From the NCBI GenBank assembly GCA_020342235.1, contig CP073215.1, positions 124,001 to 188,000 of the forward strand: a DNA stretch of 64,000 nucleotides, in the 5' to 3' direction. This stretch comes from Saccharomycopsis phalli. Lineage: Eukaryota > Ascomycota > Saccharomycetes > Ascoideales > Saccharomycopsidaceae. A model generated the notes under the pieces. It worked only from the letters and a program-made list of their open reading frames with translations. It had not been told where the DNA came from and ran no database searches. A program made the position numbers and the translations under genes. This document shows positions 1 through 64,000 of this stretch, piece by piece. The first letter of the stretch is position 1. Each line of letters starts with the position of its first letter.

Positions 1-193
1 TCTGGCCTTCGTAGGACGGGTCGGTGAGCGACTCAGGGTATCCGACCATGCCGGTCTGGAAGACCAATTCGCCGGACGCCGACACCGGCGCGCCGAACGA
101 GTACCCAGAGACAACCAAGTTGTCCTTGAGCTGGAGCACCATCAAAGGGTCCGAGTCCTTCAATGGGGCGCTGACAGGAAGAGAAACACTCAT
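1..193 (-). CDS. URA2: URA2, 5' end only (CPSase-ATCase)
   Basis: The N-terminal 64 residues of a carbamoyl-phosphate synthase glutaminase domain; the rest lies beyond the left edge. The start ATG is at 193 on the minus strand. The translated segment contains [20 protein letters not shown] followed by YEGQ, which matches the start of the fungal bifunctional carbamoyl-phosphate synthetase/aspartate transcarbamoylase of pyrimidine synthesis. The arginine-specific small subunit CPA1 is the alternative, but [10 protein letters not shown] is the form I associate with URA2 and CAD-type proteins. No mitochondrial presequence is seen, which fits a cytosolic enzyme. The call rests on this short piece alone. 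Confidence 0.8.
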
Positions 194-957
194 TTTTTAT
201 ATATTTTATTCAGTAGACAACGTAGCTTGTTTGTGCTTCCAGACTCTAATCCAATATTCGTATCTATAGCCGTAGGCGCAGATCGGTACCAGAGTTGAGA
301 AGAGAAGAGAAGAAGAAGTGAGATTTTGCTGGAAAACTTGGTGTAGCGTGCATGATGAGGTAAAAAAAAATTTTGTAGGCCGGGTAAGTGCTGAAGTCAT
401 ACCGTGCAGTGCATGCACCAAGCGTATTGCACTTATAAGTCGAGGAATGTTGGCAAGTCGTGGCCGTGGATCGGCAATTGAAGATGTATTGTGTGGGTAG
501 AATTTATCGTGGTGTTGTGTTCTGGCGTAGATTGTAATCTTATTCATTTGGTGGCTGACAATGTCCAGCATTGTATGTACATGAGTTTATCCGCAACCAT
601 CACGAACCAAACCTTAACATCTGGCCGCAATATTTCCATAGTCCGATTAGTCCACTGGACTAGTTAAGCCAGTGGAGTCAATTAAACCAGTGGAGCTAGT
701 TTACGCCGGTGGAGTCAGCTAAACAGTGGAGCCAGCTAAAAAGCAGTGACGTCAAGTTTCAAGTAGGCTTGACAATTGTCAGGATGTGCTACTCAATGTT
801 GGTTTGTAAGGTTATAAGTGCAAGGGAATGTTTTACATGTTGTATGTAATATAGTAATTCTTTTTATTACATTGTATCTTTGATTGTTCTTGTGGAACTG
901 TATTTTTAAATTACTGTCTCTTGCACTTTTTCTTACCGTCTCTTTCTTACTGCCTCT
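194..957. other. URA2 upstream region
   Basis: About 760 bp with no convincing gene. Degenerate repeats of about 24 bp built on cagtggagtca lie at about 650-740. A palindromic TGACGTCA (CRE/ATF-type site) is at 747-754. Short open frames on both strands have no recognisable content. Confidence 0.5.
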
Positions 958-1045
958 TCTTACACTCTTTCTTACACTCTTTCTTACACTCTTTCTTACA
1001 CTCTTTCTTACACTCTTTCTTACACTCTTTCTTACACTCTTCCTT
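958..1045. repeat. 12-bp tandem repeat, unit cttacactcttt
   Basis: At least seven near-perfect copies of a 12-bp unit, decaying into related pyrimidine-rich sequence up to about 1155. The array sits just past the NFU1 stop codon. It is open in several frames, but the resulting low-complexity Phe/Leu/His/Ser peptides are artefacts. Confidence 0.9.
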
Positions 1046-1167
1046 ACTGTCTCTTTATTACTGCCTCTTTATTACTACCTCTTCTTACACTCTTTATTAC
1101 TGCCTCTTCTTACACTCTTCCTTACTACCTCTTCTTACACTCCCTCACTGCCTCTTCCTACTCTCCC

Positions 1168-1869
1168 TCACACAATAGGAGGAACCTCAGCCTCCTTCAT
1201 CGACCCCACTTTGGCCACATCCATCTCCAAACTATCCTCCTCCCCCAAATTATCCTCCACCTGCTCAACCCCACTCACCTCCTCAATATAATGCTTCAAC
1301 ATCGCCTCAATCCCATTCTTCAACGTCGCAGAACTCGAGTCACAGCTCCGGCACGCTCCCCTCAACCGAATAAGCACCGTGCCGTCGTCCTTCAACTCTA
1401 CAAACTCAATATCCCCGCCATCCTCCTGGATAGCAGGCCGGATCCGCGTGAAAATCAACTCCTTGATCATGCCAACCACCTCATCGTCCTCCTCCAGAAA
1501 CCCGACATCCAGAGCCAATTCGGCCTCGGGATCAATCACCGGCTCACCGCTCAGCAAATGGTCCGTGAGCGTGGAAAATACCTCGGGCTTCAAAATCGAC
1601 CAGTCAATGTCGCCTTTGCGCTCAATCGTGAGAAAATTCGACCCGAGCATCACCGACGACACTCCGTCGATCGTGAAAAGCTTCCGTGCCAAGGGCGAAT
1701 TGAAGGCTTCCCGTCCTGATAGGTACTCGATGGTCTGATCATTGTTGAGCAACTTTACCGACGGAAGAAACTTTAGTGCATCCTGGTTGGGAGTCTCTGC
1801 GGTTCTAATAAAGAGATTCCGCACAAACTGCCGCAGAATTATTCCATTTCTCAATACTCTAGGAAACAT
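1168..1869 (-). CDS. NFU1: NFU1, mitochondrial Fe-S cluster scaffold/transfer protein
   Basis: A 233-residue protein with a basic, hydrophobic N-terminus rich in Arg (residues 1-25), consistent with a mitochondrial presequence. The Nfu N-terminal domain follows at about residues 28-115. The C-terminal NifU-like domain spans about 130-205, with the conserved RPAIQEDGGDIEF stretch and the cluster-binding pair C173 and C176 in GACRSC. Nfu1 delivers [4Fe-4S] clusters to lipoate synthase, succinate dehydrogenase and related enzymes. The start ATG at 1869 is the only one that retains the presequence. A TTACCCG site lies 37 bp upstream, and a 12-bp minisatellite begins about 120 bp after the stop. 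Confidence 0.95.
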   Translation of the reverse strand: MFPRVLRNGIILRQFVRNLFIRTAETPNQDALKFLPSVKLLNNDQTIEYLSGREAFNSPLARKLFTIDGVSSVMLGSNFLTIERKGDIDWSILKPEVFSTLTDHLLSGEPVIDPEAELALDVGFLEEDDEVVGMIKELIFTRIRPAIQEDGGDIEFVELKDDGTVLIRLRGACRSCDSSSATLKNGIEAMLKHYIEEVSGVEQVEDNLGEEDSLEMDVAKVGSMKEAEVPPIV

Positions 1870-1905
1870 AAAGTTGAAGTGAGTGCGACTTGAGGTGTAG
1901 TGTGG

Positions 1906-1912
1906 TTACCCG
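1906..1912 (+). promoter_or_regulatory. Reb1-type site TTACCCG upstream of NFU1
   Basis: TTACCCGG, the known core recognised by budding-yeast Reb1, 37 bp upstream of the NFU1 ATG. The same core recurs close upstream of BRF1, RPL2 and SEC9 in this window. Binding is inferred from the motif only. Confidence 0.5.
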
Positions 1913-1962
1913 GTCAACGACTGGTTGTACATGGCTATTGAGAGTAATTTTACATGGCTGTT

Positions 1963-2428
1963 AAGTTAAGTATATTTAGTTCTGTATTTAGCTATATATT
2001 GTCTCCGGAAACACGGTGATTCGACAGATATATTTTCACTCAGGAACATCCTGAGGCAGCATTCTATTGAAGAAAACCCTTTATAACCCTAAACGGTTAT
2101 ATGGGCTGAAAAACTTCAATGGGAGCAGTGTTGTTAGTGGTTTAACGTGACTGGCTATTGGTTATGCGAGAAGCCTGGCCATCCTTCGGCTAAATGCCGG
2201 CGCTATCCGGCCGCTGAATCTCGTGACGATGGGCGCACGACTCGTCGGGGTCGTTCATTGCTCGTTTGCGAGACTTCCTTGTATTGCCCTTCTGAGGCGT
2301 AGTGTGCTCTTTCTGGAGACTTTCTTGAGTATTGGGGCGGTTTGGTGGGGCTCGAACCCGGTAACTACCTCATGATGCGCCCTCCATAAGGCATGAGGTG
2401 TTTTCCATTCGGCCAAACCTCCTGCCCC
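1963..2428 (-). mobile_element. tRNA-derived SINE-like element, full-length copy 1
   Basis: A 466-bp element read on the minus strand. It starts GGGGCAGGAGG, carries a tRNA-like head with A box TGGCCGAATGG and B box GGTTCGAGCCC, then about 380 bp of unrelated body, and ends in an AT-rich stretch (TATACTTAACTT). It is flanked by identical 12-bp repeats tacatggctgtt at 1951-1962 and 2429-2440. I see no difference from the copy at 24262-24727. There are no terminal inverted repeats, no long terminal repeats and no long ORF. Target-site duplications of this length, together with the pol III promoter, fit LINE-mobilised SINE insertion. Caveat: a related tacatggctattgag lies at 1929, so part of the flanking repeat could reflect older local duplication. 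Confidence 0.75.
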
Positions 2429-2440
2429 TACATGGCTGTT

Positions 2441-3095
2441 GAGTAGTAATGACTGTTGTTTGATCTTTATTGCCCGTTTATTTGACCTGTTTTACATACG
2501 TTTTCACTGTAATGTTGCACACTTGTATCTGAAAGCATTTTGCAACTCTTGAACATATTTTTTAGCATCTTTTCTTGAGCAAACTTTGCCCGTTGGCCAA
2601 TGTATTGATATTCTGTGATTCAACTGTATAATAGATTCACTAAATGTGGATAGTCCAAATACAGTTGGCAATGTAAAAGTTTAGTTCTTTAAATTTGATA
2701 TATAATAAGCTTCCTGATTAAGACAAGAAAGACAATAAAATGTGGTAATTTGCTTGTCTGATCCAAATGCCATCTGCCTCATGGTTTCTTGCTCTGAAAT
2801 GCAATCATTTGGTACTTGGGAATCATCAGCTTCTAGCGAGAAGATCCACCACGAATATCAAGCATTTGCCAGTGATTTAACATTTACCACGACTTCTATG
2901 AACCACATTTACCACTCTTTCATGAACCACATTCACCACTCTTTTATGAACCGTACTAATCCATATCTAAGCAGTATAGCAAAGTGCATGTAGAAAATAA
3001 ACACGGCTTACAGCCTGAACAGTGTACAATACATTAAGATATACCCAAACAAGATTAAAATACAACAAAAACCCGTCTCCATAAATTAACATCCG
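2441..3095. other. Intergenic region downstream of HHO1
   Basis: AT-rich DNA between the SINE-like element and the HHO1 stop. Two and a half copies of a unit of about 24 bp (atgaaccacattcaccactc) lie at about 2895-2950. No supported gene. Confidence 0.5.
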
Positions 3096-3928
3096 TCACT
3101 TGCGTGCCCTGGATTTTGTGCCTGCCGACTTTTTAGAAGCAACTTTCGTATTGGTCTTGGCCAAAGTCTTTGATTTTTTTGCCACGGTTTTTGGAGTTTT
3201 TGACTTTGCAGATGTCTTTGTAGGCTTTGTCGACGTCTTTATAGGTTTTGTAGATGCCTTTGTAGGCTTTGTCGACTTTTTTGCCGTCAGAGTCTTGGCA
3301 GATTTCTTTGTCTCAGCCTTGGAAGTTTTGGCTGGCACTTTCGTCGTCTTTGCTTTCGTCGTCTTTTTGGCTTCCGTCTTTTTAGCTACGGTCTTTTTAG
3401 CTTCCGTCTTTTTAGCTTCCGTCTTTTTAGTTACAGTCTTTTTAGACTCCGTCTTTTTAGCTTCCATCTTTTTAGCTTCCGTCTTTTTAGCTTCCGTTTT
3501 TTTGGCTCCCTTTGTCATCGTCTTTTTGGCTTCCACCTTCTTAACTCCCTTTGACACCGCCTTGGCCACTTTAGACTTGCTCTCAGAGACCTTTGGCTTC
3601 ACCTTCTCCTTGGTTACCTTACTGGCACTCTTCTTGGCGGTGCTCTTTTGCAACTTGACTGGCCCCGACGGGCCCTTTGGCTGAACAAAATCGCCCTTTT
3701 CGACACCGCGGCGAAGCGCCAAGTTGAACTGGCTGTCGAAATTAGCAGCAGTCATTTTGTAGTTGGCCTGGACAAACTTCTTGACTGCCTGGCGGGATGA
3801 TCCGTTTCTCTCTTTCAACACGGTGATTGCCTCTTGGATCATGTCTGGTATTAGTATGCTACTAGCCAAGCAGGCCACTTACCCTTGTACGAAGGATGAT
3901 CATTTGTCTTTTTTGCTGTCTTTACCAT
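3096..3928 (-). CDS. HHO1: Linker histone H1 (HHO1), with a 38-nt intron
   Basis: Exon 1 is 3928-3883, the intron is 3882-3845, and exon 2 is 3844-3096, giving 264 residues. The donor is GTAAGT, the branch site TACTAAT and the acceptor CAG. The branch A is only a few bases from the acceptor. Splicing joins HPSYK to DMIQEAI and restores one H15 globular domain (about residues 10-85), with KERNGSSRQAVKKFVQ and GVEKGDFVQPKGPSGPVKL typical of yeast H1. The rest is a long Lys/Ala/Thr tail made of degenerate AKKTE repeats (15-bp DNA unit, about 3380-3520), as expected for a DNA-compacting C-terminal tail. An in-frame ATG at 3952 is possible, but the TATA box at 3966-3973 is so close that 3928 is more likely. 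Yeast Hho1 often has two globular domains; only one is seen here. Confidence 0.9.
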
Positions 3929-3965
3929 TTTGTTAAAAATGTCAAGTGTCATGGATCTGCGCATG

Positions 3966-3973
3966 CTTTTATA
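3966..3973 (-). promoter_or_regulatory. TATA box of HHO1
   Basis: TATAAAAG on the minus strand, 38 bp before the chosen ATG at 3928 and only 14 bp before the alternative ATG at 3952. This favours the downstream start. Confidence 0.55.
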
Positions 3974-4084
3974 GCGATGAGGGGGTGCATGGAGCGTGCC
4001 GAGAACTACACATGTGTAGTTTGTAGCATGGCTGCAGCACAGCACTAGAGAATACAGGTTACATGGCAAGGAAATAAGTCATGG

Positions 4085-4180
4085 GGCATGAGAAATGGAT
4101 CAAGGGCATGAGAAATGGATCAAGAGCATGAGAAATGGATCAAGGGCATGAGAAATGAATCAAGGGCATGAGAAATGGAT
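4085..4180. repeat. 20-bp tandem repeat upstream of HHO1
   Basis: Five copies of the unit gcatgagaaatggatcaagg with one or two substitutions each. No coding potential. Confidence 0.9.
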
Positions 4181-4379
4181 GAATGAGGGTGGTGGGTGTT
4201 TTGCATGGGTCATGGATTGTCATATGCTACTGATGATTGATTTGCCGTTAGATATATATAGTGCAGTGTAAAAGTGCAGCTGGAATGCATTTCTGTAGTT
4301 GTAGATGCAAGGTCGTATGAGATACGTTGGTAATATGTCGTGATGTAATGAGGATGTAATGAGAATGTAATTAGAAGAT

Positions 4380-4690
4380 ATAACCAGAAGATTAATATCT
4401 AGACAATGATAGCGAGAAGATTAACTTCTAGTCAGTTGATATTCATATAATAACATCCAGTCAATATATCCAGATAATAACATCTAGTCAATATATCCAT
4501 ATAATCAACATCTAGTCAATATATCCATATAATCAACATCCAGTCAATATATCCATATAATTAACATCCAGTCAATATATCCACATAATTAACATTCAGT
4601 CAGTATATCCAGAAGATTAACTTCTAGTCAGTTGATATCCAGCTGATTAACATCTAGTCAGTATATCCATATAATTAACATCCACATCAT
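4380..4690. repeat. 28-bp tandem repeat, degenerate at the edges
   Basis: About ten units built on ataatcaacatctagtcaat plus atatccat, with a period of 28 bp at 4501-4556 and drifting outside. It fills most of the gap between HHO1 and the sirtuin 3' end. Confidence 0.85.
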
Positions 4691-4753
4691 TCAGTAAAAC
4701 ATACCGCTCCAACACCAGCTAACTCACCACAACCATCATAATCCATCTCCATC

Positions 4754-5632
4754 CTACCTCCTCTGATACCCCCTCGGCAAATACTTCTCGCCAATCACAA
4801 CCTTCAACGCCTCAGGCAACGTCTCCATGGCATCCCCCTCAAACCCCCAAATGTCGTCCTTCGAGACCTCCTGCTGGTTCAATTCCCGATCAAACACCGC
4901 AATCCGGCCCCCTTGCAACTTCACCCGCTCCACATACCCAACGGCAGGCCAAATCGTGCCACTGGTGCCCACCACTACAATCAAATCCACCTTATCCTTC
5001 ATCATAAAGTCGTCCACCGCATCAATGAGCTTCAACGGAAGACTCTCACCAAACCACGTTACGCCCGGCCGCAAAAGACCCCCGCATTTCGGACATTTTG
5101 GCAATACGTCCCGGTCCATTCCCAACATCACAGTGTCCGAACCGGGAATCAAATTGTACTCAAAGTTCTGCCCAACATAGCTGCAAAAAAAATCAGTGCA
5201 CTTGAGCCGAAACAAGTTCCCGTGCAACTCAATCAAGCCTTGTTGTCCCGCTCGCTGGCTAAGCCCGTCCACATTAAGTCCCACATTAAGACACCGTCCT
5301 TTGAACCGACGCGCAAACTCAGCAAGCGCAAAATGCCCGCGATTGGGACGCGCAGTCAATGCCTGTTGCCTCCGCCAATTATAAAACTGCCACACCAAGC
5401 CAGGGTCGTCCAAAAACGCATCTGGAGTACTCAAGTCAATCGAGTGGAATTGTCGCCAATACCCGGCACTATTCTCAAAAGTGTCGAGCCCAGACAGAGC
5501 AGACAACCCCGACCCCACCAACACCATCACAGTACGACACTGTGCCAAATACTCCTGGAACTTTTTATACTCATTCATCAAAACCTCGTGTGCTACACCT
5601 TTGCCAGGACAAATTGCGGGGCACGTGAACAT
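4754..5632 (-). CDS. SIRT5-like (class III) sirtuin with altered catalytic motifs
   Basis: A 292-residue Sir2-fold protein. Visible motifs: GSGLSALSGLDTF at 40-52 (usually GAGIS..SGIPTF); WQFYNWRR with Y84 and R87, the pair that in SIRT5 reads acidic acyl-lysines; LNVDGLSQRAG at 119-129; the general-base H137 in IELHG; zinc Cys C145, C150, C180 and C183; RPGVTWFGE at 188-196; and GTS at 222-224. The family sequence TQN(I/V)D is GLNVD here, so the conserved Gln is Leu119 and the first Ala of GAG is Ser. The fold and class are clear; activity is uncertain. ATGs are available at 5632 and 5578. The longer start leaves only 52 bp to the divergent MEC1 start. Confidence 0.8.
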   Translation of the reverse strand: MFTCPAICPGKGVAHEVLMNEYKKFQEYLAQCRTVMVLVGSGLSALSGLDTFENSAGYWRQFHSIDLSTPDAFLDDPGLVWQFYNWRRQQALTARPNRGHFALAEFARRFKGRCLNVGLNVDGLSQRAGQQGLIELHGNLFRLKCTDFFCSYVGQNFEYNLIPGSDTVMLGMDRDVLPKCPKCGGLLRPGVTWFGESLPLKLIDAVDDFMMKDKVDLIVVVGTSGTIWPAVGYVERVKLQGGRIAVFDRELNQQEVSKDDIWGFEGDAMETLPEALKVVIGEKYLPRGYQRR

Positions 5633-5684
5633 ATCGCGTCACGTGACCAATGGGATATTCTCCACGTGATATTTTCCACAGGGC
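5633..5684. promoter_or_regulatory. 52-bp divergent promoter with CACGTG sites (sirtuin/MEC1)
   Basis: Only 52 bp separate the two start codons. CACGTG cores lie at 5640-5645 and 5663-5668, with a third at 5622-5627 just inside the sirtuin frame. Cbf1-type basic helix-loop-helix factors are known to bind this core; binding here is inferred. If the sirtuin starts at 5578 the gap is 106 bp and contains all three sites. Confidence 0.55.
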
Positions 5685-8600
5685 ATGAGCCGGATCATAC
5701 GCAAGTTGGTCGAGAATATCAACGGCGATGCGCAGTTTTTGGACCAGGACGAGTTTAATAATGAGTCGATATTGCGGGCTCTTGTGGATTCCGGGCTCAG
5801 GCGGGCTCTTTATGACAATTCAGACGTGGGGCCAGTACTAAATGCGATCCACAGGGTGGTGAATAACATGGGCAAGGTGTTGCTCACACAAAGAGAAGCC
5901 GACGGCGTGTCTCGGCTCAACTGTATCATCCTTTTGGACGTTCTCCGGCGGTTCTTGCGCCACTCTGCGTGGAAATCCGTCGAGAAGTTGATGCTACTGG
6001 TGATCTGCACCGTGAACGAAACCCTAGGCAGTCGCGATGCAAAGAGGCAGCTCAGGGAATTTTTGATGCAGCTCTTGACCGAGAACGACGATATAGGCAT
6101 GATTCTGCGGTTGTACGGCGTCATCAGCAGCCCAGATGTCTGTCTGTATGTCGTCAATAGTGGTAAGTTGCAATTGAAGATGAGTGCCACTGCCAGACGG
6201 GTGTGGTACTTGATTGGCGATTTCCAGAGGCGCGTGGAGTTTATGGAGCGTTTTTTGTGCAACCATGTGTTGCATTGCCGCGAAATTCTGTTGAGTAAGG
6301 TGGCGATTGCCATGGAGTTTGTGTTGGATATTGAGCGGGAGGGAACGGTTGGTGAGGAGACAATGGGTGTGATACAGAGGGCGAAGCAGAGGTGTGGAGA
6401 ATTGAATGAAAATGGAGTGAAGAGTGGAGTGAAGAGTGGTGTGAAGAGTGGAGTAAAGAGTGGAGTAAAGAGTGGAGTAAAGAGTGGAGTAAAGAGCGGA
6501 GTAAAGAGTGGTGTGAAAAATGGTGTGAAAAATGGTATGAAAAATGGAATGGACAATTATGTGGATGTGGAAATTGTGGATATGGAAACCGACCTGGATA
6601 TGGAAACTGAAGCAAGTACCAAGAATCAAAAAACTACACACACATCCACCAGCCCAAATTCCTCCTTCCTAAACCAAATCGCCAAATTGGAATTCTACCT
6701 CTCAAATAACCCCAACCGGTTCGATATGCAACTGGCATTGTCCAAGTCGCCAGAAACCAACTTCATTCCTGAAATACTATCCATAGTACGCGATAGACTA
6801 CACCACATCCTGGGAAGCGTCTTTTGCATGTTTAAGTTAATCGAAAGCATCGGCAAATTGTCCTGTATCTTATACCAGGGTACAGTATCCGGCTGTGGAA
6901 TATGCTTCCATGCAGATGATGGCAAATACCTCAAAGACAAGCGAAAGAACATCGAACCACAACATTTTGAAGCATTGGGCAAGTTTCTAGCCGAATTGGC
7001 ATCCGAATTGTCCAACAACATGCTAATCATCGAACTACTCATTGCCTTGAGACGTGTGTATTTGAAAATCGACATTAGCCAAAGCTCGCTCTTTCCATTT
7101 GTCAGCAAGTGTCTCAACCACAAGTCGCGCAACATCAGAGTCTTGGCCGGAAAATTGGTGCCCTTGTATGTTCTCAACCACGAGTCTAGCAAACTCAAAG
7201 TCATCAAGTACTTGGATGGACTGGGAGACCTCAGCATTGGATCGGAAAAGTACTTGGTGGAAAATCGCATCATGGTGTGGGGCGAGTTGGCAGTGGTTCT
7301 AGATGGCGAAATATTGAACGTGGTAATCATGAAGTTGCTAGATTACTTTGACGACGTGAACTCGTTTTACAGCAGTATTGCATACACCAGCTTTGTTAAT
7401 GTGGTGGAGATCATCAACACCACACCATGGCAGTTGATTTATCCGTTTCTCCCAAACCTCAGCTTGACGGTCGCCAAACAGATTGTCAACAAGTCGATTT
7501 TTTCCCAGATGATCAGCGAGTTGTTGAACGTGTCTGCAAACGATATTCTTTACCGAACCATTCCCTACACCGTGCCGTACCTTTTGACATACTACTCGAG
7601 AGACGTGATAAAGGAAATCAGCAGTATTGCTGGTGTTGGCAAGTACTCGTTGCTCAAGCAGCAGATGCCTAAAATATTGGCAATTCTCTTCACGTCGCTC
7701 GAATACTTGGACTTTGACAATCGGGTCCAGAGCTATGTGATCAGCCAGCAGAAGATTATGGATATATTAGTAATTTGCGATGGCCACTTCAAGACCAAGA
7801 CTTTGCGAGACTTGACGAATCCTGTGGCCGATATCTGGGAAATCAGCAAGATGTACGACTCGACCAACTACAGCAGGATCAAGGGGGCAATCATCTATGT
7901 GATCAAGCTCCAGAACCACAACTTGGACCGGTTTGAACTCAACTTTGCCAAGTCCGACGAGTTGCTTCTCTCTGAGTTCTTCAAGAAAAGTCTCTTGGGC
8001 ATCATCCAGTTGTTTTCGGACCTTGTCAAGAACAAAAAGGGCAAGTCCACATACGTCGAGAAGTTGAGGTCCCTAGTTGCAATTGAGTTCTTGGTGCAAG
8101 TCTCTGGCATTGAAATCGTCACAGGACTCCCGCAAATCTGGATCGCGCTCCAAAAGTTGCTCATCGAGGACGAGCTCTTGCATTTCCAGAGCCTCAAGTG
8201 CATCCGGATCTTGATCAAGAACATCAACATGAACATCTGCTTTGACTTGGTCATCTCGCTTATTCTCCAAACTTGGGCCAGCTTCGACGACAGCTCAAAA
8301 GCCTTGGCAAAAGAAGTGCTAATTGAGTTGTTCAACACCAACACCAACGAGGTGTTTCGAAACTACCACTTTAGCATCATGCACAGTCGCGACTTTGACG
8401 AGGTGTATCGTAGCATAAAGGTACGGCAAATCGACGAAACTCGGCTGATCCGGCTGGATCTGCTGGACCTGGATCACGGAATGGGGCCACTTGTGCTGGA
8501 TTTCTTGCGTAGATTACACGCAAACAACAAATATGTGGTGCTTCAGGCCCTAGCAGACTTGCAGGTGTACTTGAGCGAGGCAGAGGGCCGGATTTTCCAG

Positions 8601-11600
8601 TTCCAGGACCTTCTAAAGCGGCTCACAAAGCAGTTGTTTTGTAGCTGTGTGAAGTTCAAGTGGGATGTCCATCTAGTGCGCCAATGTTCTGAGTGTATTG
8701 GCCTTATTGGAGGCATGGAGGAGTATGGCGAAGAGGAATCAAATTCGGGGGAATTATTCCCCTTGACAGAAGCCGACTTGATAAACTTCAATGTGGAGTT
8801 GCTCAACTTGCTAGTGGAGCAGTTTTGGGGAAGCGAGGATCCCGGGAAACAAGTTTTCTTGGCGTATGGCATGCAAGAGATTTTGAAGACCATTGACATC
8901 ACCACTGTGGATGCGTTGCGGTCTGTAAAAGAGTTCAATGAGACTTGTGTGGAGACATTGACCCCGTTTTTGTACTCCCAATATGAATTAAACTCAATCA
9001 GCACTCCCAGTTGCCAGTATCCGGTGTTCAAGTACAGCAAAAGTCACAGCGAGTGGGTCAAGGAGCTTGCATTGGACTTGTTGCACCAGCTCCAGAACCA
9101 GATCCTGAGCCGGGCTCTTGTACGGTTCTTTGATATTTACTTGTCGATCATCAAGGGCCAGGACATTAGTATTGCGTTGAAAGTGTTCCCGTACTTGATC
9201 CTTGTGGTGATCATCAAAGACTTCAAGACGTACCCTGAGCTTATTTTGCAGGAATTTCTCAATATCCTAGACTGTGATTGCGATAGCAAGCTGTTCAACT
9301 ACGAGGTCACCAAGAATATCAAGCTTTTCTACCACACAGTGTTCAAGGTCTTGGACTACTTGAACCAGTACTTGGCCAACAAGTCACATAAATCCAAGCG
9401 TGCGGTCAAGAGAGTTCTCATCAAGGACTCGTTGGGAGTGCAATTTGTCAAGGAATTCTTGGCCAAGATTCCCGGCCGGTTGGTGGCTCGTAGATCGTTC
9501 CAGTGCAAATCATACGAGCGGGCTATTCTCAATTTAGAGACAATAAAGCGGCGCGACAAGGACGAAGTTTCCAATGATCTGGTGGTGGAAATCAGTGCTC
9601 CTGGAACCGAGTCTCGTGAAGAGACCTCAGAAGACCCAGTCACATATGAGCAGCTCCAGATTGTCTATGACAAATTGCACGATTACGATTCGGTGATTGG
9701 CTCTTTGAAATATTCTTCTACGTTTGATGGTTTGGCGTCTGCATCGGCAGCAAATATCCGGTCCTCAGTATTGCAACTCCAGTACGAGGATAACTGGAAC
9801 ATTGCGTTGAGCAACTTTGAATTGATGAACAGCAAAGTGGACTACTTGAAATATTTGAGCAAGAAGAACTTGAACGACCAGGTGTTGCTCAAGTTGAACA
9901 GTATGGTACTAAATCAAGATCTGCCAATTGAGCTTCTCAACATTGCACTCGAGTCCACAATTGTCGAGTCGGATTTCACCAGTATGGAAAAGTACATTGC
10001 CATAACAGATAGCCTTCCCTCTATAAATGATGCCGAGGTGCTTATTAACCTAAATATTTGCAAGATCTTCTTGAGCCTACACGAGTCGCCGCAGTTTGAC
10101 TTGCTAGTCAACAAGGCATACGACTTGATTGGGTCGTTACTGTCGCTCAATGGGTTTGACAAGCTGCTTATTAATAAGTTGCACATTTTACAGGACTTGA
10201 AGAACCCGAAAAACCATAAACTCTTTTTTGAGAGACTCAAGAACTTGGGGTCGGACTTTCAGTCTAGTTGGTACGTGCTGACGGTGAGAAAGGCACTCAC
10301 AAATATGAACTATGGCGACGGCAAGTTTTTGAGCGAGTTGCTTCTTGCCCGGTCCAAATTGGAGACCCTGCACGGTCGTTTGGACTTGGCATCAAAGTCG
10401 GCAATTGAAAGTTATGCTGCCAAAAAAAGCAGCGCCAGTGAGTTCCAGTACGCGAAAATTCTCTGGGAGCAGGGCGAGGAGAAGAAGGCGATCCGTATTG
10501 TGGAAAATATTCTTCGCAGTAGCCAGGAAAATGGTGCAATTTACCAGTTGAGCTATGCAAACTGGCTTGAGAAATCCAACAGTGGATTCACCAATGACAT
10601 CTTGGAATCATACCGGAAGTCGATCTCGCTTGATCCTAAATGGAGCCAGTCGTACTACTGTTTAGGGAAATATTACTATAAGCTCAGTAGCAAGGATCAT
10701 TTGAGCGACATTATAAAAATGTACCTCCGGTGCCTCAATGAAAGCCCCAAGTACTTGCGAGAACTTCTTCCGAAGATCATTACCTTATGGATCGACTATG
10801 GAGACTCTGTGGGGTATGATAACGACGCCACATTGACGGATATCGAGCTCAATGTCAGCAACTCCGTCAACATGGAACTCCCTCTCCATTACTGGTTCAG
10901 CGTGTTTTCGCAACTTCTCTCGCGGCTATACAAGACCAAGAACCGCACATACAAGGTGGTGTTTGAGAAATGTCTTCAGTGTATTGAGTACTATCCCGAG
11001 CTGTTTATGTGGTCGGTGTTTGCGCAGTTTAATAGTGATGATGATAAGCGTAGTGCCGTGGGAAAGAAGTTGATCCGCACATTTATAAAGAGCAAGAACT
11101 GCGTTGCGACCAAGTGGCAAAGCAACCGGAACTTGTTCAACCGTGCTAATGAGGTGTTTGCTGCGTTTAAGCGTATGACCAAGGTCGACAAGCCGCGGAA
11201 TTTAAAAGTATGCTCGTTGAAAAACGACTTCAAGTTTGATCACAGCATTCTTCCCGCGCCGTTGCTGGTTCCAAGCAAAAGAAACTTTGCCATAAACACC
11301 GAGCGCGACTTTGTCACCATGGTCAAGTTTGTGGACAAGGTGCACATTATGAACAGTCTCCAGCGGCCAAGACGGTTGGAGACGGTGGGGACTGACGGGA
11401 AAATCTATCCGTTTCTTTTCAAGTTGAATGACGATTTGCGCAAGGACTCGAAGTTGATGGAGCTAACCAACATGATTGACGGGTTGTTGCGCCAGGACTA
11501 TCAAAGTCATAAGCGGAACCTCCATATCAACACGTTTGCTGTGATTCCCTTGAACGAGTCGTACGGCATTATCGAATGGGTGACGAACCACCGCACGATT

Positions 11601-12305
11601 AAAAGCATTCTTGACGAGAAATATGACGGCAAGGAGTCGTTGCTACACATCAGGAAGCAGTATGACAACAAAAAGCTGGTCCCCGAAAAGGTCAACTACT
11701 TCAACTACTTGAAGTCTTACTACCGACCAGTGCTCTATCGCTGGTTTATTGAGTATTTCCCGGACCCGGTCACATGGTACGGCAACCGGAACTCGTTTGT
11801 TCGCACCTTGGCTGTCATGTCCATGGTGGGATATATCTTGGGAATAGGCGACCGGCACGGAGAAAACATTTTAGTGTCGCAAACAAACGGCGACATTTTG
11901 CATGTGGACTTTGACTGTTTGTTTGAAAAGGGCACGATTCTCCGGATCCCCGAAAGGGTGCCTTTTAGGTTGACCCCGAACATTGTGGATGCTTGTGGGA
12001 TCAGTGGTATTGAGGGAACGTTTAGGTTATCCTCAGAGGTCACCATGAGCCTTTTGCGGAATAATGAGGATACTCTAATGAATATTCTCGAGGCGTTTAT
12101 CCACGATCCGATTATGGAGTGGAAGGGATCCAGGTTAGGCACTCCGGAGTCGACCTTGTCGAAGATCAGATCAAAGTTGCGAGGCGTGTTGGAAAAGGAG
12201 TCGTTGCCTATTAGTGTGTCTGGGCAGGTGAATTATTTGATTCAGGAGGCGACATCGCCGGAGAATTTGGCGCAAATGTATTTTGGATGGTTGCCATTTT
12301 GGTAA
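5685..12305 (+). CDS. MEC1: MEC1, ATR-type checkpoint PI3K-related kinase
   Basis: A 2206-residue protein of the size expected for Mec1/ATR. Most of it is helical, HEAT-like sequence. A FAT region lies at about 1250-1750, and the kinase domain at about 1880-2140 has GDRHGENILV (catalytic D2056) and the metal-binding DFD at 2075-2077. The protein ends in a FATC segment finishing AQMYFGWLPFW. The block VDKVHIMNSLQRPRRLETVG followed by TDG is the ATR/Mec1 type, not Tel1 or Tor. With its ATRIP/Ddc2 partner it senses RPA-coated single-stranded DNA and starts the DNA-damage response. Odd feature: a run of SGVK/NGVK tetrapeptides at about 243-286, encoded by a 12-bp DNA repeat. It shares a very short divergent promoter with the sirtuin. 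Confidence 0.95.
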   Translation: MSRIIRKLVENINGDAQFLDQDEFNNESILRALVDSGLRRALYDNSDVGPVLNAIHRVVNNMGKVLLTQREADGVSRLNCIILLDVLRRFLRHSAWKSVEKLMLLVICTVNETLGSRDAKRQLREFLMQLLTENDDIGMILRLYGVISSPDVCLYVVNSGKLQLKMSATARRVWYLIGDFQRRVEFMERFLCNHVLHCREILLSKVAIAMEFVLDIEREGTVGEETMGVIQRAKQRCGELNENGVKSGVKSGVKSGVKSGVKSGVKSGVKSGVKSGVKNGVKNGMKNGMDNYVDVEIVDMETDLDMETEASTKNQKTTHTSTSPNSSFLNQIAKLEFYLSNNPNRFDMQLALSKSPETNFIPEILSIVRDRLHHILGSVFCMFKLIESIGKLSCILYQGTVSGCGICFHADDGKYLKDKRKNIEPQHFEALGKFLAELASELSNNMLIIELLIALRRVYLKIDISQSSLFPFVSKCLNHKSRNIRVLAGKLVPLYVLNHESSKLKVIKYLDGLGDLSIGSEKYLVENRIMVWGELAVVLDGEILNVVIMKLLDYFDDVNSFYSSIAYTSFVNVVEIINTTPWQLIYPFLPNLSLTVAKQIVNKSIFSQMISELLNVSANDILYRTIPYTVPYLLTYYSRDVIKEISSIAGVGKYSLLKQQMPKILAILFTSLEYLDFDNRVQSYVISQQKIMDILVICDGHFKTKTLRDLTNPVADIWEISKMYDSTNYSRIKGAIIYVIKLQNHNLDRFELNFAKSDELLLSEFFKKSLLGIIQLFSDLVKNKKGKSTYVEKLRSLVAIEFLVQVSGIEIVTGLPQIWIALQKLLIEDELLHFQSLKCIRILIKNINMNICFDLVISLILQTWASFDDSSKALAKEVLIELFNTNTNEVFRNYHFSIMHSRDFDEVYRSIKVRQIDETRLIRLDLLDLDHGMGPLVLDFLRRLHANNKYVVLQALADLQVYLSEAEGRIFQFQDLLKRLTKQLFCSCVKFKWDVHLVRQCSECIGLIGGMEEYGEEESNSGELFPLTEADLINFNVELLNLLVEQFWGSEDPGKQVFLAYGMQEILKTIDITTVDALRSVKEFNETCVETLTPFLYSQYELNSISTPSCQYPVFKYSKSHSEWVKELALDLLHQLQNQILSRALVRFFDIYLSIIKGQDISIALKVFPYLILVVIIKDFKTYPELILQEFLNILDCDCDSKLFNYEVTKNIKLFYHTVFKVLDYLNQYLANKSHKSKRAVKRVLIKDSLGVQFVKEFLAKIPGRLVARRSFQCKSYERAILNLETIKRRDKDEVSNDLVVEISAPGTESREETSEDPVTYEQLQIVYDKLHDYDSVIGSLKYSSTFDGLASASAANIRSSVLQLQYEDNWNIALSNFELMNSKVDYLKYLSKKNLNDQVLLKLNSMVLNQDLPIELLNIALESTIVESDFTSMEKYIAITDSLPSINDAEVLINLNICKIFLSLHESPQFDLLVNKAYDLIGSLLSLNGFDKLLINKLHILQDLKNPKNHKLFFERLKNLGSDFQSSWYVLTVRKALTNMNYGDGKFLSELLLARSKLETLHGRLDLASKSAIESYAAKKSSASEFQYAKILWEQGEEKKAIRIVENILRSSQENGAIYQLSYANWLEKSNSGFTNDILESYRKSISLDPKWSQSYYCLGKYYYKLSSKDHLSDIIKMYLRCLNESPKYLRELLPKIITLWIDYGDSVGYDNDATLTDIELNVSNSVNMELPLHYWFSVFSQLLSRLYKTKNRTYKVVFEKCLQCIEYYPELFMWSVFAQFNSDDDKRSAVGKKLIRTFIKSKNCVATKWQSNRNLFNRANEVFAAFKRMTKVDKPRNLKVCSLKNDFKFDHSILPAPLLVPSKRNFAINTERDFVTMVKFVDKVHIMNSLQRPRRLETVGTDGKIYPFLFKLNDDLRKDSKLMELTNMIDGLLRQDYQSHKRNLHINTFAVIPLNESYGIIEWVTNHRTIKSILDEKYDGKESLLHIRKQYDNKKLVPEKVNYFNYLKSYYRPVLYRWFIEYFPDPVTWYGNRNSFVRTLAVMSMVGYILGIGDRHGENILVSQTNGDILHVDFDCLFEKGTILRIPERVPFRLTPNIVDACGISGIEGTFRLSSEVTMSLLRNNEDTLMNILEAFIHDPIMEWKGSRLGTPESTLSKIRSKLRGVLEKESLPISVSGQVNYLIQEATSPENLAQMYFGWLPFW
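6414..6545 (+). repeat. 12-bp in-frame minisatellite in MEC1 (SGVK repeats)
   Basis: About eleven copies of agtggagtaaag or agtggagtgaag, each adding SGVK (later NGVK/NGMK). Because the unit is a multiple of three, gains and losses keep frame. The reverse strand is also open here, which gives long false ORFs. Confidence 0.9.
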
Positions 12306-13012
12306 CTGGTGAATGATACTGTGAAGGTGTGTGAAATCTACGAAGGTGTGTGAAATCTATGAAGGTGTGTGAAATTTGTGAAGGTAATTTGAGAAATCTA
12401 CGAAGGTAATGTGAGAAATCTGCGAAGATGTTATGATTTACTTGTGTGGTTTGCTTGTATGAGTTTCTTGTGTTGCTAATTAGTGTTAATCAACTAGTAT
12501 TGTCATTACGAATAAATGAAATTCTAAAAAGCACTGCTAAATTTATAACTTCAACAATACATTGGTTTGAAAATTCAAACAGTAACCACCTAAGACGCGT
12601 GAAACCTTGCCTTGCATCCAAGATCTGATAATACACATTTTCTTTTACACAGGCATTACCACATAAGCTCTGATATATTTTGCAATAAGAAATGTTATCA
12701 GAAATATGGTCAGAAATATGGTCAGAAATATGGCCAGAAATATGGCCAGAAATATGGCCAGAAATATGGCCAGAAATGTGGCCAGACATATATAATCAGC
12801 GTTCATGGTCAAAATCTACTCTGTAATTGCTACATTGGCACGTACATCAGTTTAGTACAAGATAATCACAAAATACCCAATGACTAATAATTTTCCAAAC
12901 TGTTTCAATACAAAATAAAACTACTCGTTTCCACTGACAAACTTGTTTGATGCATGTTGGACACTTGCGGGTAACACGCATATAGATAAATTTTTCAGGC
13001 GCCAGTCCACCA
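12306..13012. repeat. MEC1-MRPL7 intergenic region with two tandem arrays
   Basis: Array one (about 12310-12425): five copies of a 19-22-bp unit based on gaaggtgtgtgaaatctac, right after the MEC1 stop. Array two (12696-12786): about seven copies of the 12-bp unit gaaatatggcca or gaaatatggtca. The remainder holds the MRPL7 promoter. Open frames across array two give GHIS or KYGQ repeats and are artefacts. Confidence 0.85.
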
Positions 13013-13891
13013 ATGCATCCATTTGTACGACACTTTTCCACCAGTGGTATAAATTGTGGGCGGACAGGATGCTCGTTAGTAGCACCAATCCATCACAGGG
13101 TGAAGATAGATAAGCGGATTCTTTCGCCGCGGTTTCCCGAGTTGAAGTATGCAAAAAACGACATTCGGTCGCCTGCGTTTAAACCGGTGAACGTGGCGCC
13201 AGACAGACTTAGACGGCACTATGACAATGTTCTCAAGTCTGATATCCTCTACATGACGTACGATCACGAAAGCCCGGAGAAGATTGTCGGATCGAAGCGC
13301 CGGGAATGGGACGGGACCTCGGCGTTCCACCTTAATCGGAAGTTGAAGAAGCCACGGGGCTTCACCAATGCACAGCCAGACATCAACAAGATTCTGAGCA
13401 AAAACATTCCTCGTCTCGAGTCGATTTGTGTCAACTGCTTTTCTTCAGAGGCGTCGGAGCAGCCAGAGAAGGCCATTGCTGCTTTACTCCAGGTTCAGCA
13501 GATCACGGGTGAAAAACCCCAGACGTTGTTTTCGAGAAATGACGTGGTGAGCTGGAAGCTTCGTCGGGCACGCCGAGTCGGAGGCAAGGTTGAGTTGAAG
13601 GGGAAGCCGATGCACGATTTCCTTTTGACCCTCACCGAGTTGGTGCTACCTACGATTCCGGATTTCAAGGGGTTGAGCAACAGCTGCGGCGACCGAAGCG
13701 GCAACTTGGCGTTTGGATTGACGCCGCAGCATGTGAAGAAGTTCCCGGAGATTGATGCCAACCAGGACTCGTGGCACCAGACGTTTGGTATGCACATAAT
13801 CTTCAAGACCAGTGCACAAACGGATGAGCAGGCCCGAGTGTTGTTGAGTTCATTGGGGATGCCATTCTACGGAAGAATCAAGCGTAAATAG
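13013..13891 (+). CDS. MRPL7: MRPL7, mitochondrial ribosomal protein uL5m
   Basis: A 292-residue protein with a basic N-terminus (MHPFVRHFSTSG...) suited to mitochondrial import, followed by a uL5 domain over about residues 120-290. Family blocks seen: ITGEKPQTLFSRNDVVSWKL, GGKVELKGKPMHDFL, LPTIPDFKGLS, NLAFGLTPQHVKKFPEID, and TDEQARVLLSSLGMPFYG. The leader and length match the mitochondrial large-subunit form, not cytosolic RPL11 or a bacterial L5. It belongs to the central protuberance of the mitoribosome. The ATG at 13013 is the first that retains the leader. Confidence 0.93.
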   Translation: MHPFVRHFSTSGINCGRTGCSLVAPIHHRVKIDKRILSPRFPELKYAKNDIRSPAFKPVNVAPDRLRRHYDNVLKSDILYMTYDHESPEKIVGSKRREWDGTSAFHLNRKLKKPRGFTNAQPDINKILSKNIPRLESICVNCFSSEASEQPEKAIAALLQVQQITGEKPQTLFSRNDVVSWKLRRARRVGGKVELKGKPMHDFLLTLTELVLPTIPDFKGLSNSCGDRSGNLAFGLTPQHVKKFPEIDANQDSWHQTFGMHIIFKTSAQTDEQARVLLSSLGMPFYGRIKRK

Positions 13892-14363
13892 TCTGTAAAT
13901 ACAAGATTTGAGTGTTGTAATGCCTGAGCATAGCAGGGTAATCATGGAATGCCTGACAAATTGCAATCATACCACGTGACCGAATTCCTGTCAATTGTGG
14001 GATATGCAGAAATTAGACTGTGGATTTGTCAGACGGTTTAGTAGCTTAGAAATCAATAATCAATCTAGTATACGACTCCCTCAATTAAAGAGGGATATCC
14101 AGCATATATTGATTTCTCAGATTGCCGTTTTAACCGAGAAATTATGCCTGTAGGAGATTTCCATGATACTGTAGACATGGACTTGGCAAGATTGAAATCT
14201 AATATCAAACCCCAAGCCAAGCACAAAAATCACACTTGAAAACCAAACGCATAACCAACCCAATTTCAACCGAGGTTTCTGCTTATTAACTGCTTCACGT
14301 GAGATGGCAGAAGCTTAGTAATACGTCTACTATATAACCAGGGCCGCTCATGTTTTTTCGGCA
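13892..14363. other. MRPL7-OYE intergenic region
   Basis: 470 bp with no gene. CACGTG cores lie near 13973 and 14297 (CACGTGA context) and could serve the old yellow enzyme gene. A TATATAA-like sequence lies about 30 bp before its ATG. Confidence 0.5.
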
Positions 14364-15575
14364 ATGACCGCAACTAAAATCGCCGACTCGAACCTCTTCA
14401 AGGCATACCAGCTCAACAGCAAGATCTTGCTCAAAAACAGGCTTGTTCTTGCGCCTCTAACACGGGTCAGAGCCACACCTGAGCCGGAAAACGTGCCATC
14501 GCAACTTCAATTGAAGTACTACGATGATCGGTCCAAGGAGCCAGGCAGCTTGCTTATTTCCGAGGCCACATTTGTGTCGCTTGCTGCGGGAGGAAAACCC
14601 CATGTTCCGGGGATCTGGAGCGACCGCCAGTTGGAAGCATGGAAGATCATCACCGACAAGGTGCATGCAAACGGGTCGTATTTTGCAGTCCAGTTGTGGA
14701 ACTTGGGTAATCAGGCCGACCTCGAGATCTTGGAAAAGACCGGCCAGAGACTCAAGTCGGCTTCGGACGTATATGCCAACGAAGAGTCCAAAGCAAAGGC
14801 CCTTGAATCGGGCCACCCAATTACCCCACTTACTCGCGAGGAAATCAAGGACTATGTGAAGCATTACGGAAAGGTTGCTGCCAATGCCGTGAAAAAAGCC
14901 GGCTTTGACTTGGTGGAGATCCATGGTGCCCACTCGTACCTTTTTGACCAGTTCTTCCAGATCAACAGCAACAAGCGTACTGACGAGTACGGTGGAAGCA
15001 TCGAGAACAGAGCCCGGTTTTTCTTTGAGGTTCTCGACGAAATCATTCTGCAAATCGGCGCTGAAAGAGTCGCGGTGCGGATTTCTCCTTGGGCAGTTCT
15101 TGGCAGTTCCAACGGCGTCCACTCCGAGATCCACCCAATTGCTCAGTTTGGCTACATTGTCAGTGAGTTGGAACGCCGGAGAAAGCTCCATGGGGGCTTT
15201 GGGTACTTGAGTATTGTCGAGCCAAGAGTCAACGGCAGCAATGATGCCACAGAAGTGGCCGATGGAACCAACGAGTTCATCTACCAGATCTTTAAAGGCA
15301 CTATCATCAGAGCCGGAAGTTACGGTACTCATTTGGCCAATCTTGTGAACGATGTGAATCATGACAACCGGACTTTGATAGCCATTGGACGGCAGTTTAT
15401 TCCAAACCCTGACTTGGCATACCGGTTGAGAAACGAGCTTGAGTTGACTCCGTACGACAGAAGCACGTTTTACACGTTTAATGAGTGGCGTTATAACACC
15501 TATGGTACGTATAAGGAGGGCGACCGTGGTACTAAAGAAGAGGCTTCCAAGGTTCTTGCCAAGCCATTGGCGTAG
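14364..15575 (+). CDS. Old yellow enzyme family NADPH dehydrogenase (OYE/EBP1-like)
   Basis: A 403-residue FMN-dependent TIM barrel. LVLAPLTRVRA near the N-terminus holds the flavin-tuning Thr33; AVQLW holds Gln110. The substrate-activating motif is HGAHSYL at 187-193, so the anion-binding pair is H187/H190 with proton donor Y192; Saccharomyces OYE1 uses His/Asn. SNKRTDEYGGSIENRARF and the phosphate-binding IGRQFIPNPDLAYRL are diagnostic. The enzyme reduces activated C=C bonds of enones and aldehydes with NADPH, and such genes are often stress-induced. The physiological substrate cannot be told from sequence. Confidence 0.93.
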   Translation: MTATKIADSNLFKAYQLNSKILLKNRLVLAPLTRVRATPEPENVPSQLQLKYYDDRSKEPGSLLISEATFVSLAAGGKPHVPGIWSDRQLEAWKIITDKVHANGSYFAVQLWNLGNQADLEILEKTGQRLKSASDVYANEESKAKALESGHPITPLTREEIKDYVKHYGKVAANAVKKAGFDLVEIHGAHSYLFDQFFQINSNKRTDEYGGSIENRARFFFEVLDEIILQIGAERVAVRISPWAVLGSSNGVHSEIHPIAQFGYIVSELERRRKLHGGFGYLSIVEPRVNGSNDATEVADGTNEFIYQIFKGTIIRAGSYGTHLANLVNDVNHDNRTLIAIGRQFIPNPDLAYRLRNELELTPYDRSTFYTFNEWRYNTYGTYKEGDRGTKEEASKVLAKPLA

Positions 15576-16309
15576 CTGAATAGACTGAGTGTATTATGAT
15601 ATGTAGTGAGTTTTGGTTTTTCAAGGTATTTGTAGCTATTTTGCGGGTTGTAGTGAAGAAGTTTTACCTGATATTTTTGTTATTTCCAATCGCTCGATTC
15701 AAGTGACTACTGAAACGTCAAATTTACAACTTTCAGAAGCCCTAGTTGAACGTAAGCGAATTCTCGAAGAAGTGGTTAGCGGAGTTTATTTCAAGTACAA
15801 ATAGCCAGTCTCCTTTGAATAGTTGGCAAATATACTTGGTTATTTTACAGGCACCAAGACGCAATAGAGCTCAGGACTGGCAAAAATGTAAATAGATACG
15901 TATCTTCATCATAGAAGATATAACTTCATATTAAAGCAGCTAGGACACACCTTGCTAAAACTACGCAAAGACCAAAGGTTTTATGTCACCGTATCGCTTG
16001 CAAAGGTATATGAATGTCTAACGTTTATTCCAAGATTTGTAATATCCCATTTATACACATTCAATGTTTTGTGTTGTAGGATCAATACGGTCTACCCTTT
16101 AAATCAAGGCAGTACCTCAACGAATCAATTGGGTAGACTTTATATGCAGTACAAAGATGTCTATAAATAATATAGTTAACTAAATACTAGTCAAGTTTGT
16201 CTATAATACTTGTCCAATTATACCTGTCAAGATGTGTCAATTTTTCGCAATAGTAGTAATCCACCATGACAATCTATTAAACAAAGTCAATTGCACTCAT
16301 CTTTTTGCT
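15576..16309. repeat. Intergenic region with degenerate dispersed-repeat fragments
   Basis: A segment at about 15734-15775 (ctttcagaagccctagttg plus flanks) is repeated, diverged, at about 52974-53015; both could encode LSEALV..KR.L-like peptides. The next segment (about 15793-15853, containing aaatagccag and ttgaatagt) recurs at about 37475-37530. They look like old pieces of a dispersed element of unknown class. Nothing else supported. Confidence 0.4.
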
Positions 16310-16400
16310 TTCACTCATTTATCTTTCACTCATTTATCTTTCACTCATTTCTCTTTCACTCATTTCTCTTTCACTCATTTCGCTTTCACTCACTTCCACT
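16310..16400. repeat. 15-bp tandem repeat, unit tttcactcatttctc
   Basis: Five or six copies, decaying to shorter ccactcatt units, ending 26 bp before the GLE1 stop codon. Confidence 0.9.
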
Positions 16401-16425
16401 CATTCCACTCATTCCACTTCTAGCC

Positions 16426-17973
16426 TCACTGTTCCATAGGAGAAAGACTAGTCAACTTACCTGTGCTTCGCCACGCCTCTCCCAACGTCGTCAACTTACT
16501 CGCACCAGCAAAATCGCTGCCTGATCTGCCCTTTGGAAACTCGCCAAACATTACCAGCAACAACTTCTGTGCCTGACGGCCATATGTCTGCAGAAATTGT
16601 GTTCCGGTGCACTCTACCCAGTTGCAGAGCATGAAAAAATGCGCATTGGTCACCAAACGGCTATCGGTATTAAGGATCCGGCCCACTGCAATCCACGATT
16701 GGGCCATGGACACAGGCATATGAGCGCCGGAGACATTCAACTGCGAAACCACGCTAGCGTCCAACTGGACTCTGGTCATCAAGGAAAAAAGCGTAAACAA
16801 GCCGCCGACACGCTCATCGTATGTCGTCGCCGGCTCAAAAAGCCCTTCGTCGCGGTTACGATACTTCCAAGCCATTCTTCGCCGCCCTTCGACGGTGTCG
16901 ATATTGGAAGTGTAACCCACGACAAAGGGACATTTCTTGGTGAGTTTAGCCATGAAAACCTGCTCAAATTCAGGGAAACGGAGCATCAAGTATATTGCGA
17001 CGCTTGCTAATGGAATCCCTGCTTTCATTGCGACACGGAGCTCGGTTTCCGCCTGATTGATGATCAACTTGCTTGTCATATACACGATCCAGTTGTAGCC
17101 CAAGTTGTTGTTCCGGCAAGACTCAATGAGCTGGACGATTTCAAACACGGTTGTGTGCATTTTTTTCCGGCTGTTGGTGAGCTGGCCCAACTTGAGGTTG
17201 ATTTTCCGCTTCACTTTGGAACACTCGCTTTTGACAGACTTGTTTTGGTCAATGGCAGCCTTGACGGCATCACGGAACGTCTCGTAGTTCAGACGGCACT
17301 TTTCCCATTCGGAAGCCGACCCGCTACTCTGGGCACGCTGTTGTTCTTCCCGTATGGCTTGCTCCTTCTTTTCCTTCTCAATCCGCTCCTGTTCCTTGCG
17401 CTGCTTTTCAAGTTGTTCCTTGCGCTGCTTTTCGGCTCTTTCCTTTTCAATTCTCTCCTTTTCGGCTCTCTCCTTTTCAATCCTCTCCTTTTCAATTCTC
17501 TCCTTTTCAATTCTCTCCCTTTCGATCCTCTCCCGTTCCTTTCGCTCCTCCTCAGCCCTTTCCCTTTCAATGCGCTCCTTTTCAGCCCTTTCCCTTTCAA
17601 GTCGCTCCATCTTCTCCCTCTGCTTCCTTTGTTTTTGCTTCTCCAAAATCTCCATCATCCGCTCCTGCTTCTCACGGCTAATCTTCATTCGCCTCTGAAT
17701 CTCCAGACTGAGAAATTCCTCCACAACCTGCTGCTCCTCATTGTTCGACTCGGCCTCCTGCTTCTTCTGTTGATTGTACTTCTGGAGATCCGTCGTCACT
17801 CGCTGGCGCCACTCGTGGCTATGAACCTCCATGCTCTTTTCAAAGTCGCGGTTATCCGCAGCTAGCCCCTTTTCCCTCACAAGAGAATCGCTCACTTGTC
17901 GAAATAAAACTTCGCTTGCGTCGGAAAACATTGCCAGTCCAAAGATCGCTCCGCGAAAAATCAATAGTCGCAT
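16426..17973 (-). CDS. GLE1: GLE1, nuclear-pore mRNA export factor
   Basis: A 515-residue protein. About residues 60-210 form a long charged coiled coil with repeated ERIEKERAEKER units. The C-terminal GLE1 domain, about 225-500, has KKCPFVVGYTSNIDTVEGRR, the DERVGGLFTLFSLMTRVQL region and LNTDSRLVTNAHFFMLCNWV. Gle1, bound to inositol hexakisphosphate, activates the DEAD-box ATPase Dbp5 on the cytoplasmic face of the pore to release exported mRNPs. The ATG at 17973 lies only 12 bp from the SIW14 stop; an in-frame ATG at 17931 would leave 54 bp. The coiled-coil DNA (about 17380-17600) is itself repetitive. Confidence 0.93.
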   Translation of the reverse strand: MRLLIFRGAIFGLAMFSDASEVLFRQVSDSLVREKGLAADNRDFEKSMEVHSHEWRQRVTTDLQKYNQQKKQEAESNNEEQQVVEEFLSLEIQRRMKISREKQERMMEILEKQKQRKQREKMERLERERAEKERIERERAEEERKERERIERERIEKERIEKERIEKERAEKERIEKERAEKQRKEQLEKQRKEQERIEKEKKEQAIREEQQRAQSSGSASEWEKCRLNYETFRDAVKAAIDQNKSVKSECSKVKRKINLKLGQLTNSRKKMHTTVFEIVQLIESCRNNNLGYNWIVYMTSKLIINQAETELRVAMKAGIPLASVAIYLMLRFPEFEQVFMAKLTKKCPFVVGYTSNIDTVEGRRRMAWKYRNRDEGLFEPATTYDERVGGLFTLFSLMTRVQLDASVVSQLNVSGAHMPVSMAQSWIAVGRILNTDSRLVTNAHFFMLCNWVECTGTQFLQTYGRQAQKLLLVMFGEFPKGRSGSDFAGASKLTTLGEAWRSTGKLTSLSPMEQ

Positions 17974-17985
17974 ACCACGTGACCA
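17974..17985 (-). promoter_or_regulatory. 12-bp SIW14-GLE1 junction containing CACGTG
   Basis: CACGTG at 17976-17981 fills half of the 12 bp between the SIW14 stop codon and the first GLE1 ATG. The GLE1 promoter must therefore lie mostly inside the SIW14 coding sequence, unless the two are co-transcribed. Confidence 0.5.
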
Positions 17986-18498
17986 CTACCACTCCAAGGG
18001 AAGCCACTGGTTGAGTGACGCCAAGGCGACGATCTCGCGATCCTCATACAATTCGATAAATTGCTGGTCCAAGGCACGTACTTTGGGTAGGGCAAACCGA
18101 CGGTACTCGTCAAATATCATGGTCAAGGACCAATTTTGTAGCTTCCGGATGCATCCGACCAAGCATCCAGTGCGATGTTTCCCCCGATTGCAATGGATGA
18201 GCAACGGATGATTGGCGGGATTAAGCACGACCTTCAAGATCTCGGTGATGCGCTCCTGTGGAATGTTGATGAACGGCTCCTTGTTCCCTGAAATCGGAAT
18301 CTGGTGTACTTGCACATTGTGTTTCTCGAGAAACTCGAGGTTCTCACTGGGATAGGGTTCTGGGATGAGCACCACCACCGATTTGAGCTGTAACTTGGCC
18401 AAGAAGCTGAAATTCTCGGGCCTAGGGAACGACGAGCGATAAATCAGCCCTACTACCGGAGCAAAGTTTTCGGGAGGTTGGGTGTGCTCCAGGTCCAT
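17986..18498 (-). CDS. SIW14: SIW14, inositol pyrophosphate phosphatase (PFA-DSP family)
   Basis: A 170-residue plant-and-fungal-type dual-specificity phosphatase fold. PPENFAPVVGLIYRSSFPRP opens the domain, and ISGNKEPF and the P-loop HCNRGKHRTGC (C103, R109) form the active site; FDEYRRFALPKVRALDQQFIE is characteristic of Siw14/Oca3. The known activity is removal of the 5-beta phosphate of inositol pyrophosphates (5-InsP7). The start at 18498 (MDLEHTQPP) is chosen because the open upstream extension has low-complexity, non-conserved sequence. It lacks the long N-terminal tail of Saccharomyces Siw14 (281 aa). Confidence 0.93.
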   Translation of the reverse strand: MDLEHTQPPENFAPVVGLIYRSSFPRPENFSFLAKLQLKSVVVLIPEPYPSENLEFLEKHNVQVHQIPISGNKEPFINIPQERITEILKVVLNPANHPLLIHCNRGKHRTGCLVGCIRKLQNWSLTMIFDEYRRFALPKVRALDQQFIELYEDREIVALASLNQWLPLEW

Positions 18499-18539
18499 GG
18501 ATGGTGGAGGGTGATAAGTACAAAAAATGGTATAGTGTA

Positions 18540-18785
18540 CACGTGACAAGAAAAACGTATTAGTCAGAAAATTCATTTTCTGACTAAGAGTCACGTGATT
18601 ATACATTAGTCATAAATAATAGTTTATGACTAATCACTTTAGTATATCATTAATCAGCATGTTTGTTTTCTGACTAAGCAGTATTATTTCACGTGACCAG
18701 AAAAAACGTATTAATCAGCAAATTCATTTTTTGACTCAGCATTTACCGTGATTATGTAATACACAGTCATGTGTATTATCACGTG
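18540..18785. promoter_or_regulatory. SIW14/LPD1 divergent promoter with clustered TGACTAA and CACGTG sites
   Basis: Within 246 bp: TTAGTCA/TGACTAA at 18560, 18581, 18606, 18627 and 18671; TTAATCA at 18650 and 18711; one TGACTCA at 18732; and CACGTG at 18540, 18592, 18690 and 18780. Several are paired as inverted half-sites around AT-rich spacers. A block of about 55 bp starting agaaaaacgtatta is present twice, about 150 bp apart. TGACTCA is the Gcn4 core and TTAGTCA/TGACTAA the Yap1-type core. Saccharomyces LPD1 is known to respond to Gcn4. Binding is inferred. Confidence 0.55.
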
Positions 18786-18833
18786 AGTAATATAAAAACG
18801 AACATTTTGTCTGGTGATGCAAAATCTTTTACA

Positions 18834-20309
18834 ATGTTTAGATTGATTTCAGGCAAACCTTTGCCGCGCACCCATTCATTGGCCAGAGCTCTTTCCACAA
18901 CCAAACACGACGTCGTGGTTATCGGCGGAGGTCCAGGAGGTTATGTGGCCGCCATCAAGGCAGCTCAGTTGGGACTCAACACCGCTTGTATCGAGAAGCG
19001 GGGGACCTTGGGCGGTACGTGTCTCAATGTCGGATGTATTCCATCGAAGTCGTTGTTGAACAACACGCACTTGTACCACTCGATCAAGCACGATACTGCC
19101 AAGCGGGGTATCATCAACGTCGAGAATGTTGCGCTTGACTTTGGAAAGTTGCAAGAGGCCAAGGACAAGGCGGTGACTGGGTTGACGAGCGGCATTGAAG
19201 TGTTGCTCAAGAAGAACAAGGTGACCTACTACAAGGGAAACGGCTCGTTTGTCGACGAGCACAAAGTGAAGGTCGACCCAATTGAGGGCGGCGAGGAAGC
19301 GATTTTGGAGGCCAAGAACATTATCATTGCCACTGGTTCCGAGGTCACGCCATTCCCGGGAATCACCATCGATGAGGAGCGCATTGTCTCGTCGACCGGT
19401 ATGTTGGCGATCAAGGAGGTGCCAAAGCGGCTCACCATCATTGGCGGAGGAATCATCGGCTTGGAAATGGGCTCGGTGTTCTCGCGGATCGGCTCCGAAG
19501 TCACGGTGTTGGAGTTCCAAGACAGCATCGGAGGTGCTGGAATGGACGCCGAGGTGTCGAAGACCATCACCAAGATCATCAAGAAGCAGGGCATCAACAT
19601 TAAGACCGGGTCGAAGGTCCTTGGTGCCACCAACGACGGATCGAAGGTCAGCATCGAGTATGAGGACGTGAAGTCGGGCAACAAGACCCAGGTGGAGTCC
19701 GACGTCTTGTTGGTTGCCGTCGGCCGTCGTCCGTACGTCAAGGGCTTGAACGCCGAGGCAATTGGCTTGGAGGTCGACCCACGTGGGCGTGTGGTCATCA
19801 ACAACAAGTTCGAGACCACGCACCCACACATCCAGGCGATTGGCGATGTCACTTTCGGGCCAATGTTGGCCCACAAGGCTGAGGACGAGGGAGTCGCGGC
19901 TGCAGAGTACATCAAGAACGGGTACGGGCACGTCAACTACAATGTGATTCCGTCGGTAATGTACACGCATCCGGAGGTCGCATGGGTCGGCAAGACCGAG
20001 CAGGAGTTGAAGGCCGAGGGAATCGCGTACAAAGTCGGCAAGTTCCCATTTGTTGCCAATTCCCGGGCCAAGACCAATCTCGACACCGAGGGGTTTGTGA
20101 AGATCTTGGCGGACAAGGAGACCGACCGGATGTTGGGAGCACATATCATTGGCTCCAACGCCGGGGAGATGATTGCCGAGGCCGGATTGGCTATTGAGTA
20201 TGGTGCTAGTGCCGAGGACGTGGGAAGAGTGTGTCACGCACACCCTACGTTGAGTGAGGCGTTCAAGGAGGGATGTTTGGCTGCCTACGACAAGCCAATT
20301 AACTTTTAA
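18834..20309 (+). CDS. LPD1: LPD1, mitochondrial dihydrolipoamide dehydrogenase
   Basis: A 491-residue flavoprotein disulfide reductase. A mitochondrial leader ([20 protein letters not shown]) precedes the FAD motif [10 protein letters not shown]. The redox disulfide is in [13 protein letters not shown], the NAD-binding motif is [17 protein letters not shown], and the C-terminal active-site His is in [10 protein letters not shown]. It is the E3 component of pyruvate and 2-oxoglutarate dehydrogenases, branched-chain keto-acid dehydrogenase and the glycine cleavage system. The start at 18834 is preferred over the open extension to 18771 because the leader begins there and a TATAAAAA sequence (18791) lies in between. 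Codon use is strongly biased and contains no CTG that I could find. Confidence 0.97.
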
Positions 20310-21954
20310 GTGAGAGAATTAAGACGGCGACTTTCAACCTTGTAAAGGAGCAGTGATTAGCAGTCACAACTTGTAAGGGAGCAGTGATTAGCAGCCAACT
20401 ACAACTTGTAAGCAAGCTTATTGAGCCTGGCGTAGCAGATCATGTTCCGAGGCATTTATGGACCAGGTTTTTTGAGTCAACGGCGCAAATCAAGTACAAT
20501 AAAGACCGGTATACATCAAGTAGGAGTTGGATATGCGTACCAACAAGGCACATTTTACAAAGCAACATGACTTTTATCAATTGGATGACCAAAGCCAGTT
20601 TAAGTTATCAATTGGATGATCAAAGCCAGTTTAAGGTGTATTGTCGGACATGTGTTATACCTGGGATATGTCACCGAAACTCTATTCAACACCGAGAACC
20701 AAAAATAGACTGGTTTTGCCGATGCCGGGAATTGAGCCTAATCAGGCTCAAGCGATTTGAGATCCGAATAGGTATTTTATGATTGGAGTGACCCAGTGCC
20801 GGGTAATTATAGTGTCGCTGGTATGAAATGTGTGATATCATCACGTGACTATGAATGGTGTGGGTATTGATGGAGTGGGACGACGACCTGAAAATAGGTA
20901 ATGGAAGAATAAGAGAAGGAGAGATGTGTAATTTGCTAGTAATTTGCTGGCAAGGTTGTTGCGTGTATGTACTATGTAATTACAGCAGACTCTTGAAATT
21001 AGTAGTCGACTCCAATTGAGGTGAATCAAAGACGTAATTAAATGTCATTACATTACATTACCTTGTTCCTCTTTAGTCTCTGTATCAATCTTCTTGTCAC
21101 AAGATTTGTCTTTTCAAGGACCCATTGGCATGATCTAGTATACCATGAGTGCAAGAGATTACGAGGCATGATCTTGTCAACCTCGAAATTACAAAGCATA
21201 ATCTTCTCCAAACACCCCTAATCCTTTAAAGACAAGATGAGTTAACGTATCCACTCATCTGTGCCAACTGTACATTCCTTCTTGTAGCACATTAGAGGAC
21301 TACCAGAAGCGACCATTCCACCTGATTTAGACAGAAGCTCAATGTTCCTTCTATTATACTGAAAACTAGCCGGAGCTTTGTATTAGAGCTTTCATCTGAC
21401 ATGAGGTACTGTCATTTGGGGGTGCCCTGTAGCCTAGTATAGACTTGACGGATATTATTATGATCGTTGGTTAATACGGCTGTTTTTAACCTTTGTTTTG
21501 ATTTCCTCACATTTTCTTGACATGTCCACAAATTTCAACCGTAATAAACTACATGGCTCATGAATACGTCAAAACCTGAACCGGTCCAACAAACTCAAAG
21601 TGGTAGTTCCCAAATGCTCTATTATCCAGAGGATTTTGAAAGCAATATTTTCACAGGGTCTAGAAATTAGAATCTTTCATGTCATCAGACTATATGACAA
21701 GCGAGAGATTACGCAATAAAGCAAAACGACGAGGATTCTCGATATAGGAGTTGCAACAATTGAACATCAACGCATCATAGTCCACAGAAAACTTGTAGTT
21801 TGCAATACAATCATAAGATGCTTCCCAATTACTTGGTAGCAGCCTGACGAACAAGGCCCAAGTGGTTTGTGTTGGAATACCTGGAGTAGCAGTGGTGAGT
21901 AGCCTCTAGTGGTTGGTCAAGCCGTACTACAACCTGAAGCATGGTAATTAGCAA
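20310..21954. other. LPD1-permease intergenic region (1.6 kb)
   Basis: No convincing gene. A perfect 8-bp stem with a 4-nt loop (ttgagcct/aggctcaa, 20732-20751) and a tandem duplication of a 29-bp segment at about 20577-20632 lie within 450 bp of the LPD1 stop. One CACGTG is near 20841. The rest shows nothing I can name. Confidence 0.45.
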
Positions 21955-22140
21955 GAACATCTAAATAAGAGAATTAGCAAAAACGTGTAAATAAGCAATT
22001 AGAAACGTGTAAATAGACAATTAGAAAACGTCCAAATAGACCATTAGAAAACGTCCAAATAGACCATTAGAAAACGTCCAAATAGACCATTAGAAAACGT
22101 CCAAATAGACCATTAGAAAACGTCCAAATAGACAATTAGT
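21955..22140. repeat. 23-bp tandem repeat
   Basis: About seven units with a period of 23 bp, built on aaaacgtccaaatagaccat plus tag. The central four copies are identical. The array ends about 75 bp from the permease stop codon. Confidence 0.9.
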
Positions 22141-22214
22141 AAACAGATCTAGCGTAGTATTAATAAATTTGCCGTGGTAACTTGCAGTATTTCCTCACCA
22201 ACATATCTAATGTA

Positions 22215-23912
22215 CTACCACCCAAGACCATCACTTCCACCTCGAGGCACCTTGGACCAAGTCTTCACCACCAACCCATCGTCCAACACATCCAGCAGGC
22301 GCACCAACTTGTACCCAAACACCCGGGGCAAGACGCGGAACTTCACTACCCAAAACATCACATAGCAGCACACCAACCCCAATGCTAGAACCGCGTAGTT
22401 TGGAAGTCCTGGGATGGGCACTGCGTTGTTGAAAAGCGGGGTCACGAGCAAGTAGCAAATAAACACCGAGGCGACAATGGGCGCGATTGTCGGGGCTCTG
22501 ATCGGCCGTTTAATGTCTGGGTATTTCCGTCTGAGGCGGAAGACACCAAGCACCACAGCTAGCATGAGCATCTGGAAGAGATATGTCTCCAAGCTGACGA
22601 TGTAGCTGAAAACATCGCCTGGCGGTGGAAGCACGAGAATACAGCCCGAGACAAAGAGCGAAAGCGCAATACAGGGCACTGGGGTTCCTAAACCGGGGAG
22701 ATTGGCGGACATGAAGCGCAGTCCCGGCAAAATGCCCTCGCGAAACACCTCCTGGGACATTCTGGAGATGCCGTAGAGCACGACGTAGACGTTTCCGGCG
22801 CAGGAGAAGGCGACGGTGATGGCCAAAAACTGTTTGCCGAGCTTGTAGCCAAAGACTCGTTCAAAGAGAAGCGAGCCAATGAGCTGGCCCGAGCCAAAGA
22901 TATCCTTGTGGGGGATCACGCGGAGATAGGCAATGTTGATGAACAAGTACGTGAGAAACGTCACCAAGAGCGAGAGCGGGCCGACGATTTTCAAGGTGCG
23001 GACGGGGTTCTTGATCTCGGAGGTGATGAGATAGATGGATTCCCAGCCGTTGAAGGAGAAAATCGCCTGGAGCACTGCGCCGGTGAAGGATGATACCGAA
23101 ACCGGGGCCGTCGGCGAAACGAGGTTGTTCCAGTGGAGCTGGTTGTCCAAATTAGTGGGCAATACAAGCACATAGAGCCCAGTCAACGCGAGCACAGCCA
23201 AGAGCGCCAACTTGGCAAACCCCACGATGTTTTGCACATAAAGCGTGGTCTTGACCGAGATGCATTGGACAAGCGAACACACGAGAATCAACCCAAGCCC
23301 CACGAGCCGGGAAACAATGCTGGAGCCGATGTCGACGTCGTAGCCGAGGGCACTCATTATATACTGGCCGAAAATAATCGCGTTGGAGCACGTGAAGCCG
23401 AAGATCACGGCCTGCAAGCTGATGACCGTCACCGACAAGTATTTTGGCCGAGAGTAGATCATCTCAAGGAAGAACTTGGGGCCTCCCGAGCGGGGCATGA
23501 GGGTGCCGAGCTCGAGGTACACGACCATACAGAGAAACGACACAAGCGACGCAATGACCCAGGCAAGAAAGAAGAGAAGCGGCAGCCCACCGCAGTTTCT
23601 GAATATTCCACCGGGGGTCGAGAAGATCCCGCTGCCGAAGATCCGCGACACAATGAAGATGAGGCACGAAAACACTCCGTAGTTGCGTCCCTGGGGAAGT
23701 TCCTCGAGCATGGTGTCGGCATTGTTGAGGTCGATTTCCGTCGATTTCCGCAGGAGAAAGATCCCGCTGGACTCCAAGGGCCCTGAAGCCGACAAGAGCG
23801 ACTCGTCGTCGGGGATTTCGTGGGGAAACGGCTCGATTTCGTCGCGTGGCTCGTCGATATCCAATCGCTGGTACATGTCGGTGGACGAATAGGACGGGGG
23901 TGAGTTTTTCAT
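22215..23912 (-). CDS. Methionine permease, MUP1-type amino-acid transporter
   Basis: A 565-residue integral membrane protein of the APC superfamily with 12 predicted membrane segments. Transport-unit motifs seen: FIVSRIFGSGIFSTPGGIF in TM1, GTLMPRSGGPKFFLEMIYSR after TM2, FSFNGWESIYLITSEIKNP in TM6, and RRKYPDIKRPIRAP after TM10. These match fungal high-affinity methionine/cysteine permeases better than YAT-type permeases. The soluble N-terminus (about 70 residues, acidic) is where arrestin/Rsp5 ubiquitination signals sit in the family. The start at 23912 (MKNSPPSY) is chosen because upstream in-frame sequence is low-complexity FHFT-type. The codon at 22719-22721 is CTG where relatives have Ser (ILPxS). 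Confidence 0.85.
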   Translation of the reverse strand: MKNSPPSYSSTDMYQRLDIDEPRDEIEPFPHEIPDDESLLSASGPLESSGIFLLRKSTEIDLNNADTMLEELPQGRNYGVFSCLIFIVSRIFGSGIFSTPGGIFRNCGGLPLLFFLAWVIASLVSFLCMVVYLELGTLMPRSGGPKFFLEMIYSRPKYLSVTVISLQAVIFGFTCSNAIIFGQYIMSALGYDVDIGSSIVSRLVGLGLILVCSLVQCISVKTTLYVQNIVGFAKLALLAVLALTGLYVLVLPTNLDNQLHWNNLVSPTAPVSVSSFTGAVLQAIFSFNGWESIYLITSEIKNPVRTLKIVGPLSLLVTFLTYLFINIAYLRVIPHKDIFGSGQLIGSLLFERVFGYKLGKQFLAITVAFSCAGNVYVVLYGISRMSQEVFREGILPGLRFMSANLPGLGTPVPCIALSLFVSGCILVLPPPGDVFSYIVSLETYLFQMLMLAVVLGVFRLRRKYPDIKRPIRAPTIAPIVASVFICYLLVTPLFNNAVPIPGLPNYAVLALGLVCCYVMFWVVKFRVLPRVFGYKLVRLLDVLDDGLVVKTWSKVPRGGSDGLGW

Positions 23913-24261
23913 GTCACGGGAGATGAGTGGAGAGGACAAATAGATGGGAGTGGAATGGAAAGTGAATGGAAAGTGATTGGAAAGTGATTGGGAAGTAAAA
24001 TGGAAAGTGAAATGGAAAGTGGAAGATGGAGAGACTAGTGATGCGTATCTGATATTACGTAATAAGTGTGGGTGATGTGAATACACGAGGTATGTGGTTT
24101 TCCATGGATGATGCAAAGGGGTGGAAGAGATGGAAGGGATGGAAGGGATGGAAAGGAAAGGAATTGAATGGGAATTGAAATTTTATTAGAATATTATTGG
24201 AATATTATTGAAATGTTATTAGAATGACATTGGAAGGTCATTGGTCGCCATTGATTGTCAT

Positions 24262-24728
24262 GGGGCAGGAGGTTTGGCCGAATGGAAAACACCTCATGCC
24301 TTATGGAGGGCGCATCATGAGGTAGTTACCGGGTTCGAGCCCCACCAAACCGCCCCAATACTCAAGAAAGTCTCCAGAAAGAGCACACTACGCCTCAGAA
24401 GGGCAATACAAGGAAGTCTCGCAAACGAGCAATGAACGACCCCGACGAGTCGTGCGCCCATCGTCACGAGATTCAGCGGCCGGATAGCGCCGGCATTTAG
24501 CCGAAGGATGGCCAGGCTTCTCGCATAACCAATAGCCAGTCACGTTAAACCACTAACAACACTGCTCCCATTGAAGTTTTTCAGCCCATATAACCGTTTA
24601 GGGTTATAAAGGGTTTTCTTCAATAGAATGCTGCCTCAGGATGTTCCTGAGTGAAAATATATCTGTCGAATCACCGTGTTTCCGGAGACAATATATAGCT
24701 AAATACAGAACTAAATATACTTAACTTA
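24262..24728 (+). mobile_element. tRNA-derived SINE-like element, full-length copy 2
   Basis: Same 466-bp element as at 1963-2428, in opposite orientation and with no difference I can see. A box at 24275-24285, B box at 24332-24342. The tRNA-like head ends in AACCGCC, which pairs with the 5' GGAGGTT with one mismatch. It is flanked by attgattgtcat at 24250-24261 and 24729-24740, a different 12-bp duplication from copy 1. The body contains TTTTT at 24577-24581, which could stop pol III about 320 bp in. The 3' end is AT-rich, not poly(A). Confidence 0.78.
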
Positions 24729-25077
24729 ATTGATTGTCATTGGAATGAGTAGATCAAAGTACTCGATACAGATCACTTCACGTGACCATGGAAGATGCCT
24801 CAATACTGTCTAGTGCATTTCCCAATAAATTGGCCACGATGTTTTAGAATAATTCAAACTTTGGAATATTTCATACTTTGGAATATTTCATTTCTTTCTT
24901 GGTATCGATAGTCAATGGGTAACATCACTTGTGCTTGATTACAGAGAAACTCTGCTCTAATCACAAAGCTGTACCTTATCCAACTGCTGGATCATCCATA
25001 TCTCATTCATATACATCATTCCATACCTTATCGTATACCCATCACACCCATCTACATGATTACAGTATAAATTACCT

Positions 25078-25201
25078 CTTTTTTATATTTATTTCCGCAT
25101 TCATCGATATATCATCTCCGGAAACACAGTGATTCGACAAGTATATCTTCACTCAGACACACCCTGTGGCAGCATTCTATTGAACCCTTTATAACCCCAT
25201 G
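25078..25201 (-). mobile_element. SINE-like element, old 5'-truncated copy 3
   Basis: About 124 bp matching only the 3' end of the two full copies, at about 80% identity; the best block is ctccggaaacacagtgattc. The head and most of the body are absent. An 8-bp repeat aattacct flanks it (25070-25077 and 25202-25209). The 3' end on the minus strand is A-rich. Truncation from the 5' end, with the 3' end kept, is what target-primed reverse transcription leaves. Confidence 0.65.
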
Positions 25202-25440
25202 AATTACCTACATGCTTAGCTCATCAGTAATTAGCTATAGACCAACACACAACAAATCCCTTTAACCGTCTGGGATTTTTCATAATTGCCTTGTGTGGAT
25301 GTACCATACTTCTAATGGTGACATGCCACTCTTGTCCAGTCCAGCCAAAGTATATTCCAACCACTGCCTACAATTATACTGTATATATATTCCTATAACC
25401 ATGCCGTCCAGCAGCATTGATTGTAAAGCCCAATTTCCTT

Positions 25441-25671
25441 TTATTTATCAGCTTCAGCCGTATTATTACCAGCACCCAGGCCAGCAAGATTTGGAAATAA
25501 GTCATAAAGAGTATGCGTAGGTATGGTAATACGACGAAAAAATTTCTTAAATTGGTCACCAATGTCTTGTAAGTCTGCAGGAGCAGGAACAGGTGTGGCA
25601 GGTTTAACAGGAGCAGTAGCAGCAGTTAAAGCAATAGAAAGGATGGTAAAGAGAGTTGTAAATTGCATCAT
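25441..25671 (-). CDS. Small putative secreted protein (76 aa), family unknown
   Basis: The reading frame from the double ATG at 25671/25668 gives a clear signal peptide (MQFTTLFTILSIALTAATA), a Pro/Ala-rich stretch (PVKPATPVPAPADL), an amphipathic basic segment DIGDQFKKFFRR, and a tail ITIPTHTLYDLFPNLAGLGA plus an acidic end. A TATAAAAG lies about 40 bp upstream at about 25710-25717, supporting transcription. The FFRR step could be a Kex2-type processing site, which would release a C-terminal peptide of about 30 residues. I do not recognise a family. The open frame continues upstream without an ATG, so this start is preferred. Confidence 0.55.
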   Translation of the reverse strand: MMQFTTLFTILSIALTAATAPVKPATPVPAPADLQDIGDQFKKFFRRITIPTHTLYDLFPNLAGLGAGNNTAEADK

Positions 25672-27757
25672 TAAATTATTCAATGCTAATTCATAAAATG
25701 ACACCTCTTTTATACTAATCAATTAATCACCGTCCGTTTCAAGGCCTTGATGGTTCCTGGTAACTTATTGGTTTACCATGCTTCCTCGATGGTAAATTGC
25801 CAACAAATGCACACTTTTTATATAACAAAGATATCAAATATGGAATGCCAGGTGTATATTTTGCCCGGTAAAATAATTGCCGAGCCAGTTTCCAAAAGTC
25901 TGTCAGACTCGCTTGTATCATGTGTAAAGTTACCAAACCATACCGTTATACAACGTAGGCATGTCTCAGTTCAAAGTTATCAAAATCACAAATCTAGAAT
26001 TTCGTGACACCGCCTTCAAATAACAATTATGTAAATTTACGGTAGTAAATTTCCGGGGTCAAAACTTAAAGGGAGCTGTCTTGCCAATGTATGGTAATTG
26101 ACATGGAGGACATGCAGCTATGTTGTAGTTTTGTATCAGAGGGTCCTCTTTGACACATTTGTTCTGATACGCTCTACTCACGTATTTTTGATGGCAACGG
26201 TTCTAATCTGGGGTCCTGGAATCGTCACTTTTAGAATACCTGAAAATCAGTCGTTTTCGGATTATCATTCCTGTTGCTTGGCCTATTTGAACTAGTCAGA
26301 ACAAACTGGCTTGAGAATTTGTAGCGCTGTATGTTGTGATTTCCTTGTCAGTGCCTTGTAGTGGGTCGGGTGAATAATTTCCAGTGTACAATGGTCTTTA
26401 CCGCTTAGCAGCCTCTTGTTCTCTGGTATTTAAAGACTCTGATTATTCACTGGAGTACTGGATAACATGAAATGGTATTTTATCAGCCGGTCTGGGCTCG
26501 GATCTTTGTGTTAGCCTCATAACCTAACTTCGACTCAGCTTCTCTGGTATTTGCGCCATTGTCAAATTCTGAGAGTCTCTTTGATGAGAAAATATAAACA
26601 GAACTTTCGGTTTACTTCTGGCACCATCTAATAGAGCTTTTACCAACTAGTGGTAAAGAATTGCTAGTCCGTGGATGATACGAGGCAGTGTGCAGGTCTC
26701 AATACCCCATCATTCTCAATATCATCTCCACGTTTATAGGACCCGGATTTCAATCAGGAATTGGATCGTGATCATGTCAGTGATGTCTTTTGATTTCCTC
26801 CAAATCAAGAATAATTTCATTCCTCACAATAATGTCGTACCAAACACCAATTCTCTTCCAAATATATCACCACTTCTAAATTCACTCATGTCCTGGCTTC
26901 AAAGATATCTCTATATTTAATCGTCATATTAATAGACGATATACCCCCTAGTTCCTTGTATCTCCCAACATCATTGCTTTTGGATCATTGCTATCTGACA
27001 ACGCGTAATTATACCTCGGCTGAAATCAGCAATCATAAATTGTACTGATATTACACCACCATTATACCATCAACATGTCACACTACCATATAATACCAGC
27101 ATAACATCAACACACGACATTATTTTTTATAAAATACCAAAGTACAGCCGTACTTCCGTACAACCTCATGTTTGCATGGTGGGGTACTTCTCCGCAATAC
27201 TCATGTCTCATCTATGGTTGCCCAAATATCAAACCTCCCTATTCTGCCTTGCTCTAATTATATCCAGGACCACCACGCTAATTTTCTGCACCTTGTCCAT
27301 TTCCACGTCACTTTGATTGCTCACCGTTTTCGGAAATACTTCCGACATTGATACATCAATCGGCTCCTGGTCTCCAGCGCACTCCATCTTGGCAATCCCA
27401 TTTCTGTTTATTCGCCTTTATCACTCGAATCCTGTGTTGTCGTCTGATCCTGCTAGAATGACGCATTCGCACTCGCTGGTATCAAATAAGGTTCTCCAAC
27501 GGATATCTACCCGTTGCTCAACCAGGTCATGACAATTCCACAATGCCGCGACAAATTGCATGAAAACTTCCCCAATACAATATCAAAGCACTATTGCGAG
27601 CTTCTGTAACCATTATATATCTAATATAATCGTCAAAACCCCTATATCCTCGTCAACCCATGTTTATGGCTCCATTACGTCATCGGGCCTTATCTCCACA
27701 CCCTAATTAGTATAAATTAGACAACTGCCCTTGATTCCCCATCAATACCCCCGAGCA
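25672..27757. other. 2.1-kb divergent intergenic region, secreted protein / MFS transporter
   Basis: AT-rich, with scattered short open frames but no gene I can support. No strong tandem array, unlike most other gaps in the window. Long upstream regions are common for regulated nutrient transporters. Confidence 0.45.
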
Positions 27758-29332
27758 ATGAAATCACAGGGCACAGTCCCCAAAGAAATTTACAACTGGA
27801 AGCTTTTCCTCATTGCCATAACCGCATCTGCAGCAGCTGTCATCATTGGTTATGACGCAGGGTTTATAGGCGGAACCGTGTCGCTTGAATCGTTCAGAAA
27901 CGAGTTTGGATTCAGCAAAATGAGCAAGGCCCACCAGACACTTGTTCTGGCAAACGTAGTTAGCGTGTTTCAGGCAGGTGCCTTTTGGGGATCCATCTTC
28001 ATGTACCCTATTGCGGAAATCTTGGGCCGAAAGCCCGGGCTAATTATCTCAGGGTTCTTTCTAACATTTGGAGCCGCTATTTCGCTTGCCTCAAACGGAA
28101 ACAGGGGTCTTGGGGCGATCTATGCTGGTCGTGTACTTACAGGAATTGGTATCGGAGGCTGTTCGGGTTTGGCCCCAATTTATGTATCTGAGATTTCGCC
28201 TGCAGCCATCAGAGGCCGTTTGGTTGGCTGCTGGGAGGTCTCGTGGCAGGTAGGCGGAATCATTGGCTACTGGATCAACTATGGAGTGCTTCAGAACGTG
28301 CCAAACAGCAGGAGACAGTGGTTGATTCCGTTTGCAATCCAGCTAGTTCCCTCGGGATTATTCTGGGCAGGCGCGTTTTTTCTTCCTGAGTCGCCGCGGT
28401 TTCTCATTTCCAAGGGAAATATTGAAAAGGCCAGGCAAAACTTGTCCCACTTGCACAACCTCCCAGTAGAACACGAGTTCAACCAGCTGGAAATTGCACG
28501 CATGGTCAAGGATTATGACGAGAGAAAGGCAAAACTTGGACCTGGCTTCTTTGCTCCAATAAAGAAGGTCTTGAACAGCAAAGCACTTCTCTATAGGCTA
28601 CTTCTCTCAACGTCGCTCTTCCCTATGCAGAACGGCTCGGGTATTAACGCAATAACATACTATTCGCCAACAGTCTTTCGTTCTCTCGGAGTAAATTCCG
28701 CTAATTCTGGCCTCCAGCTGACAGGAATCTTTGGCATTCTCAAAGGATTTGCCTCAGTCGTCTGGATTTTTTTCATCATTGACAAATTTGGCCGGAGAAC
28801 TGCGCTCATTGCTGGCTCCATTCCGTGCTCGCTTACAATGTGGTATATCGGCTCATATGTGAAAATAGCTGATCCGTCAGCAACTCTAGCTGCTGGAAAA
28901 ACAACCATGACTGCTGGTGGCCGTTCTGCGGTGGCCATGTTGTATATATGGACGATTTTCTACGGAATCAGCTGGAATGGAACCCCATGGTGCATCAACT
29001 CGGAGATTTTCTCGCAGGAGATCCGAACATTTACCCAGGCAGTGAACTCGTCTCTGAACTGGTTCTGGGCATTTATCTGGGGCAGATTTACCGGAAATGC
29101 CTTTGAAGCCATGGGCTATGGATTGTACTTTTTGTTTGCTTCTTGCATGGTTGTGTTTCCTATAGTGATTTATCTCTTGTATCCCGAGACAAAAGGCGTT
29201 CCTCTAGAGGCTGTGGACCATTTGTTTGAAGTTCCAGCCTGGAGGGCAAGAAATTATGCCTTGGACAAGTTTAACCAGGAGTTTGAGTCATTGGACTTGA
29301 AAACTGAGGTGGTGCATATAGGCAAGGTGTAG
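27758..29332 (+). CDS. MFS sugar/quinate-type transporter (QutD-like)
   Basis: A 524-residue sugar-porter-family protein with 12 predicted membrane segments. It has the GYDAGFIGG motif in TM1, GRKPG after TM2, GRVLTGIGIGGCSGLAPIYV, PESPRFLISKG after TM6, QNGSGINAITYYSPTVF in TM7, DKFGRRTA, and the C-terminal PETKGVPLE. NWFWAFIWGRFTGNAFEAMG and MDRLFE-type ends resemble fungal quinate permeases more than hexose carriers. The start at 27758 (MKSQGTV) is the first ATG. CTG codons at 28718 and 29054 fall where relatives have Ala or Asn/Ser. Substrate uncertain. Confidence 0.85.
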   Translation: MKSQGTVPKEIYNWKLFLIAITASAAAVIIGYDAGFIGGTVSLESFRNEFGFSKMSKAHQTLVLANVVSVFQAGAFWGSIFMYPIAEILGRKPGLIISGFFLTFGAAISLASNGNRGLGAIYAGRVLTGIGIGGCSGLAPIYVSEISPAAIRGRLVGCWEVSWQVGGIIGYWINYGVLQNVPNSRRQWLIPFAIQLVPSGLFWAGAFFLPESPRFLISKGNIEKARQNLSHLHNLPVEHEFNQLEIARMVKDYDERKAKLGPGFFAPIKKVLNSKALLYRLLLSTSLFPMQNGSGINAITYYSPTVFRSLGVNSANSGLQLTGIFGILKGFASVVWIFFIIDKFGRRTALIAGSIPCSLTMWYIGSYVKIADPSATLAAGKTTMTAGGRSAVAMLYIWTIFYGISWNGTPWCINSEIFSQEIRTFTQAVNSSLNWFWAFIWGRFTGNAFEAMGYGLYFLFASCMVVFPIVIYLLYPETKGVPLEAVDHLFEVPAWRARNYALDKFNQEFESLDLKTEVVHIGKV

Positions 29333-29863
29333 GGATCAGAGGCAAGGTGTATGATTATAGGAAAGGTTTAGGGATTATAGGAATATGAAGTCGACGATGT
29401 AGAAGCGAGTTGTAATACTGGCGCAGGCAATAGAGATGGTCATCAACAGAAATAGGCTAGTAAAAGGAAGGTGATGGATCTGCCAAGATTGAGGCTATGC
29501 GTGGCTCACGTCAGCACGTCAGCACGATTTTGTAAAGCACTGTATTACTAAAGGCAATAGTGAGTACATTAATTTTGAGTTGTAAATGTCCTTGAGTGGA
29601 ATTTGTCCTAAATAATAGAGCTGCATTTCTCGGTAATCCTATTATGGCAGGTCAATACGTGTGGGGAAAGTGTGTACTGTATAAAATAGGTATACAAGAT
29701 GTTTTTGATTAAAAACAGGAATATAAGGAGCATAGGATCAGGATATCGAGGCATAATATACAAGACACAAGACTGGATAACAAGACTGGATAACAAGACT
29801 GGATAACAAGATCGGATAACAAAACGAGCCCGTTAAACCTGTAAACCAACCACCATTCAAATC
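29333..29863. repeat. MFS-FAO intergenic region with a 13-bp tandem array
   Basis: Four copies of aagactggataac at about 29768-29822, ending 40 bp before the FAO start. A short imperfect repeat of aggtgtagggattatagg follows the transporter stop. No gene. Confidence 0.75.
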
Positions 29864-31894
29864 ATGACTATTCTTGAAACTTGTATAGATACTTGCCTTC
29901 TTCTTGCCGATGCAATCCTACACGAAACTTCCTTCTCCACAATCAAAAACCACCTTGATCCAGGGTTCCCAATAGAAAAACTCGACGAATACATAAACTC
30001 CACGAGAAACGTATCCAAATTGCCTGGGGCCAGACTGTTTATCCGACGGAAGTTAGCTAGTATTCCTGACAAGCAGTTGTTTGACCTCAAGGTGTTGTGC
30101 TACTTGCTTGATTCATGGTGGATCGCCTGGATCTTCACCTCGCGACTCAAGCTCATCAAACACATGACCATCGATGAAAGAGAAAATCTAGTCACTTCAT
30201 GGGCAACTCTGCGTCTTTCTATGCGTAGAAAAATATTCCGTGTATTCTATGGGTTGGGTATCATTGTATTCACTTCTTGCTGTCCTGAGATTCACAACCT
30301 TGCTACAGGGGATCCAGGTAGGGAATTAAGGCCCAATCCGGTCGACATCCCCCCAAGAAGCTATAAATTTCTTCCGGAGCCTTCTGGAGATCTTCATATA
30401 GAGCACGACGCAATAATTGTCGGATCTGGTGCGGGTGCGGGAGTGGCTGCACATACGCTTGCGGAAGCGGGCTACCGAGTGTTGGTAGTGGAAAAAGGCC
30501 AGTTTTTCAGACGTAGAGAGTTTTCAATGACAGAGTGCCAGGGATTGCAGAGTTTATATGAAAGCGAGGGCATGCTTTCATCGATAAATTCGCAAATGTC
30601 TCTTTTGGCAGGAAGCACGTTTGGTGGCGGCACCACCGTCAATTGGTCGGCTTCTTTGAGAACCCCTAGTCTAGTCCGAGATGAATGGGCGAAAGACGGT
30701 GCGTATTGGGCCAATACTCGGGTTTTTGACGATGCGATGGACTATGTTATGCAAAAGATGGGCGTGAGCACTGAGCACATTGAGCACTCCTTCACCAACC
30801 AGGTTCTTCTTCGGGGGTGCAAGAAACTCCATTACGGAGTCAAGGAAGTCGGCCAGAACACGGGAGGCCATGTACATCCGTGTGGGATGTGTTATTTGGG
30901 TTGCAAATTTGGGATCAAGCAAGGGTCGGCCGAGTGCTGGTTTGCGACGCCGGGGATTGAGTTTTTGACGGAAACAAGAGTCCTCCGGTTCATAAGAAAT
31001 GGACGGACCGTCGAGGGTCTTTTGTGTGAGAATAGCCTTGGGCAATTTGCAATAAAGGGAGCCAAAATATACATTGCTAGTGGAGGAAGCCTCAACACCC
31101 CGGTGTTGCTTTCACACTCTGGATTCAGCAATCGCAATATTGGACGGAATCTCCGGCTTCATCCGACGACGGCGGTGAATGCGATATTTCCAGGAAAGAG
31201 AAACCCGGGCCAGGAGTCTATTTTGACTGCGGTGTGTGAGGAAAACTGTGATTTAGATGGCCAGGCACATGGGGCAAGAATCGAGTCGCTTCTACATTCG
31301 CCGACACTCATGCTGATGTATTTGCCTTGGAGGGGAAGCGGGGCTCTTCGGCGACGTATGCTCCAGTTTCGAAACATGAGCACGTTGTTGGTTATTGCGA
31401 GAGATGTTGGTCAAGGAAGGGTTTCTGCGACTCGAGAACGACCTGGGGCGTTGGAGATTGACTACACAGTAGACGAGTTTGACATGGACGGATTGAAACA
31501 GACAATGTTGCTCGCAGCAGACGTCTTGTACATTGAGGGTGCGCTGGAAATCATTCTTTCTAGCCCACGGCTTCCTGAGTTCCGTCTGGACAAGACGAAG
31601 CGGACGATCTTGGATCCAGGGTACCGTAAATGGCGAAATGCGGTTGAGGAGTTGTCAATGGAGCCGTATGAGTGCCTTGTTGGATCGGCGCACCAGATGG
31701 GGAGCTGTAAGATGGGAAAAAGCGCAAAGACGGGGGTGTGCGATTCTCGCGGGAAGGCTTATGAGGCGGATAATTTGTATGTAGCGGATGGGTCGGTTTT
31801 ACCGAGTGCGAGTGGGGTGAATCCGATGGTGAGTATTATGAGTTTTTCTAGGGTGATTTCGGAAGGGATTGTGAGGGAATTGGGAGGGAATTGA
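29864..31894 (+). CDS. FAO1: Long-chain fatty alcohol oxidase (GMC oxidoreductase)
   Basis: A 676-residue flavoprotein. After an N-terminal helical region of about 180 residues comes the FAD motif IIVGSGAGAGVAAHTLAEAG (GSGAGAG at 187-193), then GSTFGGGTTVNWSASLRTP, HVHPCGMCYLGCKFG and the C-terminal GMC block GSCKMGKSAKTGVCDSRGKA, ending in ADGSVLPSASGVNPMVSIM. This is the layout of Candida fatty alcohol oxidases, which convert long-chain alcohols to aldehydes with O2 during alkane or fatty-acid omega-oxidation. No C-terminal peroxisomal SKL-type signal is seen (the end is LGGN). The physiological substrate is inferred from the family. Confidence 0.88.
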   Translation: MTILETCIDTCLLLADAILHETSFSTIKNHLDPGFPIEKLDEYINSTRNVSKLPGARLFIRRKLASIPDKQLFDLKVLCYLLDSWWIAWIFTSRLKLIKHMTIDERENLVTSWATLRLSMRRKIFRVFYGLGIIVFTSCCPEIHNLATGDPGRELRPNPVDIPPRSYKFLPEPSGDLHIEHDAIIVGSGAGAGVAAHTLAEAGYRVLVVEKGQFFRRREFSMTECQGLQSLYESEGMLSSINSQMSLLAGSTFGGGTTVNWSASLRTPSLVRDEWAKDGAYWANTRVFDDAMDYVMQKMGVSTEHIEHSFTNQVLLRGCKKLHYGVKEVGQNTGGHVHPCGMCYLGCKFGIKQGSAECWFATPGIEFLTETRVLRFIRNGRTVEGLLCENSLGQFAIKGAKIYIASGGSLNTPVLLSHSGFSNRNIGRNLRLHPTTAVNAIFPGKRNPGQESILTAVCEENCDLDGQAHGARIESLLHSPTLMLMYLPWRGSGALRRRMLQFRNMSTLLVIARDVGQGRVSATRERPGALEIDYTVDEFDMDGLKQTMLLAADVLYIEGALEIILSSPRLPEFRLDKTKRTILDPGYRKWRNAVEELSMEPYECLVGSAHQMGSCKMGKSAKTGVCDSRGKAYEADNLYVADGSVLPSASGVNPMVSIMSFSRVISEGIVRELGGN

Positions 31895-32924
31895 GAGGGA
31901 GAGGGAGAGGGAGAGGTGGAGAATGGGAATGGACGAAAAGAGGGGAAGTGAGTGGGTGAGTGGGTGAGGAATGAGGAATGAGGAATGGGTAATGAGGAGT
32001 GATTGAGTGATTGAGTGATTGAGTGAGGAGTGAGGAGTGAGGAGTGAGGAATGAGGAATGAGGAATGAGGAATGAGGAATGAGGAATGAGGAATGAGGAA
32101 TGAGGAATGAGGAATGAGGAATGAGGAATGAGGAATGAGGAGTAAGTGAATGAATGAGTGATGGATGAAAAAAATGAATAAGGACCAAGTGAGCTAGTAA
32201 AGGAGTATAGAAAATAAAATCTATATGTGCAACAGATCAAGACAACAAGAGCTGAAAATTGACCGCAAAGTTTGCTAAAACGAGATATGCCGAGGTCTGG
32301 GAAGTCTAAAAGATTGATGGCACATCTTTTGCTGGCCGAATAGACCTTTACACGTGATAGGAGGTGCTTCATCGTATGTAAGTTTAATCTGAACGTATGG
32401 GAAAATCAAACGTTGTTAATCAATATGGGCTGCATCTATGTGCACTGCGGTGTGTATGCATGCAATGATTACCTATATGTCTCATGATCGGGCGAATTTG
32501 AGGGCATATACAATCCCACCTCACTCTTTTAAGGCGTAAATACAGTCAGAGCGGTATCCGAACGTGTGTACATTTATACCCATGGATATACTCGGACTTG
32601 TGCACAATCTGACATGGACCCCTTGATAAGTCAGTTACCAGTAACGCTCCAAACTCTAGAGCTAGGCAATGCATTTCCAGGGCCTTTTCAATCCGATTAA
32701 ACTATACGCATCTTGTCGATTTTCAAAAAGAGGGACTACGTCAACAAGCGCCTCAATTGAATGCAGTCTCTTGCATAGAGTTAGTGCCTCAAATTGTTTA
32801 GCCGTTCCAGGACCACTAGCTCAATGGGGAATTTACGGACAATAGCCTCGGGTGAGGCAAGGGTGATTTGTGTCCGGGTAACGAAATCATAAATCGGGGT
32901 CTGGAGCTTTTTGTGAGATGAGCA
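31895..32924. repeat. FAO-GID8 intergenic region with purine minisatellite
   Basis: Directly after the FAO stop there is a purine-rich tract: gagaggga units, then gagtgatt, then about 13 copies of the 7-bp unit ggaatga at about 32045-32145. The remaining 750 bp has no gene. An ATG at 32918 opens a 14-codon frame that overlaps the GID8 start. Confidence 0.85.
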
Positions 32925-33848
32925 ATGGAGTCAATAAACACCACCTCAGTGAACAAGATTGATTTGAACTATCTTATTTTGAATTATTTGATAATCGAGG
33001 GGTATGAGACTGCAGCCAATAACTTTGCCAAGGAGTCGGGGATAAAGTATCCTCATATCGAGGGGCTGAAGCTGATTAACCAGCGGAATGAAATCAAGTT
33101 AATGTTGATCAAGGGCGAGATTGATGGTGTGATCAAGAAATTGAACGAGTACTATCCATTTTTGTTGGAGGGCAACGACTTCTTGTACTTTAAGATCTTG
33201 ATGTTGAACTTGATTGAGATTATCAAAAAGTATCAAAAGGACCGTGCCGCTGGCGGAGTCAAGCCGCGGCGAAGCAGCAGCTCGAGGCGCAAAAGCAGTG
33301 TTGGCCGAGCGGCTAGTGCGCGGAGGTTGATGAGCGACGAAGAAATTGCTCGGGAAGAGGGATTTTTCCAGCACATTATTGCGTTTGTAAAGGAGAAGTT
33401 GTTTGACAAGGCGATCAAGAACAAGGCGTTTTTGAAGGAGCTTGAGTTGACAATGTGTCTCTTGTTGTTTGATTTCAGCGATTTCAAGAACAGTGTCGAG
33501 TGTTTGCCCAAGGAGTTGGTGAGCTTGATTAACAATACTGGGCTCAAGAACGAGGTGTTTAACTTGATTAACAACTCGATCTTGAGCTACAACAGCATGT
33601 ACTTGACTAGTGGGGGTATGCATGGGGAATTTGAGCGAGAAAATGAGTCTGGGTTTGTGTTGGATAGTGATGAGGAGGAAGAGGAGGAAGAGGAAGAGGA
33701 AGAGGATGGAGAAGAGGAGGAGGAGAAGGAGAAGGAGCAGTTGAGTTTTGTGAATTCCAAGTTGAAGCAGTTGATGAGTTTGTGGGTGTGGAGCGAGAAC
33801 GAGTTGCAGGATAAGCGGATTCCGCGGATTGACTTGGGGAGTTTATAG
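32925..33848 (+). CDS. GID8: GID8, GID/CTLH E3 ubiquitin ligase scaffold subunit
   Basis: A 307-residue LisH-CTLH-CRA protein. LisH is at about 12-45 (LNYLILNYLIIEGYETAANNFAKESG split over its helices), CTLH at about 48-105 (INQRNEIKLMLIKGEIDGVI), and the CRA region after about 145. The last helix reads NSKLKQLMSLWVWSENELQ. Gid8 holds together the ligase that degrades gluconeogenic enzymes when glucose returns. A basic Ser/Arg linker (about 108-128) and a run of about 25 acidic residues (245-272) are insertions. It is shorter than Saccharomyces Gid8 (455 aa). The codon at 33072 is CTG where relatives have Ser before Ile. Confidence 0.88.
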   Translation: MESINTTSVNKIDLNYLILNYLIIEGYETAANNFAKESGIKYPHIEGLKLINQRNEIKLMLIKGEIDGVIKKLNEYYPFLLEGNDFLYFKILMLNLIEIIKKYQKDRAAGGVKPRRSSSSRRKSSVGRAASARRLMSDEEIAREEGFFQHIIAFVKEKLFDKAIKNKAFLKELELTMCLLLFDFSDFKNSVECLPKELVSLINNTGLKNEVFNLINNSILSYNSMYLTSGGMHGEFERENESGFVLDSDEEEEEEEEEEEDGEEEEEKEKEQLSFVNSKLKQLMSLWVWSENELQDKRIPRIDLGSL

Positions 33849-34889
33849 AAGTTTGTGGGGGGTTAACTGAGAGAGGATTGAGTGGGAGTTTAAGGTAACG
33901 AAACCAGTTTATAATCCATGATACTGAGTATTGTGGGATGGAGTGCATGCACAATTAGAGACGTGCGAGTTACGAACTATAATGTAATATAATGGAATAT
34001 AATGGAATATAATGGAATATAATGAAATATGATTAATGTAAATGGGAGAAAATGGGATTCTGCAATCAGCATAAGACTAGACGAGGAATTGTTTAGAATG
34101 ACTTTGTACGAATCATGGGAAGGTGGTGTAAATAATGGTGTAGTGTGGTATTAGGATGTGAGTTGGAATGGACAAGTTGCTTTGCTATTTAGGTGGATAT
34201 TTAACCTGACTACTCAACTTTGGCTATTTAAGTCTGACCATGTAAGTCTGACTATTTAAAGTCTCATTTGAAATCTCGTTATTTAGTCTCATTTGAAATC
34301 TCGTTATTTATTCTCATTTGAAATCTCATTATTCAAGTTTGACTATATAAGTCTAAATATTATACTTGAAAACGAACACGTTCTATGTAGAAAAATGGCG
34401 TGACTAGATCATTGCTTTATGGTAGAAGTTTGGGCCAGAAAGTTAAAAGACAAGGTCTGAATAGAAAATAAAGTTTACAATGGATAAATGGAAGACGCAG
34501 GTGTAAAGCAATGACATTGGACCATTGTCTAATGGAGTTGAGAAAGAAGCTTCTGCTTATTACAGTATGAAGCTTTTGTTTATTACAGGTATTAACTTTT
34601 GTTTATTACAGGATAATGTAAATATTTGCATTCAAATGGCCATTTAAACGGCATTATCTGGTGCTCAGTGGATAATTACAACATCCAAGGATGATTGTTT
34701 AATTTCGCTTCATTCACTCTATTCTTTTCCTCTATTAATTTCCACTCTTCTCTTTCTGTCAATTCCACTCTCTTCCTTCTGTCAATTTCACTCTCTTCCT
34801 TCTGTCAATTTCACTCTCTTCCTTCTGTCAATTTCACTCTCTTCCTTCTGTCAATTTCACCCTCCTCTTTCACTCTTCACTCCCCCATT
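33849..34889. repeat. GID8-MAK5 convergent gap with three tandem arrays
   Basis: Array one, about 33980-34030: 10-bp unit ggaatataat. Array two, about 34240-34340: units of about 25 bp containing tctcatttgaaatctc. Array three, about 34740-34865: 23-bp unit containing cttccttctgtcaatttcac, four near-identical copies, ending close to the MAK5 stop. No gene. Confidence 0.85.
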
Positions 34890-37100
34890 TTACTCCTCCA
34901 TTTTTCGCTTCTTCTCCTTCCGCCGATCACTCTTTCTCTTCCGCTTTGCACTCTTCTTCTCGTTCTTCCGCTCCTCCTGCATCTTCTTCTCCTCCCGCAA
35001 CTTCTCCAACCGATCCTTGTGCGTCTTTGACTTTTTTACAATATCCAACACTTCCACCTTTTTGTACCCAACCACCGACTCGTGACCTCGATCGCCCAAC
35101 AAAAGCTCGGCGGTGCTGTTGCTCAACACCTTTTTGGCGCCAACACGCAACTTCTGCAGGAGTAACCGGCGCAACTCATGGCGCTTGCCCGCATCCTGCC
35201 GCAGCGAAACCTGCTTCTTCTGCTTCTTGTCGCGCATCTTGCGCAAATGCTCGTCCTCAAAATCACTCAAGTCGTCAATCTCGAGGTCACGTGCCACCTT
35301 GTCGGCCCAGCTATCCTCCTTGCTGAGCGAGCTGGACGCAATCTCCGACTCAGCCAACTCTCCTGCCAACGTGCTCCGCTCGCGAAGCTGATCAATGATA
35401 CCAACCTCAATCGGAAGCAACTTCAAGTCGTCCTCATCCTCCTTGACCATCGCCCGCAACCGCCGCAAGTTCCCAATCTCGCGGGGGCCACAAAGAATAA
35501 TCGATACGCCCTCGGCATGCCGGCCGGTCCGACCAGACCGGTGGATGTACATGTCGCTCGTCCGCGGAATGTGATAGTGGATCACGTGATCGATGTTCGG
35601 GATGTCCAAACCACGTGCCGCGACGTCGGTCGCAACCAACACCGATTTGCTGCTAACGAAGCCTTCCAAATTGCGCATCCGCTGCTTCTGGATCATCGAC
35701 GAGTGGATGCTGTACACCTGGAGCCCCAACAACTTGAGGTAGCACGTCACACGCTTCACACTGTCAATCGAGTTGGTAAACACAATGTTGCTGCCCTTGT
35801 AGAGGAGAAGAAAGTAGTACAAGTACAAGTCCCGGCTGAGATTGTCGCACTCAATGAGTGCCTCGTGGATTTTCTTGTTGAGAATCTCGTTAGTATCGAC
35901 CACCACCGGCCGGTGGAGATGGAGTTTTGTGCCTAGATACTCCACAAGATTAAACTCCAGCCGGCTCTTCTTTCGGTCCAACGGCACAAAAAGCTGCTTG
36001 TCAAACGTCGCGGAAAACACAAGGTTCTGCCACTTGCTGCGCTTGTTTTGCTTCTCCAACTTCTCCAAGATCCCCTGCAACTCCGGAAAGTGTCCGTGCT
36101 GGAAAAGCCGGTCCGCCTCGTCAAAAACAAGGTACTTCACGTGCTTGAGCGACGCCAAGAACCCCTCGTTCTTCTCTAGAAGCTCGCCAAACCGCCCCGG
36201 AGTCGCGATTATGAGCCCGGTGCTGCCGTACTCGAGCACGCGTTCCTGCTTGTCGATCGATAAGCCGCCAGTCAACGACACAATGGCGCTGTTTTTGTTC
36301 TCCACTGGAAGGTACTTGAGAAACCGGCCGAGGTGCTCAAAAATCTGCTTGGCTAGTTCGCGTGTCGGCGAGAAAATCACCGCCAGAGGATGAATCTCGT
36401 CCTGCTGCAGTAATGCTTCGAGGATTGGGAGCCCGTACGCCAAGGTTTTTCCAGATCCCGTGATGGCCTTGCCGATGACGTCATTTCCTTGGAGAATCAA
36501 CGGGATGGCTTTTTGCTGGATCTCGGTGGGTTTTTCAAAGCCGGCTTCTTCAATTACTTTGAGGATGCTGTTGCTGAGTGCAAGTTTGTGCCATTCGGGG
36601 CTGACGGAGACGTCCAATTGGTCTGGAAGGAGGTTGTAGTTTGTACTGTGGGAAAGTTTGTCATCCTGTGGGAGATTGGAAGATTCCGAGTCGGAAAATT
36701 CGTCATCCAGGGGGAGATTGGAAGGAGATTCAGCGTCGGAAGATTCGTCATCCTGTGGGAGATTGGAAACAGATTCAGAATCGGAAAATCCGCCAAACTC
36801 AGAGTCGTCCGATTCCCCAGCCTCCTCTGATTCCTCTGCTTCCCCCTCCTCATCCAGATCAAGCGAACAATTCTTCTTCTCCTTCAAATTCTCCTCCTTC
36901 TCAACAACCTGACTCTCATCCACCACAAACTCAACTCGCCCACCAACCTTCTTCACCTCCACCCCATCAATCTCTTGCAACCCAAAAAAACCCTCAACGA
37001 CACTCACTGACTTGCCGATCTTGACGCTCTTCCAGTTCAATTTGTCCACATCACTCACGTGAACGCGCTTGCCGCTTGCCTTGTCGCTTGCCTTGGTCAT
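34890..37100 (-). CDS. MAK5: MAK5, DEAD-box RNA helicase for 60S ribosome assembly
   Basis: A 736-residue DEAD-box protein. Q-motif GFEKPTEIQQKAIP; motif I AITGSGKT; PTRELA; TPGRF; DEAD; SAT; then the C-terminal RecA domain with VYSIHSSMIQKQRMRNLEGF, DVAARGLDIPNIDHVIHYHI and HRSGRTGRHAEG. The N-terminal GFFGLQEIDGVEVKKVGG block and the long spacing between motifs I and II are Mak5/DDX24 features. Acidic Ser/Asp/Glu repeats (SNLPQDDE) at about 100-153 and a Lys/Arg-rich nucleolar-type tail flank the core. It acts in pre-60S particles in the nucleolus. The start at 37100 (MTKASDK) is the first ATG; the open frame extends upstream without one. Confidence 0.92.
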   Translation of the reverse strand: MTKASDKASGKRVHVSDVDKLNWKSVKIGKSVSVVEGFFGLQEIDGVEVKKVGGRVEFVVDESQVVEKEENLKEKKNCSLDLDEEGEAEESEEAGESDDSEFGGFSDSESVSNLPQDDESSDAESPSNLPLDDEFSDSESSNLPQDDKLSHSTNYNLLPDQLDVSVSPEWHKLALSNSILKVIEEAGFEKPTEIQQKAIPLILQGNDVIGKAITGSGKTLAYGLPILEALLQQDEIHPLAVIFSPTRELAKQIFEHLGRFLKYLPVENKNSAIVSLTGGLSIDKQERVLEYGSTGLIIATPGRFGELLEKNEGFLASLKHVKYLVFDEADRLFQHGHFPELQGILEKLEKQNKRSKWQNLVFSATFDKQLFVPLDRKKSRLEFNLVEYLGTKLHLHRPVVVDTNEILNKKIHEALIECDNLSRDLYLYYFLLLYKGSNIVFTNSIDSVKRVTCYLKLLGLQVYSIHSSMIQKQRMRNLEGFVSSKSVLVATDVAARGLDIPNIDHVIHYHIPRTSDMYIHRSGRTGRHAEGVSIILCGPREIGNLRRLRAMVKEDEDDLKLLPIEVGIIDQLRERSTLAGELAESEIASSSLSKEDSWADKVARDLEIDDLSDFEDEHLRKMRDKKQKKQVSLRQDAGKRHELRRLLLQKLRVGAKKVLSNSTAELLLGDRGHESVVGYKKVEVLDIVKKSKTHKDRLEKLREEKKMQEERKNEKKSAKRKRKSDRRKEKKRKMEE

Positions 37101-38471
37101 TGCCCAAGAGAAAAAAAATATATTGACATCTTGGACACCCCCACCCCACACCCCCTTTCCACGTAACCAACTGACGCTGATTTATAATGTATAATTAGAG
37201 CATGGACGTATATGTAATAAAGAAGAAAGGGTCACCTAAAATTCTATTCACCGTCTGTTTGGCTGTCAGGATGGTCTAGTCATGTCCATTCCACAATAGC
37301 ATCGCCCATCCCATAACGTATCATTGTAAAGATCTCAATTGCTTTCCTCGGAACTGGTTTTGTTCATTGTCTTCTTTATCCTTTATACTTGCTTTTTGAC
37401 CAATCTTCTGGCCAAAGGCAATGGATTAGCCAAGTCCATTCTCTGACCAAAGAATGTTACCTTTTTCAGATATAAATAGCCAGACTATTCTTTGAATAGT
37501 CAAGCAAATGTATTTTAGTCATTTTACCAACTCGTATTACTATATTACAATATGACATTGGATGTATAGGACATTGCACTTAATGACACTTGTACTGCAC
37601 CAGGTTCGCTGCTTTTGGCAATGCTTGACACCAACCATTTCATCAAGTGAATAATCGGCCTTGGAATTCAAAAAGGCTTTGCATATAAAATTCATCCTTC
37701 CATCTAGAATTGTATAGTGGTTTGGAAGTACACTGGTATCCACCAAACATGGTTACTAGTTAGTTTAATCCTAGAACTGGTATTTTGCGTCAGACAAGGG
37801 ACAGTAATTGGTTGACCATTTGTTTTGACTGGCTTGGATCAACACTTGTAGTATGCTTGGCTTGCTGAATAATCTTGGCTGTTTCCATTCAAGAATTTAC
37901 ACGTTTCAGATGAAAAGTAGAAGTAGGTATCTTGGTGACTGGCACTATTATAGTGCTTGGAGGATTTGGTGAACCATTGATTACACTTGGGTCTAGCATG
38001 CGTAGTGGTGCTTCAAGAGACGTAGTTTGCCGGAATGGCTTTAACTACCAATATGAATATTCTAGTCCATGTAAAAATCGGTCATAATGTAAATATCGCA
38101 TTGCAAGTGCAAAATCGAGCACTATAAATGTAAAAAACGGGCACAATGTAAAAATGAGCATTACAAGTGTAAGAATGAACATTACAAGTGTAAGAATGAG
38201 CATTACAAGTGTAAGAATGAGCATTATAAATATAAAAATGAGCATTACAAGTGTAAAAACCGGGCATAATGTAAAAACCAATCATTTAAAATTCCCTGAA
38301 CCAGTCTGATTTTCTCAAGCCATCCCAAATACCCAAGTCTGGCCACTTGGGATACAACTCACAAAATACATTGTAAAATGGACAAACTACACTTCAGACA
38401 AGATTGATTAACCGAAATACACATTACCACAAACAGTCTCGATGGATAGTATGGATAGTCTTGCATCAACT
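37101..38471. repeat. MAK5-DPH1 intergenic region with 21-bp array
   Basis: About seven copies of a 21-bp unit based on gcattacaagtgtaagaatg at about 38120-38275. A segment at about 37475-37530 (aaatagccag...ttgaatagt) matches one at 15793-15853 and may be a fragment of an old dispersed element. Otherwise no gene. Confidence 0.8.
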
Positions 38472-39653
38472 TCACCTCTGCGGAACCTTTCCCCGGCCGT
38501 ATCCATCAACTGCATAATAATCCATTGGATAATACTCCTCAAACCGCTGGTCGTGTCCAAGCGTCACCATGAGCTCATAGGGGGTGAGAAGTGGCTTGTT
38601 GAACGCATACCCCCAGTCGATGCTGAGCCGCGGACAAGCAACCTGCACAAAGCAGTCAATGTCGTCAAACATGGCGAGTTTCTGCGGGAATATCTCCGAG
38701 AGCACCACCTGGACCACCAGTTTGCCATGCAGCAAAAGCGTGGCGACAATGTTCAGCACCGTCTGGGAGTTGCCCTGCCTGCCAAGCGCCCCAAGAATCA
38801 CCGCAAACTTTTGCGCACCCCCGGCAACCGAAATCGCCTGACTGCGTATTTCCTGTAACTGCGCAAAGTCGTAGCGCTCGCGCGTGAACCGCCGCGAGTA
38901 CGGGTCGTACCGGAAGCTCGGAATCGTCGGATTGTGGATCATGCTGCTCTCCAAGTGGAACCGGCCGTCGCCAATGTACACCATGGCGTCCACCTTGTCG
39001 GCATCGAGCCGGGTCAGAGTGCAGCCAAGCACCTCGCCCTTTGAAAGTGGGGCGATTTGGGGCGTAATGAGGTCAAGCGACTGCATGCTGGCCTTGCATT
39101 GGTGGAGTGCCGGATTGAACTGAATCGTGCCAAAGAGAGCGACCCGGGACCCGGGCTCGAAATTCTTCTCGAGGGTGTTGTGCAAGTGCTGCATGTCAAT
39201 GGCGATGGTGACAAACACATACAACACCTTGATTTGCGTCACGTCGACGGGCACAAGGCACGAGTGTGCATAGTGCACAATGTAGTCACACCCAAGGGTC
39301 CGTGCAGTGTAGTCGTCAATACAGCATGCGCCATACGACACGTCGCCCATGATGACAACCTCGCACAGGCAGAAACTCTCAATGATGTCGGCAAGAATCG
39401 GCGCATACACCAAAAGTCCCTCGGGCATTTGCAACGCCGCGCGCGACGCATTGTTTTTCCGGAGGTTCCACACGGTCTTGTGCACCTCGAAGTTGTAGTT
39501 GGACGGAAGAAGCCCAATCGCGCGATTGAGATCCTTGTCGTCTAATATCTCGGGAGGAATGTGGGTAACTAGTCGGGAAGAGCCCGAGGCCTTTTTCACT
39601 AGCGCCAGACCATTGCCAGAGATCTTCTTTGTCCCGGCAAACCGTCGCTTCAT
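38472..39653 (-). CDS. DPH1: DPH1, diphthamide biosynthesis radical enzyme subunit
   Basis: A 393-residue Dph1/Dph2-family protein. Three conserved cysteine regions that ligate the [4Fe-4S] cluster are visible: YGACCIDD (C110/C111), EVLGCTLTRLD (C211) and VQVACPRLSIDWG (C340). LQMPEGLLVYAP, YIVHYAHSCLVPVD and YIGDGRFHLES are strong family blocks. With Dph2 it transfers the aminocarboxypropyl group of S-adenosylmethionine to the target His of elongation factor 2, the first step of diphthamide synthesis, in the cytosol. Ligand-rich blocks identify it as Dph1, not Dph2. The promoter contains long homopolymers. Confidence 0.94.
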   Translation of the reverse strand: MKRRFAGTKKISGNGLALVKKASGSSRLVTHIPPEILDDKDLNRAIGLLPSNYNFEVHKTVWNLRKNNASRAALQMPEGLLVYAPILADIIESFCLCEVVIMGDVSYGACCIDDYTARTLGCDYIVHYAHSCLVPVDVTQIKVLYVFVTIAIDMQHLHNTLEKNFEPGSRVALFGTIQFNPALHQCKASMQSLDLITPQIAPLSKGEVLGCTLTRLDADKVDAMVYIGDGRFHLESSMIHNPTIPSFRYDPYSRRFTRERYDFAQLQEIRSQAISVAGGAQKFAVILGALGRQGNSQTVLNIVATLLLHGKLVVQVVLSEIFPQKLAMFDDIDCFVQVACPRLSIDWGYAFNKPLLTPYELMVTLGHDQRFEEYYPMDYYAVDGYGRGKVPQR

Positions 39654-39695
39654 TTTGGGAAAAAAGTTTTTTCTTTGGAGCCCTGCTCTTGACTA

Positions 39696-39792
39696 TTTTT
39701 TTTTTTTTTTTTTTTTTTTTGGCCTGCTTCTCTTGTCTCTTACAAAAAAAAAAAAAAAAAAAAAAGCAACCATGCACACCCCCCCCCCCCCC
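39696..39792. repeat. Homopolymer cluster T25, A22 and C14 in the DPH1 divergent promoter
   Basis: A run of 25 T at 39696-39720, 22 A at 39744-39765 and 14 C at 39779-39792. Poly(dA:dT) tracts are known to exclude nucleosomes. A T run facing one gene and an A run facing the other would place a depleted region in the middle. Run lengths are prone to sequencing error. Confidence 0.85.
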
Positions 39793-39949
39793 ATCCACCT
39801 CCCCATGCACACCCTTCCTTCAGCGGCGGGCGGCCTGTTAGATGCTGTGCTGCGACGTGCGGCGGCAGTATCGACTGATATCTCTTTGTGGCTTCAATTC
39901 CAGAAACAAGAGTTATATAAGCACTACGTCTCTCTTGATTGAAATACAA

Positions 39950-41107
39950 ATGTCACAATTCAATCCTGTTAATGAACCGTTTTGGGAGTACCGGTTTGAG
40001 GCGCCGCTTCCAGACTACAACGACCTCACGAGCTATGCCCTGGCATTTGCTAGCCTTCCACAGGACCCTTATGGCTACACGGAAACATATCTCCCACCGT
40101 TCCAGCCAACCTACACGTATCGATTCCCATACGACTCGAGGCGGGTGTCTGTGGATACGGTGAAGGACGAGTACTACTTGATGCCACCAGAGGAGCCGGG
40201 CAATGTACCCGGGGCTAAACTGCGGAGCTTATCTAATGTCTCAGATCCGCTGGTGGTGTTTGCCAGGTACCAGGAGCGGCTCTCCAACAGCGCGCAAGTG
40301 CGACTTGTACGCACGAATACGCTACCAAAGAGCGAAACCACACGGAGCTTTGTGGCCATGGACATGAAGAACACCTTGTACTTCAACTTTGACTACCCGG
40401 CAATTGGCATCCGCCAGGTGAAACCGATTGACGCAGTGGCGCAGGGATGGACGGGTTACGACAAATACGCCCTGAAGCGGCGGCTAGTGTTGTTTCACTG
40501 GAACTTTGTGCTCCGCAAGCCGGTGTATGCCGATGGCGGCAGACAGGTGGAGTATATTCGGGCGGAGTTGGTGTTGGACTACGAGGTGATTTCTCAGGAC
40601 GAGTACCGCGAGTTGTTTGAGGAGAGTCTGGGCGTGCGGCTGGAGCGCATTGGCTATCTCGAGTCGGTATTGGGCCGGTGCAAGTCGTTTTGCATCATCT
40701 CGTGCTTGTACTGGGAGGCCACGGGCCAGTGCTACTTGACGCTGGTGGATCTCTTGTTTCTCTTGGACAAGTTGAGTGGGCGGACGTCGAATTTCACGAA
40801 CCAGCAAATGACGATGAACGGGCAGGGCCGGTTCCGGGGGAAACAGAGCGGTCATAGTGTGCGGGGGATTGACTTTAAGGAGATTAACCGGATTCGGCGG
40901 AACTTGTTGAACTTTAAGCTGCTCACGTTGGGCAAGATGGACGATTTGGAGGATCCGAGTGAGTTTGATTTTTTCCAGACGATTATGCGGTTTGAGAATC
41001 CCAAGCCGCGGAAGATTGAGAAGAAGTTGAAGGTGTATGAGTGGAGTGTGCTAGGCAAGGCGTTGGAGAAGATAATAAAGAAGTATTGTTTAGATTTAAG
41101 TAGGTAA
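39950..41107 (+). CDS. Putative Medusa-type (DUF7082) transcriptional regulator
   Basis: A 385-residue protein. The C-terminal part reads RIRRNLLNFKLLTLGKM, then FFQTIMRFENPKPRKIEKKL, then KVYEWSVLGKALEKIIKKY, which I match from memory to the C-terminal domain of fungal Medusa-type developmental regulators (RRNLE...PKPRNIEKD.KVFPW..L..ALKKII.KY). The N-terminal half is rich in Pro, Tyr and Phe and is not recognised. The start at 39950 (MSQFNPV) is preferred to the open upstream ATG at 39842, since a TATATAA lies at about 39913-39919 between the two. DNA binding and target genes are unknown. Confidence 0.55.
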   Translation: MSQFNPVNEPFWEYRFEAPLPDYNDLTSYALAFASLPQDPYGYTETYLPPFQPTYTYRFPYDSRRVSVDTVKDEYYLMPPEEPGNVPGAKLRSLSNVSDPLVVFARYQERLSNSAQVRLVRTNTLPKSETTRSFVAMDMKNTLYFNFDYPAIGIRQVKPIDAVAQGWTGYDKYALKRRLVLFHWNFVLRKPVYADGGRQVEYIRAELVLDYEVISQDEYRELFEESLGVRLERIGYLESVLGRCKSFCIISCLYWEATGQCYLTLVDLLFLLDKLSGRTSNFTNQQMTMNGQGRFRGKQSGHSVRGIDFKEINRIRRNLLNFKLLTLGKMDDLEDPSEFDFFQTIMRFENPKPRKIEKKLKVYEWSVLGKALEKIIKKYCLDLSR

Positions 41108-41689
41108 TGAGTAATGGGCTGGGCAAATGTAGAGGGAAAGTATGGAGGGAGAATTAGAAAAGTGATGCAAGAGGATGAGATTAGAAGAGTGATGAAAGAG
41201 GATGATTAGAAGAGTGATGAAAGAGGATGATTAGAAGAGTGATGAAAGAGGATGAGAGGCTTAGAAAAGTGATGCAAGAGGATGAAAGGATTAGAAGAGT
41301 GATGCAAGAATATATTACAATGGACGGGTATTGTGGTGGTTATTGTAAATGGCAAGTCTATTTGGATTGTGAATGATAAAGTCTATTTGGATTGATTATA
41401 AATTGCCAAGTCTATTTGGATTGATTGTAAATTGCCAAGACCATGTGAATTGCCAATTGTAAATCACCTATAAATTGACTTACGAATAGTCTATAAACTG
41501 ATGTACGAATTGCCTATTACGTATTGCCCATTGTCTATCATCTACTGTCCATCTATTGTCTATTACCTCGTGTATCATCAATTGTTTATTGCTCATCTAT
41601 AATATATTGTCTATTACCTCACACATTGTTAACTCCATTGTTAACTCCATTGTTATTCCAACGTCTCGTACCCAAATTGTCCCATCCGC
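41108..41689. repeat. Tandem arrays downstream of the DUF7082 gene
   Basis: Units of 25 bp (ttagaagagtgatgaaagag plus gatga) at about 41150-41310, followed by units of about 25 bp containing aagtctatttggattg at about 41345-41450. Unrelated to each other. No gene. Confidence 0.8.
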
Positions 41690-42830
41690 TATACACCATG
41701 TCACCTGACCCTTCACACCAGAATACGACTCTTGATCCAGGTTTACGTGAAATTCCCGCCATCCCGCTATTTCCAGGGTTCGGATATATAACGTCGACTT
41801 CGGTAGGTACTCAAGGACAATGCACAAGAGCCCAGCTAAAAAATGGGTCAAGAACCCCAAACCAGTGGTGAAAACCCCAACAATTTACCAGCCACTGACA
41901 AAATTCCTTGCCCCATCACCGCCAATACTTCCAAACAACTTTCCTGGGCTCTTGTAGCACCAATGGACGTTTTCGGTCCTCGACATTGTACCCTATTCTT
42001 CTATATGCTGTGGCAGGCTGCAGTGGTGGGGGTTCCCTGCTTCTATGCGCGTGCCAATTGCGAACAATAAGGGAATTTTTTTAGCACATTTTTCCCAACA
42101 CCGTACCATGAGATGCGGCATGTGAGATGAAATGTAGCCCGGGCTATATGCCCGCGAGGATATCGCCAACGGCGAAATGCGAGTATAAATCACAGTGTAT
42201 CCCAGCAGCAAATGCGGGTATAATCGCTGTGTATCCCAACGGCGCGTATGTCCCCATGGGCGTTGTCTGGGAGTGGACAGGGCTGCGGACTTTGGTCGGG
42301 GTAATGTGTACACGTCATTTGTCAGGGTGACGTTACTGTTTGATTGGAGGCACTAAGAGCACGAGGCTACAGCAATCAGCAAATATCGCACTACCTTGTA
42401 CAGTCATGTAGTAGAATGGCGGGCTTAAAATTAGCCGGCAGGCAAGGTTGACATGAGGCATCCCCATTGGGCCTAGCGTCATGAGAGGCGCGCGCTAGGC
42501 CCGACTGGTACACTCCCGTGACATGCAGGCCGGTTTTTCCAGAGTGGACATGCAATCTCTCATCTTGCCAGACTAGACTGACACTTGCACAAACACCCTG
42601 CACCCGGGCTGCATGGTTGGTCTCTGTAATGTCTCATGCACCAAGGAGAGATCACCCATTGATGCATGTCAGCAAACGCGTGGAAGCCCATGCATACACA
42701 GCAAAACCCGTGGACAAGGGTACAGAAGATTACTCTGCCAAATGGGACAAGGCCCTTGCCGGTTCCGGTGCAGTGGGTTGGCCTTGACTCGTTTGGGACT
42801 TTTTCTGTGCTTGGTGGATAATTGGAGGAG
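41690..42830. other. GC-richer, ORF-poor block in a 3.3-kb convergent gap; possible ncRNA locus
   Basis: This block has higher GC than the surrounding spacer and no credible ORF. It contains a 10-bp perfect stem with a 14-nt loop (gggcctagcg 42469-42478 and cgctaggccc 42493-42502), two direct copies of a segment of about 40 bp at about 42176-42245 (shared gtgtatccca), and a TATATAA at about 41791. I could not match it to U1, U2, U3, U6, 5S or SRP RNA by eye. RNase P RNA, telomerase RNA or a decayed gene remain open. Confidence 0.3.
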
Positions 42831-44388
42831 CAGTGTAGGGTGATTTCCAGTGGTTTATACAGTGTAGTTGGTATGAGGTGGGAGGTGGGATGTTTTGGGT
42901 GTGTTGACACAATTTTCACGTGTTGCAATTTGGTGGTGTTGTAGTTTGATTGATATCGATTGTGTGTTGGTTAAATATGAATTATCTTGACTTGAAAATA
43001 TCACTTAGTCACCTCTTGAAATGTATTGTTTTGATCATTTGACCAAACCACTTGACCAAACCACTTGACCAAACTACTTGACCATCTCAAATCTTCCATC
43101 CATGTCATCTTCACCCCAAACTCGTACCTCAGTCCTCAGTCATTTATTCTCAGTCATTTTCACCATTGAAACTGCATTGGTCTTTACAGCCTACTCTCAT
43201 TACAACACTATAACCACATTAGTTTTCACATACATTTGCAAAATCCAACCAGTTTATTTTATCTCAGTCCATTCTACTTTATATACTCATTCCTCTACAT
43301 GTCCACACACTCACATTCATTCCTCTACATGTCCACATCACTCACGTTCATTTCTCTACACACTCATTTCTCTACACATCCACTCCTCAACACATCCACT
43401 CCTCAACATGTCTTTCCTCCACATATCCACCCCACCAATCCACTTCACCAATCCATTACATCGTCTAACATCACTCAGAAGCACAAAAATTGCACAACTC
43501 TGCCTCGAGCGACTTGTCAAGCATCGGATGTAATGTAGCCGAGGGTCGATCACCATGTACGCAAGTGTCCGTATTGGTTAGTATATTGCTTCCATTTATA
43601 GCACCTGATTTGCGTTGGGCAATTGTATATTATGTGAATTTATCAAAGTCGCCTGACTGTGTACGTAGGTTGTTCCATGGCCACGGAAGAATTGCCTATG
43701 TTATACGATCCCCATGTATTCTCATTGAGCCTGGTTGAGTCTCATCTTTACAAGTCTCATTGATCCTCATTGATCCTCATTGATCTTCATCGATCTTCAT
43801 CGAGCCTCATCTTTACGAGCCTCATTGATCCTCATTGAGTCTCATCTCATAATACCCATCCTATGAGCCTCATATATCCTCACCTCACAATATCCATTTA
43901 CGATTTTCATCTCACACCCTACTACACCGCAGATATATTGCCGAATCAACCACTGTGGTCGTCAGCACTAAATTATACTATATGCAAAACTGCCAGCAAC
44001 CCTTGCCAAGATACATCCATTCACACTACAGCATAATCGTCATTTGTATTGCTCACCAATACAATCAAAAGCTAAACAGTAACCAGAAAACATGTTTAGC
44101 ACGCTCGACAATATTCACCGGAGCACAGTAATTTTGTCAATTGTTAAGTCCGTTGGTCTGTAACACAAGGCTGCAAGTTTGTATTCACAACTGACGAGTG
44201 GTATTCACATTTGACGAGCGGTATTCACATCTGATACGCAGTATTCACAACTGTCAAGTCCATTGTCTCCATGAGGTACATTACTTAATAGATACAACAT
44301 TCAACAGACTATCCCACCTTGGAATCGTACAACCCAGCTTATCAACATCTCATAACATTTCACTAACATCTCATCAACGCCTCACCAC
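42831..44388. repeat. Several tandem arrays before the GUP1 3' end
   Basis: A 14-bp unit cttgaccaaaccac at about 43040-43085; units containing ctacatgtccacacactcac at about 43285-43415; units of 10-20 bp containing cctcattgatcctcattgat at about 43740-43870; and gtattcacaactgacgagtg-type units at about 44175-44255. No supported gene. Confidence 0.75.
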
Positions 44389-46008
44389 CTAACACCTCAA
44401 ATCAATTCCCCGTCTCTTCTCGCCTTCCCGCTTCTCATACATTATCTGTACCCCGACAAACAAACACCCGCTACACACTACAAAAAATAACCACCCGTCC
44501 CCCGTCATAAATAATCGCTCCAAAAGCTTCATTGTACCGTCGTGCCCTAGACAGAAACCATACAAATTCGCCACCATCATGAGCCAGATATTTGCCACTG
44601 ACCCCACCCCGCAAATATGCCGGTAGTATGTCTCGTCCTTGAACCGACGCGCGTAGCTCGACAAGGCAATCTCAGGCACAAGGAAAAGCACAATGAGCCA
44701 CCCCCAGATCAACAACTTGAACTCAATGTCGTGCCAGATGGCCACAAAGCTAAACACCGCCAACGACGTGAGAAGCCGGTTCCCAGAACCTCCAAGCGGC
44801 ACGTAAATGTACCGGATGACCCACCGGTTGAAGCTCCGGTGCCATGCTCTCCAGAAAGAGAGTGGGGAAAAGTTGTTGTCCATACACCGGATCATGTTTT
44901 CCGGTGGGTCGATGCCGTCGGCTAGAGCCCATAGCCGGAAAAAACGCCAGGGAATGAGCAACTTCAACCAGATGACGTTCAAGTTGAAGAGGCCAATCAT
45001 CGAGATCTGGAACGGCGTGTAGTTGTCATAGAGCCGCATCTTGGCAATCGCAACCACATACATAAAGTGGAGCACGGTTTCCATCGTCAAAAGACACACC
45101 ACGAATCGAAGAGCGTACATTTTCAAGTCGACGCTCCGCAACGGCTTTCGTGTCTGGTAGAGATAATCGTTGAACGTGATGATTGGCCCCGCGAGAAATA
45201 GCGGCGTATAGAGAAGGTACCCCATGTAGTTGACAAGATTGTACTCCAGAACGTCCCACTTGAACTCCTGTCTTTCCCGATCGCTGATGTCGTCCCTCGC
45301 AACGTCGCACGGCTCTTCGGGGGCCGAAACTCGCGTCACAAAGTCCAGGTTGTATGAGATGATCCGGAGCACACTGAAGTTGAAAAACACGTCCCACCGC
45401 CGAATAATCCCCGAGAAATCGTCCAACCCAGGCACCAAATGATCAAAAAGCCGGTAGTCGCGGTACCTGTCGTTCACAAATAGCGCAGCAATCAAGTATA
45501 CAAAGAGAAACGTCTTGGCATATGTCGGCTGGTGCCGCAACTTTCGCGTCACCAAGTAGCACACGCCCATGTGAAAAACAACCTTGAGCGAGTTGATTCC
45601 ATGAGCAGCAACCAAGAAAATCGCGCCAAACACCATATCAAACCACACATTGAGCCCTAGCGCGTCTTTTCCTAGTCCCTGCACCACGGCCCGCTTCAAA
45701 AACACATGTCCCGTCGCCAAGAGCACAAGAAGCGCGAAATTGTTGCGGAAAAAACCGTACTGCATGTCGGAGTTGTCGACCTTTCTTCCAAACATCCATC
45801 CATCGCTCAACAAGTGCTCATATTGGGCGTAGTTTGGATGGCTAGGCTGCGAAATGTCAATGCCCTGTTTGAACATGAGCGGCACGACAATCACAAATAT
45901 AACCAAATAGATGCGGAACTCGGTGGTTCCCCATAGTGAGTTTGCGCCGGAGACTTTTTTATTTGCCCGGATCCGCGTATCAAGAGCCTCTAAAGAGAAG
46001 AACAGCAT
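44389..46008 (-). CDS. GUP1: GUP1, ER membrane MBOAT acyltransferase (GPI-anchor remodelling)
   Basis: A 539-residue polytopic membrane protein, close to Saccharomyces Gup1 (560 aa). Near-identical blocks: HPNYAQYEHLLSDGWMFGRK followed by VDNSD, WDVFFNFSVLRIISYNLDF, TPLFLAGPIITFNDYLYQ, TPFQISMIGLFNLN, DNNFSPLSFWRAWHRSFNRW and the catalytic His426 in AIWHDIEFKLL. Gup1 re-acylates the lyso-GPI anchor with a very long chain fatty acid in the ER and affects glycerol phenotypes. The start at 46008 (MLFFSLEALDTRI) aligns with the Gup1 N-terminus; the open upstream frame is low-complexity. The paralogue GUP2 is the alternative name. Confidence 0.93.
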   Translation of the reverse strand: MLFFSLEALDTRIRANKKVSGANSLWGTTEFRIYLVIFVIVVPLMFKQGIDISQPSHPNYAQYEHLLSDGWMFGRKVDNSDMQYGFFRNNFALLVLLATGHVFLKRAVVQGLGKDALGLNVWFDMVFGAIFLVAAHGINSLKVVFHMGVCYLVTRKLRHQPTYAKTFLFVYLIAALFVNDRYRDYRLFDHLVPGLDDFSGIIRRWDVFFNFSVLRIISYNLDFVTRVSAPEEPCDVARDDISDRERQEFKWDVLEYNLVNYMGYLLYTPLFLAGPIITFNDYLYQTRKPLRSVDLKMYALRFVVCLLTMETVLHFMYVVAIAKMRLYDNYTPFQISMIGLFNLNVIWLKLLIPWRFFRLWALADGIDPPENMIRCMDNNFSPLSFWRAWHRSFNRWVIRYIYVPLGGSGNRLLTSLAVFSFVAIWHDIEFKLLIWGWLIVLFLVPEIALSSYARRFKDETYYRHICGVGSVANIWLMMVANLYGFCLGHDGTMKLLERLFMTGDGWLFFVVCSGCLFVGVQIMYEKREGEKRRGIDLRC

Positions 46009-47104
46009 GGTTAATGGTGACGCACAATTGGTTTGGTGATGATGGTTATGGGCGATGGGGTGAACTGGATGACATGGGGACGAGAACTGAGGTACTGAAT
46101 AATTGGAGATGATTGTAATAATTGAGAATAAGCAGCTGTATAAGATTGTAATAGGCAGAGAATAATAGGCCGTCAATTGTAAATAATCTGTTTGGTGGGT
46201 TATCAAGAATTTGGCTCCTGAATAAATACTGGTGATGATAAGTCGTCAAGTGGATGGTAAATAACCTGTTTAGTGGATTGTAAATAATTCATCAAGTGGA
46301 TTGATTATAAATATGACCATGTTGGTGAAATAATAAACGTCCCTCGGTGAAAATTATAAATTATACTTGTGAAATTACACATGTCCGTTGGTAAATTAGA
46401 AACGTCCGTTGGCGAAAATTAGAAACGACCATTGATGAAATTACAAATTATACTTGTGAAATTATAAATCATACTTGTGAAATTACAAATTATACTTGTG
46501 AATTATAAATCTTGTGAAATTTTAAACGTCCATGGATAAATCACAAGTCATACTTGGTGAATTTTAAACACCCATTGGTAAATTATACTTCCAACCATTG
46601 TTGGATTAATCATACTCATCATTAAATCGCCATGACCGTCACAACAGTTGAACCAAATTTAACCAATACAAAAAATTACTTCACACCTTCAATTAATCCT
46701 CCTCAACTATCCACTTGCCATTCTTTGCAATGATTCGTCCCAATTTACGAACATTTCCGGTCATTCAACAAACACATCCAACTGCCACGCCAATTCCAAT
46801 TACAACTAGCTGCTTGTATCCTACTGAACATGGCATTGTCACACACCAACACAAATTTCACAGATATTGCTGTTAACTTGTTCAGCACCACTCTCGATTA
46901 TCTTACTACAATTGTCTAGAATAGCAAACTATAAAGTCTAAATTTCAAACTGCATATACCCAACTAGAAGCACAGCTACGTCCATCAACCGGATATAAAG
47001 TTTAATGGCCCAGATTTCTTGGCACATCTATTAAATGACCCCGAGCTCCGAATGGCCATAGCCCCATCTGATACTGAGCCAATCACATCTAGATTAAGCT
47101 ATTT
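46009..47104. repeat. GUP1 upstream region with degenerate 20-25-bp repeats
   Basis: From about 46240 to 46570, units containing aaattataaatcatacttgt and cgtccattggtgaaatt are repeated more than ten times with much drift. The next 530 bp shows nothing I can name. Confidence 0.7.
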
Positions 47105-47440
47105 CCGGTGTCTAAGTATTCATGTCGCCTGATAAGATGAACCTATTACTTGTGTCCAAGTATTCATGTCGTTTGACAAGATAAACTTATTTCTAGTGCC
47201 TAAATATTTCATGTCGCCTGAAAAGATAAACTTAATTCTAGTGTCTAAATTTTTCATGCCGCTTCAGAAGATAAACTTGTTTCTAGTGTCAAAGTATTCA
47301 TGTCGCCTGAAAAATTAAACTTAATTCTAGTGTCTAAATATTCATGTCGCCTGAATAAAACAAACTTAATTCTAGTGCCTAAATATTCATATCGCCTGAG
47401 AAAATAAACTCATTTCTAGTGTCAAAGTATTCATATCGCC
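47105..47440. repeat. 44-bp tandem array, eight copies
   Basis: Eight units of 44-45 bp, each with gtgtctaaatattcatgtcg followed by cctgaaaagataaacttaat and tcta. Copies differ at several sites. It is the longest unit in the window and ends 60 bp from the LRR gene's stop codon. Confidence 0.88.
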
Positions 47441-47499
47441 TGATCCACCAGAACCATCTTGACTACATTGACTCGAGTTACATGACATTCACTACTTGT

Positions 47500-49131
47500 T
47501 CAGTCGCATATTCTCCCAAAACGATCTGGGCAATACAACTGGTTTACTACAATATTCTTCTCGTATCTCCGGCTCATGTAGATGGGGCCTGTCCCGTAAT
47601 AGTACGCCATCCTCAACGTACAGTTGTCGCACTTCATTGATAGTGGACCATACGGATCAAATCCAAGCGTGATTTTCACCAGCGGAAACTTGTCTGCTAT
47701 CTCGGTGATCCACTCCACTGAGGCCCGCACAATGGATATCGTAAAGTCGATCATTTCAATGCAGCTAAACGACGTAAAGTTTCTACTCGAAGTCAAGCTG
47801 TTTTCCTGGTACAACAACATCCTCAAGCGACCCAACCGGCTGAAATCAGGCATTTCCTCAAGGCAGGTGCGGCTCAAGTTCAACGCTTCAAGGTTTTCCA
47901 TGCCAGAAAAGTTAATGTAGTGCAACTCGGTGTTGGAGAGGTCCAACGACTTGAGCGACCCATAGCCCAGAGGAACGCATACCGATTGAAAGAGATTTCC
48001 AGTCAAGCTGATTTCCTTCAACTGGGAGTTCCATAAAACTGGGAGTTCCTCCATGCTACTCTGGGTCAAGTCCAAGTACTCTGGGTTCATGTCGTGTTGG
48101 TTTTTCCAAAGCGTGAGACACAATCGCTTGAGAAGCCCAAACTGGCTCAAGTTCATTTGTGGCAACGGGGCTCTGTGTCCGCTGATTCTCAACTCAGTTG
48201 CGCTCGAAAATCCAGTGTAGTCGCATCCTTGGTACGACTTGAATTCGAGCGAGACGCACTTCACGCTAGGAAGCTCGAATTTCGGCGACTCAGGTTGCCA
48301 GACGCATTTGTATTGCCGGAAATGGAATCGTCTCACACTTGGGCAAATGATCTTTGCAAACAGATGCAACCAGTTCAGCCCAGAGATCTCCAAATGGTGC
48401 AAATTGTCGAACCACAATGTGATTTCGCTCGCTTCTGTACGGCATGGTGGAGGATATATTGACAACCGCGTCAAAAACGGACTGTTTTGTAGCCGGATCA
48501 TCAAGCTTGGCGACCAGAAACAATGCACCGACTTTAATCGCATCACACTGACGTTGATGAACGTTGGTACATGGTCCAGTCCACACTTGTGGTGCGGGTA
48601 CTGGATCACTTTGAGATGCTCCAAAGAGGCGAATTCAATAGCATCAAAATTTTCCTTTGTGGCCATGTCCACGTTGAACAAGTCGACAAGTGCAAGACTG
48701 CGCGTGTGTGTAAAGTGCCGTTGGTTTTTTTGCAATGCTGGTTTCACATCCATGGAATATGTCAAGGAAGACAATTTTCCTGCCCTTGCATTGTATGAGT
48801 TTAGGAGTTTCAGCACAGTGATTGAGACGTCTCCTTCCAAAATAGAGTTGCCCAGAAACTCGATTCGATTAAATAGACAGCTGCTCAAGAAGTGGTACCA
48901 GGTAGCGTGTGCATCTAACTGGTTTTTTGCTTCATCAAGAACACAAAATGTTTGCTTGGCTGCTTGGTAGGAAAGACACTCGCAAATATATTCAATCACT
49001 GGTAGCGGAACATCTACCAAGAAGGTTTTCTTTGATTTGAACTTCTTTGATAAACATTTGACGAGCCGCGACTTGAGATTACGACATTGGTGGTAATGGG
49101 TATTGGACCAGTTTTTAAGCTTGGAAAGCAT
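47500..49131 (-). CDS. F-box-like leucine-rich-repeat protein, unknown function
   Basis: A 543-residue protein. A basic N-terminus (residues 1-35) precedes a segment VDVPLPVIEYICECLSYQAA that resembles a degenerate F-box. Irregular leucine-rich repeats run over about 150-520, clearest at SLKSLDLSNTELHYINFSGM, ENLEALNLSRTCLEEMPDFS and LGRLRMLLYQENSL. Such proteins form expanded, fast-evolving families in CUG-Ser-clade yeasts and may be SCF ubiquitin-ligase substrate receptors. I cannot name an orthologue, and the F-box is weak. The start at 49131 is the only ATG before the F-box. Confidence 0.65.
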   Translation of the reverse strand: MLSKLKNWSNTHYHQCRNLKSRLVKCLSKKFKSKKTFLVDVPLPVIEYICECLSYQAAKQTFCVLDEAKNQLDAHATWYHFLSSCLFNRIEFLGNSILEGDVSITVLKLLNSYNARAGKLSSLTYSMDVKPALQKNQRHFTHTRSLALVDLFNVDMATKENFDAIEFASLEHLKVIQYPHHKCGLDHVPTFINVSVMRLKSVHCFWSPSLMIRLQNSPFLTRLSIYPPPCRTEASEITLWFDNLHHLEISGLNWLHLFAKIICPSVRRFHFRQYKCVWQPESPKFELPSVKCVSLEFKSYQGCDYTGFSSATELRISGHRAPLPQMNLSQFGLLKRLCLTLWKNQHDMNPEYLDLTQSSMEELPVLWNSQLKEISLTGNLFQSVCVPLGYGSLKSLDLSNTELHYINFSGMENLEALNLSRTCLEEMPDFSRLGRLRMLLYQENSLTSSRNFTSFSCIEMIDFTISIVRASVEWITEIADKFPLVKITLGFDPYGPLSMKCDNCTLRMAYYYGTGPIYMSRRYEKNIVVNQLYCPDRFGRICD

Positions 49132-50112
49132 GTGGAAATGGGTTTGATTGGAAAAATCATTCTTTTATACCTTGAAGGATGTATTCCTTTATATCATGTA
49201 TGGTGGGTGTCGCAGGGCTCATAATGTGAGAGTGACATGTCAAAGCATGCAGTTGAAAATATTTCATGGTTGATGTAGTTTCAGCAAGCCGATTGAAATA
49301 TGGTGGTAATGGCTTTAAATAATAATCTCGCATTCTGAGGTGAGAAGCCGTTATTGAAAAAGGTACATTACAAGTCAATACCCCAATTGTTGAGAAATGT
49401 GCATTTTCAACGAATAATGTTTGCTAACGATAGAAATTACACGATAAGTTATCCTAAAATAACCTTTTCCATCCTGATCCAGGTACCAGTATAAATTTTG
49501 ACCAGATACGGCGTGATGTATGCCATTTACTGGTTTAGACGTCTCAAATTTATCAGAAGTTTAGATAAATTCCAGCCTAATAGAGTGCAAAATACTTTCG
49601 TTTTGTTTTCAAATAGTTCAAGTGGTGTTTTTTTGTTGTATTTTAAACATACTTTTGCATAATTATAATGGTCAGTGGAAATTTTCATTGATCATTTTGG
49701 GACATGACAAAAGCCAATCTAGTGAATTTTCAATCTAGTAAATCACCAATTTAGTAATTTGTCAATCCAGTGAAATTTCAATCTAGTAAAATTTCAATCT
49801 AGTAAATTGCCAATCTAGTAAATTGCCAATCTTGTAAATTCTCAATCTAGTAAATTGTCAATTACATAAATATGCAAATTTTGTAAATTTTCAATCTGAT
49901 AAATTTGCCAATTCCTACCGTGGCTTGCACAAATCAGGATCCAGGAGTTACACCTACATTGTTGAATATAAATTGTAGAAATAAACTAATTGCTCTAGCA
50001 CAATTTATCCACAATGGACAGAAATTCATACATTGACATAATTCATAGACACCATCAGACGGCTCTGGAATAACGCAGCCACTTCAAGCAGTTGCGTCCA
50101 CCAACCTCCACT
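49132..50112. repeat. LRR gene upstream / BRF1 downstream region with degenerate array
   Basis: From about 49720 to 49900, about nine drifting copies of aatctagtaaattgccaat (18-20 bp). The remainder is AT-rich, with no gene seen. Confidence 0.75.
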
Positions 50113-51591
50113 TTACAAGAAACTAAGATTCTCAATCATGTCGTGGTTCAACTTCGTAGTGTTCCGGCGCATGACATTCTTCACTCGGCTCAGATTCAAC
50201 TCCCCTTCTCCAATATCCTTAATCGCGCTGCTCAACGAGTTCGCGTCAAGGTCGCCGAGTTTCTCTTCAATCTTCTGCTTTCTTCTCCGTTTTGGCGGCG
50301 GGGCTCCGTTCAACTCGTCGCTTTCCCGCTTCAACCGCTTCTCCTCCTGCTCAAACAAGTAGTCGCGGTTCAAATTAATAAAGATCTTTTCCTTGATCTT
50401 CGACTCCTCCTCGCTTAGCATCACCGCCTCGAGCTCAGAATCGTCGATATCGTCAAAATTATCACTGCTGTCGGGCACCTTGGCAAGAATATCGCGTGTC
50501 TTGGGCAACTTGTCCAAGTTCTTGGGCCGGTTCGCGTTGATCTGCTGCATCTGCTCGTCGTCCTCCAACTCACCAATGCGTACTTCTCCCGGATCGCTCA
50601 CCGGCTCCGTTAGCTTCTTGATCGCCTCGTTGATCTCATTTGTCGAAACCCCCACATTCACCACCCGCAGAATCAAGCTCACGCCAAACTTGTTCCGCTC
50701 CACTGTCTTCTTCTTCACATACGCCGGGGGTAGCGACGACTCGATTTCGTTGTTGTCAGTGTTCCGGAACTCGTTGATCGACATCCCGCTGCTCTTGGTG
50801 TTTTTGAACTCGTTCAACCGCTTCTGCAACGTCTCTTCGCCCACATGGGCAATCGCCACAATCTCAGTGTGTGTCCGTCGGAAGTTGTTCATTCGCGACG
50901 CCAATAGAATACAGGCGCCGGCAATTCCCGCGGGACGACGTCCTTCGAAGATCCAGTCCGAGCTCATGCGGTGCGCCAACTTGATTGCGTCCTTCATGAC
51001 CTTAATTTTCTTCTTGCCAAAGTTCAAGTTGTCGGCAAAATGCTGGATGAATAGCGACGGATCCGCCAACGGAAGACTGGTGATGTGCAAGTTCTTGACC
51101 ATCTTGAGGAACGTGCTGCCTATGCTGTAGACGCTGATTTGCAACTTGGCAGAAAAGTCCACCAACATGTGGTGCGTCTTTTCCTTGCGGCACGCAATAT
51201 ATAAACACGCGGCAATGACGTTCTGCGACTTGCGGCCCTTGATAAAGTTCTGGGTGAGCGCCAAGTAAAACCACTTTGATGCTGACTCGGATATATGCTG
51301 GGGGATATTGAGCGAAGCCGCTAGCGACAGAATATTGCGCTTGGCGTTCATGAACGTCAAGTCTCTTGATTTCAACGAACTCGATGCCCCAGACTGGTCG
51401 GCCTTGATGAACGATCCACTAACCACCGCGGCTCCATTCAGGTTCTCTCCAAACTGTAAATCAGAGACAATCGGGTTTTCCTCCAAGACCCAACCACAGT
51501 TTTCACACGAAACATCGTTGACGGCGTTCTGGATATCCTTTCTGAACTTTGTACCGCCACAAGCTTTACACTTGGCCGAAATGCTAGACAT
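50113..51591 (-). CDS. BRF1: BRF1, TFIIIB subunit of RNA polymerase III
   Basis: A 492-residue TFIIB-related factor. The zinc ribbon is at the N-terminus (CKACGG and CENCGW). Two cyclin-fold repeats span about 75-250, with GRKSQNVIAACLYIACRKE and GRRPAGIAGACILLASRMNN. The C-terminal Brf homology block II is at about 385-440 (DDIDDSELEAVMLSEEESK followed by IKEKIF). Brf1 bridges TBP and TFIIIC on tRNA and 5S genes. The C-terminus is shorter than in Saccharomyces (596 aa). A TTACCCG site lies 46 bp upstream of the ATG. Confidence 0.95.
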   Translation of the reverse strand: MSSISAKCKACGGTKFRKDIQNAVNDVSCENCGWVLEENPIVSDLQFGENLNGAAVVSGSFIKADQSGASSSLKSRDLTFMNAKRNILSLAASLNIPQHISESASKWFYLALTQNFIKGRKSQNVIAACLYIACRKEKTHHMLVDFSAKLQISVYSIGSTFLKMVKNLHITSLPLADPSLFIQHFADNLNFGKKKIKVMKDAIKLAHRMSSDWIFEGRRPAGIAGACILLASRMNNFRRTHTEIVAIAHVGEETLQKRLNEFKNTKSSGMSINEFRNTDNNEIESSLPPAYVKKKTVERNKFGVSLILRVVNVGVSTNEINEAIKKLTEPVSDPGEVRIGELEDDEQMQQINANRPKNLDKLPKTRDILAKVPDSSDNFDDIDDSELEAVMLSEEESKIKEKIFINLNRDYLFEQEEKRLKRESDELNGAPPPKRRRKQKIEEKLGDLDANSLSSAIKDIGEGELNLSRVKNVMRRNTTKLNHDMIENLSFL

Positions 51592-51636
51592 GGAGATGCA
51601 AAAATAAAGCTGGGATATATAGCGGTTAAGATGGTG

Positions 51637-51643
51637 TTACCCG
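51637..51643 (+). promoter_or_regulatory. Reb1-type site TTACCCG upstream of BRF1
   Basis: TTACCCGGGG, 46 bp upstream of the BRF1 start, next to a TATATAG sequence at about 51616. Motif-based call only. Confidence 0.5.
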
Positions 51644-51812
51644 GGGACATGCAGTTGCCCGGATGCGCCGCAGATGATCTAACAGTCGTACACTCATCGT
51701 ACATTATATTCACTCATAGTACATCATATTCAATCATATCAGTCATATTCTTCCTATCATTCCCATTCCCATTCCTTCACTCCCATTCTCACTCCCATTC
51801 TCATTCCCATTT

Positions 51813-52058
51813 CCATTCCATCACTCCCATTTCCATTCCATCACTCCCATTTCCATTCCATCACTCCCATTTCCATTCCATCACTCCCATTTCCATTCCA
51901 TCACTCCCATTTCCATTCCATCACTCCCATTTCCATTCCATCACTCCCATTTCCATTCCATCACTCCCATTTCCATTCCATCACTCCCATTTCCATTCCA
52001 TCACTCCCATTTCCATTCCATCACTCCCATTTCCATTCCATCACTCCCATTTCCATTC
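51813..52058. repeat. 20-bp tandem array, highly homogeneous
   Basis: About twelve copies of cactcccatttccattccat in exact register. The central copies show no differences, which suggests recent expansion or ongoing homogenisation. Looser cattcccattctc units flank it from about 51760. Confidence 0.93.
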
Positions 52059-52751
52059 TCATTCCCATTATAAACCATCTATACTTGATACTTTGACTGA
52101 TTAACGTGCCTTGTTATTGTTCAAACTTTTGACCATTTCTAACCAATAATTTAAATTCTCAGCCATCCAATCTATTTAGTCTTGTTTCAACTTGTATAGC
52201 TCAAACTACAATTTCAATTGGAAAAGTGACAATTTCGTGCAACCTGCCAGTGATTCAGCCTTTCATTCCACTAGTTTTGGCCATTTAAAAATATATAGCC
52301 ATCACAACGGCAATTTTGCAATTTTGCAATTTCTTGGGCACATAATTCTAATCTGCAACGGCATTCTAGGCAGTTTAATATTCAATTATAATTTGTAATA
52401 TTCACAGTATGCTATACAACACTCTTGTACACACTTGGTATTTGCCAAGGTCTATTCTAGAAGGACACAGAATCAGCACCCAGATGCTGTTGACAATGGC
52501 CAAAATCATTTCTAAAATCTCCCTAGATCAATCCAACGTTTTGGTTTCTTTAATATTCTTTTGTCCTTGATTTTTACACGGCAATATCATCTCTTTTTCA
52601 GACATCTAGCCTGGTTTATTGATGTTATATAATTTCACGTCAGATAGGCTGCCGTGCTAATACCCTTGGGAGGATGTGGCTCAAGTCACCTAGGTCTAGG
52701 CAAAAGCACATTGCTCCTCCAATGCCCATTATTTTATATATTCATAAGCAC

Positions 52752-52871
52752 CAGTTGAAAGTATTTATCTCTGTCGCAGAGTTTTCTTTCGACTACATAG
52801 CCGTCTTTACTCGTAGACCGCAAAGAATAAATCTCCTCTGGGAGCCTACTATAGATATAGCCTTAGATAAA

Positions 52872-52968
<97 letters not shown>

Positions 52969-52978
52969 GCATACTTTC
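52752..52978 (+). mobile_element. ATT-tailed dispersed repeat, copy A
   Basis: About 115 bp of unique sequence (from cagttgaaag through ctctgtcgcagag and ctacatagccgtc to ggagcct) followed by about 34 perfect ATT units at 52868-52969. Diverged copies lie at about 53199-53340 (same strand) and 58928-59095 (opposite strand), and all end in ATT-rich sequence. A shared 3' end with a simple trinucleotide tail is typical of LINE or LINE-dependent SINE 3' ends. No coding part or A/B boxes are seen. Confidence 0.55.
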
Positions 52979-53198
52979 AGAAGCCCTAGTTGTACCTAAA
53001 CGAACCCTCAGCAAGATCATCCAACTACTTAACGATCAAAGCTTAGTTTCACATAAAACTAAGACTTTATTCAACGCCGAAGCGAGCCCATCATGCGGCA
53101 GATATGAGGATGCCGAACCATCTGTCTTCCACGACTTTGCCTGCCCAACACTTTTGGCCTTTCGAACCCAATAACAGATACACAAAGACATGATGAAC

Positions 53199-53340
53199 GT
53201 CAGTCAAAAGTTTTCTCACTGCTACAGAGTTTTCTCTCGACAACTATATAGCTGTGCCGTCCTTAGTCGTATAGGACAAACAGCAAAGTATAGTTGTCGC
53301 CTGGGATAGGAACCACCTTGAATAAACATTAATATTATCA
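53199..53340 (+). mobile_element. ATT-tailed dispersed repeat, copy B
   Basis: Diverged relative of copy A: cagtcaaaag, ctacagagttttct, tagctgtgccgtcc and cctgggata follow in the same order. The tail is reduced to aacattaatattatc. About 220 bp lie between the end of copy A and this copy, starting with the ctttcagaagccctagttg segment shared with 15735. Confidence 0.5.
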
Positions 53341-54400
53341 AAACCAGATAATCATGACGCAAACTGAAGAATGGCAAAAACAAATGGACACCAAGGAGAT
53401 TTTGCAAAAGACGCCACACCAAATTTCAAAGTAAAACAAAATCACTCAAGGCTACCACAGTCAAAGACGCACATTTACTTTCTAAAGCGTTTGTCCCAAG
53501 AAAATATCAAGTTTGATTAACCAACTTGGCCGAAAAAGTCCGGCATCAAGCACCAGAAAACAACCAACACGCAAATTGCAAAACTCAGGTGCTTATGATG
53601 CGAGAATCTCTCCAACCATTTTCCACAACTTTTTTGCCCTCCCAAAACAATTGAGGCTGTGGAAAACTGGAAGTTGGCGTACTAACAAAAACCATGGATT
53701 CTGGAGAATCCGCAAGGAAAAATTAGTACCAAGATACGGCCTATGATATTGGATAATATCCTAGGTTCGGAGCACAGAAGTATCAGTTGCCAATCTACAT
53801 GTACAATGTGTAATTGTGCAATGCTGGAATGGATACCGTAATATACAATGAGAATATAAAAATCTGAGCTGAATAGGCTGAAGTTGGAGATTTTATTTAT
53901 AGTGATTGTAGGCAGGGTAGTACTATGCATTGGTGCAGTGGAATGTAAATGTGTGGTGAGTGAATGAGAATAAGAATGAATAATTAATAATGAGTAATAA
54001 GTAATAAGTAATGACTAATGAATAATGACCAATGAATAATGACCAATGAATAATGACCAATGAATAATGACCAATGAATAATGACCAATGAATAATGAAT
54101 AATGATCAATGAATAATGATTCATGACTAATGAATAATGATCAATGAATAATGATTCATGACTAATGAATAGTGAACAAATAATGAGTAGAGTATTTATA
54201 CTACGTCAATCATCTCACTAAGAAAATCGCACGCATAATTCAACGCACATCAAGACACTGCCCAAAATTTCAATGCCATATCTCCCAATCCAACTCACCA
54301 TACCTCCATTCAATTCACAACTTCTATTCAACTCACCATACCTCCATTCAACCCACCACTACAATACTAGATACATTAGGATACATTCATTATACTATAC
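53341..54400. repeat. Spacer downstream of RPL2 with a 15-bp array
   Basis: About 53945-54180 is built from aatgaataatgacc-type units of about 15 bp (more than ten). About 53340-53750 has no array and only broken open frames that I do not recognise. Short repeats of ccatacctccattcaactca lie near 54300-54360. Confidence 0.75.
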
Positions 54401-55266
54401 TTAGTCTTGAACCTTTTGAGTACCTCTTAACAAACCAGTTCTTCTAGCAGCAATGAGACCAGCCTTTTGACCGGAAACAGCGCCTCTAGAAATAGTAGAC
54501 GCCTTACCAATATGTTGATGGTTACCACCACCGTGAGGATGGTCCACTGGGTTCATGGCCACACCTCTGGTCTTTGGCCACGAGTTTCTCTTCAATCTGT
54601 ACTTGTGGAACGCTCTTCCAGCCTTCAACAATGGCTTGTCGATTCTTCCTCCACCGGCAACAACACCAATGACACCACGGGCGTCAGATGGAAGGATCTT
54701 CTTGGCACCAGATGGCAACTTGACTCTGGTCTTTCCCTCGTCGTGGTTGTGGCCAATGACAGTCACATAGTTACCAGAGGTTCTTCCCAAAGCACCTCTG
54801 TCACCTGGCTTCTCCTCGACGTTGGTAACAATAGTACCTTCTGGCACAGCAGACAATGGCAAAACGTTACCGATGTTGAGCGAGGCCTTCTTACCGGCGT
54901 AGATGAATTGTCCAGTGTAGATACCCTCGTTGGCAATGAAGGTCTCCTCTCTTAACTTGTACTTGTATGGGTCTCTAAAGGCAACTTTAGCCAATGGAGC
55001 ACCTCTTCCTGGGTCGTGGATGATTTGTTTGACGACACCACGGATGTAACCATGACGCTCAGCGTAGTCCAAGGTTCTCAACTTGGCGGCTCCCTTTCTC
55101 AATCTGGTGTGAGAAGTGAAGATCGAACCAGCACCCTTTCTTTGGTTTCTAATAACTCTACCTGACGGTTAGTGGATTCACGGAGTATGCTTTGTGCGTA
55201 AGACGGAATGCACTGGATTTCTTCGCCTGTACATCTCTTTCTTTCACAGATTCATTACTTACCCAT
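54401..55266 (-). CDS. RPL2: RPL2 (uL8-neighbour uL2), cytosolic 60S protein, one intron
   Basis: Exon 1 is only ATGG (55266-55263), the intron is 55262-55162 (101 nt), and exon 2 is 55161-54401, giving 254 residues, the length of yeast uL2. Donor GTAAGT, branch ACTAAC, acceptor CAG. Splicing yields [12 protein letters not shown], the conserved N-terminus. The rest is near-identical to other yeast uL2, including [20 protein letters not shown] with the His that lies near the peptidyl-transferase centre. The 4-nt first exon is also found in other yeast RPL2 genes. Codon use is very biased, as expected for a highly expressed gene. It shares a 288-bp divergent promoter with QCR6. Confidence 0.97.
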
Positions 55267-55554
55267 TGTTAATTATCGACTTCTGGTGGAGAGAGTAAAA
55301 AAGTCAAACGAAAAAAATTGTATAGCGGCAATTACCCGGGGTGAAATTCACCATCCTCGGCTCGAGTTTTCGTCACGTGAACTCCGTAACAGTCACAAAT
55401 GTGTGTACACGTGAATATACCGTGTGAGACAAGAGGGCATGCAACACATGGCACCACCTCAACGGTGCCCACGTGCACGGACCGCGCCAGCCAATGGCAT
55501 GCAAATTGATTACCAGAAAAACAAAAGCCCGTTACATTTAATCAATAATCTACA
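55267..55554. promoter_or_regulatory. RPL2/QCR6 divergent promoter
   Basis: A Reb1-type TTACCCG at 55332-55338 and CACGTG at 55374-55379 and 55408-55413. In Candida albicans, Cbf1 is known to bind ribosomal-protein promoters and affects respiratory genes, so CACGTG between an RPL gene and a cytochrome bc1 gene fits. Binding is inferred. Confidence 0.6.
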
Positions 55555-55952
55555 ATGGCATTTTTCGAAGAATTATTGGCTTCCGTGCTCCCAACGGTTT
55601 CTTACGCCGACTCTGAGGTATGTTTGGCAGTAGAATTGGTCCGGCCCCGCTAACTTTTTAGGAAGAGGAAGTTGAAGAGACTGTCGAAGAGGAAGAAGAA
55701 GATGATGACGAAGATGACGACGAGGAAGAACAACAAGATCCATTTGACGAATTGAAGGAAAAGTGTGCCAAGTCGTCTTGTGCAACATATGTTCATCATT
55801 ACGAAGAGTGTATTGAGAGAGTCACCAAGGCCGAAGAAGAGCCAGATCACCACAAGAAAGATTATAAAGAAGACTGTGTTGAGGAATACTTTCACCTTCA
55901 ACACTGTATTAACGACTGCGCTGCTCCTAAATTGTTCTATAAATTGAAATAG
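55555..55952 (+). CDS. QCR6: QCR6, cytochrome bc1 hinge subunit, one 44-nt intron
   Basis: Exon 1 is 55555-55617, the intron 55618-55661 (GTATGT donor, GCTAAC branch, TTTTTAG acceptor), and exon 2 is 55662-55952; 117 residues. Exon 1 encodes MAFFEELLASVLPTVSYADS plus E. Exon 2 begins with a long acidic Glu/Asp run, then DPFDELKEKCAKSSCATYVH and the paired cysteines that form the hinge-protein disulfides (C..C and C..C in helical hairpin ..EEC.. ..HCINDC). The subunit sits on the intermembrane side of complex III beside cytochrome c1. The N-terminal hydrophobic segment is short, and Saccharomyces Qcr6 has a cleaved presequence. Confidence 0.93.
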
Positions 55953-57422
55953 GCGCTCAAAATAAACCTTTGTCATTATGTAGCTGTAGAAATGTGATGG
56001 AGCATTGACTAGTGGGTGAGATATGGTTGAATTGTGGATGAAATGACGAGTGACTGGCGATTTACTGAGTTGGATTCAAATATGGTTGGTTGGATGATAG
56101 GTTGTCGTGAAATACGGCTGTATTTCGTGAATTGTGTTGGTTGAATATTGCAGTCTTGTGCTGGTCAAATGACGTGATTATCGGACTAGCCTTGATTATT
56201 TCATCACGACTGTCTATTCACAAACTACAATCACATTCAATTATCAAATATTCTCGATTGCCAAATATTCCCAATTACCAATTATCCCAGTTTGAAAATA
56301 ATGCTCCATGATCTCATCACATCTTACTCCACATCAATACTCCAGTGAAACACCAGCCACGATTATATAGTTGCCAATTCTGCAAGTTGCAATGTCTTGT
56401 GCAGTGGAATTTGTGTGTCATCTGGCAATCACTATGTACTTCAGTATGGAATTTCGCATTATAAATAGAAGCAGGAACCCAGCGAGATGTCGAGACGATG
56501 ATCTTCGGGAGCCATGTGAAAATAAAAGGATGGCATGAATCATGAGGATAGAAAGATTATTCCGAGTATCTGATGACATGATACTGAGTGGCATGCTAAT
56601 GTCATCTAGAAATGATATCTAGAAATGGTATACTAGAAATGGCATCTTGAAATGGCATATGAAAAATGGCATATGAAAAATATCATCTAGAAATGCCATC
56701 TAGAAATGTCATCTAGAAATGTCATACAGAAATGTTATAGTATAAATCTTACACATAAATATCATACAAAGAGATCCCATACTAGAATTGCCATCTATGC
56801 CATCCAAAATTTCATCTATAGGAAATCATGGCCATTCCAACACAATTCAGAACATTTCACCGTACTCTACAAGACAAATGACATAATATACAAGATACCG
56901 TGTGACTAATACACAACATTTAGCTTGTTGGACTAGTTTGGACAGGACTAGTTTCGGTCCTGACGCAATTTAGTCAACCAATCTTTGGTAGTGCATATCG
57001 TTAGTATCTTCCATTGCATATCGTTGGTTATCTTTCCTTTGCACATCGCCGGTTATCTTTCCTTTGCACATCGTTGATTATATCATCCCATTACATATAG
57101 TTGGTTATATCATCACATTGCATATCGTTGGTTCTTTCCATTGCATTCACTAGTATCTTTCCATCGCACATCATTAATTCTTTCCACGCTACATCTGTCA
57201 AGTGGCTATGGAGCTGTCAACATGGCCAATCAGCCCAGACAGTTTATACAAACACATGAATCACACGGCACAACACCGAGGAAATGCTACGGCACGGACC
57301 ATGGCAATAAATTAAATAAATATTCGTGTATATTGTATATACGCGCTTACCCTATGCGCGCCAGTGCCCCCAACCAGAAAAAGAGTGGGCGATTTTGAAT
57401 TTTTTCAAATATAATCAACAAA
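55953..57422. repeat. QCR6-RRM gene spacer with two tandem arrays
   Basis: Array one (about 56605-56730): 12-20-bp units of atctagaaatggc or gtcatctagaaat. Array two (about 57000-57175): units of about 24 bp with tgcatatcgttggttatctt. No gene. Confidence 0.75.
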
Positions 57423-58154
57423 ATGGCTGAAGCAGCAAAGACCACCAAGGAAGAAATCAACTACGAGACTCGGTTGTATATTGGAAATGTGGAGTACAAC
57501 TCGACTGCGGAGGAGTTGAAGGAGCACTTTAAGGGGTATGCCATTGGGGAGATTTACTTTCCTACCCGCCCGGTGAAGGGCAAGATGTTGCAAAAAGGGT
57601 TTGCGTTCCTTCATTTGGAGGATGCCGCGGGCATTGACGCCTTCATTGACGCGTACAACAAGACAAAATTCAAAGAGCGCACCATTGAGGTGAGACGAGC
57701 CGAGCCGCCGGCAGAAAAGAGCAAGAAGAAGAGCGCCAAGCCTGACAAGAAGAAGCCAGTGAAGCCGCGGGTTTCGTTGGCCGAGGGTACGCTTTCCAAG
57801 GATACCGTGTACATAACCAACATTGACTTCCAGTTGGACAGCGACAAGTTGGAGGCGTACTTGAAGGAGGAGACGTCGTACGACATTGTGTCGGTGAAGG
57901 TTCCGTCAAAGCGATTGCCAGGGTACTTGGCGCAGACTTTGAAGAAGAAGGGCGTGGAGATCCGGTTCCGGTCTAGGGGATTTGCGTTTGTCACGTTCAA
58001 GAGCGAGGACGAGCAGAAGAAGTTTATTGAGGAGTATAACGGGAAGAAGATCAAGGAGCGGGAGGTGAATGTCACTGCGGCGATTATTATGCCATCTGAG
58101 GAGGAGGGGAAGGTTGACGGAAAGGTTGAGGAGACCAAAAAGAGTGAGAATTAA
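57423..58154 (+). CDS. Two-RRM RNA-binding protein (SBP1-like)
   Basis: A 243-residue protein. RRM1 at about 17-95 has RNP2 LYIGNV and RNP1 KGFAFLHL. A Lys/Pro linker (about 98-120) follows. RRM2 at about 125-228 has VYITNI and SRGFAFVTF. Order, spacing and the closing VNVTAAIIMPSEEE resemble Saccharomyces Sbp1 (RELTVDVAVIRPENDEEE), but the Arg/Gly-rich linker of Sbp1 is replaced by a lysine-rich one. It may bind mRNA or rRNA precursors; the role is not fixed by sequence. Confidence 0.75.
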   Translation: MAEAAKTTKEEINYETRLYIGNVEYNSTAEELKEHFKGYAIGEIYFPTRPVKGKMLQKGFAFLHLEDAAGIDAFIDAYNKTKFKERTIEVRRAEPPAEKSKKKSAKPDKKKPVKPRVSLAEGTLSKDTVYITNIDFQLDSDKLEAYLKEETSYDIVSVKVPSKRLPGYLAQTLKKKGVEIRFRSRGFAFVTFKSEDEQKKFIEEYNGKKIKEREVNVTAAIIMPSEEEGKVDGKVEETKKSEN

Positions 58155-59819
58155 GTAGATAATTAAGGACTATCGGGTTATTGTAGAATCCATGATGGAG
58201 GTGGTTGTAGTGACTGTGCAAACGAGACGAGATTGCAAGACGAGATCAGGCAAATCAGCGTACTTGATTACATACAGAATATGTCGATGTGCAAATCAGC
58301 TGGGATAATTATACAGACAAGATTGGGAAAAGTCAAATTTAGGAAAAGTCAATTTGGAAAGTCTGTACTGTTTACATATAGAAAATGGCAATTTGCAATT
58401 GACCGGGATAGTTTTACAATGACAAGGATTAGGACAAAGTCACGGTACTTGTTTACTAGTCGTGTAGAAAATATCAATTTTTAAATGCACATTTTGCATC
58501 CTTTAACTACTCCATGTTGTGGATTTTTTCTTGGTAGTTTCAGCAAGTCTAAAATAGTTGGGTCGTTTAGTGAATTACGTAAAGACCTTTCTACAAGTTT
58601 TGATCATTGAATATAGTATTATTATCCAATTTTAAATAAAAATATTATTATTCAATTTTAAATAAACATCTTATTATCCTAATTTCGTCAAGTATTTCTA
58701 CATACTGGAAATTATGTATCACGAGAACTTGTCTTGATTATTGCAATATCGTATCACTGTATTTCATTGTAATTATTGTACTCATTCTTTCACTAAATAT
58801 TTTACTCATTTTTTCATCGAATATTTTACTCATTCTTTAATTGAATATTACACCCATTCTTTAATTGGAAATAACTTGCAACTAGTGTACCAGAGATTAA
58901 AAGTAATAAAATTGACAAATATAAGCCATCATCCAATTTGTTATAATAATAATAATATTAATAATAATAATTCAAGTCTATAGTTATACTAGGCTTCCAG
59001 AGGAGATTTATAATTTGCCGTCTATGACCAAGGACGGCTATGTAGTCGGTGAAAGAAACTCTGCGACAGAGATGTAAACTTGGACAATACTCAACTGTTA
59101 CGACGAGTGAGTTTTAGCTAGAGAATTCCCCATCAATTAATCCGTACGGTGGGGTACGTTTGCAGTAAAGGCTGCTTCGACTATCTACATGATTCGACAA
59201 TTGCCTTGGATAATTGCCTTGAAATATTTATAATTGCCTTGAAATATTTATAATTGCCTTGAAATATTTATAATTGCCTTGAAATATTTATAATTGCCTT
59301 GAAATATTTATAATTGCCTTGGGAATTAGTATTAATTGAATTACATGAATCCAGCATTACCGGCCAATGTACGCCCTGCCCTTGACACTTGGAGTAGCAC
59401 GGTAAACTCAATTTGGACAGTGCGGTCCCTCAATATTGCATATATGCAAGCAGTCACACGACAAATAAACTACAACCTGACTTGAGCCATGTAAAATACG
59501 ATTTACATTACTAGAAAGTAAATGGCAAGATGCTAAAAATGAAGTAAATGTGCAGATGTATGTACATACAAGATGGACAGCAAATCGGGAGGCAGATCGG
59601 GAGAGGTGGGAATACAAAAAGGACCAAGGGCCACGAAAATACAACCACCAGAATCACTCAATTGCAAACTTTTTGCAAGTTTGCCTTGAATTACAATTGA
59701 CTATTGTCATTGCCTAATATCGACTATTGTCATTGCTCTTTGACAGTTGCTACGGATTTTTCACACACGTGACACACGTGGCTGGGGAATTCAGGAAATT
59801 GTACCAAGGATAACAACAC
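58155..59819. repeat. Spacer with tandem arrays and dispersed repeat
   Basis: About 58785-58860: three or four units of about 23 bp containing ttactcattctttaattgaa. About 59205-59320: six copies of the 20-bp unit ataattgccttgaaatattt. Between them lies copy C of the ATT-tailed repeat. CACGTG occurs at about 59766 and 59776, just upstream of the next gene. Confidence 0.8.
58928..59095 (-). mobile_element. ATT-tailed dispersed repeat, copy C
   Basis: On the minus strand this reads cagttgag..., ctctgtcgcagag, gactacatagccgtcc, aaatctcctctgg and agcct in the order of copy A, then an interrupted ATT tail of about 35 bp (58941-58972). The tail end abuts AT-rich spacer. Roughly 75-80% identical to copy A by eye. 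Confidence 0.55.
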
Positions 59820-61013
59820 ATGTCGACGATATTCAAGCCAAGCGGCAAGGCGAAACGGCCGATGGCGCGTCACGAGGCGCCGAATGGCCCCATGAGCCAC
59901 GTCCAGAGTCCCCGGAACCTGTTTCAGACGTGGAACCAAAACGCGATCTTGGACAGTCTCACCAAGCAAGGGCTTCCGCCGATTCTTTCGCCGACGCTTC
60001 CTGCGTGCTACACGAGAAATATAAAGAAGCCGAAGCGGCCGAACGAGTCACCGGATGATGATGACTACGATATCCCCAAGATGATGCTTTCGCCGACGCT
60101 CCCCACTGCGTACGACCGGCACGAGAAGCGGACCCCACACCGGGTGGTGGTGGGTCTGAGGCTGGTGAAAGTGACGTTGGTGCTTCCAGGCAAGCAGCTC
60201 CGGCAGTTTACGCGGAAGTTCCCGACGGGCCCGTCTGCGGTGCGCGTGAACGAGAAAAAGATCCGCCAGCTTCTTCTCGACAAAAAGCGCAAGTACGCGG
60301 AGATTGCGGTGTCGCGGAAGCACGAGGCGGAGAAGCTTACGGACGAACACATGGTGACGGTGACGAACGTGGAGCTGGTGATCAATTTCATGGCGAGTTT
60401 CAGCTACGAGGACCGGGTGCGGAACATGGACCGGTTGTTGCCTCTGGAGAAGCAGTGGAGCCTGCTTCTCCCGTACCTTGGGGTGGTGATCACGCGGCTC
60501 GAGCGGATGGCGAACTGCGACAGCGTGCTTGGGCTCTGCTACCAGATCCGCGGTACGGTGTACAAGCATTTGAAGACGGTGGTGACGAAGCGGATCAGCA
60601 GGGTGAGCAAGCGGCTGGAGGACGAGGACAAGTTGCTTGCGTTGTATGTGCTCCAGGCAAAGTACAGCGAGCACAGCGTGAGCAACTTTCTCCGGGGCGA
60701 GAGGTACTTGAGCTATAACAGCTTGGAGGCTGCGTCGTTATTCAAAACCAAGCTGTTGAACATGAAGTACCAGCAGAGGTTCTACAAGAGCGAGTCGGGC
60801 AAGCTGATGATCGAGTGGTTTTCTGTCAAGAACGACGAGGCGTTTTCCGACGCGATGCAAAAGGGCGACGACGCGATCCGGAGGTTGGAGCTAGAGAAGG
60901 CGGAACAGAAGATGTTTTACTTGCCGTTTAATTTGTACTTGGGGGTGGAGCAGGTGGTGGGGTATGCGTGGAGTGTGATTCGCGAGTATGATCAGGGTCA
61001 CGAGGAGAGGTAG
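59820..61013 (+). CDS. Unrecognised protein with two LSPTLP motifs
   Basis: A 397-residue protein with ordinary coding composition. The N-terminal 100 residues are basic and apparently disordered, and carry LSPTLP twice (56-61 and 90-95), the first in FQTWNQNAILDSLTKQGLPP context. A mainly helical, Lys/Arg-rich region follows (about 105-397). No membrane segment or enzyme motif is visible. Paired short linear motifs in a disordered tail suggest docking to a partner. I cannot name a family. The ATG at 59820 is the first, with two CACGTG cores about 45-55 bp upstream. Confidence 0.7.
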   Translation: MSTIFKPSGKAKRPMARHEAPNGPMSHVQSPRNLFQTWNQNAILDSLTKQGLPPILSPTLPACYTRNIKKPKRPNESPDDDDYDIPKMMLSPTLPTAYDRHEKRTPHRVVVGLRLVKVTLVLPGKQLRQFTRKFPTGPSAVRVNEKKIRQLLLDKKRKYAEIAVSRKHEAEKLTDEHMVTVTNVELVINFMASFSYEDRVRNMDRLLPLEKQWSLLLPYLGVVITRLERMANCDSVLGLCYQIRGTVYKHLKTVVTKRISRVSKRLEDEDKLLALYVLQAKYSEHSVSNFLRGERYLSYNSLEAASLFKTKLLNMKYQQRFYKSESGKLMIEWFSVKNDEAFSDAMQKGDDAIRRLELEKAEQKMFYLPFNLYLGVEQVVGYAWSVIREYDQGHEER

Positions 61014-61709
61014 TGGGAGGGGATAAGTGGAGGGAGATGGAAGGCGGAGAGTGATTAAAGAGCCATGGACTGGAAAACTGTGCATATGACTATGTACAGT
61101 CTACAGAATTGGATGCCTGAAAATTGGATATGCCTGGTAACGGATATGCCTGAAAATAGGATATTCCTGGTAACGGATATGTTTGAAAATTGGATATGCT
61201 TGGTAACGGATATGTCATGTCATTTAAGGTTGTGTAAATTGTGGTCTGAATTGGTCGAGTCGTGCTTGAAAGTGTGTGATGATCAAGTATGATTGGAGGT
61301 TGTGATGATAAAGTATAATTGATTATTTCGTCTTGATTATGAACTCAGGTCAATGTTAGATACTTTTGGTTAATGCTGGTTACTGTGATGTTGTTCAGTA
61401 CAAACATTTGGTGGGTGAAATGGTAGGTGAAAACGGTTTGGTAGGTGTGGTTGACATGTGGGGTGCATTACCACGTGACCTTAACCTGCCAAAGTTGTAC
61501 CATCAACAGCTACTCACTACAACTTTAATCTAAAAGCCACCCATGTTTGACACAATAGCCTGCTCATTAACCAGTGATTGATGGTCCATTTGGTAATTTG
61601 GTGGTTGATTGGTAAGTTGTCTAGTGGTTGATGGTTGATGGTATGCACAACCACCTACCAATTACATGTATTATATAGTAACGAGTAATAGATTACGTTC
61701 ATTAGCCCT
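61014..61709. repeat. Convergent spacer with degenerate repeat
   Basis: About 61110-61215: three or four units of about 36 bp containing ggtaacggatatgcctgaaa. A CACGTG is at about 61471. Near 61560-61640, ggttgatggt and ggtaagttgt motifs repeat. No gene. Confidence 0.7.
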
Positions 61710-63245
61710 CTATTTCCCCACAATCCGCCCAAGATGACTCGAGTTTACCTCAACCTGGATATGCAACTGATCCATCTTCGCCTGTGTCTCCTTGATATGC
61801 TTGTTCAGCCGCTCGATAATGTCGCCCTGCGACTTGGCGTAGCCCTTCAACGTCTTTGCATACTTGCCAATCTCGTCAATGTTCGCATTGAGCTGCATCT
61901 CCTTCAGCACGTCCTCCTCGTCGTCCTCATCATAAATGTACCGTTTCTGCTGCTCAAGAACCTGCTGCCGCGTGTAGTTCGACTGCGGCTGGCTGTTCAC
62001 GTCCGACTTCAACGCCAGAGTGACCGTCCGCTCAGATGCCTGCCAGTTACGGAGCTGTTCCGCAGACGCCTGCTGGTCCGCATACAAGTTCTGCCGGAGC
62101 TGCTCGTCCTTCTTTCTCAAGCGCGACTTGGCGTTGAACGGGTTGTTTGGCCGGCGAAACAACTTCGACGCCTGCTCCAACTCCTTGCCCTTTATCGAGT
62201 TGAGCTTGTTTTGCGTGTGTGCCACATTGAGCTGGTTTGCAGTGTTGCTCATCTGGGCCTCCTGGTTGCCAAGCATGCCAATGGTGTTTTGCGCCGTCTG
62301 GGCCGACTCACGTGCCATCTGGAGCGTCCGCTCCGTCGACGCAAGCGACTTGTCCTTGGTGAACCGGATCTCGTCCTTGATGTCTTCCAAGTCCTCGTCA
62401 GACTCTTGTGCACGCCGCTCTTCTTCAGTGAGAACCGGCGCCGGCTGCTGGGCATAGGTGTTTTCCGTGGCATTCAAGTCCTCGGCGTCGAATCCGCCGG
62501 GTGGCGCGTTCAAGTCGTCCACGTCGTATCCGTTGCTGGAAAACGCCTGCTGCTGTTCCTTTTCCAACTGCTGCTGCTTTCTTGCGGCGTTCCGCCGGGC
62601 TTTGTACTCTTCAAACGTTTCCTCGTACTCGGGCTGTTTTGCGCTGTATCCGTTGCCATATCCCGTGTATCCGGGGTTATTTCCTTGGGAATTTCCTTGG
62701 CCATATGGCAGACTACTGTTTAAAGTACCACTTCCATATGGCGAGTTGGAGCCTTGGGTGCCATTGAGAGTCCCACTTCCATATGGCGAGCTTCCTTGGG
62801 TACCGTATGGCGATTTTCCCTGGGCACTTGGCTGATTTCCATAGGAATTTTGCCCATTTGACTGATTTCCATATGGGTTTTGCCCACTTGGTTGATTTCC
62901 ATATGGATTTTGCCCACTTGGTTGATTTCCATAGGACTGCCCACTTGGTTGATTTCCATATGGATTTTGCCCACTTGGTTGATTTCCATACGGATTTTTC
63001 CCACTTGACTGATTTCCATATGGACTTTGGACAGCTCCTTCAGCACTCTTTTCAGCAGCTCCTCCGGCACTCCCTTGGTACGGATTAAAGCCCTGTGGCT
63101 TGTAGCCCTGCTGCTGCCCAGCATGATGCTGGGCGTAGTTGCCAAACTCGGCAAACTTGTTCTTGACCACCGGGACGTGCGGCTTGAGGTAGGGGTTCTC
63201 CTCCTTTTCTGCCTTATCCTTCTTGTGCCGTCTGAAAGAAACCAT
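61710..63245 (-). CDS. SEC9: SEC9, plasma-membrane t-SNARE (SNAP-25 family)
   Basis: A 511-residue protein. A basic N-terminus is followed by a Gly/Gln/Asn/Tyr-rich region with about six NPYGNQPSGQ decapeptides (about residues 75-135, encoded by a 30-bp DNA repeat). FEEYKARRNAARKQQQLEKE precedes the Qb SNARE helix (about 285-350, DIKDEIRFTKDKSLASTERT). The Qc SNARE helix ends the protein (NANIDEIGKYAKTLKGYAKS to VNSSHLGRIVGK). It has no membrane anchor and no palmitoylation Cys cluster, as in yeast Sec9. It pairs with Sso1/2 and Snc1/2 for exocytosis. The start at 63245 (MVSFRRHKK) is preferred to the open extension, which runs through the Reb1-site promoter. Confidence 0.93.
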   Translation of the reverse strand: MVSFRRHKKDKAEKEENPYLKPHVPVVKNKFAEFGNYAQHHAGQQQGYKPQGFNPYQGSAGGAAEKSAEGAVQSPYGNQSSGKNPYGNQPSGQNPYGNQPSGQSYGNQPSGQNPYGNQPSGQNPYGNQSNGQNSYGNQPSAQGKSPYGTQGSSPYGSGTLNGTQGSNSPYGSGTLNSSLPYGQGNSQGNNPGYTGYGNGYSAKQPEYEETFEEYKARRNAARKQQQLEKEQQQAFSSNGYDVDDLNAPPGGFDAEDLNATENTYAQQPAPVLTEEERRAQESDEDLEDIKDEIRFTKDKSLASTERTLQMARESAQTAQNTIGMLGNQEAQMSNTANQLNVAHTQNKLNSIKGKELEQASKLFRRPNNPFNAKSRLRKKDEQLRQNLYADQQASAEQLRNWQASERTVTLALKSDVNSQPQSNYTRQQVLEQQKRYIYDEDDEEDVLKEMQLNANIDEIGKYAKTLKGYAKSQGDIIERLNKHIKETQAKMDQLHIQVEVNSSHLGRIVGK

Positions 63246-63285
63246 GACGTAAAAGCAAAAGTCGCCGTTTATATAGCCACGCCAG

Positions 63286-63624
63286 TTACCCGGGCGCAAC
63301 GTCATGGCCACCGATGAAGTTACCCGGTACATGCTTACCATGTTTCAATCTCATGCACTTGCCGTAGCATGTTTCAATCTCGAGCAGTTACCCGGTGATA
63401 TGTTACCACGATTCTCATGTTCAATCTCATGCACTTACCCGTAATATGATTCCCACGATTTCCCATCTTCATATCTCGTTCACTTGCGCGTAATGTTTGT
63501 CACAATTTCCCATCTTCATGCCTCGTTTACTTACCCGTAATGTTTCCCACGATTTCCCATCTTTATATCTCGTTCACTTACCCGCAGCATGTTTCCCATG
63601 ATTTCAATCTCTATTAGTTACCCG
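63286..63624 (+). promoter_or_regulatory. Array of eight TTACCCG (Reb1-type) sites in a tandem repeat
   Basis: TTACCCG starts at 63286, 63320, 63388, 63435, 63531, 63578 and 63618, with a decayed ttgcgcg at 63484 in the same register, all on one strand. Spacing over the last part is 47-49 bp, because each site sits in a repeat unit with tttcccacgatttcccatct. This region is the whole divergent promoter between SEC9 and the gene at 63664. Reb1 is known to create nucleosome-free regions and to terminate transcription; that role here is inferred. Confidence 0.65.
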
Positions 63625-63663
63625 GCCACATACATATGAGCGAGTTTTCAGGCCAGAACACCA

Positions 63664-64000
63664 ATGGAACTTAGCAAGAGATACGACAACTTGCACAAGC
63701 TCGTTGCGGTATATCTCCGGAACGGGCGCACGGACAAGTACGTCCGGTTGGTGCAGTCTGTTCCAAAAAGCCCGGGTTTTTCCGCCGCCAATGTCGAGCT
63801 CTTGTATGCTTTGGCAGACACGGTGGACTTGGTGCCGGAGCCGCTTGTGCGGGACGTGGCCGAGTTGTTTGGCGGTGTGTTGGCGCGGATCGTGACGCGG
63901 GACGTCGTGTTGCCTCTGAGTAGCGGCTGTAGCCGCTATTTCACGCTTTCCCAGCGCATCACCGAGGCGGTATTAAAGACCGGAGCCGAGCTCAGTTTGC
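63664..64000 (+). CDS. Unrecognised gene, 5' part only (runs off the window)
   Basis: An open frame of 112 codons from ATG at 63664 to the window edge, starting MELSKRYDNLHKLVAVYLRN and continuing with helical, Leu/Val/Arg-rich sequence (ALADTVDLVPEPLVRDVAEL). Codon use (GTG, TTG, CGG rich) is like the neighbouring real genes. No domain is recognised. An out-of-frame ATG at 63636 opens a 12-residue frame that overlaps this start. Confidence 0.6.
   Translation, partial: MELSKRYDNLHKLVAVYLRNGRTDKYVRLVQSVPKSPGFSAANVELLYALADTVDLVPEPLVRDVAELFGGVLARIVTRDVVLPLSSGCSRYFTLSQRITEAVLKTGAELSL

What the first reader, a model, noticed from the sequence alone, without database searches (positions are those of the whole stretch)
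1963..2428. A tRNA-derived SINE family in a budding yeast: two identical 466-bp copies
Copies at 1963-2428 (-) and 24262-24727 (+) have the same ends and no difference I can see over 466 bp. Each has pol III A and B boxes in a tRNA-like head, a unique body, and no terminal inverted or long terminal repeats. Each is bounded by its own 12-bp direct repeat (tacatggctgtt; attgattgtcat). Different target duplications at each site exclude segmental duplication as the source. Identity implies recent activity. SINEs are known to be rare or unreported in most Saccharomycotina lineages. Inference: a mobile element using LINE machinery in trans. An internal T5 (24577) could truncate pol III transcripts, and neither end has a poly(A) tail.
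Basis: partly seen in the sequence, partly recalled or inferred. Interest (0 to 1): 0.88.

Follow-up and report, generated by a model that had tools for sequence, protein, structure and literature searches.

The report
Young SINE–LINE pair in budding yeast
A short parasitic DNA element, probably copied by the enzymes of a longer mobile element whose tail it carries, has recently spread to about 35 places in the small genome of a budding yeast, a group of fungi for which I found no such element described.

Summary
The 466-bp element has 35 young copies on all 8 contigs of a 14.15-Mb yeast genome, plus several old ones. 34 young copies show 5 substitutions in 15,513 bp. Target duplications of at least 9 bp flank 32 of 35. 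Two copies lie inside old copies of a LINE; without the insert and one duplication, the flanks run through nine uninterrupted LINE copies, so these are insertions.

Anatomy: a 95-nt head with RNA polymerase III A and B boxes spaced as in Leu/Ser-type tRNA genes; about 110 nt of unknown origin; a copy of a LINE 3' UTR (94% identical over the last 102 nt); short tandem tails. This is a LINE-tailed SINE with its probable driver.

Known kind, apparently new lineage: eight literature searches listed no SINE described from a budding yeast. Not shown: transcription, dependence on the LINE, recognition of an RNA structure (no compensatory changes), tRNA ancestry. Nearest named relative of the host: Saccharomycopsis.

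The parts
1963..2428 (-). SINE copy 1 (element nt 1-466, including about 9 nt of tail)
   Evidence: identical to 24262-24727; 35 young copies genome-wide
1951..1962 (.). TSD of copy 1 (3' side of the element)
   Evidence: tacatggctgtt, 12 bp
2429..2440 (.). TSD of copy 1 (5' side of the element)
   Evidence: tacatggctgtt, 12 bp
2334..2428 (-). tRNA-like head of copy 1 (element nt 1-95)
   Evidence: A and B boxes; predicted fold of the identical copy 2 head closes GGGGC with GCCCC, z -2.68
2405..2415 (-). A box of copy 1
   Evidence: TGGCCGAATGG, element nt 14-24
2348..2358 (-). B box of copy 1
   Evidence: GGTTCGAGCCC, element nt 71-81
1972..2222 (-). LINE-derived 3' part of copy 1 (element nt 207-457; the start at nt 207 is inferred)
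   Evidence: 82% to the LINE A 3' UTR over nt 248-457, 94% over nt 356-457; 12-nt exact match at nt 207-218 beside the ORF2 stop
24262..24727 (+). SINE copy 2 (element nt 1-466)
24250..24261 (.). TSD of copy 2 (5' side)
   Evidence: attgattgtcat
24729..24740 (.). TSD of copy 2 (3' side)
   Evidence: attgattgtcat
24275..24285 (+). A box of copy 2
   Evidence: the A-box/B-box pattern hits 34 SINE heads and 18 other, tRNA-like sites; reversed-pattern control 0
24332..24342 (+). B box of copy 2
24357..24467 (+). central part of unknown origin (element nt 96-206)
   Evidence: search with nt 1-239 listed only members of this family (40 of 42 candidates scored)
24468..24718 (+). LINE-derived 3' part of copy 2 (element nt 207-457)
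24719..24728 (+). tandem tail, CTTAA type
   Evidence: the unit differs between copies with identical bodies

Best explanation
A recently active LINE-tailed SINE that works like the 'stringent' SINE-LINE pairs. RNA polymerase III starts at the internal A and B boxes of the head and reads through weak internal T-runs. The RNA ends in a copy of the 3' UTR of LINE A, so the LINE A protein takes it as template for target-primed reverse transcription: the endonuclease nicks the target, first-strand synthesis starts at the 3' tail with slippage (making 4-5-nt tandem tails), runs to the 5' end, sometimes adds 1-2 untemplated bases or jumps back into a second copy of the head, and staggered second-strand cleavage leaves TSDs of about 9-15 bp. 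Shown: copy number, near identity, TSDs, two empty sites, the shared 3' end, young LINE copies of which 5 of 9 keep the full ORF2 frame, similar duplications at 6 of 9 LINE copies, tail variation, one clean 5' truncation, three 5' head repeats. Inferred: Pol III transcription, dependence on LINE A, slippage and template jumping as the cause of tails and 5' repeats.
For: 35 young copies on all 8 contigs. 5 substitutions in 15,513 bp of 34 copies (the 35th, L041, 96.6%, was left out because of indels). TSD >=9 in 32 of 35, control 17 of 1,560. Empty sites: the joined flanks of L016 (627 nt, about 95%) align without gaps to all nine LINE A loci held; those of L023 (504 nt, 97% for eight loci, 93% for L065) without gaps to seven of nine, with 1 gap for L066 and 2 for L065. 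SINE nt 248-457 matches the 3' end of LINE A at 81-82% in eight loci and nt 306-457 at 84.5% in L065; 94% over nt 356-457 for L073. The one 3' region read of each of families B and C has no significant match. LINE A: open frames of 487 and 1124 codons, ORF2 with endonuclease and RT, full-length ORF2 frame in 5 of 9 loci. L067, L068 and L071 are identical over 3,654 nt and L069 matches them over 3,651. LINE flanks share 12-15 nt at 6 of 9 copies; of 72 mismatched flank pairs one reaches 12, between two copies that share a left flank. A/B-box pattern: 34 SINE heads and 18 tRNA-like sites, 0 in the reversed control.
Against: Tails differ: young SINE CTTA/CTTAA/CTTAT, LINE A (TTA)n; of 39 hits of the SINE tail word, 36 are family members and none of the other three shows an intact LINE end. 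No compensatory changes support a shared stem-loop: covariation score reached by 491 of 500 shuffles. The internal T5 could end Pol III transcripts before the LINE tail, and only 3 of 35 copies have a T5 within 100 nt after nt 457. No parent tRNA at E<=10. 4 of 9 LINE A loci have a shortened ORF2 frame, and ORF1 was read in full in one copy only. No expression data.
Confidence: 0.88

Rival explanations
1. It is a SINE, but another LINE of this genome (families B or C, or an unseen one with a CTTA tail) mobilises it now; the LINE A 3' UTR is only its ancestry.
For: The SINE tail unit differs from the LINE A tail; families B and C also end in (TTA)n where read and encode long ORFs.
Against: The one 3' region read of each of families B and C shares no significant sequence with the SINE. 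LINE A is about as young as the SINE. No LINE with the SINE tail was recognised among 39 tail-word hits. The old SINE copy L044, and in part L045, end in LINE-like TTA repeats.
Confidence: 0.12
2. A non-autonomous element transcribed by Pol II or from neighbouring promoters, with the A/B boxes as relics.
For: Internal T5 and T4 runs; T5 within 100 nt of the 3' end in only 3 of 35 copies.
Against: Both boxes are exact in 34 copies, and 33 of 35 young copies start at the same base, 13 nt before the A box, as expected for Pol III initiation.
Confidence: 0.1
3. A conserved multicopy ncRNA gene, or copies spread by segmental duplication and kept identical by gene conversion.
For: Near-perfect identity.
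Against: 32 of 35 copies have their own TSD, and identity stops at the element ends; two precise empty sites.
Confidence: 0.01
4. A solo LTR, or a MITE of a DNA transposon.
For: Short, dispersed, flanked by direct repeats.
Against: TSD length varies instead of being fixed; variable tandem 3' tails; 5' truncations (L040, L042); 3' end shared with a LINE.
Confidence: 0.01

Closest known systems
AfuSINE2-1a of Aspergillus fumigatus and the LINE I-1_AF (PMC5063351, passages read)
   Same: tRNA-related SINE whose 3' part resembles the 3' UTR of a LINE and which ends in short repeats (ACT)
   Different: filamentous fungus; that paper calls most LINE-like copies there not intact; no sequence comparison was made here
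Mg-SINE (472 bp), Foxy, nrs1 and other SINEs of filamentous fungi (as listed in PMC5063351, passages read)
   Same: size class; tRNA-derived head (Mg-SINE); 11 to about 160 copies
   Different: other lineages; sequences not compared here
Eel SINE with the LINE UnaL2, the model stringent pair (PMC3747384, passages read; the pairing with the name UnaSINE1 is recalled)
   Same: SINE shares the LINE 3' end; the LINE ends in short non-A repeats (TGTAA) ascribed to template slippage
   Different: animal L2 clade; recognition of the tail was tested by experiment there, not here. Stem-loop recognition is reported for stringent LINEs (start of the abstract of PMC5135761); no compensatory changes here
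Zorro elements of Candida albicans (PMC7175516, passages) and Ylli of Yarrowia lipolytica (PMC5014426, passages)
   Same: non-LTR retrotransposons of budding yeasts; Zorro3 too has a very short 5' UTR, and template switching is reported for it in S. cerevisiae
   Different: L1 type with poly(A); TSDs not identified for Ylli; no SINE partner in the passages read. LINE A here has (TTA)n tails and flank repeats of 12-15 nt at 6 of 9 copies

Membership tests
SINE (Pol III-type non-autonomous retroposon) | short, dispersed, many copies | tested here: met
   466 bp, 35 young copies on 8 contigs
SINE (Pol III-type non-autonomous retroposon) | internal Pol III promoter sequences (A and B boxes) near the 5' end | tested here: met
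   present, with tRNA-like spacing
SINE (Pol III-type non-autonomous retroposon) | target-site duplications of variable length | tested here: met
   32 of 35 at >=9 nt; two empty sites
SINE (Pol III-type non-autonomous retroposon) | transcribed by RNA polymerase III | not testable with these tools
   no RNA data
tRNA-derived SINE | head descended from an identifiable tRNA | tested here: inconclusive
   boxes and spacing as in 18 tRNA-like sites, 2 of which overlap Rfam tRNA hits; no ARAGORN, Rfam or genomic tRNA match to the head
LINE-tailed (stringent) SINE | 3' end homologous to that of a LINE in the same genome | tested here: met
LINE-tailed (stringent) SINE | conserved RNA stem-loop shared with the LINE | tested here: inconclusive
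   19 drawn pairs in 16 sequences: 87.2% of cells pair (22-50% when slid), but only 1 pair has a double change and the covariation score is reached by 491 of 500 shuffles; the consensus fold keeps one 5-pair hairpin without a double change
LINE-tailed (stringent) SINE | mobilised by that LINE's protein | not testable with these tools
   needs a retrotransposition assay
Non-LTR retrotransposon (for LINE A) | ORF with endonuclease and reverse transcriptase, 3' repeats, TSDs | tested here: met
   PF14529 and PF00078; (TTA)n tails; flank repeats at 6 of 9
L1 clade (Zorro/Ylli) | L1-type RT and poly(A) tail | tested here: inconclusive
   tail is (TTA)n, not poly(A); no tree was made; 33 database relatives at 21-30% identity, 9 of them with PF00075 RNase H

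The most novel reading that the evidence does not exclude
The first well-documented SINE of the budding yeasts, together with its own young autonomous partner: a stringent SINE-LINE pair in a 14-Mb genome. The SINE has changed its 3' tail from the LINE-like TTA repeat to CTTA-type repeats whose unit is made anew at each insertion, and the reverse transcriptase sometimes jumps from the 5' end back into a second head.
Probability: 0.6. Interest if true: 0.7.

Novelty: new member of a known kind. Interest (0 to 1): 0.62.

Why it matters
To my knowledge SINE-LINE recognition has been studied mostly in animals and plants (recalled, and in line with the passages of PMC3747384). A compact yeast genome with a very young SINE (5 changes in 15.5 kb) and young LINE copies would allow genetic tests of 3'-end recognition, tail formation and Pol III dependence in a microbe. 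It would also show that budding yeasts are not free of SINEs. Genome papers that screen only for LTR elements would miss such pairs: the main text of the 2026 Saccharomycopsis schoenii genome paper has no occurrence of 'SINE' or 'non-LTR'.

Tried and rejected
tRNA identity: ARAGORN (whole window) and Rfam gave no tRNA. Parent tRNA by genome search with the 95-nt head: only family members, 36 of 36 candidates scored. Shared RNA structure: a drawn set of stems gave no covariation support. A LINE with the SINE tail: 39 hits of TAAATATACTTA, reversed-pattern control 10; the three outside known copies were fetched; L109 and L111 hold old fragments of this family or LINE A, L110 has only a 15-nt match and was compared with nothing but the SINE and LINE A. 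Origin of the central part: none found. LINE clade: protein and PDB searches gave only distant RTs, no tree was made. Source copy for Pol III: T-runs were listed; 17 of 35 have a T5 within 400 nt after nt 457, 3 of 35 within 100 nt; none was singled out. Host species: not identified; best BRF1 hit is an unnamed protein at 84%, best named one Saccharomycopsis crataegensis at 57% over 80%. S. schoenii is neither shown nor excluded: its published assembly has 6 nuclear chromosomes and 14.3 Mb (abstract), this one 8 contigs. No related genome was available (stated).

Counts and limits: one search scored 40 of 318 candidates, 40 of 42, 40 of 328, so LINE-tail remnants are not counted. 40 copies were analysed for TSDs (38 loci and the two window copies). 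Rows dropped: old copies L042-L046 from the young counts; L041 from the substitution count. One search printed 32 distinct segments; one search got 16 of them: partial ones were left out, but also L002, L023, L031, L039, L046 and L085, which were complete or nearly so. For LINE A, 9 loci were examined out of 91 RVT_1 matches. Joined flanks of L013 and L017 also matched other repeats across the junction at about 72% with gaps; I do not count them as empty sites. The target-site preference has no background control. The tail-type script put L041 in 'other'; by eye it is CTTAA type. Literature lists were capped (for example 20 of 2,065, 15 of 57, 10 of 35), and I saw titles and abstract starts only, except for passages of eight papers (searches cover nine paper ids in all).

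Full report
Observation. The two window copies (1963-2428 minus, 24262-24727 plus) are identical over 466 nt and each has its own exact 12-bp direct repeat. The window lies at G000:C4:124001-188000 of an unnamed 14.15-Mb, 8-contig genome.

Copy number and age. Searching that genome gives 12 copies with 100% identity over all 466 nt and more that differ mainly in the tail (40 of 318 candidates scored). With the 95-nt head, 36 of 36 candidates were scored and all match: 35 young copies and one old one at 90%. With the first 239 nt, 40 of 42 candidates were scored and older copies appear at 93, 84, 82, 73 and 70%. Young copies lie on all 8 contigs. Up to element nt 457, 34 young copies show 5 substitutions in 15,513 bp, two of them at the same site; L041 (96.6%) was left out. 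The family is therefore older than its present burst.

Insertion signature. TSDs of 9 nt or more flank 32 of 35 young copies (lengths); mismatched flank pairs reach 9 in 17 of 1,560. L012 has none, L035 has 7 and L036 about 8 by eye. In one search, 9 of the 35 young copies have 1-2 extra bases at the 5' junction. One young copy (L040) starts at nt 25 and an older one (L042) at nt 65. Three copies (L016, L020, L039) carry a second partial head of about 16-25 nt in front of the full element and inside the TSD. Insertion sites look loosely alike: A or T at TSD position 1 in 29 of 32, T at -2 in 17 of 32, C at -1 in 13 of 32; this was not tested against background.

Empty sites. SINE copies L016 and L023 sit inside old LINE A copies. 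Joining the flanks without the insert and one TSD gives sequences that run through LINE A: for L016, 627 nt at about 95% without gaps in all nine loci held; for L023, 504 nt at 97% without gaps in seven of nine, with one gap in L066 (97%) and two in L065 (93%). This confirms the duplications directly.

Anatomy. Head nt 1-95: A box nt 14-24, B box nt 71-81; predicted fold -41 kcal/mol, z -2.68. A pattern with these boxes 40-70 nt apart finds 52 sites: 34 SINE heads and 18 others with the look of Leu/Ser-type tRNA genes (my reading of the printed matches), against 0 for the reversed pattern. Two of the 18 overlap hits of the Rfam tRNA search, which scored only 63 of 806 candidates. No tRNA tool or search recognises the head itself, so tRNA ancestry is likely but not proved. 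Nt 96-206 have no known source. Nt 207-457 correspond to the LINE A 3' UTR: a 12-nt exact match lies beside the ORF2 stop, then 82% over nt 248-457, rising to 94% over nt 356-457. The 12-nt match alone has E 0.37, so the start at nt 207 is inferred from its position.

Tails. By the rule, among 35 young copies 15 have CTTAA-type, 6 CTTA-type, 5 CTTAT-type and 9 short or other tails (L041 among the last, by eye CTTAA type), although the bodies are almost identical; the unit is therefore probably made at insertion. L039 instead repeats about 12 nt of the element end. The old copy L044, and in part L045, end in TTA repeats like LINE A; L042, L043 and L046 share the ATACTTA end of the young copies. 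So the SINE seems to have switched tails during its history. PMC3747384 (passages read) mentions slippage for the UnaL2 tail and lists a paper on the 'changing tails' of a mosquito SINE (reference entry only).

The LINE. RVT_1 gives 91 matches in the genome. Nine loci of one family, here LINE A, carry the SINE tail. One copy read through has stop-to-stop frames of 487 and 1124 codons (485 and 1117 from the first ATG); ORF1 has no Pfam match, ORF2 has Exo_endo_phos_2 and RVT_1. Of the nine loci, five keep the 1124-codon frame and four have 937-1095 codons. The ORF1 start is present at all nine 5' ends examined, and in the 6 of 9 with matching flank repeats of 12-15 nt the element begins only a few nt before the ATG; these lengths include bases shared with the tail. 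Among 72 mismatched flank pairs one reaches 12, between two C1 copies with the same left flank, which suggests recombination there. Over about 3.65 kb, L067, L068 and L071 are identical, five more are 99.8-100% identical to them, and L065 is 96.6%. Database relatives of ORF2 are 21-30% identical, 9 of 33 with RNase H. The clade is not resolved; that TTA tails and such relatives point away from L1 is an inference.

Mechanism. See the best explanation. The weak points are the internal T5, the lack of compensatory changes in a 3' stem-loop and the tail difference. The same T5 lies in the LINE A 3' UTR. Since the copies contain it, read-through must occur if Pol III makes the template.

Known or new. 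Fungal SINEs are known in filamentous species (PMC5063351, passages). For budding yeasts, eight accepted searches of the open library listed no paper whose title or abstract start describes a SINE; lists were capped. One Yarrowia paper only speculates about LINE-mediated spread of tRNA genes (PMC5014426, passages). Subscription papers are not held, so priority cannot be claimed. The host is a budding yeast nearest, by BRF1 among named hits, to Saccharomycopsis.

Noticed in passing
window 25084-25184 (-): A decayed LINE A-type 3' end (84% to the SINE tail over 101 nt) lies about 350 bp from SINE copy 2. In one search, 10 of the 35 young copies have a second, diverged tail match within about 1 kb; no control was made.
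   Followed up: partly
L074, L075, L076 (family B, frames of 1139-1152 codons); C7:22877, C1:1427541 and others (family C): Two further LINE-like families; the one 3' region read of each (L098, L100) ends in AAATAAACAT(TAT)n without a significant match to the SINE. They may have SINEs of their own.
   Followed up: no
L101 and L106: Two LINE A copies on C1 share the same left flank but have different right flanks, which suggests recombination between copies.
   Followed up: no
window 1928-1939 and 1951-1962: tacatggctatt lies just before the TSD tacatggctgtt: the target of copy 1 was itself a near repeat.
   Followed up: no
LINE A 3' UTR just after the ORF2 stop, and SINE nt 212-250: Both could form a hairpin at the same place with different sequence (GGTCAC/GTGACC in the LINE, GCCGG/CCGGC in the SINE); seen by eye, not tested.
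   Followed up: no
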